Positions 1 through 38,921 of a stretch of 38,921 nt of DNA are shown in pieces. This stretch comes from Halanaerobiaceae bacterium. GTDB taxonomy: Bacteria > Bacillota > Halanaerobiia > Halanaerobiales > DTU029. Under the pieces are notes generated by a model. That model saw only the letters and a program-made list of their open reading frames with translations. It was not told where the DNA came from and made no database searches. The first letter of the stretch is position 1. Each line of letters starts with the position of its first letter. Location: the NCBI GenBank assembly GCA_012518635.1, contig JAAYRT010000053.1:1-38921 (forward strand), read 5' to 3'. The translations under genes were made by a program, and so were the position numbers.

Positions 1-1605
1 AGGCAGGCCTGGCATGGTCAGAATAGGTCCGGTCAGTGGTACGACAAAACCCGCTCCAGCTGACAGGTTAACCTCCCTCACCGTAATCCTGAAACCTTCC
101 GGCCTTCCCTTCAGGGCCGGGTTGTCAGACAGGGAGTTCTGGGTCTTGGCCATACAGACAGGTAAGTTTCCATAGCCCAGCTCCTCATACCTGTCCAGCT
201 GCCTTTCCGCTGTACTGCTGAAATCAACACCCTCGGCTCCATAGATTTCCCGGGCAATTTTCTCAATCTTATCCCTGAGGGGCAGATCAAGTTCATAGAG
301 GAAATTAAAATTACTCTTTTCTTCTTCCAGAAGCTTCAAGACTCCCTCGGCCAGGGCCAGCCCGCCTTCACCTCCCCTGGCCCAGACTTCTGTCAGGGCA
401 ACAGGGACACCTATCTGCCGGCATTTTTCTTCCAGGAGCTTTAACTCTCCTTCAGTGTCAGCAGGGAATCTATTGATGGCTACTATTACAGGGAGGCCAA
501 ATTTCCTTATATTCTCCACATGTTTTTCCAGGTTGGCAAATCCCTTTTCCAGAGTCGGCAGGTCTTCCCTGGCCAGGTCCTCTTTCGCCACCCCGCCATG
601 CATCTTCAGGGCGCGTATAGTTGCCACCAGTACTGTTGCAGCCGGAGTAATTCCAGCATAGCGGCACTTGATGTTGAAAAATTTCTCCGCACCCAGGTCG
701 GCACCAAATCCGGCTTCAGTTACCACAATCTCGCCAGTTTTCAGGGCCATCCTGGTGGCAATGATACTATTACAACCATGGGCTATATTGGCAAAGGGGC
801 CGCCATGGACAAAGGCCGGAGTATTCTCCAGGGTCTGGACAAGATTGGGTTTCAGGGCATCCTTCAGTAGGGCAGCCATGGCTCCGGCCACCTTTAAATC
901 CCTGACCTTCACCGGCTTACCCTCATATGTATAGGCTGGAAGGATATTATTAATCTTCTCCTTTAATTCAGTAAGGTCATTGGCCAGACACAGGATAGCC
1001 ATGATCTCAGAGGCAACAGTGATTATAAACCTGTCCTGGCGCGGTATCCCATTAACATTACCGCCAAGGCCAATTACGATATCCCTCAAGGCCCGGTCAT
1101 TGATATCCAGGGCCCGGGGCCAGTTAATATTGGCCGGATTTATCCCCAGTTCATTTCCCTGTTTGAGATGGTTATCGATAACTGCTGATAGTAAGTTATG
1201 GGCTGCCCCGATGGCGTGTAGATCCCCGGTAAAATGCAGATTGATATCCTCCATGGGGACTACCTGGGCATAACCGCCACCGGCAGCTCCTCCCTTCAGG
1301 CCCATTACAGGACCCAGGGAAGGCTCCCGTATTGCAACAACGGCCTTTTTGCCCAGCCTGTTCAGGGCCTGGCCCAGGCCGACGGTAACCGTAGTCTTGC
1401 CCTCACCAGCAGGTGTGGGAGTTATGGCTGTCACCAGTACCAGTTTCCCCTCTTCAGTTTCTCTTTTCTTTAAAACATCGAGGCTGACCTTGGCCTTATG
1501 CCCTCCATACAATTCGAGAACAGTCTCTGATAAACCTATTCTGGCTGCTACTTCCTTGATAGGCTGCAGCCGGGCTGATTGAGCAATCTCAATGTCTGAT
1601 TTCAT
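1..1605 (-). CDS. fhs: formate-tetrahydrofolate ligase, 3' end cut by window edge
   Basis: Formate-tetrahydrofolate ligase joins formate to tetrahydrofolate using ATP, giving 10-formyl-THF. It is a cytosolic one-carbon enzyme, central in acetogens and serine/glycine-fermenting anaerobes. Translation from the ATG at 1603-1605 gives 535 residues in one open frame. The N-terminus reads [11 protein letters not shown], the P-loop reads [11 protein letters not shown], and the frame leaves the window at LTMPGLP, a C-terminal signature of the family. Family length is about 556 residues, so roughly 20 are missing. The start is supported by AGGAGGTG about 7 bases upstream. The gene stands alone: ftsH lies upstream across a 255-base gap full of palindromes, one of which falls in its 5' leader. 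No clear promoter was found. Confidence 0.96.
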
Positions 1606-1636
1606 CAGTACACCTCCTCAGGAATACGCGACACAC

Positions 1637-1663
1637 GACACAGAGGAACGGTTCTCCTGTGTC
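1637..1663. repeat. REP-like palindrome, copy 1
   Basis: A near-perfect palindrome with outer arms GACACAG (1637-1643) and CTGTGTC (1657-1663) around a GAAC/GTTC inner part. Read on the minus strand the core is ACAGGAGAACCGTTCCTCTG, matching the other two copies nearby. It lies 31 bases upstream of the fhs start, so it is probably transcribed in the fhs leader. Confidence 0.75.
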
Positions 1664-1729
1664 ATTATCTCTGCAGACTTCTTTTTGCCCCCTTTATACA
1701 AAGGGCCTGTCCGGCAGGAAAGAAAACAG

Positions 1730-1754
1730 CACAGGAGAACTGCCTCCCTGTGTT
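1730..1754. repeat. REP-like palindrome, copy 2 (degenerate)
   Basis: CACAGG (1730-1735) faces CCTGTG (1747-1752) around an 11-base loop that begins AGAACTGCC. The unit has the same orientation as copy 3 and the opposite one to copy 1, and is the most diverged of the three. Confidence 0.65.
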
Positions 1755-1793
1755 ACTCTGTGTCATTGTCTTATATAAAAAAAGCCAGCCTGG

Positions 1794-1825
1794 AATAACA
1801 CAGGAGAACCGTCCCCTGTGTTATT
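1794..1825. repeat. REP-like palindrome, copy 3 (perfect arms)
   Basis: AATAACACAGG (1794-1804) and CCTGTGTTATT (1815-1825) form a perfect 11-bp stem with the loop AGAACCGTCC. It sits 35 bases beyond the ftsH stop codon. A run of seven T on the minus strand follows about 15 bases later, so it may also help to end ftsH transcripts. Confidence 0.8.
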
Positions 1826-1860
1826 TTTTAGGACTGACTTTACTTTACGGGACGATTAGA

Positions 1861-3786
1861 TTACTCCTCTTTTTCCTCTTTCCCGTTTTCACCATCTTTA
1901 ATTTCTTCCTCAGTTTCATTCTCTATTTTTTCTTCCTGGAGCCCGGTATTCAATTGGAGAACCCTCTCAGTCTTCTCTACCGGTGCAAGGGGTTCACCCT
2001 TCATCAGTTTTCTGATATCTTCAGAATCAAGGGTTTCCCGCTCAATCAAGGCTTCAACTATTTTTTCTACCTTATCAGCATTTTCCTTCAGCAGATCAAC
2101 AGCTTTCTGATAACACTGATTTATTATAGTGCTTATCTCTTTGTCTACTGCCGCGGCAACCTCTTCACTGTAGTTTCTCTGCCTGGAGATATCCCTACCC
2201 AGGAAAATCTGTTCATCGTGTTTCTGGCCCAGGGTCAAAGGCCCGATTTTTTCACTCATTCCATATTCAGTTACCATAGCCCGCACCAGCCGGGTAGCCC
2301 TTTCCATATCATTCTGGGCACCGGTACTGATATCATCGAGGAAAACCTCTTCTGCGGCCCTGCCACCCAATAGGCTAACCACCCTATCCAGCAGTTCCTT
2401 TTTGGTGTGGAAGCTCCTCTCTTCCTCCGGCAAGGGGATAGTATACCCTCCCGCCCTGCCGCGGGGCACTATGGTCACTTTATGGGTACGGTGGCCATGT
2501 TCCAGGAGTTCTCCCAGGATGGCGTGGCCGGTCTCATGATAGGCCACCAGTTTCAGTTCTGTTTCTGATACCACCTTGCTCTTCTTGGCTGGACCGGCAA
2601 TAACCCGGTCAATAGCATCATCAAATTCTTCCATGGTAATGGCCCTTTTGTTTCTCCTGACAGCCAGTATAGCTGCTTCATTGGCCAGGTTCTCCATATC
2701 TGCTCCCGTAAAACCCGGGGTTCTTCTGGCCAGTACCTCTACGTCAACATCATCTGCTACAGGTTTATTGCGTAAATAGATATTTAAAATACCTTCCCTG
2801 CCCTTTAAGTCCGGGTAATCCACTACTACCTGGCGGTCAAACCTGCCAGGCCGGAGTAAGGCCGGGTCAAGGACATCAGGCCTGTTGGTTGCAGCCATCA
2901 CAATGATTCCTTCATTTGTTTCAAAACCATCCATCTCCACCAACAACTGGTTCAGGGTCTGTTCCCTCTCGTCATGGCCGCCGCCCAGGCCGGCACCTCT
3001 CTGCCTGCCTACTGCATCAAGTTCGTCTATAAAAATTATACAGGGTGAATTCTTTTTACCCTGCTCAAACAAATCCCTTACCCGGGACGCACCGACACCT
3101 ACAAACATCTCCACAAAGTCAGAACCGCTAATGATAAAAAAGGGCACTCCTGCCTCACCTGCAACAGCTCTGGCCAGTAGGGTTTTACCGGTTCCAGGAG
3201 GTCCTACCAGGAGAACACCTTTAGGTATCTTTGCTCCCATCCGGGTAAATTTACCGGGATCTCTGAGAAATTCAACAACCTCAATCAATTCTTCCTTTAC
3301 TTCTTCATAATTGGCCACATCGGCAAAGGTGACTTTCTTATTGCTATCGCTCAATCTGGCCCGGCTCTTACCGAAGGATAACATCTGGTTTCCCCCGCCC
3401 TGCATCCGCTGCATGATAAAAAGCCAGGCAATAACTAAAAGAGCAAAGGGAAAGATATAGCCCAGAATACTCATCCACCAGGGTGGAGTCGGTTCAGGCT
3501 TGGTATTAATCTCTACATCATTATCATGAAGGACTTTCATTAAATCCGGAATAATCTCTGCCGGTAAGGGTACTTTAAACTCAAAATTATTTATCGTTCC
3601 CTGTATCTGCTTATTTCCAACGATTGTAACTTCCCGTATTCTTCCTTCTTCAACTCCTGCTATGAGATCACTATATGAAAAATCCCTCAATACATTAGGG
3701 GTTTGCTGCATAAAAAAATGTGCAACCACAATGGATAGTACTATTAACACAAAATAAAATCCCAGATTCTTCACAAAACTATTCAA
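1861..3786 (-). CDS. ftsH: ATP-dependent zinc metalloprotease FtsH
   Basis: Membrane-anchored AAA+ protease that degrades unneeded or damaged membrane and cytosolic proteins. The 641-residue protein has a transmembrane segment near residues 9-28, an extracytoplasmic stretch, and a second transmembrane segment near 107-127. The Walker A motif GPPGTGKT is at 195-202, Walker B IIFIDE around 250-255, and the zinc-binding HETGH at 417-421. The tail is rich in Glu and Lys. Length is typical of the family. The start is a TTG (3784-3786) with GGGAGGTC about 8 bases upstream and no better ATG nearby. It follows hpt, the usual Firmicute order, but has its own promoter in the 125-base gap. Confidence 0.98.
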
Positions 3787-3845
3787 TAAAACTTGACCTC
3801 CCTTCCGACGAAATATAAGACGGAATTATGCTCATACAATTTATA

Positions 3846-3874
3846 ATTATAACACATGGGAATTTCTTTGGCAA
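3846..3874 (-). promoter_or_regulatory. sigma-A-type promoter for ftsH
   Basis: On the minus strand, -35 TTGCCA (3869-3874) and -10 TATAAT (3846-3851) are separated by exactly 17 bases. The start site would fall near 3838, leaving a leader of about 50 bases before the TTG start. This suggests ftsH can be expressed apart from spoIIE-tilS-hpt. Confidence 0.8.
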
Positions 3875-3911
3875 TAATATGAACAAATTATAGTAAGCTT
3901 TTTTTGTAAAT

Positions 3912-4472
3912 TTAAGAATATAATTCTTCCTTTAAAACGGCAATAAAAGGCAAGTTCCTGTATTTCTCTGCATAATCAAGGCCATATCCGACAACAAACT
4001 TATCCGGTATTTCAAAACCGTTGAAATCTGCCACTATATGTTTCACAACTCTCCTCTCTGGTTTATCCAGGAGAGTAACCACCTTAATACTGGCCGGACG
4101 CCGGGTCTCCAGCATGGCAATCACATGTTTCAATGTTTTACCTGTATCCAGGATATCTTCAACAATCAGGACATGGCGCCCCTCTATGTTCTCCTGCAAA
4201 TCCTTGATTATCCTTACTGTACCGGAACTACTGGTTCCCGTCCCATAACTGGATACATCCATAAAATCAAAAATAACAGGCAGGTTAATCTCCCTGGACA
4301 GGTCAGCCATGAACATAACTGCTCCCCGCAGGATACAAATCATGACTAACTCCTCACCAGGCTCATAACAGGCGGAAATTTCCTCTGCCAGTTCCTTTAT
4401 CCTTTTCTTAATCTGTTCTTCAGTAATAATAATCTCAGCCAGGTCTCCAGAATAAAATTTATTTTCCTTCAT
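3912..4472 (-). CDS. hpt: hypoxanthine phosphoribosyltransferase
   Basis: Purine salvage enzyme that transfers the phosphoribosyl group of PRPP to hypoxanthine, and usually to guanine, giving IMP or GMP. The 186-residue protein has the PRPP-binding loop VEDILDTG at 104-111. Its C-terminal part, VVGYGLDYAEKYRNLP, is diagnostic of bacterial Hpt, and the length is typical. The start lies 2 bases after the tilS stop, so the two are very likely co-translated. The tilS-hpt-ftsH arrangement is conserved in Firmicutes; in Bacillus subtilis TilS and HprT are known to interact and to activate ftsH. I see nothing here that tests that. Confidence 0.97.
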   Translation of the reverse strand: MKENKFYSGDLAEIIITEEQIKKRIKELAEEISACYEPGEELVMICILRGAVMFMADLSREINLPVIFDFMDVSSYGTGTSSSGTVRIIKDLQENIEGRHVLIVEDILDTGKTLKHVIAMLETRRPASIKVVTLLDKPERRVVKHIVADFNGFEIPDKFVVGYGLDYAEKYRNLPFIAVLKEELYS

Positions 4473-4474
4473 CT

Positions 4475-5911
4475 TTAATCCCCTCCCGTATTATGGATTT
4501 CAATCTTAAGTATTTCCTCTGTATCTTCCTCTATTTTAAATCTCCCATCAACCCGGTAACCTGCTACCCAGACAATCTTGTCTTCATTATCTACAATTAT
4601 AGGTATCTTATCCCGCTCTTCTACGGGAATCTTTTCATCAATTAAATAATCTTTTAACTTCTTGGAACCCTTCAGGCCGAAGGGATAAAAAAAATCTCCC
4701 TCCTTCCTCTTTCTGATGGCCAGCGGCCCCCTGATCTTCTTCAGGTCACAGAAACAGACATTTTTATCTCCAATCATTTCTTTCCACTTATCCGTCACCG
4801 GCAAAATTCCTGTCTTAAAATGAAAATCTCCCCATTCCGCTTCTCCTGGTATCTCCAATAGCCCTATCCCCTCCTCCTGCACCTCCTGCTGCCTGATTTC
4901 AAAAAATAAATTTTCATAGGATCTCCTTACCTGTATTTTATCCGGCAAAGTGATGAATCTACCGGTCTGGCCTGAAAGAATTAAATCATCAATGGCCTGG
5001 TAATGGACGGTATAAAGATCCAGGTCATTCCCCTTCAACTCCCTGACCGCATTCTGGACTATCCTTCTCCTGATTACTTTATCTTCCCTCTTCAGCATCT
5101 CCAGGGAGAGAACCAGTCTCTCATCCTCCCTTTTTAACAGGCATTCCTTAAATTTCACCAGGCCCAGCCTGTTCAGAAAGGCCTCCTCTTCCCTGATATT
5201 CAGGGCCATTCTATAGACTACCCCTTTCAGGCCGGGATTAATCTCTTTCTCCAGCTCCGGTATTATCTCATTCCTGAGCTTATTCCTGGTATAGATGGAC
5301 TCCTCATTGGTCCTGTCATAACAGGGGTTCAAATCCCTGTTCCTGCAATATTCTTCAATCTCCTGCCGGTAGATATCCAGCAGGGGATGAATGATGAGGA
5401 AATTCTTCCTTTCTGCAAGGGGAAGAATACCGGCCAGGCCTTTCAATCCTGTGCCGCGGAAAATATTCAAAAAAACAGTCTCGACCAGGTCATCCTTATT
5501 ATGAGCCAGGGCAATCTTTTTTATCTCATATTCCCCTGCCCACTTTTCCAGAAAATGAAACCTGGCTTTCCGGGCTCCTTCTTCCGGTGAATAACCGTGT
5601 TCAATAATATATTCCGGTACATTAAATTCCTCTACTATTATCTCCAGGCCATAGCCTGCAGCCACCTTTTTCACATATTCTGCTTCAGCAAAAGCCTCCT
5701 GCCGGAACATATGATTTAAATGAAAGACCAATAGATCCAGCTCATATTCATCCCTTATCCGGCAAAAAAGATCCAGCATAGTCAATGAATCCGGGCCTCC
5801 GGAAACACCCAGTAAAATCGATTCACCTTTTTCTATTAAATTTTCCCTTCTTATATAGTCTTTAAAGCGTTCCAGTAAAGCCAAATCCCAATCTCCTTTT
5901 ACACATTTCAT
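4475..5911 (-). CDS. tilS: tRNA(Ile)-lysidine synthase
   Basis: Attaches lysine to C34 of the CAU-anticodon tRNA-Ile, so that it reads AUA as isoleucine; essential in most bacteria. The 478-residue protein carries the PP-loop ATP-pyrophosphatase motif SGGPDS at 37-42, a central substrate-binding region, and a C-terminal TilS domain around IRKRKEGDFFYPFGLKG. The ATG start overlaps the spoIIE stop by 4 bases (ATGA), which suggests translational coupling. An alternative TTG at 5882-5884 (residue 10) is preceded by AAAGGAG at ideal spacing and would give an N-terminus closer to many family members. The true start may therefore be 27 bases shorter. Confidence 0.95.
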   Translation of the reverse strand: MKCVKGDWDLALLERFKDYIRRENLIEKGESILLGVSGGPDSLTMLDLFCRIRDEYELDLLVFHLNHMFRQEAFAEAEYVKKVAAGYGLEIIVEEFNVPEYIIEHGYSPEEGARKARFHFLEKWAGEYEIKKIALAHNKDDLVETVFLNIFRGTGLKGLAGILPLAERKNFLIIHPLLDIYRQEIEEYCRNRDLNPCYDRTNEESIYTRNKLRNEIIPELEKEINPGLKGVVYRMALNIREEEAFLNRLGLVKFKECLLKREDERLVLSLEMLKREDKVIRRRIVQNAVRELKGNDLDLYTVHYQAIDDLILSGQTGRFITLPDKIQVRRSYENLFFEIRQQEVQEEGIGLLEIPGEAEWGDFHFKTGILPVTDKWKEMIGDKNVCFCDLKKIRGPLAIRKRKEGDFFYPFGLKGSKKLKDYLIDEKIPVEERDKIPIIVDNEDKIVWVAGYRVDGRFKIEEDTEEILKIEIHNTGGD

Positions 5912-8295
5912 ATACCTAGATTTATTCTCGGCAGGGCATTAAATTTCCTTCTTTTTTTCGCAACTTCTTCTACTTTTATGACAACTATTGTCAGGTCATC
6001 ACTGATTTCCCCATCATAATTCAGGACTTCTCCCTGCAGGTAATCCAGCAGTTCCTCTGCCTTGTCAAAGGAAGAGTTCTGCAGGAGCTGACGTAACCAT
6101 TCTTTCTTATCCTCTATATCATCCCTGATATCCAGCATTCCGTCTGTAAACATGATTACAAAATCACCGGCCTGTAGTTCCAGTTCCTGATGGGACACCT
6201 CAATCCTCTCCAGTATCCCTGCAGGTAAGGAAGCAGATTCAATCCTGATCAGCTCCCAGCCCCTCTTTATGTAGGTATCCACAGCACCTATCTTGCTGAA
6301 AACAGCCTTTCCGCTAAAGGTGTCAAATAGACAAATATCCAGTGTTGTAAAACTCTCTTCCCGGTTCCTCAGGTATAGGGCTGAATTAACTGTCCTGATG
6401 GCCAGGTCAGGCACAAAACCGGCATCGATAATACTCTCCAGCAGGTTTATTGCTGCCTGGCTCTCCGAGGCAGCCTTTTCACCTACCCCCATTCCATCTG
6501 ATAGGACCACCAATTCCTTGCCATCCTTCAGGCCTTTATATAAAAAACTGTCTCCTGAGATCTCCCCTGAAGAAGCTTTCATGAATGAAGCAATGGAAAA
6601 CCGGTAGTTTCCCAGGGGGGCATAGATTACCTCACAGGATATATCCTTTAGCTTGTTCCCGCAGTTCTTCTCGATTACCCGGTAATTATACTCATAATAG
6701 GAATTTAAAAGAGCCAGAAACTGCTGCTGGCAGGGACAATGGCCGCTGCATTGTTCAAATCTGACAGTATAATAATTTTTATTAGTATTGATATTACCAT
6801 GAATATCTATACTCAATATGTCCAGGTTGTTTTCCCTGGCCTTTTTCCTGATTTCCTCTACTCTTCCATCTTCAGCAATACCCATAAAGGATTCTGCTGA
6901 AAATTGTTCCAGGATCTCTCCTATGCCCAGGAGTTGTTCAGAAACAATCTTCTGCCTGTCTATCAGCCTGTCCCTCCAGAAGCGGTTGATCTGGTAAATC
7001 TCATAACTGTCCTTGACCGTACGGATCATTTTCCTGATATAGGGGCATTTGCCGGCAAAATATTTCTCTATAGACCCGTCTTCCAGGTGTCCCTTGCCTT
7101 CCCCCTCTCTAAAAAGTAAAAATAAACGCTTATAGGTATCATCCTTATCCTCCTGCCAGCACTTCCTTTTGCTTTTACATTTTCCACAGACCTTATTATT
7201 AAATACAAAGGTAAAATCAGCAAATTCCCTGCTCAGGTCTACCAGGCCTGCTGTTTCCTGAAAGGTAGCACTTAGCTCATTGAATACCCTGGCCAGTTCA
7301 CTTAAATGTTGTCTTAACCCTTTATCCAACTCAGGGCAGTACTGTTTTTGTTCCCCTTCATTCTTATTGATAAAACTATCATAAAATAAATGCCAGTACT
7401 TTAACGGCACAAGAAGGAAAATCCCTCCCGCAATAAGCAGTTCTATAGCCGTTCTTTGCAAATCAAAAAAGGAGGGGGCAATACCTGAATATAAAAGAAA
7501 ACCCAGTAAGATGGCAATAATAACCCCCTTCTTTTGTCTTTTCCTGAAAAGGGAGACTGAGAAAGATAGGACGACATAACTGAAGATTTTTTCTACTGGA
7601 ATTATTCCAGTATTAATCATTACTATACCATAAAAAAGGACAGGAAGGATAGTATAATTAAGGCCCAGGATACTGGACATGCTGATGGCCAGCAAATAGA
7701 TTATGATATTCACCGATTCTGCAGGAAAATGGGTCATCCTGGCCAGGCCGATTAAGGAACCGGCACTGATCAGGTAAAGTGCCAGGAGGGCCTGCCTGCT
7801 TAAATCCCTTTTCTTATCCAATAACTGTTTCATTCCTTCTAAACCGGGACAGGCCAGGATAAAGACAAGACTTGTCTCTAGAAGGGTAAAAAAATAATAG
7901 ACCGGCAGGGAACCCAGGTAAATATTTTTACCCAGGGCCAGTAAAAAATAAAAGAGGGTGTTGAGCAGGACAATATCCTGTCCAGCTTTTTTATCCCTCT
8001 TTCTCCTGTAGATGATGAAACCGGGCAGGGCTGAAATAATATAGATAAGATTCAGGGAATTCCCTCCCCTGATTAAAGCAGCAGCAACTGAAATCAGGGT
8101 AATTAAAAAAATCCCTGGTTTAACAAACACTATCATTGTCAGATAAACCAGGGCCAGGGGGTATAAACCAGCAATCTCAGCCTGTCCCAGAAATAATCCG
8201 GGAATGACAATTAATATTTTACCCAATAAAGAGGTCCCTTTTTCCTCCCTGATGATGTACTCCTGATTCATTACCGGGTGTAGATCCAGTAACAT
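5908..8295 (-). CDS. spoIIE: stage II sporulation protein E, membrane PP2C phosphatase
   Basis: SpoIIE dephosphorylates SpoIIAA, releasing sigma-F in the forespore, and also takes part in polar septum formation. The protein has about ten hydrophobic segments in its first 300 residues and a central region with the cysteine cluster CGKCKSKRKC. A C-terminal PP2C domain shows SGDSF, LSDGMGVG and MFTDGM, the metal-binding aspartates of the family. I chose the ATG at 8293-8295 (795 residues) because GGGAGGGAG sits just upstream. The ATG 51 bases further up (8344-8346) has no ribosome site and overlaps a -10 element. The gene heads a tight unit with tilS and hpt. A Spo0A-box-like site lies upstream. 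Confidence 0.95.
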   Translation of the reverse strand: MLLDLHPVMNQEYIIREEKGTSLLGKILIVIPGLFLGQAEIAGLYPLALVYLTMIVFVKPGIFLITLISVAAALIRGGNSLNLIYIISALPGFIIYRRKRDKKAGQDIVLLNTLFYFLLALGKNIYLGSLPVYYFFTLLETSLVFILACPGLEGMKQLLDKKRDLSRQALLALYLISAGSLIGLARMTHFPAESVNIIIYLLAISMSSILGLNYTILPVLFYGIVMINTGIIPVEKIFSYVVLSFSVSLFRKRQKKGVIIAILLGFLLYSGIAPSFFDLQRTAIELLIAGGIFLLVPLKYWHLFYDSFINKNEGEQKQYCPELDKGLRQHLSELARVFNELSATFQETAGLVDLSREFADFTFVFNNKVCGKCKSKRKCWQEDKDDTYKRLFLLFREGEGKGHLEDGSIEKYFAGKCPYIRKMIRTVKDSYEIYQINRFWRDRLIDRQKIVSEQLLGIGEILEQFSAESFMGIAEDGRVEEIRKKARENNLDILSIDIHGNINTNKNYYTVRFEQCSGHCPCQQQFLALLNSYYEYNYRVIEKNCGNKLKDISCEVIYAPLGNYRFSIASFMKASSGEISGDSFLYKGLKDGKELVVLSDGMGVGEKAASESQAAINLLESIIDAGFVPDLAIRTVNSALYLRNREESFTTLDICLFDTFSGKAVFSKIGAVDTYIKRGWELIRIESASLPAGILERIEVSHQELELQAGDFVIMFTDGMLDIRDDIEDKKEWLRQLLQNSSFDKAEELLDYLQGEVLNYDGEISDDLTIVVIKVEEVAKKRRKFNALPRINLGI

Positions 8296-8344
8296 AAAAT
8301 TCTCCCTCCCACTATCCTGAAATTCCAGAACTTGACATAAAAAC

Positions 8345-8378
8345 ATTATAACTTAAAAGCTGGATTATATCTGTCGAT
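8345..8378 (-). promoter_or_regulatory. putative Spo0A-controlled spoIIE promoter
   Basis: On the minus strand a perfect -10 TATAAT (8345-8350) lies about 50 bases before the chosen spoIIE start. No TTGACA-like -35 is found at 17 bases. Instead the plus strand carries TGTCGAT (8372-8378), one mismatch from the 0A-box consensus TGTCGAA, at about -35 to -40 from the expected start site. That is where Spo0A is known to bind when it activates sigma-A promoters. The binding role is inferred. Confidence 0.5.
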
Positions 8379-8461
8379 TAATAGTGGGAAGGCTTCCAAA
8401 ATTTATGCTAAAAGCAGTCATGATGCCGCAAAAACAAAAAATTTATAGCAACAATCCCCTG

Positions 8462-9376
8462 TTACACTGAATTCTCCGCCAATACCCTAATGGCACCATA
8501 TAAAAGATCCTGTTCACTGACTATTATGGACTCCAGGGCCAATACATCCATGATGACAGCCAGTATCCGGGTACCGGCTGTTATAATATCTGCCCTGCCA
8601 GGCTCCAGGCCTTTCACTTTCCTCCGTTCCTCCAGGTCCAGCCTGGCCAGTCTTTGCAGGAGCTCCTCTATCCGCTCCCTATGCAGCTGATAACCCTGGA
8701 TTCTGGCCGGATCATACTCCTCCAGTTGCTGGTCTATGGCAGCAAGGGTGGTGATGGTACCGCCCAGGCCGATAGCCCTATGTATATTCTCCGGTATATC
8801 TTCCAGTTCCTCTTCCATGGTCTTCCTTACATCTTTCTCGATTAACAGCAATTCCTCTGCCCTGGGCACTTTTTCTATATCCCCGATATGTCGTTCAGTC
8901 ATCCGCACTGCACCTATATCCAGGCTCCTGTAATTTATTCCAGTCCCCTTATCCTGCCAGATAAACTCGGTACTACCGCCACCTATATCCAGGACAAGAT
9001 AATCATCCCCCTCTACTCCTGCCCCGATATAATTCAGTCTGGCCTCTTCATCACCGGAGATGATATTTAACTCCAGGCCGGTTTCCTCCCTGAGTTTTTC
9101 CACCAAAAGGGAAGCATTATTCACATCCCGCAGGGCACTGGTGCCGATTACAGTAATCGCCTCTACCCCGATAGCCCTCATCTCTTCCACGAATTCCAGG
9201 ATGGCCTTCAGGGCCCTGTCCATGGCCTCTTCTGATAAAAGCCGGTTCCGGTCAACCCCTTCACCCAGGCGGACTATCCTCAGATCTTTTTTCACTTCCT
9301 CCAACTTTCCCCGGTAATAATTTCCCAGCAGCATCCGGCAGGAATTTGTACCAATATCTATTGCTCCAATAAGCAT
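8462..9376 (-). CDS. ppx: exopolyphosphatase, Ppx/GppA family
   Basis: Ppx/GppA enzymes of the actin-like ATPase fold release phosphate from polyphosphate or convert pppGpp to ppGpp; sequence alone does not separate the two. The N-terminal phosphate-binding motif is AIDIGTNSCR, the second is VLDIGGGSTEF, and a third glycine-rich stretch reads IGLGGTITTLAAI. The protein is 304 residues, the short form without the C-terminal HD region. I chose the ATG at 9374-9376, which has AAGGGAG 8 bases upstream. The frame also opens 33 bases earlier, deeper inside the DUF501 gene. With the chosen start the overlap with that gene is 19 bases, so the two are probably co-translated. Confidence 0.9.
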   Translation of the reverse strand: MLIGAIDIGTNSCRMLLGNYYRGKLEEVKKDLRIVRLGEGVDRNRLLSEEAMDRALKAILEFVEEMRAIGVEAITVIGTSALRDVNNASLLVEKLREETGLELNIISGDEEARLNYIGAGVEGDDYLVLDIGGGSTEFIWQDKGTGINYRSLDIGAVRMTERHIGDIEKVPRAEELLLIEKDVRKTMEEELEDIPENIHRAIGLGGTITTLAAIDQQLEEYDPARIQGYQLHRERIEELLQRLARLDLEERRKVKGLEPGRADIITAGTRILAVIMDVLALESIIVSEQDLLYGAIRVLAENSV

Positions 9377-9903
9377 TCCTGCCACTCCCTTACCCTGTCC
9401 CCATCGCAAATATGGCAGTCCTCTGGCCAGTCAAGCAGGTCCCACACCTTTTCCCCTATAGGGTTTTCCTTATTTACCAGATAGTCAGCCACATGGACAT
9501 GGAGGCACTTAATGCCCTCCAGGTTATTTATCCCTCCTACACCGCTATCTTTCAAGACCCGGTAAATTGCCGGGGAACCGGCTTTTAGTTTTTCTACCTT
9601 TTCCCCAGATAATAAAGCCATCCTTTTTTCCGCATATTTTTTGTGTGCTGTGCGCAGGCGTTCCCTGAAATCCCTATCTTCTTTTACCAGCAGGGAGTAG
9701 CTTTTCACATAACCCCGGGCCTCTAACCTGGCTATCTCCTTGACCAGGTAGGGGCAGCTCAACCAGTATATGGTAGGGAATACCCCTTTTTCTTCACTAT
9801 AGGGTTCTGTCAAAAGCACAGCCGGTTTCTGGAAGGGACAATATACTGCAACAGCCAGCAAGTTATCAGCCGGCCTGCCCAGTTGATATTCTATTGTAGC
9901 CAT
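9358..9903 (-). CDS. DUF501 family protein
   Basis: A 181-residue member of the DUF501 family, whose function is unknown. Recognisable features are the opening QLGRP, the cysteine-bearing CPFQKPAVLLTEP, SCPYLVKEIARLE, GIKCLHVHVADYL, and a terminal CHICDGD-like cluster. The conserved Cys and His residues could bind a metal, which is inference. DUF501 genes commonly sit beside ppx and the septum initiator genes, as here, and this one overlaps ppx. The ATG start has AAGGA only one base away, too close for normal initiation. An in-frame ATT 21 bases upstream would be better spaced from the GA-rich stretch, so the N-terminus is uncertain. Confidence 0.82.
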   Translation of the reverse strand: MATIEYQLGRPADNLLAVAVYCPFQKPAVLLTEPYSEEKGVFPTIYWLSCPYLVKEIARLEARGYVKSYSLLVKEDRDFRERLRTAHKKYAEKRMALLSGEKVEKLKAGSPAIYRVLKDSGVGGINNLEGIKCLHVHVADYLVNKENPIGEKVWDLLDWPEDCHICDGDRVREWQECLLEQ

Positions 9904-9981
9904 TTCCTTAACTGAGGGCCTAATTTTCCTTCACTCCCTTATAGGTTTTTTCTGACCATATTATGGCTTTTCCCTGAACAT

Positions 9982-10016
9982 AAAAAACATCTTCTTATGT
10001 TTTTAAGAAGATGTTT
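9982..10016 (-). terminator. intrinsic terminator after the S1-domain gene
   Basis: AAACATCTTCTT (9985-9996) pairs with AAGAAGATGTTT (10005-10016), a 12-bp stem with an 8-base loop. On the minus strand it is followed by a T run, partly shared with the stem. It lies 22 bases past the S1 gene stop and separates that gene from the DUF501-ppx pair. Confidence 0.85.
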
Positions 10017-10037
10017 CTCCCGTTAGAATTTATCTAT

Positions 10038-10406
10038 CTATTTATGAGAACCACCACCGCGTTTTGCTTCGCGATTCCTCAGGTCCTGTAATCTCTCATT
10101 ACTTTCCCTCAAAAACCTGTTCAGTTGGTCTTCAAAGGATGCTTTTGAGACCTGCTTTACTGGTTCAGCTGTTTCCTCAAGTCGTCTGATGGAAAGACCT
10201 ATTTTCCCATCATCACCTATTTTGATAACCTTCACTTTTACGGTATCGTCTGGTTTCAGGAAATTACTGATATCCTTTACATAGGTATTGGCTACTTCGG
10301 AGATATGAACCAGTCCTGTATCCCCTGAGGGCAATTCCACGAAAGCCCCAAATTTTGTGATACCGGTAACCTTACCTTCCACAGTGCTTCCAATCTCGAT
10401 TGACAT
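10038..10406 (-). CDS. yabR: S1-domain RNA-binding protein, YabR-like
   Basis: A 122-residue protein with one S1 RNA-binding domain in residues 1-75: GSTVEGKVTGITKFGAFVEL, then GLVHISEV and GKIGLSIRR. A basic tail ends in REAKRGGGSHK. The family binds RNA or ribosomes, and in Bacillus subtilis the paralogues YabR and YugI (GSP13) are known. Position in the divIC-spoIIE block argues for YabR. The start has GGGAGGAT upstream. Unlike the usual co-transcribed arrangement, this gene has its own consensus promoter and its own terminator, so it is probably monocistronic and strongly expressed. Confidence 0.9.
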   Translation of the reverse strand: MSIEIGSTVEGKVTGITKFGAFVELPSGDTGLVHISEVANTYVKDISNFLKPDDTVKVKVIKIGDDGKIGLSIRRLEETAEPVKQVSKASFEDQLNRFLRESNERLQDLRNREAKRGGGSHK

Positions 10407-10441
10407 GCAAGAAAATCCTCCCTAATAAATATATTACTGAT

Positions 10442-10470
10442 ATTATATCTCAGACCATTTCCTTTGTCAA
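10442..10470 (-). promoter_or_regulatory. consensus sigma-A promoter for the S1-domain gene
   Basis: On the minus strand, TTGACA (10465-10470) and TATAAT (10442-10447) are both perfect and separated by 17 bases. The -35 lies 8 bases beyond the tex stop codon. One of the two strongest-looking promoters in the window. Confidence 0.9.
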
Positions 10471-10477
10471 TCATTAA

Positions 10478-12664
10478 TTATATCCTCATACTCAGGGCAA
10501 TACGCTTTCTCCTCTCATCAATGGATAAGATTTTTACAGTCACTATATTGCCCACCTGGACAAAATCCAGAGGATTTTCTACATACTGGTCACTCATTTC
10601 GGAGATATGCACCAGCCCGTCCACCTCAACTCCTATATCGACAAAGGCACCAAAGTCAACAACATTGCGGACAGTACCCTGCAGGAGCATCTCCGGCCGC
10701 AGGTCTTCCAATTTCAGTACATCGGTCCGGAAGATCGGTGCCGGCAGCTCATCCCTGGGATCCCGTCCCGGCTGCCTGAGGGCAGAGACGATATCCTGTA
10801 AGGTAAGGAGGCCTATTTCCAGTTCACCTGCTTTTGCCTCAAGATCTAGACCGGCAAGGCTGATCCTCAATTCAGCCAGCTTCTCCCTGTCCCCCAGGGA
10901 TGCTGCTGTATGGCCCAGATCCTGTAGAAGCCTTTCTGTCCCGGCATAGGATTCGGGATGAATGGGGGTATTATCCAGGGGATTATCTCCATCAGGAATC
11001 CGTAAAAATCCTGCTGCCTGGATAAAGGTCTTCTCTCCCAGCCTGGGGACCTTTTTCAATTCTTCCCTGTTGCGGAAAACACCATTCTCTTCCCGGTATT
11101 TGACAATATTTCTGGCCACCCCAATATTAATACCAGCAACATACTGTAAAAGGGAAACAGAAGCAGTATTTAGATCAACACCGACAAAGTTGACCGTTGA
11201 TTCCACAACCTTACCCAGGGATTCTGCCAATCTGACTGGATCAATATCATGTTGATACAGGCCGACCCCTATAGAACGGGGCTCTATTTTCACCAATTCG
11301 GCCAGGGGATCCTGCAACCTCCGGGCAATTGAAACTGCCCCTCTCATGGCCACATCCAGTTCAGGCAGCTCTTCCCGGGCCAGTACAGAAGCTGAATATA
11401 CGGAAGCACCGGCCTCATTTACTATGATATAATTCAAATCTTTCCCCTTATCCTGCCTATATCCCTTGATGATTTCAGCGATGAATAATTCTGTCTCCCT
11501 GGAGGCTGTCCCGTTTCCTATGGCAATAGCCTCTACCTGATATCCCTCGATCAGTTCCAGGACGATCCTTGCTGCCTGGTCCTTCTCATTCTGGGGTGGG
11601 TGGGGAAAGATACTGGCAGTAGCCAGCAATTTGCCTGTCCTATCCACAACTGCTACCTTGGAACCGGTCCTGAAACCCGGGTCTATACCCATGACAACAT
11701 GGTCCCGGAAGGGGGGCTGCAGCAGGAGGGCTTTCAGGTTATTGGAGAAAACCTCTATGGCATGTTCTTCTGCTTTTTCTGTAAGGCTGTTGCGGATCTC
11801 CCTCTCTATGGAAGGGGCAATCAATCTCTTATAGGCATCTTCCAGGGCTGTTATGATTTCTCCAATAAAGATATTCTCAGTATTTTTTTGAATCCTGCCC
11901 TTGATAAGCTCATAAATCCTTTCTTCATCCACTACCAGTTTGACAGATAAAACCTCTTCCTTCTCACCCCGGTTTATAGCCAGTATCCTGTGGGGCGGCA
12001 ATTTTCTGACCGCCTCACTGTATTCATAATAGATCTCGTATTTGCCCTCTTCATCCAGTTCTTTATTTTTCACACTGCTTTCCAGTACGCCTTTTTCATG
12101 GCTGTATTTCCTGATATCCTTCCTGATCTCTGCTTCCTCGGAAATCCATTCAGCAATAATATCCCTGGCTCCCTGGTAAACCTCTTCAATACTATTGAGT
12201 TCTTTTTCCGGATCAAGGTATGGCTGTCCATATTCCTCCAGGGTACCACTGAAGACTTCCTGTTCCCATATTAATCGGGCCAGGGGTTCCAGACCCTTCT
12301 CCCTGGCCTTTGTCGCCCTGGTCCGCCGCTTCTGCCTGTAGGGAAGATATAGATCCTCCACCTCCTGCAGGATAACAGCATTCCTGATCTTCTCCTCCAG
12401 CTCCTCTGTCAGCTTATCCTGTTCATCGATCAGGCGGATGACCTCATCCTTCCTCTTCTCCAGATTCCTTAAATAATTTAACCTTTCCTCTAGCTGTCTG
12501 ATCTGCATCTCATCCAGATTGCCTGTCACTTCTTTTCTGTAACGGGCAATAAAAGGAACAGTATTGCCTTCATCAAGGAGCTTCACTGTTCCCGCCACCT
12601 GTCCAGGTTTAATATTTAATTCTTCTGCGATCCTTAAGATAAGCTTTTCCAAATTAATCACCAC
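10478..12664 (-). CDS. tex: Tex family RNA-binding transcription accessory protein
   Basis: Tex is a cytosolic nucleic-acid-binding protein related to eukaryotic Spt6, associated with transcription elongation and fidelity. The 728-residue protein has the helical N-terminal Tex region, a YqgF/RNase-H-like domain starting near HVVMGIDPGFRTGSKVA, and a helix-hairpin-helix segment around VARNIVKYREENG. A C-terminal S1 domain (LLQGTVRNVVDFGAFVDIG, then KRIALSMRI) closes the protein. Length is typical. The start is GTG (12662-12664) with AGGA 5-6 bases upstream. The gene lies between divIC and the yabR-like S1 gene, which in other Firmicutes are adjacent. Insertion of tex there is a local rearrangement, and both neighbours to the left are S1-containing proteins. 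Confidence 0.96.
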   Translation of the reverse strand: MVINLEKLILRIAEELNIKPGQVAGTVKLLDEGNTVPFIARYRKEVTGNLDEMQIRQLEERLNYLRNLEKRKDEVIRLIDEQDKLTEELEEKIRNAVILQEVEDLYLPYRQKRRTRATKAREKGLEPLARLIWEQEVFSGTLEEYGQPYLDPEKELNSIEEVYQGARDIIAEWISEEAEIRKDIRKYSHEKGVLESSVKNKELDEEGKYEIYYEYSEAVRKLPPHRILAINRGEKEEVLSVKLVVDEERIYELIKGRIQKNTENIFIGEIITALEDAYKRLIAPSIEREIRNSLTEKAEEHAIEVFSNNLKALLLQPPFRDHVVMGIDPGFRTGSKVAVVDRTGKLLATASIFPHPPQNEKDQAARIVLELIEGYQVEAIAIGNGTASRETELFIAEIIKGYRQDKGKDLNYIIVNEAGASVYSASVLAREELPELDVAMRGAVSIARRLQDPLAELVKIEPRSIGVGLYQHDIDPVRLAESLGKVVESTVNFVGVDLNTASVSLLQYVAGINIGVARNIVKYREENGVFRNREELKKVPRLGEKTFIQAAGFLRIPDGDNPLDNTPIHPESYAGTERLLQDLGHTAASLGDREKLAELRISLAGLDLEAKAGELEIGLLTLQDIVSALRQPGRDPRDELPAPIFRTDVLKLEDLRPEMLLQGTVRNVVDFGAFVDIGVEVDGLVHISEMSDQYVENPLDFVQVGNIVTVKILSIDERRKRIALSMRI

Positions 12665-12734
12665 ATCTTTCCTGCTCTAGATTCGAAATTTCATTCTGCC
12701 CTTCATACTTTATAATCCATAATATACATCTATT

Positions 12735-13013
12735 CTATTCCTCCACAGGTATCAGCAATAATTCCCCAGGTTTAACCAGGCCCAATTCTTCCCGGGCAAC
12801 CCTCTCGATAAATTCCGGGTTATTGATATTTTTTAATTCTTCCTCTAGACGGGCCTTCTCACCCCTGGCTATGCCGATACTATTCTCCAACTTCATTATA
12901 GCCTGTTCCAGTTTCCTGATATTCCTATAATTTTGATAAAATTTACAACCGATGACCACAACTACCAGAAGCAAGATAAGTTTAAATAAACGGGAACGTA
13001 TAATGGTGGACAA
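12735..13013 (-). CDS. divIC: septum formation initiator, DivIC/FtsB family
   Basis: A small bitopic division protein that joins the FtsL/DivIB complex at the septum. The 92-residue protein has a short cytosolic N-terminus, one transmembrane helix (LFKLILLLVVVVIGCKFY, about 9-26), a coiled coil around 30-65, and the family ending ERVAREELGLVKPGELLL. The start is a TTG (13011-13013) with GGGGGAGGTG upstream. Its place after yabQ is the canonical Firmicute order. It could be called FtsB-like, but context supports DivIC. Confidence 0.92.
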   Translation of the reverse strand: MSTIIRSRLFKLILLLVVVVIGCKFYQNYRNIRKLEQAIMKLENSIGIARGEKARLEEELKNINNPEFIERVAREELGLVKPGELLLIPVEE

Positions 13014-13069
13014 GAAAAGACACCTCCCCCGGGGAATTGTTCCTGTGGAATCAATCCAATTTAAAGCAA

Positions 13070-13354
13070 TCAGTCCTTGCTGCTGGACCTGAGAAGAAGA
13101 AAACTGATACCAAAACCCACAATAATGGCCAGAATAACATAAAAACGCAAATCCCCATGGTTAATAAAAATCAAGAAGAGAAAACCGCTAATACCCAGTA
13201 ATATACTGAAGAAAATATCCAGTATATGAATGATGAATCTCTTTATCTTCCACTTATGTAAGACAGCCTGGTAAAGCCTGAAGGCCAGGCCGGCCGTAAA
13301 GCCAAATAATAACATGAAAAAAAAGGTCCTGACTTGATCCATTAAAAAGAGCAA
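13070..13354 (-). CDS. yabQ: spore cortex biosynthesis protein YabQ
   Basis: YabQ is a membrane protein made in the mother cell and needed for spore cortex formation in Bacillus subtilis. The 94-residue protein opens with a Q-containing segment, DQVRTFFFMLLFGFTAGLAF, then RLYQ and a KIKRFIIHILDIFFSILLG stretch, matching the family. Three hydrophobic segments can be drawn. The start is taken as TTG (13352-13354) with AAGGGGTG 7 bases upstream; the ATG four codons later is too far from it. divIC follows 56 bases downstream. The usual upstream partner yabP is on the other strand, 241 bases away. Confidence 0.9.
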   Translation of the reverse strand: MLFLMDQVRTFFFMLLFGFTAGLAFRLYQAVLHKWKIKRFIIHILDIFFSILLGISGFLFLIFINHGDLRFYVILAIIVGFGISFLLLRSSSKD

Positions 13355-13535
13355 ATTAGAACACCCCTTTAAAGCCTGCTTCTATATTATATGCAAAAAC
13401 CCGGGGTGTCTTGCCTTTTATTATATTTCTTCACTAAATCAGGATTTCCTGCAATCATATTCCTATCTTTTTTATAATAACTATTAATATAGACAGCCTG
13501 TTTGAGCATTTTATTAGATTTTAGTCCTGGATTCT

Positions 13536-13553
13536 GCCTGCAAGAGGGCAGGC
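13536..13553 (+). other. short hairpin in the yabP leader
   Basis: GCCTGC (13536-13541) pairs perfectly with GCAGGC (13548-13553) around a 6-base loop, about 40 bases before the yabP start. The 241 bases between yabQ and yabP must contain both divergent promoters. I could not identify convincing -10/-35 pairs, for sigma-A or sigma-E, on either strand. Confidence 0.4.
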
Positions 13554-13595
13554 TAATTTATGATTATAGGAATATAAAAAGAAAGGAGGAAAAAA

Positions 13596-13883
13596 ATGAG
13601 TAAAGAGACGGAAAAGATACCTTCCAGTACTGGAGGACAGAGCCTGATCCTTAAGGACCGTAAGCTCCTGGAACTCAGTGGTGCCAGAGAAGTAATCTCT
13701 TTCAATGAAGAAAGGATCCTCTTACAGACAACACAGGGACTCCTGGACATAAAAGGACGCGGGCTCAATATACATAATTTAAACCTGGATAATGAAAGCA
13801 TAAAAATAGAAGGGCTCATCACTTCATTAAACTACACAGACAAAAGCATGGATAAGGGAATCCTGCAAAAATTATTCAAATAA
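13596..13883 (+). CDS. yabP: sporulation protein YabP, inverted relative to its usual context
   Basis: YabP belongs to the YabP/YqfC family of mother-cell sporulation proteins. The 95-residue protein shows the family pattern: SLILKDRKLLELSGAREVIS, then FNEERILLQTTQGLLDIKG, then LNIHNLNLDNESIKIEG and ITSLNY. The start has a strong GGAGG 7 bases upstream. It is the only protein gene on the plus strand that I accept in this window. In other Firmicutes yabP and yabQ are co-directional and adjacent. Here yabP diverges from yabQ and ends in its own terminator, as if this one gene had been flipped. YqfC is the alternative name, but the yabQ neighbour favours YabP. Confidence 0.88.
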   Translation: MSKETEKIPSSTGGQSLILKDRKLLELSGAREVISFNEERILLQTTQGLLDIKGRGLNIHNLNLDNESIKIEGLITSLNYTDKSMDKGILQKLFK

Positions 13884-13923
13884 AAAAACCGGGAACTGAT
13901 TTCAGTTCCCGGCCTTTTTTTTT
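13884..13923. terminator. bidirectional terminator between yabP and the ABC ATPase gene
   Basis: CCGGGAACTGA (13889-13899) and its complement (13902-13912) form an 11-bp stem with a tiny loop. A run of T follows on the plus strand (13915-13923), and A bases at 13882-13888 give a T run on the minus strand. It can end both yabP and the convergent ATPase gene. Confidence 0.92.
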
Positions 13924-13940
13924 AAAACTTTATTCATTGA

Positions 13941-15056
13941 TTACAGAATTGCTAATTCTGTTTCTGCATCAAAGACATGGAGATTGCTTGTATTTACATA
14001 CAGTTTAACATTGTCGCCAACTTTGGCTGTACTATGAGAATCTACACGGGCAATCATGGAGTGCTCGTTTGCGGTCAGGTAGAGATAAATTTCTGAACCC
14101 ATAGGCTCAACAACCTCTACTGTAGCCATGTAGGAGTTATCATCAGTAACTGGTTTTTCTACAACAGCAGCGTCCTCCAGGTCTTCTGGACGGATACCGA
14201 AGACAACATCCTTGCCTACATAGGATTTAATTTCAGGATTTGTAGCAACCTTATCGGCAGGTATAGCAATCTTGAAGTCTCCATTACCTTCCAGATAGTA
14301 GGTCTCGCCCTCTTTTACTAATTTGGCATCCAGGAAGTTCATGGCCGGGCTGCCGATAAAGCCTGCAACGAACATGTTTACAGGGTTGTTATACAGGTTT
14401 AATGGGCTATCTACCTGCTGGATTAATCCGTCACGCATTACAACAATCCTGTCACCCATGGTCATGGCCTCTACCTGGTCATGGGTAACGTAAATCATTG
14501 TTGTCTGCAGTCTGTCATGCAGCTTACTTAATTCAGTACGCATTTGCACACGTAATTTAGCATCAAGGTTAGAAAGAGGCTCATCCATGAGGAAAACTTT
14601 TGGTTCACGAACGATAGCTCTTCCCAGAGCAACACGCTGTCTCTGACCACCAGAGAGCTGTTTTGGTTTACGGTCCAGTAAGTTCTTGATGCCCAGGATT
14701 TCAGCAGCTTCATTTACCCTGCGGTCAATCTCTTCTTTGGGGAACTTACGCAGTTTCAGACCAAAGGCCATATTGTTGTAAACATCCATGTGGGGATAGA
14801 GAGCATAGTTCTGGAAAACCATAGCGATGTCTCTATCTTTTGGTGGAACATCATTTACTACAGTATCGCCGATTTCAATGGTTCCCTCAGTAATTTCTTC
14901 CAGACCGGCAACCATCCTCAAGGTTGTTGTCTTTCCACAACCGGATGGACCAACCAGGATCAGGAATTCCTTATCCTTAATTTCCAGATTGGCGTTGTTA
15001 ACAGCAACAACGTCCCCGAATCTTTTGGTTACATTGGTTAAAGTAACTTTTGCCAT
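13941..15056 (-). CDS. msmX: sugar ABC transporter ATPase, MsmX/UgpC/MalK type
   Basis: Cytosolic nucleotide-binding subunit that powers carbohydrate ABC importers. The 371-residue protein has Walker A GPSGCGKTT, Q-loop FQNYALYPHM, signature LSGGQRQR, Walker B VFLMDEP and the H-loop VTHDQ, then a C-terminal OB-type regulatory domain (FGIRPEDL). That is the MalK/UgpC layout. The ATG at 15054-15056 follows AAGGAGG at 7 bases. No permease or binding protein gene is adjacent, only a LacI regulator upstream. In Firmicutes such lone ATPases (MsmX, MsmK) serve several importers, so it may energise the AglEFG importer at 32-35 kb, which lacks one. That pairing is inference. Confidence 0.93.
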   Translation of the reverse strand: MAKVTLTNVTKRFGDVVAVNNANLEIKDKEFLILVGPSGCGKTTTLRMVAGLEEITEGTIEIGDTVVNDVPPKDRDIAMVFQNYALYPHMDVYNNMAFGLKLRKFPKEEIDRRVNEAAEILGIKNLLDRKPKQLSGGQRQRVALGRAIVREPKVFLMDEPLSNLDAKLRVQMRTELSKLHDRLQTTMIYVTHDQVEAMTMGDRIVVMRDGLIQQVDSPLNLYNNPVNMFVAGFIGSPAMNFLDAKLVKEGETYYLEGNGDFKIAIPADKVATNPEIKSYVGKDVVFGIRPEDLEDAAVVEKPVTDDNSYMATVEVVEPMGSEIYLYLTANEHSMIARVDSHSTAKVGDNVKLYVNTSNLHVFDAETELAIL

Positions 15057-15099
15057 CAAAAATCCTCCTTAATATTATTTAAATTATTTTATTCCTCAA

Positions 15100-15118
15100 G
15101 GCTTCAGAAACTGAAGCC
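15100..15118 (-). other. intercistronic hairpin between lacI-type gene and ATPase gene
   Basis: GGCTTCAG and CTGAAGCC form a perfect 8-bp stem with a 3-base loop, 7 bases past the regulator stop and 43 before the ATPase start. No T run follows, so it is not a standard terminator. It could be an mRNA processing or stability element that sets different levels of the two products. Confidence 0.5.
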
Positions 15119-15125
15119 AGGGAGC

Positions 15126-16133
15126 CTATTCTGTGCGGGAGACTGAACTTTCCCCTATTTTTAAAACTGGTTCCAATACCTTAATCATCTCCTCTGGATT
15201 CCTGCCGTTTATTACTTCGATTATATATTTGGCAGCATATCTTCCCAGCTCTTCCAGTGGTTCGGCAACTACAGTCAATGGCGGGTTTATGACAGAACTG
15301 ATGATACTCTCACCATAACCCACAATGGAAAAATCCTCCGGAATTAAGTATCCACCCATCTTGATGGCATCAATGAGGCCGACAGCCAGAATGTCCCTGG
15401 TCACGAAAAAAGCCTCGGGTAAATCTCCCTGTTCCAGCAGCCTTATGAAACCTTCATAGCCGCCTTCCCTGCTGCCATCTGTTTCAAGGATATATCTTTC
15501 TTCAACCTCCAGGCCGTATTCAGCCAGAGCCTGCAGATAACCGGCTAACTTTTCAGACTCAAGAAATTCTTTACTGGAACCCATAACTATTGCTATCTTC
15601 TTTAATCCCTGCTGTAATAAATGGGAAGCAGCCAGATATCCTCCCTGGGCATTATCAACCAGTACCGTAGGAATCAGGAGCTCCTCAGCCAGGCAGTTCA
15701 CCAGTACCATGAGCCCGTTTTTATTCAAGGCAGTGTTGATGATATTTATATTGGCCAGGTCTCCACCTATAATGACGGCCCCATCAACCCGCCGGCTTGA
15801 CAGGAGTTGTAAATAGGCTTCTTCCTTTTGCAGGTTGTTATCAGTATTACAGATAAGGCAATTATAACCCTGTTCATTGGCATAAGCTTCGATGCTTTTT
15901 ATGATTTGATAGTCTGCCGGGGAAAGATCTGCAACAATCAAAGCCAGCATCCTGGTCTCTTTTATGGCCAGTCCGCGGGCCAGCTGGTTGGGCTGGTAAT
16001 TATACTGTCTGACAATCTCCATGATTTTCTTCCTGGTCTCTTCCCCAACACCTGGTTTATTATTGATTGCCCTTGAAACAGTGGATTCGGCTACTCCGGC
16101 CATCCGGGCTATATCCTTTAATGTCAAGGGCAT
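15126..16133 (-). CDS. LacI-family transcriptional regulator, upstream of the ATPase gene
   Basis: A 335-residue DNA-binding repressor of the LacI/GalR family. The N-terminal helix-turn-helix (LKDIARMAGVAESTVSRAIN, about residues 4-23) is followed by the hinge region (YNYQPNQLARGLA) and a periplasmic-binding-protein-like effector domain. Start ATG has AAGGAG upstream. Its promoter overlaps a perfect 12-bp palindrome, so autoregulation is likely. The gene precedes the MsmX-type ATPase gene by 69 bases, so it may control that gene through the shared transcript. The effector cannot be told from sequence. A CcpA-like role is possible because the operator resembles a cre site. Confidence 0.9.
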   Translation of the reverse strand: MPLTLKDIARMAGVAESTVSRAINNKPGVGEETRKKIMEIVRQYNYQPNQLARGLAIKETRMLALIVADLSPADYQIIKSIEAYANEQGYNCLICNTDNNLQKEEAYLQLLSSRRVDGAVIIGGDLANINIINTALNKNGLMVLVNCLAEELLIPTVLVDNAQGGYLAASHLLQQGLKKIAIVMGSSKEFLESEKLAGYLQALAEYGLEVEERYILETDGSREGGYEGFIRLLEQGDLPEAFFVTRDILAVGLIDAIKMGGYLIPEDFSIVGYGESIISSVINPPLTVVAEPLEELGRYAAKYIIEVINGRNPEEMIKVLEPVLKIGESSVSRTE

Positions 16134-16175
16134 ATCTATAACACTCCTTTAAGAAGCATCTTCTAACATAAATTT

Positions 16176-16204
16176 ATTATACAATAGCAAAGTTGTTTTT
16201 GCAA
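16176..16204 (-). promoter_or_regulatory. promoter of the LacI-type gene at 15126
   Basis: On the minus strand, -35 TTGCAA (16199-16204) and -10 TATAAT (16176-16181) have a 17-base spacer. The -35 shares four bases with the palindromic operator, so a bound repressor would exclude RNA polymerase. Confidence 0.82.
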
Positions 16205-16212
16205 GCGCTTGC
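16201..16212. promoter_or_regulatory. LacI-family operator GCAAGCGCTTGC
   Basis: A perfect 12-bp palindrome with the central CG typical of LacI-family operators. In its flanks it also fits the cre pattern except at two right-hand positions. It overlaps the -35 box of the regulator gene next to it, which points to self-repression or catabolite control. Confidence 0.75.
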
Positions 16213-16277
16213 GTGAAATTTCTTTGACTTTTTTAAAATTCTCTTAAAATTATTACACTTAGATTACAGGACAGGTT

Positions 16278-18731
16278 TTAATCTTCTCTGCCATTCTCCT
16301 TCACCTTTTTCAAAGCAGATATTGCTCCATCAGCTTTCCTTACTCCCTCCAGGGCATCCCTGGCATGGAAATCTGCCCCAATCTCCTCTGCATAGTCCGG
16401 ACTGGTAACAGCACCGCCGATGATGGTCCTGCCCTGAAATCCCCTTTCTCTTAATAATTTTATTGTCTCCTCCATGGCACCCAGGGTAGTTGTCATCAAT
16501 GAGCTCAGGCCGACAAAATCCACCTGCTCCTTCAGGGCTGTCTCTACAATCTGTTCTGCCTCAACATTTGTACCTAAATCGATGACCCTGTAGCCATGGT
16601 TTTGAAAGATAAGTTTCACGATATTCTTACCTATATCATGGATATCCCCTTTGACTGTGGCCAGCACGATACTGCCCTTTTCCCTCTCTCCTTTATCCAG
16701 GCTCAGCAAATCTTTCAGGTAGTCAAAGGCCAGCTGCATGGTCTCTGCACTCTTTAAAAGCTGGGGTAGGTAATAGATTCCCCTTTCATATAGGTCCCCC
16801 ACCTCCCTGATGGCCGGGATGAGTAGCTGATCCACTATATCTTCCGGGCTTTCTTTCTCCAGGGCCAGCTCAATCAAGGGGATTATATTATTGCCCTCTC
16901 CCTCTATCACTGCCCTTTTTATCCTGCCTGCCGGCCTCTCCTGTTCACCGGTCTTCGCTTCTGCAGACTCTTTCTTGCCATAGTGTTTTATATAAGCCCT
17001 TCCATCCTCATCCCTGTTGGTCAGCAGATTGGCAGCCCTGAGCATATCCCCCATTTCCTCATCAAAGGGATCGGCTATGGGTAAATCCAGTCCCTGGGCA
17101 ATAGCCATGGCCAGGAAGGTTCTGTTCAAAAGGGCTCTTTCCGGCAGGCCGTGGGAAACATTACTGACCCCCAGGGTAGTTTTTACACCCAGCTCTCCTT
17201 TTAGCCTCTTTATTGTTTCCAGGGTGAGCAGGACCCCTTCCTGATCAGAACCGGCTGTCATGGCCAGAGGATCAATGATTATATCTTCTTTACCTATACC
17301 ATAGCGGGCTGCTTCTTCTACTATCCTCCTGGCTATCTGGAGCCTGCCTTCAACAGTGGAGGGGATTCCCTCTTCATCCAGGGTAAGGCCGATGACGGCT
17401 GCACCATATTTTTGGGCCAGGGGAAAGACTTCATCCATGCTCCTCTTCTCTCCATTGACAGAATTGATGACCGGTTTACCTACATATACCTTTAAGGCTG
17501 CCTCCAGTACAGCCGGGTCATCAGAATCCAGAACCAGGGGTACCCCGATATCCAATTGTAATTCCTGGACCAGCCTTTCCATCACCCTGACCTTATCTAT
17601 TCCCGGCAGGCCGATATTTACATCGATCAGACCGGCCCCTGCCTCCACCTGCTCCCGGGCCAGCTTCCGTAAATAAGCCCAGTTTTCCTCCCGCAGGGCC
17701 TTCTTGATATCCTTCCGGCCTGTTGGATTGATTTTCTCACCTATTACATAGACTGGGGCCCGCTCCTCCAGGAAGAGATACTCCCTGTTCCCGGCCAGGG
17801 ACAAGGCCTTCCGGCCTGCCTTTTTTTCCTTATTGCTGGCTTTTTTACTGAAAAGCCCTGCCTCTTCCCTGCTTATCTTCTTAAGCTCCCTGATATAGTC
17901 CGGAGTGGTGCCGCAACAGCCGCCAATGACCCTTATATTAAATGGTGCTAAATCAGGAAGCAGCCTGACATAGTCCTCCGCTGACTGGGGATAAATGGTC
18001 TTTCCCCCCCTGGAAACCGGTATACCGGCATTGGCAAAGACAGACAAAGGCAGGCCACTGACCCTGCTCATCCTCTCCAGGATAGGAATAGCCTCTTCCA
18101 GACCGGCAACACAGTTAATCCCAATCAGGTCTGCCCCCAATGCCTCCAGGGTTATTGCCGCTGTCTCCGGTCCTGTACCCATCAGGGTCCTGCCATTTTC
18201 AGTAAAGGTCATCTGGGCGATAACAGGTAAATCAAACTCCCGGGCAGCCAACAGTGCTGCCTTCATCTCTGCCAGGTCATTCATGGTTTCAATGATAATA
18301 ACATCAATCCCGGCACCGGCCAGATAGGAAAGCTGCCGGTAATAATTATCCCTGGCCTCATCCATGGACAATTCACCACAAGGTTCCATCAATTTACCAG
18401 TCGGCCCGACAGAACCTGCTATGAAGGCCTTTCCCCCTGCTGCCTCCCTGGCCAGCTCCACCGCCAGTTCGTTAATCTCCCTGAGCTGATCCGCCATGCC
18501 GCTGCTGGCCAGCTTAATCCCGTTGGCTCCAAAGGTATTTGTTTCAATAAGCTCTGCCCCGGCAACCAGGTACTGCCTGTGTATATCCAGGATTAAGTCC
18601 GGTTTCTCCAGCATGAGCTGTTCAGGGTTGATATCCGAACCAGCAGTCAGATTTTGCAGCATGGTACCCATGGCTCCATCGCCGATTATAATCTCTTCCT
18701 GTACTCTTTCCAGAAATCTTTTCTTTCCCAT
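16278..18731 (-). CDS. metH: cobalamin-dependent methionine synthase lacking the activation domain
   Basis: Transfers the methyl group of methyl-THF through cobalamin to homocysteine, making methionine. The 817-residue protein has a homocysteine methyltransferase domain (1-290) with zinc ligands C207, C272 and C273, a pterin-binding domain (about 320-575), a cobalamin cap (about 605-690), and a B12-binding domain. The latter carries DIHDIGKNIV, with H698 as the expected cobalt ligand. The C-terminal reductive-activation domain of Escherichia coli MetH (1227 residues) is absent, as in many anaerobes, so a separate activating protein is expected. Start ATG has GGGAG upstream. Expression is under a SAM-I riboswitch. 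Confidence 0.95.
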   Translation of the reverse strand: MGKKRFLERVQEEIIIGDGAMGTMLQNLTAGSDINPEQLMLEKPDLILDIHRQYLVAGAELIETNTFGANGIKLASSGMADQLREINELAVELAREAAGGKAFIAGSVGPTGKLMEPCGELSMDEARDNYYRQLSYLAGAGIDVIIIETMNDLAEMKAALLAAREFDLPVIAQMTFTENGRTLMGTGPETAAITLEALGADLIGINCVAGLEEAIPILERMSRVSGLPLSVFANAGIPVSRGGKTIYPQSAEDYVRLLPDLAPFNIRVIGGCCGTTPDYIRELKKISREEAGLFSKKASNKEKKAGRKALSLAGNREYLFLEERAPVYVIGEKINPTGRKDIKKALREENWAYLRKLAREQVEAGAGLIDVNIGLPGIDKVRVMERLVQELQLDIGVPLVLDSDDPAVLEAALKVYVGKPVINSVNGEKRSMDEVFPLAQKYGAAVIGLTLDEEGIPSTVEGRLQIARRIVEEAARYGIGKEDIIIDPLAMTAGSDQEGVLLTLETIKRLKGELGVKTTLGVSNVSHGLPERALLNRTFLAMAIAQGLDLPIADPFDEEMGDMLRAANLLTNRDEDGRAYIKHYGKKESAEAKTGEQERPAGRIKRAVIEGEGNNIIPLIELALEKESPEDIVDQLLIPAIREVGDLYERGIYYLPQLLKSAETMQLAFDYLKDLLSLDKGEREKGSIVLATVKGDIHDIGKNIVKLIFQNHGYRVIDLGTNVEAEQIVETALKEQVDFVGLSSLMTTTLGAMEETIKLLRERGFQGRTIIGGAVTSPDYAEEIGADFHARDALEGVRKADGAISALKKVKENGRED

Positions 18732-18831
18732 CTTTTCACTCCCTTATCTGTAGAAGAAATCTTCCCCGATATGAAAGGAATCTTTCCACTCCACCATTTT
18801 TTTTAGTTCTGCCCTATACCTGGCCGTATAT

Positions 18832-18866
18832 AAAAAGAAATACCTCCTGCGAGGAAGAGGTATTTC
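18832..18866 (-). terminator. riboswitch-controlled terminator before metH
   Basis: GAAATACCTC (18837-18846 on the plus strand) pairs with GAGGTATTTC (18857-18866), followed on the minus strand by five T. It lies just downstream of the SAM-I aptamer and should form when SAM is bound, stopping transcription about 100 bases before metH. Confidence 0.9.
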
Positions 18867-18880
18867 CCTGTTTCATGGTA

Positions 18881-18978
18881 CTCATCTCTCAGGAGCAATA
18901 GTCCTGCAGGAATTAGCACCGTGCTAATGCCGGTTGCCGGGCTTCATCGGGCCAGTCCCTCAGCCAACTCTTGATAAG
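18881..18978 (-). ncRNA. SAM-I (S-box) riboswitch aptamer
   Basis: On the minus strand the leader reads CTTATCAAGAG, then GGCTGAGGGACTGGCCC, GATGAAGCCCGGCAACC, GGTGCTAATTCCTGC, and closes with GAGAGATGAG. These are the conserved S-box core segments in order. CTTATC at the 5' end can pair with GATGAG at the 3' end to close P1. A terminator follows, so this is a transcriptional OFF switch for metH in high SAM. Only about 30 bases separate it from leuB. A poor promoter-like pair (TTTAAA and TAAAAT, 18 apart) lies there, so readthrough from leuB may supply much of the transcription. Confidence 0.95.
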
Positions 18979-19008
18979 CAGTCATTTTATTTCATTTTTA
19001 TCCTGGCT

Positions 19009-20058
19009 TTAAAGTTTTCTTAAAACATCCACCAGGGCATCCCCTGCCTCTGATGTGCTCAAATCCCCGCCCATGTCCCTTGTGAGAAGATTCTCATTGA
19101 TAACCTGCTCTACTGCCTGGTCAACCTTAGCACTGAAGTCATTATAACCCAGGTATTCCAGAATCATACCGGCAGACATGATGGCCGCCAGGGGATTAGC
19201 AATATTCTGGCCGGCTATATCCGGAGCAGAACCATGGACAGGCTCGAACATGGAGACTGTCTCAGGGTTGATATTGCCGGATGCAGCCAGGCCCATACCT
19301 CCCTGGATCTCTGCTCCCAGGTCGGTGATGATATCACCAAACATATTACAGGTGACAATCACATCAAAAATCTCCGGTTCCCTGACCATCTTCATGGTAA
19401 TGGCATCGATATAATAATGGTTTGTTTCAACATCAGAATAATCTTCTTTCATTTCTTTGAAGGCCCGCTGCCACAGGTCATGACCATAGGTCAGGACATT
19501 ACTCTTATCACAGAGGGTCAGCTTACCGCCTGTTTTCCGGGCATACTCGAAAGCATACTTAAGGATCCGGTCTACACCCTTGCGGGTATAGACCATTTCC
19601 TGGATGGCTACCTCATCAGGGGTATCCTTCTTGAGTATACCGCCAATACCCGCATAGGCACATTCTGTATTCTCCCTGACTACAACAAAATTTATATCAT
19701 CGATACCCTTATTCTTCAGGGGGGTATATCTATCATTATATAATTTCACTGGACGGAGATTCACATACTGATCAAAGTAAAAACGAAGTTTTAATAAGAT
19801 TCCCCTCTCCAAAACACCTGCCTTGACAGCAGGATCCCCTACTGCCCCCAGATAGATCAGGTCAAAGGTCTCCAGTTTCTTTAAATCTGCGTCAGAGATC
19901 AGTTCTCCAGTCCTGAGATAGCACTCAGCACCAAAGTCAAACTCCTCAAAGGATAGGTTTAAACCATCCTTTCCATTGAAATATTCCAATACCTTGAGGC
20001 CTTCCCGGACCACCTCTTTACCAATACCGTCACCGGGAATTACTGCTATTCTTTTCAC
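19009..20058 (-). CDS. leuB: 3-isopropylmalate dehydrogenase, non-canonical subtype
   Basis: Oxidises and decarboxylates 3-isopropylmalate to 2-oxoisocaproate with NAD in leucine synthesis. The 349-residue protein belongs to the isocitrate/isopropylmalate dehydrogenase family: [10 protein letters not shown] at the N-terminus, catalytic Lys in [10 protein letters not shown], metal-binding Asp residues in [11 protein letters not shown], and [13 protein letters not shown] for cofactor binding. Where classic bacterial LeuB has FGDILSDEAS, this one has [15 protein letters not shown], nearer the archaeal, isocitrate- or tartrate-dehydrogenase-like branch. The leu operon context makes leucine synthesis the likely role. 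It overlaps leuD by 4 bases. Confidence 0.88.
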
Positions 20059-20549
20059 TGCCCTACCTCCCTTTTTACCTTCTCAATCAAACCGCCTGCC
20101 TTGATTAATTCCTGCATGTATGCCGGGAAGGGGTCGGCCTGATAGGTCCTGCCGCTTTCCAGTTCAGTTATCTTACCTGTATCCAGGTCTACCTCTATCC
20201 TGGCTCCTGCCTCTATATTCTCTGCTGCCTCCGGTGAGATCAGTATAGGCAGGCCAATATTTATAGAATTACGGTAAAAGATACGGGCAAAACTTTTGGC
20301 TATAACACAGGAAACACCTGATGCCTTTATGGCCAGGGGAGCATGTTCCCGGGAACTGCCGGAACCAAAGTTCCGGCCGCCAATAATTATATCACCGGGC
20401 TCCACTTCACTGGCAAAATTCTTGTCTATATCCTCCATGCAATGTCTGGCCAGTTCCTTTGGATCAGAGGTATTGAGATAACGGGCCGGGATTATGACAT
20501 CTGTATCCACATTATCACCATATTTAAATACTTTACCTTTTAGCTTCAT
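20055..20549 (-). CDS. leuD: 3-isopropylmalate dehydratase small subunit, short type
   Basis: Small swivel subunit of isopropylmalate isomerase, paired with LeuC to convert 2- to 3-isopropylmalate. The 164-residue protein begins [20 protein letters not shown] and has the substrate-loop signature [12 protein letters not shown]. At 164 residues it is the short, archaeal-like form rather than the roughly 200-residue form of Escherichia coli. Its start overlaps the leuC stop by one base (TAATG), and its end overlaps leuB by four, so the three are translationally linked. Confidence 0.94.
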
Positions 20550-21820
20550 TAGACAACCTCCTCTGGATGAGTGATAAAGCCCTTCACTGCAGAAGCTGCA
20601 GCCACAGCCGGGCTGGCCAGATAGACTTCACTTTCCGGATGGCCCATTCTACCGACAAAGTTCCGGTTAGTGGTGGAAATGGCTTTCTCACCGCTGGCCA
20701 GGATACCCATATGGCCGCCCAGGCAGGGTCCGCAGGTCGGTGTACTTACTGCTGCACCGGCTGCGATAAAGACCTCAATCAAGCCTTCCTTCAGGGCCTC
20801 CATATAGATCTCCTGGGTGCCCGGGAAGATAATACATCTCACATCAGGATGAATCTTCTTACCATCCAGTATCTCTGCTGCTATACGGAGGTCCTCCATC
20901 CTGCCGTTTGTACAGGAACCGATGACAGCCTGGTCTATCTTGACACCGCCGGCTTCACTGACAGGTCGGGTATTCTCTGGCAGATGGGGAAAGGCCACCT
21001 GGGGTTCTATCTTGCTGACATCATATTCAATAACCCGTGCATATTCTGCATCCGGGTCACTATAATAGGGGGTATATTCCCGGACTGCCCTGTTTTTCAA
21101 ATAGGCTTCTGTCTTTTCATCATAGGCGATAAGGCCGCACTTGCCGCCGGCTTCAATGGCCATATTGGACATGGTCATCCTGCCGTCCATGGAAAGGCTC
21201 TCGATGGCCTCACCGGTAAACTCCATAGCCTTATACAGGGCTCCATCTACCCCGATATCACCGATTGTATATAAAATCAGGTCTTTTCCACTCACCCATT
21301 TATTCAGTTTGCCATTATAGACAAACTTGATGGTTTCCGGTACCCGGAACCAGAGATGACCGGTAGCCATGGCGGCAGCCAGGTCGGTACTGCCAACACC
21401 TGTACCCAGGGCATTCAGGGCCCCATAGGTACAGGTATGGGAATCAGCACCGATGATTATCTCTCCCGGCAGGGCCAGGCCCTGTTCCGGCAGGAGACAA
21501 TGCTCTATTCCCATCCGTCCCACTTCAAAATAATAGGTAATTCCATGCTTGCGGGCAAATTCCCGGATCATTCTTACCTGTTCAGCTGATTTGATATCTT
21601 TATTGGGTGTAAAATGGTCCGGCACTATGGCTATCCTGTCCTTATCGAAGACCTTATCTACCCCTGTTTTTTCAAACTCCCTTATGGCTACCGGGGTAGT
21701 AACATCATTACCCAGAATCATATCAACCCTGGCATTGACTATCTGCCCGGGCTTTACTGTCTCGTGCTCCGTATGAGCAGCAATAATTTTCTCTACCATG
21801 GTCATTCCCATCTTTATCAC
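20549..21820 (-). CDS. leuC: 3-isopropylmalate dehydratase large subunit, short type
   Basis: Iron-sulfur subunit of isopropylmalate isomerase. The 423-residue protein has the aconitase-family features [34 protein letters not shown] and [13 protein letters not shown]; the three cysteines in these segments would hold the [4Fe-4S] cluster. It is the short archaeal-like subtype, matching LeuD. The start is taken as GTG (21818-21820), close behind AGGAGG; ATG codons 9, 15 and 21 bases later are possible alternatives. Related subtypes act as homoaconitase or citramalate isomerase, but LeuA upstream favours the leucine pathway. Confidence 0.93.
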
Positions 21821-21860
21821 TCATCTCCTCCTGATATTCTTATATAATATTAGGCCAATT

Positions 21861-21878
21861 CCCGGGAATAATCCCGGG
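21861..21878 (-). other. GC-rich intercistronic hairpin between leuA and leuC
   Basis: Two CCCGGG hexamers 6 bases apart form a stable 6-bp GC stem, 4 bases past the leuA stop. No T run follows, so it is more likely an RNA stability or processing element than a terminator. Confidence 0.45.
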
Positions 21879-21882
21879 TCAA

Positions 21883-23430
21883 TCAATCTTCATCCTCAAC
21901 AAAATGAGCACCCTGCCGCCTGCTTACAGAAATATATCTATTGATGGCTTCCAGATAAGCCAGGGCACTGGCATAGGTTATATCCGGCTGGGCAGAATGA
22001 CCAATAAAGGTCCTGCCGTCTATATCCAGCTTGATGGTCACATCACCCAGGGCATCTGTACCACCGGTAATGGCATCGATTTTAAAAGAGATTAACTTAA
22101 TATTGTCAATACCGGCAACACTATTGATGGCCTTGAAGGTAGCATCAATAGGGCCGTCTCCGCTGCAGGCTGCCACCTGCAGGACCTGGTCCTCTTTCTT
22201 TAATTTAATGGTCGCCGTAGGCAATACCGTATTTCCGGTACTTACCTGGACATACTCCAGTTCATAGTAACTCTCTACTGAATAAATCTCATTATTGATC
22301 AGGGCTTCTATATCCACAGAGCTGAGATTTTTCTTCTTATCGGCCAGTTCCTTAAATTTATTAAAAACCGCCTCAAAGGCAGCTTCATCCAGCTCATAGC
22401 CCAGATCCTTTACAAATTCCCGGAAGGCATGCCGGCCGGAATGCTTACCCAGCACCAGGGTAGCCTCCTCCACCCCGATACTACTGGCATCCATTATCTC
22501 ATAGGTACTCCTTTCCTTGATAACCCCATCCTGATGGATACCGGATTCATGGAGGAAGGCATTTTTACCCACAATTGCCTTATTGGGCTGTACAGGCATC
22601 CCGGTCAATTTTGAAACCATCTTACTCAATCTCATGATCTGGGTGGTATCCTGTTCAACATTTAAGTGAAAATAGTCCTTCCTCGTCCTCAGTGCCATGA
22701 TTATTTCCTCCAGGGCAGTATTCCCGGCCCGTTCACCGATACCGTTAACTGCCACCTCTACCTGTCTGGCCCCGTTTTCAACAGCTGCCAGGCAGTTGGC
22801 AACAGCCAGGCCCAGGTCATCATGGCAGTGGACACTCAGGGTAACCTGATCTATATTGGGAACATTCTCCCGGATATTTCTTATTAACCGGCCAAACTCC
22901 TGAGGAACAGCATAACCGACAGTATCAGGGATATTGATGACCCTGGCCCCGGCCTTGATTACTGCCTCAATAAGCCGGTAAAGAAAATCCTCTTCACTGC
23001 GGGAAGCATCCTCAGCCGAAAACTCAATATTGGAGGTATAACGGGCACAATATTTGACTGACTCAACAGCCCTCTCCAGCACCTGTTCCTCATCCATCCT
23101 CAGTTTATACTTCATATGAATTGGTGATGAGGCTATGAAGACATGGATCCTGGGATTCTCCCCACCTTGCAGGGCTTCCCAGGCCCGGTCAATATCCTTG
23201 ATATTACAACGGGCCAGGCCAGCAATCTCCGCATCCCTTACCTTCTCAGCAATCAGCTTGACTGACTGGAAATCCCCGTTGGAAGAAATGGGAAAGCCAG
23301 CCTCAATAACATCTACCTTCAGCCGGGCCAGTTGACGGGCAATGGCCAGTTTTTCCTCAGGAAGCAAACTGACTCCCGGGGATTGTTCCCCATCCCGCAG
23401 AGTGGTATCAAATATTTTCACCACATCCAT
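21883..23430 (-). CDS. leuA: 2-isopropylmalate synthase
   Basis: Condenses acetyl-CoA with 2-oxoisovalerate, the first committed step to leucine. The 515-residue protein has the HMGL-like TIM barrel with FDTTLRDGEQSPG at the N-terminus and the metal-binding LSVHCHDDLGLAVAN. A middle linker carries HSGRHAF. A C-terminal LeuA allosteric domain (about 390-500) has the pattern of feedback-regulated enzymes. Citramalate synthase is a close relative, but the regulatory domain and neighbours support LeuA. It lies 18 bases after ilvC. Confidence 0.95.
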   Translation of the reverse strand: MDVVKIFDTTLRDGEQSPGVSLLPEEKLAIARQLARLKVDVIEAGFPISSNGDFQSVKLIAEKVRDAEIAGLARCNIKDIDRAWEALQGGENPRIHVFIASSPIHMKYKLRMDEEQVLERAVESVKYCARYTSNIEFSAEDASRSEEDFLYRLIEAVIKAGARVINIPDTVGYAVPQEFGRLIRNIRENVPNIDQVTLSVHCHDDLGLAVANCLAAVENGARQVEVAVNGIGERAGNTALEEIIMALRTRKDYFHLNVEQDTTQIMRLSKMVSKLTGMPVQPNKAIVGKNAFLHESGIHQDGVIKERSTYEIMDASSIGVEEATLVLGKHSGRHAFREFVKDLGYELDEAAFEAVFNKFKELADKKKNLSSVDIEALINNEIYSVESYYELEYVQVSTGNTVLPTATIKLKKEDQVLQVAACSGDGPIDATFKAINSVAGIDNIKLISFKIDAITGGTDALGDVTIKLDIDGRTFIGHSAQPDITYASALAYLEAINRYISVSRRQGAHFVEDED

Positions 23431-23448
23431 TTAATAATCATCCTCTCC

Positions 23449-24462
<1,014 letters not shown>

Positions 24463-24468
24463 TTATAT

Positions 24469-24957
24469 TTATTCTACTACCCCTCTATTTAAGGCAACCA
24501 GGCCTGTTCTGACAATATCTATAATACCGAAATCCTTTAAGATCTCAATTAAAGCCTCTATTTTACTGGGAGTACCCGTAGCCTCGATCATGATTGTATC
24601 TGTTGAAAGATCCACAATCCTGGCCCTGAAGGTATCCACAATCTGGATTATTTCCGAACGCTGATTCCTGGAGGAGTTGACCCTGATCAAGGCCAGATCC
24701 CTATCCACAATATTGGTCCTATCCAGCTCTGTAATTTGAATTACTTCAACCAGTTTATCCAGCTGGCTTTTAATCTGTTCCAGGGTCCGGTCATCTGCGT
24801 CTACCACGATGGTCATCCGGGAATACTCAGGATTTTCTGTTTCCCCTACATTTAAGCTATTGATATTGTAGTTTCTCCTGCTGAATAATCCGGTTATCCG
24901 GCTCAGGACACCAGGCTTATTGGCAACAGTTACGGATAAAATACGTTTACTTGTCAT
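24469..24957 (-). CDS. ilvN: acetolactate synthase small (regulatory) subunit
   Basis: Regulatory subunit that binds IlvB and gives valine feedback inhibition. The 162-residue protein has an ACT domain in residues 1-80 (ILSVTVANKPGVLSRITGLF, YNINSLNVG) and a second C-terminal ACT-like half, typical of the long IlvN/IlvH type. It overlaps the end of ilvB by 11 bases, so production is coupled to the catalytic subunit. Confidence 0.96.
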   Translation of the reverse strand: MTSKRILSVTVANKPGVLSRITGLFSRRNYNINSLNVGETENPEYSRMTIVVDADDRTLEQIKSQLDKLVEVIQITELDRTNIVDRDLALIRVNSSRNQRSEIIQIVDTFRARIVDLSTDTIMIEATGTPSKIEALIEILKDFGIIDIVRTGLVALNRGVVE

Positions 24958-26629
24958 CCTGTTCCCCTCCTATCATTTCATGGTTTCCAGCTCCCGGCGG
25001 CACCATCGGCCAGACATTTTCTTCCCAGGCAACGGATACATCCACCAGGACAGGGCCGGCATATTCCAGGGCTTCATTTAATTTTTCACTGAGCTGGTTT
25101 TTATCATCGATCCGGATAGCCTTTATTCCATAGGCTTCTGCCAGCTTAAGGAAATCAGGGTTCTGCAGGATGGTAGAGGAATATCTCTTCTCATGTAATA
25201 ATTCCTGCCACTGCCTGACCATCCCCAGGGTACCATTATTAATTATCACTATCTTTACAGGCAGATTATATTCACTGATAGTGGCCAGCTCCTGTACATT
25301 CATCTGGAAACTGCCATCACCGGAAATATCAATTACCAGTTCTCCTTCCCTGCCCACCTGGGCTCCAAGGGCAGCCGGCAGGCCAAACCCCATAGTCCCC
25401 AGGCCGCCGGAAGTGATAAAATTCCGCGGGTAGGAATAATTATAATACTGGGCAGCCCACATCTGATGCTGGCCTACCTCAGTAACAACAATTGCCTTAC
25501 CTTCAGTCAATCTATTAAGTTCCTGAACAACCGCCTGTGGTTTAATCTCAGGCCCCTCATCCTTATAGGCCAGGGGATACTTCCGCTTCCATTCAGCTAT
25601 CTGGGCCAGCCATTCCTTCCTCTCTATTTCCTCAACCACCGGTAATAACTTGCTCAAAACTTCCTTTGCATCTCCTACCAGGGAGATAAAGGTTTCAACA
25701 TTTTTATTGATCTCCGCCGGGTCAATATCAATATGGACTACCTTTGCTTTCGGGGCAAAAGCATCCAGCCTGCCAGTTACACGGTCATCAAAGCGGACAC
25801 CGACACCGATCAACAAATCTGCTTCACAAAGGGCATAATTGGCATATCTGGTCCCATGCATACCAGGCATACCCAGTGACAATTCATCTTCAATAGGATA
25901 GGCACCCAGACCCATCAAAGAAGTAGTGACAGGAATCCTTGCCTTCCTGGCCAGTTCCCTCAGCACCTCTGCCGCACCGGATGTAACCACCCCGCCCCCG
26001 GCAAAGATTACAGGCCTTTTAGCACTATTGATCACCTCAGCTGCCCTTTCCAATCTATCCCCATTTAAGGTCAGGTCTGGGTCATAACCCGGCAAATCCA
26101 CTGTCTCCGGATACTCAAATTCCATCCGGGCACCCAGTACGTCGATAGGCATATCAACCAGAACCGGTCCCGGCCGGCCGGTCCGGGCAATATAAAAGGC
26201 TTCCTTAATCGTCCGGGCAAGGTCCTTAATATCAGTTACCAGAAAATTATGTTTTGTTACGGGCATGGTAATACCCCTTATATCCGCTTCCTGAAAGGCA
26301 TCTGTACCAATAGACTTAGTATCTACCTGTCCCGTAAAGGCCACCACAGGGACAGAATCCATATAGGCTGTAGCCAGACCGGTAACCAGGTTAGTGGCTC
26401 CCGGCCCGGAAGTGGCCAGACAGACTCCTACCTTACCGGTACTCCTGGCATAGCCATCAGCTGCATGGGCAGCTGCCTGTTCATGTCTCACCAGGATATG
26501 TTTAAAGGGATTATCATAAAGAAGGTTATAGATGGGGATATTTTTTCCCCCTGGATAACCGAAAATAACTTCTACCTGCTCTCTCTTTAAGGACTCAATA
26601 AAAATCTCCGCCCCGGTTAACTTACTCAT
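24947..26629 (-). CDS. ilvB: acetolactate synthase large (catalytic) subunit
   Basis: Thiamine-diphosphate enzyme that makes acetolactate from two pyruvates, or acetohydroxybutyrate from pyruvate and 2-oxobutyrate. The 560-residue protein shows the catalytic Glu region VRHEQAAAHAADGYAR, the FAD-binding middle domain, and the ThDP-Mg motif starting GDGSFQMNVQELATI and ending INN. Anabolic type, since ilvN follows. Start ATG has GAGGTG upstream. The 183-base gap before it contains a terminator with a competing fold. Confidence 0.97.
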   Translation of the reverse strand: MSKLTGAEIFIESLKREQVEVIFGYPGGKNIPIYNLLYDNPFKHILVRHEQAAAHAADGYARSTGKVGVCLATSGPGATNLVTGLATAYMDSVPVVAFTGQVDTKSIGTDAFQEADIRGITMPVTKHNFLVTDIKDLARTIKEAFYIARTGRPGPVLVDMPIDVLGARMEFEYPETVDLPGYDPDLTLNGDRLERAAEVINSAKRPVIFAGGGVVTSGAAEVLRELARKARIPVTTSLMGLGAYPIEDELSLGMPGMHGTRYANYALCEADLLIGVGVRFDDRVTGRLDAFAPKAKVVHIDIDPAEINKNVETFISLVGDAKEVLSKLLPVVEEIERKEWLAQIAEWKRKYPLAYKDEGPEIKPQAVVQELNRLTEGKAIVVTEVGQHQMWAAQYYNYSYPRNFITSGGLGTMGFGLPAALGAQVGREGELVIDISGDGSFQMNVQELATISEYNLPVKIVIINNGTLGMVRQWQELLHEKRYSSTILQNPDFLKLAEAYGIKAIRIDDKNQLSEKLNEALEYAGPVLVDVSVAWEENVWPMVPPGAGNHEMIGGEQDDK

Positions 26630-26692
26630 CTTATCACCTCATTCTACTTATTAAGGGTAAATTTTTTACAAAATGTGCCTTTTTATGCGAAT

Positions 26693-26721
26693 AAAAAACC
26701 CCGGGTTCAGTAAGCCCAGGG
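26693..26721 (-). terminator. internal terminator between ilvD and ilvB
   Basis: On the minus strand, CCCTGGG pairs with CCCGGGG (one G-U pair) around a 9-base loop and is followed by six T. It sits inside what otherwise looks like one operon, so it probably attenuates rather than ends transcription. Confidence 0.8.
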
Positions 26722-26753
26722 TACGTTAAACTGATGGAGTACCACTCCACCTG
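26715..26753 (-). promoter_or_regulatory. T-box-like antiterminator fold without Stem I, before ilvB
   Basis: Read on the minus strand: CAGG, a 7-base bulge UGGAGUG, GUAC, a 14-base loop, GUAC, CCUG. The two helices and the 7-base bulge starting with UGGN copy the layout of a T-box antiterminator. The final CCUG is also the 5' side of the terminator, so the two folds exclude each other. No Stem I with a specifier loop fits in the 183-base gap, so this may be a remnant or chance. A competing local hairpin (TGGAGT/ACTCCA) is also possible. Confidence 0.4.
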
Positions 26754-26812
26754 TTTTATTCAAAAGCACACCCTACTCACTACTCCCTGCTCCATCTGCT
26801 TTATATTCTATT

Positions 26813-28468
26813 CTATTTTACAATAGCACCTTTATCGGCTGATAGGACATTCCTAGCATATCTCTCCAGATAGCCTGTCTTCTTTACTGCTTCCGGTTCA
26901 TAATTCCTCAGTCTTTCAGCCAGCTCTTCTCCACTGATTTTCAGTTCCAGTTTTCTCTCCGGTATATTTATATATATTATGTCTCCTTCTTCGATTATGC
27001 CAATAGAACCTCCTGCCACTGCTTCAGGAGAAACATGCCCGATGGCAGCTCCTCTGGTTGCGCCGGAAAAACGTCCATCAGTAATCAGAGCTACACTATC
27101 ATCCAGCCCCATACCCATCAGGGTAGCAGTAGGTGCCAGCATCTCCCTCATTCCGGGTCCTCCCCGGGGTCCTTCATGGGTGATAACCACCACATCACCA
27201 GGTTTAATCTTGCCGGCAGAAATAGCCTCTATGGCAGCTTCCTCACCTCTAAAAACCCGGGCCGGGCCTTCATGGACCAGCATCTCCTCTGCAACAGCTG
27301 CCTGTTTTACCACAGCTCCGTCAGGGGCTATATTGCCGGTAAGAACAGCTAAACCCCCTTCCTGATGATAGGGATTATCCAGCGGCCTGATTACATTATA
27401 ATCAATATCCCTGACTTCCTGCAAGTTTTCCCCGATTGTTTTACCTGTTACTGTCAACTCATCCAGGTGCAGCAGATCTCCTTCTGCCAGTATCTTCATA
27501 ACTCCCTGTATGCCACCGGCATAATACAGGTCTTCAATATGGTGTTCTCCCGCCGGTGCCAGGCTGCAAATATGGGGAACCCGGGTACTCAATTTATTGA
27601 TCAGCTGCAAATCAAAGTCCAGGCCTGCCTCATGGACAATGGCCGGTAAATGCAGAACAGTATTGGTCGAACAACCCAGGGCCATATCGAGAGTCAGGGC
27701 ATTCTCGATAGTCTTTTCTGTAAAGATATCCAGGGGCCGGATATCTTTATTGACCAGTTCCATAATCTTCCGTCCAGTCTGCCTGGCCAGGCGCTTTCTT
27801 TCGGCGAAAACTGCCGGTATAGTACCATTACCTGGTAAAGCCAGGCCCATAACTTCTGTAAGACAGTTCATGGAGTTAGCAGTAAACATTCCGGAACAGG
27901 AGCCGACTCCCGGACAGGCCTGTATTTCCAGTTCCCTCAATTCTTCCTCTGTCATCTTTCCTGCATTAACAGCCCCCACTGCCTCAAACATATTCTGCAG
28001 GTTCAGGGCCTGCCCTTTATGCCTGCCGGCCAGCATGGGGCCGCCGCTGACAATTATAGCAGGAATATTCAACCTCAGGGCTGCCATAATCATGCCCGGT
28101 ACAATCTTATCACAATTGGGTATCAAAACCAGACCGTCAAACTGATGGGCCCTGGCCATGATTTCAATGGAATCAGCAATCAACTCACGGCTGGCCAGGG
28201 AATATCTCATTCCCTCATGGCCCATGGCAATACCATCACAGACACCAATGGTGGAAAAAGCCACCGGTGTACCGCCAGCACTATAGATACCATTCTTCAC
28301 TTCTTCACAAATCTGGTCCAGATGTTTATGACCAGGTATAATATCATTGGCTGCATTGGCAATTCCGATAATCGGCTTCTTTATATCCTCTTCATCCAGC
28401 CCGAGGGCATATAGCAAGGAACGATGGGGAGCCCTGCTCACTCCTTTTTTTATCCGATCACTATTCAT
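26813..28468 (-). CDS. ilvD: dihydroxy-acid dehydratase
   Basis: Iron-sulfur enzyme that dehydrates 2,3-dihydroxy acids to 2-oxo acids, the shared step before valine, isoleucine and the leucine branch. The 551-residue protein has the cluster-ligand regions [22 protein letters not shown] and [18 protein letters not shown], and [10 protein letters not shown]-like ending motifs ([15 protein letters not shown]). I chose the ATG at 28466-28468, which follows GGGAGG at 5 bases and gives the usual opening MNSDRIKKG. The frame also allows an ATG 18 bases earlier with a weaker site. It follows hisC by about 60 bases. Confidence 0.96.
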
Positions 28469-28527
28469 GATTACCTCCCTACTCATACTTCTACTCTTCT
28501 CCCTTTATTTAATAAACTATTATAATA

Positions 28528-29628
28528 TCAGCCCTTTATTTTGTCAATACAATCCAGGAATATTTTATTCTCTTCCATGGTACCAATGGTCAGGCGGATA
28601 TGCTCCGGATAGCCCAGCGGGTCTCCCGGCCTGATGATAACCCCCATCTTTAAGAGTTCATCAAATAGTTTCAGGGCATCTGTCCTGACATTTATCAAGA
28701 TAAAGTTGGCCTCTGTCGGCACATATCCGTAACCCCTACTTTCCAGCTCCCTGTACAGGAATTCCTTACCTTCTTCATTAAGCTTTATGGTCCTCTCCAG
28801 AAACTCCTCATCTTCCAGGGCCGCCAGTGCTGCTGCCTGGGCAAGCCTGTTGACATTAAAGGGGTCAAGGGCCTTGGCCAGCAAAGCCACTATTGCCGGA
28901 TCAGCAAATAAATAGCCCAGGCGGAGTCCGGCCAGGCCATAAGCCTTGGAGAAGGTCCGCAGGCCGATAACCGGATAACCCTGCTTTATATATTGGATAA
29001 TATCAGGATAATCCTCATCCTGTACATATTCATAATAGGCCTCATCTACGACCACCAGTATATTCTCCGGTACCCGGTCCAGAAATTCTTTCAATTCTCC
29101 TTCCCTGATAATGGTACCGGCAGGATTATGGGGGCTGGTCAGGAAAATCATCTTGGTCTTATCTGTTATTTCCGCCAGTATACCCTCCAGATCCTGGTGG
29201 TAGTCCTTCATCTTCACACTTTTCAATTCTGCTCCCATTAAATTGGCCACAAAGATATACTCTACAAAGGTAGGATCAGAAACAATCACCTCATCACCTT
29301 TATTGATAAAGGTCTCACCGATAACCTTCAGGAGGCCGTCTGAACCATTACCGAATAAAAGCATATCTTCACTGATTGCCAGTTTCCGGGCCAGGGCCTC
29401 TTTCAACAATCTGGAATCACTATCAGGATAACGATTGAGGTCAGCCAGTTCCTTCTCGATGGCCTCTCTCACCTTTTCGGAAAGGGGAAGGGGATTCTCA
29501 TTTGAAGCTAGTTTAATTACCCTCTCCAGGCCATATTCCTCCTGGACCTCCTCAATGGGTTTCCCGGGTATATAGGGCTTTAAGGTCCCAATCTCTTCTC
29601 TCATCAACTCAACATACTTACTACTCAT
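28528..29628 (-). CDS. hisC: histidinol-phosphate aminotransferase family enzyme
   Basis: PLP-dependent class I/II aminotransferase of the HisC family, 366 residues. Visible features are ASNENPL near the N-terminus, FGNGSDGLL (about 92-100) for cofactor phosphate, SPHNPAG (165-171), VVDEAYYEY and the Schiff-base lysine K228 in FSKAYGLAGLRLGY. No other his genes are nearby. It sits directly between pheA and ilvD, so it may well act on phenylpyruvate or other 2-oxo acids; HisC-family enzymes with aromatic activity are known. The physiological substrate is therefore uncertain. Start ATG has GAAGGGAG upstream. Confidence 0.9.
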   Translation of the reverse strand: MSSKYVELMREEIGTLKPYIPGKPIEEVQEEYGLERVIKLASNENPLPLSEKVREAIEKELADLNRYPDSDSRLLKEALARKLAISEDMLLFGNGSDGLLKVIGETFINKGDEVIVSDPTFVEYIFVANLMGAELKSVKMKDYHQDLEGILAEITDKTKMIFLTSPHNPAGTIIREGELKEFLDRVPENILVVVDEAYYEYVQDEDYPDIIQYIKQGYPVIGLRTFSKAYGLAGLRLGYLFADPAIVALLAKALDPFNVNRLAQAAALAALEDEEFLERTIKLNEEGKEFLYRELESRGYGYVPTEANFILINVRTDALKLFDELLKMGVIIRPGDPLGYPEHIRLTIGTMEENKIFLDCIDKIKG

Positions 29629-29697
29629 AAAAACAAATACTCCCTTCTACACCTATTATTGAACTTAAGAAAAAGTCCATACTTAAAGAATATACTT

Positions 29698-30555
29698 CTA
29701 TTTAAAAAGCAAATCTCCTCTAACATAACTACCCAGTATCCTGAAAAAGGATGACTTTTGCTTTACACCTTCCAGGGCGATCCGCACATGGCGGTTTTTT
29801 TGGTGGCCTTCCATATCTATATAGAAGATATACTCTCCCAGCTGCCTCTTACTGGGCCTGGATTCAATCCTGGTCAGATTAATCTCTTCCCTCTTAAAAT
29901 CCCCCAGGATACTGTAGAGTACTCCAGCCTTATTCACTATCGGGGCACAGATAATAGAAGTTTTATATTCCTTATCCAGTTCGGGAAAACCATTCTCTAC
30001 ATCCAGCTGATTGGCTATTACAAAAAACCGGGTATAATTATTAGAACCATCCTGGATTTCCTCTGCCAGTATTTCCAGATCATATAGCTCACTGAGCCTT
30101 CTGGAGCCAATCAGGGCCCTGCCTTCTTCCTCCTTTACAAATTCCGCTGCCTGGGCACTGCTGGCGGTGTAATAAATCTCGGCATCAGGCAGATATTCAT
30201 TTATATAATTACTGGATTGGCCAATAACCTGGGAGATAGAATACAATTCTTCTATATCCCTTATTTTCATACCCCGGGGAGCCATGAGATATTGTTTCAC
30301 CGGCAGTACTATCTCTCCTACCACCTCAACAAAGGAGCTGGTATACAATAGATCCATACAGAGATTGACTGACCCCTCAAGGGAATTCTCCACCGGAATA
30401 ACTCCCTTTGTGATTTCACCTGTCTTTAAACTTTCAAAGATTTCATTAAAAGAAGGTAAAGGTACCAGTTCATCCTCCTCATTGCAGTAAAGCATGGCTG
30501 CTTCTTCACTGAAAGTACCTCTGGGGCCTAAAAATCCATAAATTTCTTTTTTCAT
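29698..30555 (-). CDS. pheA: prephenate dehydratase
   Basis: Decarboxylates and dehydrates prephenate to phenylpyruvate, the last pathway-specific step to phenylalanine before transamination. The 285-residue monofunctional protein opens with GFLGPRGTFSEEAA and has VIPVENSLEGSVN and the catalytic motif NNYTRFFVI. A C-terminal ACT domain begins near residue 195 and contains the phenylalanine-binding ESRPSK motif, so feedback inhibition is expected. No chorismate mutase domain is fused. A T-box leader precedes it, and hisC follows 69 bases later. Confidence 0.96.
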   Translation of the reverse strand: MKKEIYGFLGPRGTFSEEAAMLYCNEEDELVPLPSFNEIFESLKTGEITKGVIPVENSLEGSVNLCMDLLYTSSFVEVVGEIVLPVKQYLMAPRGMKIRDIEELYSISQVIGQSSNYINEYLPDAEIYYTASSAQAAEFVKEEEGRALIGSRRLSELYDLEILAEEIQDGSNNYTRFFVIANQLDVENGFPELDKEYKTSIICAPIVNKAGVLYSILGDFKREEINLTRIESRPSKRQLGEYIFYIDMEGHQKNRHVRIALEGVKQKSSFFRILGSYVRGDLLFK

Positions 30556-30599
30556 AAAAATCTCCTCCCTACTCTCATACTTATTTTAATCTTATATAT

Positions 30600-30630
30600 C
30601 AAAAAAACCTGTTCCATAAAGGAACAGGTT
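30600..30630 (-). terminator. T-box-controlled terminator before pheA
   Basis: AACCTGTTCC and GGAACAGGTT form a perfect 10-bp stem with a 5-base loop, followed on the minus strand by a T run. Its 5' arm and loop can instead pair with the T-box sequence just upstream, giving the antiterminator. Confidence 0.92.
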
Positions 30631-30870
30631 TTACCTGCTATACCATCCTTTAAGCTACATAATAGAAGTCTCTGTACTGACAAAAGAAAAGACTACATTA
30701 TATAACCTGTCAGAAATAACGGTTGACTTCCGTCAGGGCCTACTCAAAATTCAGTCCTGCAACTCCCAGGGGAACTTCACCCAAATCTTTCTGCTGACCT
30801 TCCACCATCATCAGCTCGCTATAAGAAAGGTGTTTAGATTACTTTCCCTGTTCATCGTCATTATGCATAT
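30600..30870 (-). ncRNA. T-box leader, probably phenylalanine-responsive, for pheA
   Basis: On the minus strand the leader carries GATGAACAGGGAAAGTA, then AGCGAGCTGATGATGGTGGAAG (read in two parts), then TGAATTTTGAGTAGG before a CGG...CCGTTA closing stem: the ordered Stem I landmarks of T-boxes. The specifier region contains UUU, a Phe codon, which matches pheA. Downstream, AAAGGA, bulge UGGUAUA, GCAGG, loop, CCUGU, UCCUUU make a textbook antiterminator. UGGU would pair with an ACCA tRNA end. Uncharged tRNA-Phe binding should permit readthrough into pheA and beyond. This fills the 374-base gap between the LacI gene and pheA. Confidence 0.93.
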
Positions 30871-30895
30871 AATAAATCTATTTTTATATAGGAGT

Positions 30896-30924
30896 ATTAT
30901 ATAGAAGTTAATAAATATTGTCAA
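30896..30924 (-). promoter_or_regulatory. consensus promoter for the T-box-pheA operon
   Basis: On the minus strand, TTGACA (30919-30924) and TATAAT (30896-30901), both perfect, have a 17-base spacer. The start site would lie near 30889, about 20 bases before the first T-box landmark. Confidence 0.92.
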
Positions 30925-30929
30925 GGCTT

Positions 30930-31946
<1,017 letters not shown>

Positions 31947-32013
31947 TTATCCTTATTATCTTTTCTTATCTTTATATTATATAAGCTATTCGCCATTTGT
32001 CTTTCTATTCCTC

Positions 32014-32868
32014 TTATCCCTTTACTGAACCTGCCAGGATACCTTTTACAAAATAACGCTGGAGAGAAAAGAAAATTACCAGGGGCATAAGCATTGAAAT
32101 AAAAGCAGCTGATGTCAATAGGTGCCAGTCCTGGCCGTGGGAACCCACCAGGCTGGTCAGCCTCATTGTCAATGGAGCTACCTGCCCTGACCCTCCCAGA
32201 TAGATCAGCGCTACCAGAAGGTCATTCCAGACCCATAAAAACTGAAAAATAAAAAGAGAGGCAAGGGCCGGCACTGACAGGGGGAGGGCAAGGCGGACAA
32301 AAACTGTCCAGGTTGAAGCCCCATCAATAAAGGCAGCCTCAAAAAGATCATCAGGCAGGGACTGGAAGAAATTGTGGAGTATATATACAGCAAGAGGTAA
32401 GCCGTAAGCTGTATGGGCTAACCATAAACCTGTAAAAGTACCTGATAGATTTAGAATATTATACAGCTTCAAAATCGGTATAAAGGTCAGCTGTAGAGGG
32501 ACTACCAGCAAACTGACAATAAGGGCATAAATAAAACTTCTTCCCCTGAAATAGAGCCTGGATAATCCAAAGGCTGCAAAAGCCGCAATCAAAACAGGAA
32601 ACAGTGTACCAAAAACAGTAATGATAAGGGAATTTTTGAAGGCAATACCCATACCACCGGCTTTTATAACCTGCCGGTAATTATCCAGGGTATATTTAGT
32701 AAAATCCAGGGGACTGCTAAAAACTGTCCACCAGCCGGTACTGTTCACCTCTTCTGCCGGGCGGAAAGATGTAATCAATAACCCCAAGGTAGGTACTATC
32801 CAGATAATCAGTGAAATGATTATAACAGAATGTAAGATAAACCTGGCCGAAGCCTTTCTCAACGCCAT
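32014..32868 (-). CDS. aglG: alpha-glucoside ABC transporter permease, AglG-like
   Basis: Inner-membrane subunit of a carbohydrate importer (MalG family), 284 residues with about six transmembrane segments. The cytosolic coupling helix is EAAFIDGASTWTVFVRLALP. The ending WVWNDLLVALIYLGG, LTSAAFISMLMPLVIFF and YFVKGILAGSVKG closely follows the AglG subgroup for alpha-glucosides such as trehalose, maltose and sucrose, rather than the maltodextrin MalG. It begins 3 bases after aglF. No ATPase gene follows. Confidence 0.88.
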   Translation of the reverse strand: MALRKASARFILHSVIIISLIIWIVPTLGLLITSFRPAEEVNSTGWWTVFSSPLDFTKYTLDNYRQVIKAGGMGIAFKNSLIITVFGTLFPVLIAAFAAFGLSRLYFRGRSFIYALIVSLLVVPLQLTFIPILKLYNILNLSGTFTGLWLAHTAYGLPLAVYILHNFFQSLPDDLFEAAFIDGASTWTVFVRLALPLSVPALASLFIFQFLWVWNDLLVALIYLGGSGQVAPLTMRLTSLVGSHGQDWHLLTSAAFISMLMPLVIFFSLQRYFVKGILAGSVKG

Positions 32869-32871
32869 TAA

Positions 32872-33738
32872 TCAGTTACCCCCTTTCTCCCGCCTGATAT
32901 TCAATATAATGACCGGGATGATACAGAGAAATAATACTACAGCAATGGCACTGGCACGTCCGTAATTCCGGTATTGGAACATCTCTTTATACATTCTATT
33001 GGCTATAACCTCTGTTCCATAATTACCGTTTGTCATAACATAGACTATATCGAATATCTTCAGGACATTTATAACCATTGTGGTCATAACAGAGATTATG
33101 GTACCGGCCATTGATGGAATAATAACATTTAAAAAGACCCTCCACTCATTGGCACCATCAACCCTGGCAGCCTCTATCAGCTCTTTGGGTATTCCTTTAT
33201 AGGCAGCAGATAGAATCACCATGGAAAAACCCGTCCAGATCCAGATACCAACAAAAATCAGTGCCAGATTATTCATCCACGGGCCGCGCAAAAGCCAGCC
33301 CTGTGGTTTTCCTCCAAATAATATTACGAGTTGATTTAAAAGGCCGATCTGCTCTGTCATCACGGGCCGGTATGTATAGATAAACTTCCAGACTACACCG
33401 GCGCCAACAAAAGATATTGCCATAGGCATAAAGATTATTGTTTTTGCAAATTTTTCATACTTCACCCTATCTACTAAAATCGCAAATAATAAGCCCAGGC
33501 CAACTGTTCCAATAGTGAAAAATACCAGCCACATCAGGTTGTTTCTGAAGGCAGCTCTCATGACAGGTGAAGAAAATGAATAGATATAGTTTTCTAAACC
33601 GACAAAGGCCTCAGAACGTTTATCAAAAAAACTGATTACAATAGTATGCAGTAATGGATATAATAAATAAAGTGTTATGAAAAAAAGGGCGGGCCCTAAA
33701 AATAGAGCCACCCACCACTTTTTATTTTTTATATTCAT
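32872..33738 (-). CDS. aglF: alpha-glucoside ABC transporter permease, AglF-like
   Basis: MalF-family permease of 288 residues with about six transmembrane segments. The coupling motif is EAARVDGANEWRVFLNVIIP. An ending IRREKGGN places the C-terminus in the cytosol. The stretch MTNGNYGTEVIANRMYKEMF is characteristic of the AglF/ThuF type. It sits 15 bases after aglE and 3 before aglG, so the three are one unit. Confidence 0.87.
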   Translation of the reverse strand: MNIKNKKWWVALFLGPALFFITLYLLYPLLHTIVISFFDKRSEAFVGLENYIYSFSSPVMRAAFRNNLMWLVFFTIGTVGLGLLFAILVDRVKYEKFAKTIIFMPMAISFVGAGVVWKFIYTYRPVMTEQIGLLNQLVILFGGKPQGWLLRGPWMNNLALIFVGIWIWTGFSMVILSAAYKGIPKELIEAARVDGANEWRVFLNVIIPSMAGTIISVMTTMVINVLKIFDIVYVMTNGNYGTEVIANRMYKEMFQYRNYGRASAIAVVLFLCIIPVIILNIRREKGGN

Positions 33739-33753
33739 GGAATAAACAACCCC

Positions 33754-35034
33754 CTAATCAGTAGCTGCACCGCCTGTATAGGTCTCATCCGCAACTGCTT
33801 CGATATATTCCAGCACACTGTCAAGATCTTCACCATTAACATAATCTACAATACCGGTCCAGAAAGCCCCGGAGCCGACTGCTCCCGGCATGGAGTCAGA
33901 ACCATCAAATCTAAAGACTGTAGCATCCTGTAATACAGCAGCCATTTTGGCTGTCAACTCATCAGGATAAACATTAGGATTTATCCTTTTGTTGACACCA
34001 ATCTTACCAAGCTCTCCTACCCAGATTGACTGGGCTCCGGGAGTTGCAAGGAATCTCATAAACTGTTTGGCTGCGGGTTTTTCTGTAAGTAAAGAAACCA
34101 TATCCGCTGCACCCAATACTGGAGTCCCATATTCCTCTTCAATTGGAGGGAAGGGGAAGAAATCATAATCTTCACCGGCAACTAAATTCGGATTATTTTC
34201 TCTAATAGTACTGGTTATAAAACTGGCCTGACGGTGCATGAAGGCCTGTGGAGGATCCATAAACAAGGGAGCTACCGCATCATTAAAATTAGTGGCATTA
34301 ACAGCAATCGGACCACCCCAGGTATAGGCCTCATCTCTTACTATACTACCGAAAATCTCAAAAGCCCTTTTTACCCTTGCATCTGTCCAGGGGATATCAT
34401 GGTTCACCCACTGGTCATAAACTTCCGGGCCGGCTGTTCTCAACATTATATCCTCTATCCAGTCAGTACCGGGCCAGCCGCTGGCAGCTCCTGATTCCAT
34501 ACCGACAGACCAGGGAATATTACCATCGGCAATCATCCTTTTCGAAAGGGCCTCCAATTCTTCCCATGTTCCCGGCACTTCATAGCCATTAGCGGCAAAA
34601 GCCTTTGGATTATACCAGACCAGACTCTTTACATCAGCAGAAATATAAAGACCATAGAGGCCGCCTTCATAAGTAGCCAGTTCTCTCCAGACCGGATTAT
34701 ACTCTTCAGCAAATTTTTTCATATCAAGCACATTGCTCAATTCTACCAATACTCCATCATTGGCCAGATCATTCATCATACCTAGACCTGTAAGAACTAC
34801 AATATCAGGAGGATTTCCTGCCTCTATACGGGTTGTTAATAAGGTCGGCAAGTCTCTGGTTCCTTCAAATTCAACCTCAATACCCGTGGCAGCCTCAAAG
34901 GTTTCCATGACCTTTTCAAAAGCCTCTAATTCTACACCTCCCCAGACACCCATCACCGTGACAGTCTCCCTGGCAAAAACACCTATACCTGAAATAAGCA
35001 AGAAGACCAACAGTAAAGCAACACACCTTTTCAT
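33754..35034 (-). CDS. aglE: alpha-glucoside-binding protein, AglE-like, no lipobox
   Basis: Family 1 extracellular solute-binding protein, 426 residues, that captures the sugar for the AglFG permease. A Sec signal peptide covers about residues 1-21 (basic MKR, hydrophobic LLLVFLLISGIGV, cleavage after VFA). There is no cysteine at the cleavage site, so it is not a lipoprotein; it would be free in a periplasm or secreted. The mature start ETVTVMGVWGGVELEAFEKV and later DIVVLTGLG and PGTWEELEALS are typical of the family. GAGGAGG precedes the ATG. Two operators and no complete promoter were seen upstream; a -10-like TATAGA lies at 35091-35096. Confidence 0.88.
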   Translation of the reverse strand: MKRCVALLLVFLLISGIGVFARETVTVMGVWGGVELEAFEKVMETFEAATGIEVEFEGTRDLPTLLTTRIEAGNPPDIVVLTGLGMMNDLANDGVLVELSNVLDMKKFAEEYNPVWRELATYEGGLYGLYISADVKSLVWYNPKAFAANGYEVPGTWEELEALSKRMIADGNIPWSVGMESGAASGWPGTDWIEDIMLRTAGPEVYDQWVNHDIPWTDARVKRAFEIFGSIVRDEAYTWGGPIAVNATNFNDAVAPLFMDPPQAFMHRQASFITSTIRENNPNLVAGEDYDFFPFPPIEEEYGTPVLGAADMVSLLTEKPAAKQFMRFLATPGAQSIWVGELGKIGVNKRINPNVYPDELTAKMAAVLQDATVFRFDGSDSMPGAVGSGAFWTGIVDYVNGEDLDSVLEYIEAVADETYTGGAATD

Positions 35035-35060
35035 TTTATAACCTCCTCGTTATTATTTCT

Positions 35061-35074
35061 TGCAACCGGTTGTA
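35061..35074. promoter_or_regulatory. LacI-type operator O1, aglE side
   Basis: TGCAACCGGTTGTA, an almost perfect 14-bp palindrome with central CG, 26 bases upstream of the aglE start. Identical to O2. It lies downstream of the candidate -10, where binding would block elongation or initiation. Confidence 0.85.
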
Positions 35075-35144
35075 TTCTTACTTAATTTACTCTATAATGG
35101 TTTCCTGATTTATCCCCTATTGCTTTGATGATAAATAGTTTTAT

Positions 35145-35158
35145 TGCAACCGGTTGTA
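35145..35158. promoter_or_regulatory. LacI-type operator O2, between GH65 and aglE
   Basis: A second copy of TGCAACCGGTTGTA in the same orientation. Its centre is exactly 84 bp from that of O1, about eight helical turns, so both sites face the same side of the DNA and could be bridged by a tetrameric repressor. Confidence 0.85.
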
Positions 35159-35228
35159 TTCCACTTTAATTTTATAATGATTTTAAAGAAAAATCAAGTA
35201 AATTTTTGCACTATTTATAATCTTTCCA

Positions 35229-37553
35229 CTACGGAGCCTGAATACTCTTACCCTTTTCCAACAATATTTCATTTCTATTATGGTAAATTTTTAGCCCCTC
35301 CCCGCTGATTAGGGTATATTCAGTTTTATCTTTAGTAATTACAACTTTTATAATCCTTTTTTGATATTTTACCTTAAACTCTAACTGCTCCCATTTGTCA
35401 GGCAGCCGGGGTGAGAAAAACAACTTACCGGCATGATTCCTCATGCCCGCAAAACCCTGAATCAGCGCAAGCCATGAGCCCGCCATTCCGGCAGTATGAA
35501 GGCCCTGATAGGTGTTCCCGTTATAGTCATCCAGATCTATCCGGGCAGTCCGCATAAAATATTTATAGGCATCATCTGCATATCCAATTTCACTGGCTAT
35601 AATGCTATAAATCGCAGGAGAAAGAGAAGAATCATGGATGGTCCTGGGTTCATAAAAATCATAATTTGCTCTTTTCTCCTCCAGGGTAAATTGATCTCCT
35701 AAAAGGAACATCAATAATATTACATCAGCCTGTTTAATCAATTGATACCGCCAGATAATTAAAGGATGCCAATTTCTGACCAGGGGAATCTCCTCTGCAG
35801 GTATAGTTGATATATCTATTTGTTTTTTGTAAAGAAATGAATCATCCTGAGGATGGATTCCAAGTTCCCCGGAGAAAGGCAGGTACATGGCCTCAGCAGC
35901 CTTCTCCCATTCCTTCAGCTCCTCATCCTCCAGGTTTATCTTTCTTTTTAATTTAGTATATAAGTCAGGCTCTTCCTTTTCCATCTTCTTCATTACATCC
36001 AGGGCAAACTCAAGATTGAATTTCGCCATATAGTTCGTATAGCAATTATTATTTACTCCAGGCGTGTATTCATCCGGGCCACAGACTACATTAATACAGA
36101 ACTTATTCCCTTTCAGGGGTATATAATCACCCCGGTCTGTCCACATTCTGGCTGTTTCAGCCAGGATCTCTGCCCCATATCTATATAGGAATTCCTTATC
36201 CCCTGTTGCATGATAATACTGATAGATGGCATAGGCTATATCAGCATTTATATGGTATTGAACTGTAGAGCCCATAAAGAATCCTGAGGCCTCTTCTCCA
36301 TTTATAGTACGCCAGGGATAGAGGGCACCATCCAGTTTCATTCTCCTGGCGTTTTCCCTGGCCTTATCCAGTTTATCATAACGATACATCAAGAGACTCC
36401 TGGCAAACTCCGGCCTGCTGTAGAGGAAAAACGGTATTATATAGATCTCTGTATCCCAAAAGTAATGCCCCTCATAAAATTCACCGGTCAGACCTTTAGC
36501 TGCAATATTTGTTTTCCCATCACGGCCAACAGATTGCAAGAGCTGCAGGGCATTATACCTGAAAGCCTGTTGAAGGGCAGGGTCCCCGGCTATTTTTATA
36601 TCCATGTCCTCCCAGTATTCCTTCATATATTCCAGGTGCTCAGTCAACAGGACCTGGCTGCCCTTTGCCAGCCCGGTCTTAAGTTCTGACAGCACCAGTT
36701 CTTTCAGATCATCCCTATGTAGTTCTTTATTATACTCCAGATCCAGTGATGTATAAACAGCCAGATGCCTGGACAGGCAATATTCTTCACCTTCCCTTAC
36801 TTCCAGGTCATATTGGGAAATTAACTTTCCGGAAAGAACCTCCCTGCTTTCTTTCCTGATTACTTTTTCAGTATCAAAATAATTTGCAACAGCCATAAAG
36901 ATCTGTATTCCTGTACTATCTGCCCTTTGTACAAGATATTCTATATCTTCCTGAAAAGCAATCTCTTCTATTGCAAGCAGTTTTTTCTCCCTGGGAAAGT
37001 GATAATTTTGTGAATTCCCATCTAACCGGGTGACCAGTCTTATAGAACCGGAGAAATTCAGAGGTTTAAATTTATATATAACCAGGCCAGTATGAGGAGA
37101 GGATTGGGATAAAAATCTCGTAATCCAGAACTGAATTTGTTTCCCTGTCGAACTTTCCCAGATAAACTCCCTTTCCAGGACTCCCTTTTTCATATCAAGA
37201 GCCCGCCTGTAATTTCTTACTTCTCCTTTCAATAAATCAAGCTTCTCCATATCGAGATAGATATTTATATTTGACCACTCAGCAATATTTATGATGGTCT
37301 GGCTTTTTTCAGGAAGGTCAGGTGCTTCTTCTCCATAAATTATTCCCTCTGAAGCATATACACCATTTATGTACATACCTGGTGTTGTAGTATTATCCGG
37401 TCCTGTATAATCTTCCTCCAGAGTACCACGCATCCCCATATACCCATTACCCAGGGAAAATATGGCCTCACTGAAGTGATTTTTCTCTACATTGAATTCC
37501 CTTTCCGTAACAGACCAGGGTTCATAAGGAAATAAGGCAATTTTTTCTTCCAC
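35229..37553 (-). CDS. GH65 family glycoside phosphorylase
   Basis: Inverting phosphorylase that splits an alpha-glucoside with phosphate, giving beta-glucose 1-phosphate and a sugar. The 774-residue cytosolic protein has an N-terminal beta-sandwich (to about 270), a linker, the (alpha/alpha)6 barrel, and a small C-terminal domain. The general acid should be E495 in CGPDEYTPGVNNNCYTN. Other family marks are GHYFWDTEIYIIPFF (about 362-376), STVQYHINADIAYAI and the phosphate-binding HDSSLSP. Maltose, trehalose, kojibiose and nigerose phosphorylases share these, so the substrate is not assigned. The pgmB neighbour confirms the product. Start GTG has AAAGGAGG upstream. Confidence 0.92.
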   Translation of the reverse strand: MEEKIALFPYEPWSVTEREFNVEKNHFSEAIFSLGNGYMGMRGTLEEDYTGPDNTTTPGMYINGVYASEGIIYGEEAPDLPEKSQTIINIAEWSNINIYLDMEKLDLLKGEVRNYRRALDMKKGVLEREFIWESSTGKQIQFWITRFLSQSSPHTGLVIYKFKPLNFSGSIRLVTRLDGNSQNYHFPREKKLLAIEEIAFQEDIEYLVQRADSTGIQIFMAVANYFDTEKVIRKESREVLSGKLISQYDLEVREGEEYCLSRHLAVYTSLDLEYNKELHRDDLKELVLSELKTGLAKGSQVLLTEHLEYMKEYWEDMDIKIAGDPALQQAFRYNALQLLQSVGRDGKTNIAAKGLTGEFYEGHYFWDTEIYIIPFFLYSRPEFARSLLMYRYDKLDKARENARRMKLDGALYPWRTINGEEASGFFMGSTVQYHINADIAYAIYQYYHATGDKEFLYRYGAEILAETARMWTDRGDYIPLKGNKFCINVVCGPDEYTPGVNNNCYTNYMAKFNLEFALDVMKKMEKEEPDLYTKLKRKINLEDEELKEWEKAAEAMYLPFSGELGIHPQDDSFLYKKQIDISTIPAEEIPLVRNWHPLIIWRYQLIKQADVILLMFLLGDQFTLEEKRANYDFYEPRTIHDSSLSPAIYSIIASEIGYADDAYKYFMRTARIDLDDYNGNTYQGLHTAGMAGSWLALIQGFAGMRNHAGKLFFSPRLPDKWEQLEFKVKYQKRIIKVVITKDKTEYTLISGEGLKIYHNRNEILLEKGKSIQAP

Positions 37554-37651
37554 TTCAAAAGCCTCCTTTCTATAAGAATTTATCCTTGTACAGATTTTAG
37601 GCTATCAATAATACATTCCAAACCCTCAATATTAAAACAGGACCTAAAAAA

Positions 37652-37665
37652 TACAACCGGTTGCA
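37652..37665. promoter_or_regulatory. LacI-type operator O3, upstream of GH65 gene
   Basis: TACAACCGGTTGCA, the reverse complement of O1 and O2, 98 bases upstream of the GH65 start in the 188-base gap after pgmB. A TATAAT sits just upstream (37668-37680 region) and a TATTAT downstream, neither with a convincing -35. Confidence 0.85.
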
Positions 37666-37741
37666 TTCGTATAATTATATATTCTCTATATTTTCAGAAT
37701 ATCCTTCTTTAATTATTATAAAACTTTTATGCACAGGCATA

Positions 37742-38395
37742 TTACTCCCTCTCTCCCAAAATTTCATCTAAATCCACATCAGCCATAGTTTCATATACAT
37801 AATCAGCAATTCCTACCCTCTCAGCTGGTCCTATACCAACAGCCAGCATATTGGCAGCCAGGGCTGCTTCCACTCCAGATCTGGCATCCTCAAAAACTGC
37901 ACAATTTTCCGGAGATACACCGATCTTGTTTGCAGTAAACAGGAAAAGATCAGGAGCAGGTTTACTATTTTGTACACTATAGCCATCTGCAATATATTCA
38001 AAGACTTCCTCCAGTTCTAAATTTTTGATAACAGTCTTAGCATTTTTACTGGCTGATGCCAGGGCAAGTTTGTAGCCATTTTCTTTAAGTTTCTTTATCA
38101 AATCAGCTACACCGGGCAGGAGATCATCCGGAGTAATTGTAGTTATCAGCTCCTTATAGTATTGATTTTTCCTGTCCATTAAAAGCTTTTTTTCTTCTGC
38201 AGTATATTCTCTACCGGCCAGAACCAGCTCAAGTGACCTTTCCCTGGACACCCCTCTCAGCTCTTCATTATCCTTTCTGGTAAAAGGGATACCCTCTTCT
38301 GCAGCTAACCTTTTCCAGGCCTGATAGTGAAACTCTGCAGTGTCAGTAATAACTCCATCCAGATCAAAAATAAATGCTTTCAAACTTCTTTTCAT
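37742..38395 (-). CDS. pgmB: beta-phosphoglucomutase
   Basis: HAD-superfamily mutase that converts beta-glucose 1-phosphate to glucose 6-phosphate through a phospho-aspartate. The 217-residue protein has motif I FDLDGVITDT, with nucleophile D11 and acid/base D13, a helical cap containing LRGVSRERSLE, and motif II ASASKNA. Motif III-IV reads SKPAPDLF and FEDARSGVEAA. This pattern and length fit beta-PGM rather than general HAD phosphatases. It heads the locus upstream of the GH65 phosphorylase. AAAGGAGAG precedes the ATG. Confidence 0.94.
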   Translation of the reverse strand: MKRSLKAFIFDLDGVITDTAEFHYQAWKRLAAEEGIPFTRKDNEELRGVSRERSLELVLAGREYTAEEKKLLMDRKNQYYKELITTITPDDLLPGVADLIKKLKENGYKLALASASKNAKTVIKNLELEEVFEYIADGYSVQNSKPAPDLFLFTANKIGVSPENCAVFEDARSGVEAALAANMLAVGIGPAERVGIADYVYETMADVDLDEILGERE

Positions 38396-38433
38396 TATAA
38401 CTCTCCTTTCTATCCTGACTTTATTAATTAATC

Positions 38434-38469
38434 ATAATAAATTATATTATAATCTACATCAAAAAACAA
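38434..38469 (-). promoter_or_regulatory. overlapping candidate promoters for pgmB
   Basis: On the minus strand TTGTTT (38464-38469) pairs with TATAAT (38441-38446) at 17 bases. TTGATG (38457-38462) also pairs with TATTAT (38434-38439) at 17 bases. Either could serve pgmB. No CCGG operator is seen here, so pgmB may escape the control placed on the downstream genes. Confidence 0.55.
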
Positions 38470-38472
38470 AGG

Positions 38473-38544
38473 TATTTAAAGAACTATTTTTTTGTATAAT
38501 TTCTTATATAAAAAGACTCCTTCTCTGGTAATATTTAAAGAACT
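38473..38544. repeat. 13-bp direct repeat, two copies
   Basis: TATTTAAAGAACT occurs at 38473-38485 and again at 38532-38544, 59 bases apart. The second copy lies in the loop of the neighbouring hairpin. This may mark a local duplication or insertion footprint. Confidence 0.5.
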
Positions 38545-38572
38545 CATAAAAGCCAAAGAAAGGAGTCTTTTT
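38509..38572. other. long hairpin with T runs on both sides
   Basis: AAAAGACTCCTT (38511-38522) pairs with AAGGAGTCTTTT (38560-38571). The stem extends inward through TCTCTGG opposite CCAAAGA with a small bulge, giving roughly 18 pairs and a loop of about 23 bases. T runs follow on both strands, so it could act as a bidirectional terminator or a small structured RNA between the tRNA genes and pgmB. Confidence 0.65.
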
Positions 38573-38611
38573 TCTAAATGTTATATTAAAATTTCCCCAG
38601 AACCTTTTAAT

Positions 38612-38642
38612 AAAATAAAAAAAAACACCCGAAGGTGTTTTT
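38612..38642 (-). terminator. UUCG-loop terminator after the tRNA genes
   Basis: On the minus strand AAAAACACC, loop TTCG, GGTGTTTTT, followed by more T. The loop closes as an extra-stable UUCG tetraloop. It lies 7 bases beyond the tRNA-Gly 3' end. Confidence 0.9.
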
Positions 38643-38648
38643 TAAAAT

Positions 38649-38724
<76 letters not shown>

Positions 38725-38728
38725 ATAT

Positions 38729-38814
38729 TGGTGGAGGGAGAAGGATTCGAACCTTCGTAGGCATCCGCCGGCAGATTTACAGTCTGCTCCCTTTAGCCAC
38801 TCGGGCATCCCTCC
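38729..38814 (-). tRNA. tRNA-Tyr, anticodon GTA
   Basis: An 86-base class II tRNA with encoded CCA. The acceptor begins GGAGGGA, and the anticodon arm GCAGA-CTGTAAA-TCTGC gives GTA. A long variable arm follows, and the T arm contains GGTTCGAATCC. The discriminator is A. Confidence 0.97.
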
Positions 38815-38821
38815 GTATTTT

Positions 38822-38889
38822 AGAAGTAGGAAGTAAGTTGTCAGGTGTAGGAATGAAAACTTGTTTCTGACTTCTAACCTCTGACTTCT
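38822..38889. repeat. imperfect inverted repeat of the ACTTCT type
   Basis: AGAAGTAGGAAGTAAG at the left faces CTAACCTCTGACTTCT at the right; about 16 of 24 positions pair. It lies between two tRNA genes. A similar pyrimidine-rich stretch, CTACTCACTACTCCCTGC, lies between ilvB and ilvD. Such intergenic repeats are common in clostridial genomes. Confidence 0.45.
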
Positions 38890-38900
38890 TATTTATTAGA

Positions 38901-38921
38901 TGGTGGAGATAAGGGGACTTG
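38901..38921 (-). tRNA. 3' end of a third tRNA, cut by window edge
   Basis: On the minus strand the last bases read CAAGTCCCCTTATCTCCACCA: the end of a T loop and stem, the 3' acceptor strand TATCTCC, discriminator A and CCA. The identity cannot be told without the anticodon. The 5' acceptor should read GGAGATA. Confidence 0.65.

Follow-up and report, generated by a model that had tools for sequence, protein, structure and literature searches.

The window analyzed here, the whole 38,921-nt stretch of Halanaerobiaceae DNA, carries on its minus strand a T-box, pheA, an aminotransferase gene, ilvD, a 183-nt gap (26630–26812), ilvB, ilvN, ilvC, leuA, leuC, leuD, and leuB, in that order. The aminotransferase, ilvD, and ilvB genes were identified by Pfam, and the remaining operon genes are named from their translations. 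The T-box before pheA (30617–30864, minus strand; 118.1 bits with Rfam) is the only one in the window. Directly before ilvD lies a sigma-70-type promoter, TTGACA-17-TATAAT (28519–28547, minus strand), which matches the consensus at 12 of 12 positions with a 17-nt spacer and leaves almost no ilvD leader, so that an attenuator in the gap would spare ilvD. A SAM riboswitch (18879–18980, minus strand; 83.2 bits) precedes a methionine-synthase-like gene, again named from its translation. The features of the gap and its two flanking genes are as follows.

26813–28486, minus strand: ilvD, the gene upstream of the element (Pfam ILVD_EDD_N and ILV_EDD_C)
26763–26802, minus strand: hairpin P1, with the conserved motif in its loop and arms AAAGCA (26802–26797) and UGCUUU (26768–26763); evidence from covariation, model match at 26759–26806
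26770–26784, minus strand: conserved loop motif AGUAGUGAGUAGGGU, the repeat-like tract, which together with GGG (26787–26785) is the predicted antiterminator 5′ strand; present at all 19 loci of the ilvB group
26733–26751, minus strand: spacer hairpin P2, GGUGGAGU-GGU-ACUCCAUC, which contains UGGA; eight pairs in three of three congeners, one G-C to A-U change
26703–26722, minus strand: predicted antiterminator 3′ strand, with ACCCU (26722–26718), UUACU (26713–26709), and CCC (26705–26703) complementary to the motif region
26693–26722, minus strand: intrinsic terminator, ACCCUGGG (26722–26715) and CCCGGGGU (26705–26698) plus a U tract; predicted fold of −14.6 kcal/mol
24947–26629, minus strand: ilvB, the first gene 3′ of the element (Pfam TPP_enzyme_N, _M, and _C); orthologs found in relatives

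Because the predicted fold of the gap beats shuffled sequences only modestly (z of −2.32; 4 of 200 shuffles equally good), the case made here is built on comparison and not on single-sequence stability.

A conserved motif upstream of ilvB

The gap is retained in two congeners (G001 and G002), and the best-kept block of the resulting alignment reads GGGAGUAGUGAG(U/A)AGGGU; none of 38 other relatives matched when queried with the gap sequence. This block is the tract described in the first-pass annotation as the repeat-like CTACTCACTACTCCC, which does exist and whose form on the transcribed strand is GGGAGUAGUGAGUAG. A search for ilvB in 38 genomes of the order Halanaerobiales returned matches in 29. 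The best-scoring ilvB group comprises 19 loci (L011–L013 and L020–L035, from 19 genomes), and in all of them AGUAGU(N)NAGNAGGG stands upstream of ilvB, once per locus and in constant orientation; the search pattern was derived from these same leaders and widened once to admit L030, which has AGCAG instead of AGUAG. Two of these genomes (G003 and G004) have an aminotransferase gene instead of ilvD upstream of ilvB, and the element is still present.

The motif is absent from all 11 of the other ilvB-like loci of the order that were fetched (L036–L046, with 86 nt upstream in L039, 361 nt in L040, and a weak partial match in L045). It has a single match in the window. Among control loci from the ilvB scan, of which there are at least 80, mainly distant (one, L089, is an order member with only 89 nt upstream), there are two matches in 1,006,990 strand-bases, counted over the 80 loci among the matches listed.

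Hairpin P1 and the apparent T-box

The motif occupies the loop of hairpin P1. In an alignment of 14 of the 19 leaders, 94.8% of 97 cells of the P1 stem are paired, compared with at most 52.6% for slid versions of the stem, and four of seven pairs have changes on both sides; covariation is also seen within the genus. With the sequences trimmed to the stem, none of 500 shuffles attains the pairing percentage or the covariation score, but 84 of 500 attain the count of pairs changed on both sides. The five leaders left out are L028 and L029, which share the core of L027, L031 and L034, which are near-identical to others, and L023, in which the stem is unclear.

A covariance model built from the same 14 leaders finds 20 places in 19 of the 38 genomes of the order at an E value of 0.1, most of these matches being expected by construction. 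The 18 strong matches (E of 0.014 or better) all lie before ilvB, with a single one in each of 18 of the 38 genomes; the two weak ones, in G005 (E of 0.053) and G007 (E of 0.08), fall within reading frames. Across 398 genomes of the phylum, searched with stricter filters at an E value of 0.01, four have a match, each at ilvB in this order. The 80 control loci among the matches listed contain none up to an E value of 1. Further weak matches (E of 0.085 to 0.67) were set aside, that in L162 as lying inside an open reading frame and the others as chance. One leader, that of G012, has no clear P1 and scores an E of 0.78, poorer than a chance match in that genome; it is counted as a member on the basis of its motif and position.

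At gathering score, Rfam 15 places no family at the window element or at any of the 17 other element loci searched, which are all of the remaining 18 but L031. A relaxed search of six loci put ncr1015 over the L023 leader (30.5 bits, with a gathering score of 60) and Spot_42 in the linker of L027.

The first-pass annotation had described in the gap a fold laid out like a T-box antiterminator, opposed by a terminator. The terminator is there, as ACCCUGGG-CUUACUGAA-CCCGGGGU followed by UUUUU (26722–26693, minus strand). The two short helices around UGGAGUG can also be drawn in the window, as CAGG[UGGAGUG]GUAC...GUACCCUG (26753–26717, minus strand), but both congeners break them: the eight pairs of the layout form in 16 of 24 cells of the three-congener alignment, with all eight failures in those two congeners and no two-sided change, while the terminator is kept. 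This is the outcome that the first-pass annotation itself had named as refuting its T-box reading. UGGA instead sits in an arm of hairpin P2, which has 8 bp paired in three of three congeners around a loop that differs in each (GGU, UGG, and CUA). A UGGA bulge would suit a tRNA ending in UCCA; tRNAs for Leu, Ile, and Val usually end in ACCA and need UGGU.

An Rfam covariance search of the gap likewise yields no T-box at gathering score and none among four matches up to an E value of 10; those four (SNORD112, EF3314_EF3315, SpF41_sRNA, and NsiR1) are far under gathering and were discarded. The element loci of 17 relatives have no T-box at gathering score either. The relatives G004 and G027 do carry a T-box ahead of another ilvB copy, as might be expected if the gap held a scar. 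However, the G004 copy that best matches the window ilvB carries the new element, and it is the second ilvB of that genome that is preceded by the T-box (90.1 bits, with a gathering score of 93). This distribution suggests that the element replaces a T-box and is not its debris.

Considered together, these data leave a T-box scar or minimal T-box hardly credible, since the helices break in congeners and the conserved antiterminator strand stands elsewhere in the gap, inside the repeat-like tract. Of the options raised for this gap, a chance origin is unlikely and a minimal attenuator is the one that the comparison supports. The element resembles the T-box riboswitch (RF00230) in placing a terminator and an antiterminator ahead of an amino-acid operon, and differs from it in having no T-box match, Stem I, or conserved UGGN bulge. 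The gap holds a conserved leader RNA, to all appearances not a T-box remnant, in which P1, an antiterminator, and the terminator appear to compete.

Predicted pairing between the motif and the terminator

The terminator forms in 21 of 24 cells of the congener alignment; the three failures reflect a displacement of one column in G001, which by itself has a complete stem. A terminator hairpin is predicted in all 19 leaders, at −12.0 to −19.7 kcal/mol. In the genus, the motif region is complementary to the terminator 5′ strand and loop and to the first bases of the 3′ strand, with 39 of 39 cells paired over the three congeners; these pairs are all invariant and therefore uninformative on covariation. 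The window duplex between motif and terminator is predicted at −22.3 kcal/mol, with 13 of 500 motif shuffles equally good. Across families f1 and f6 (eight leaders), the duplex energy ranges from −13.7 to −24.4 kcal/mol and is matched by 0 to 31 of 500 motif shuffles.

The partner strands vary between lineages while their complementarity is retained. In G007, GGAAGUAGU..AGGG faces CCCU..ACUGCUUCC, and in G012, GUAGUU..AGGGU faces ACCCU..AACUAC. We permuted the partners among six lineages, taking one genus member at a time with the five other lineages; of the 720 orders, 7, 8, or 12 (the true one counted) do as well as the true pairing or better. This amounts to a moderate signal of coevolution in the compared sequences, and it comes mainly from G007, G012, and G003, because in G006 and G004 the leader's own terminator strand is not the best partner.

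Free folds of transcripts cut before completion of the terminator contain AGGG/CCCU, with three or four pairs, in 14 of 19 leaders. The helix is missing in G006, G003, G028, G023, and G037; in G028 and G023 the two strands are AGAG/CCUU and do not pair in this register. When the pairs are enforced, with all constraints retained in the folds, the antiterminator is predicted to be more stable than P1 in cut transcripts of 16 of 19 leaders (the exceptions being G003, G028, and G023), and P1 with the terminator at least as stable as the antiterminator in full transcripts of 17 of 19 (the exceptions being G002 and G007). This balance is a thermodynamic prediction, and is as expected of a leader that would read through unless P1 is held.

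The direct duplex is weaker in the 11 leaders of family f3, at −7.7 to −12.3 kcal/mol, and does not stand out from shuffles, of which 118 to 433 of 500 are equally good (29 in G020). The linker between motif and terminator in this family is 170–250 nt long and not conserved. Free folds of the cut transcripts contain AGGG/CCCU in 8 of 11 leaders, and in all 11 they pair a flank, AUUUAAGAA or a variant of it, with a block around CUUAGA before the terminator. This flank overlaps the 3′ arm of P1, so that P1 and the flank fold are mutually exclusive. In f3, the modeled antiterminator would depend on AGGG/CCCU together with the helix AUUUAAGAA/UUCUUAGAU across the linker. An antiterminator that uses the terminator 5′ strand is thus predicted overall, with complementarity conserved in f1 and f6 and weaker in f3.

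The persistence of the terminator by itself, and the unconserved f3 linker between motif and terminator, would also fit a constitutive or weak intergenic terminator that just lowers ilvB relative to ilvD, with the motif serving separately as a processing site, small-RNA target, or DNA operator. We regard this as improbable: the stem around the motif covaries, the orientation of the motif before ilvB does not change, and its complementarity to the terminator exceeds that of shuffles in f1 and f6. The motif is also not palindromic.

A proposed attenuator and its candidate effectors

We propose that the element acts in cis to attenuate transcription of the ilvB-ilvN-ilvC-leu segment of the operon and that a putative effector which holds P1 causes termination, and we give this reading a probability of about 0.6. 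Once RNA polymerase leaves ilvD, the leader would have two alternative folds. With P1 closed over its NAG-rich motif, the terminator would form and ilvB and the later genes would go untranscribed; with P1 open, the motif would pair with the terminator 5′ strand as an antiterminator, and transcription would continue. Binding of an effector to the P1 loop, most likely under a plentiful supply of branched-chain amino acids, would shift the balance to termination. Sequence comparison supports the conserved motif, the covarying P1, the kept complementarity, the terminator, and the fixed place before ilvB; termination in cells, the existence and identity of an effector, and the sign of control are what we infer.

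The proposed arrangement resembles the trp leader with TRAP and the pyr leaders with PyrR in Bacillus subtilis, where a factor bound upstream blocks the antiterminator strand and the terminator forms. The P1 loops of the 19 leaders contain four to eight NAG triplets. TRAP genes (PF02081) occur in 32 of 38 genomes, including all 19 that bear the element, and are missing in the five genomes of family f7 and in G029. TRAP reads U/GAG repeats, of which 11 are used, as stated in the passages on it in PMC7430163. Within the P1 loop, the longest NAG run at the TRAP spacing of 2–3 nt is three, reached in 9 of 19 leaders, which sets the loop apart from a TRAP target with about 11 repeats. The element further differs from the trp system in that its triplets lie in a hairpin loop and its factor is putative.

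NAG repeats also recall the hut leader of Bacillus subtilis and its protein HutP, and HutP-family genes are found throughout the order, in 38 of 38 genomes. HutP reads NAG repeats at a spacing of 4 nt. Three NAG triplets at this spacing form one cluster in just 5 of 19 P1 loops and in 0 of 11 of family f3, and HutP prevents termination in the hut leader, the opposite sign to that proposed here. The protein binds clusters of three NAG repeats, according to the HutP passages of PMC7430163. A HutP type of ∼160 amino acids, sorted by match range and length, is present in 25 of 38 genomes: 18 of 19 with the element (the incomplete G000 lacks it) and 7 of 19 without. Relatedness explains this co-occurrence equally well. 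The neighborhoods of HutP genes at three loci have no link to ilv. A HutP type of 157–158 amino acids adjoins an adenosyltransferase-like gene in G002 and G012; at L051 (3976–4449, plus strand), an unstudied stand-alone HutP-family protein has such a gene adjacent. In the window's genome, an unstudied CBS-HutP fusion lies between gltX and ispF-like genes, near cysS (L053, 5414–6202, minus strand).

A gene for CodY is present in 35 of 38 genomes. With up to three mismatches to the CodY consensus allowed, neither the gap nor the ilvD promoter contains a CodY-like box. Visual inspection of the alignment shows CodY-like AATTTTCAGNNNATT stretches in most f3 leaders, in the linker before ilvB (L027–L034).

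It is also possible, though unlikely, that P1 is itself a small-molecule aptamer, making the element an order-specific riboswitch class for a branched-chain amino acid or a precursor. The ligand-bound P1 loop would then retain the antiterminator strand and turn ilvB off.

A leader peptide would be another route to amino-acid sensing: a short ORF (MEQGVVSRVCF in the window) would span the motif and sense charged tRNA through its Val-Val codons. In one frame the motif does read Val-Val (GUA-GUN), and 6 of 19 leaders, among them that of the window, have an open ORF across it; moreover, uORFs account for ilvB-II and perhaps for other ilvB motifs, as described in the relevant part of PMC10272879. 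However, a walk of up to 60 nt upstream finds any one frame open across the motif in at most 6 of the 19 leaders, and the congener G001 has two stops in the same frame directly before it. Short ORFs led by a Shine-Dalgarno sequence occur in three of 19 leaders and are mutually unlike, and no conserved short ORF rich in end-product codons was found in the 19. A ribosome stalled at the Val codons would, moreover, be expected to cover the antiterminator strand and favor termination in starvation, the wrong sign. We therefore hold a leader-peptide attenuator to be decidedly unlikely. HutP, TRAP, a metabolite, and a leader peptide are thus candidates of differing weight, and no single protein is indicated.

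Published leader motifs ahead of ilvB or ilvD come from Corynebacterium, Leptospira, and Veillonella, with ilvB-OMG occurring in several phyla; ilvB-II (Corynebacterium), ilvB (Leptospira), and ilvB-OMG carry, or mostly carry, the start and stop codons of a uORF (sections of PMC10272879, PMC11109978, and PMC8632094 on these motifs). These three, the ilvD motif of Veillonella, and the ppGpp riboswitch are like the element in being leader RNAs ahead of ilvB or ilvD. The three ilvB motifs differ from it in having a uORF, which is not conserved here, a distinction drawn from their published descriptions. The string “Halanaerob” is absent from the main text of PMC10272879, PMC11109978, and PMC8632094, and a term search of PMC2965389 gave no mention of ilv or Halanaerobium; the part of PMC9413887 on histidine genes names Halanaerobiales. 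The best-ranked matches of our literature search, which covered few subscription papers, contain no earlier description of the element.

The window's genome (73% complete) has ten T-box matches, eight of them over the cut-off, which precede leuS, valS, serS, thrS, pheA, pheS, ileS, cysS, tyrS, and proB (names from translations). Its ilv-leu operon has no T-box at ilvB, although leuS, valS, and ileS of the same genome have them, and the element seems to fill, by a different route, the role that a T-box has elsewhere. The leader probably switches branched-chain amino acid synthesis on and off, and it offers a concrete candidate for control of this pathway in Halanaerobiales. If a metabolite reads the P1 loop, the element would be a new riboswitch class; if a protein of the HutP or TRAP family does so, this would be a new role for proteins common in the order. 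The gap also illustrates how a repeat tract that looks like chance can be a conserved core, and a neighboring T-box look-alike accidental.
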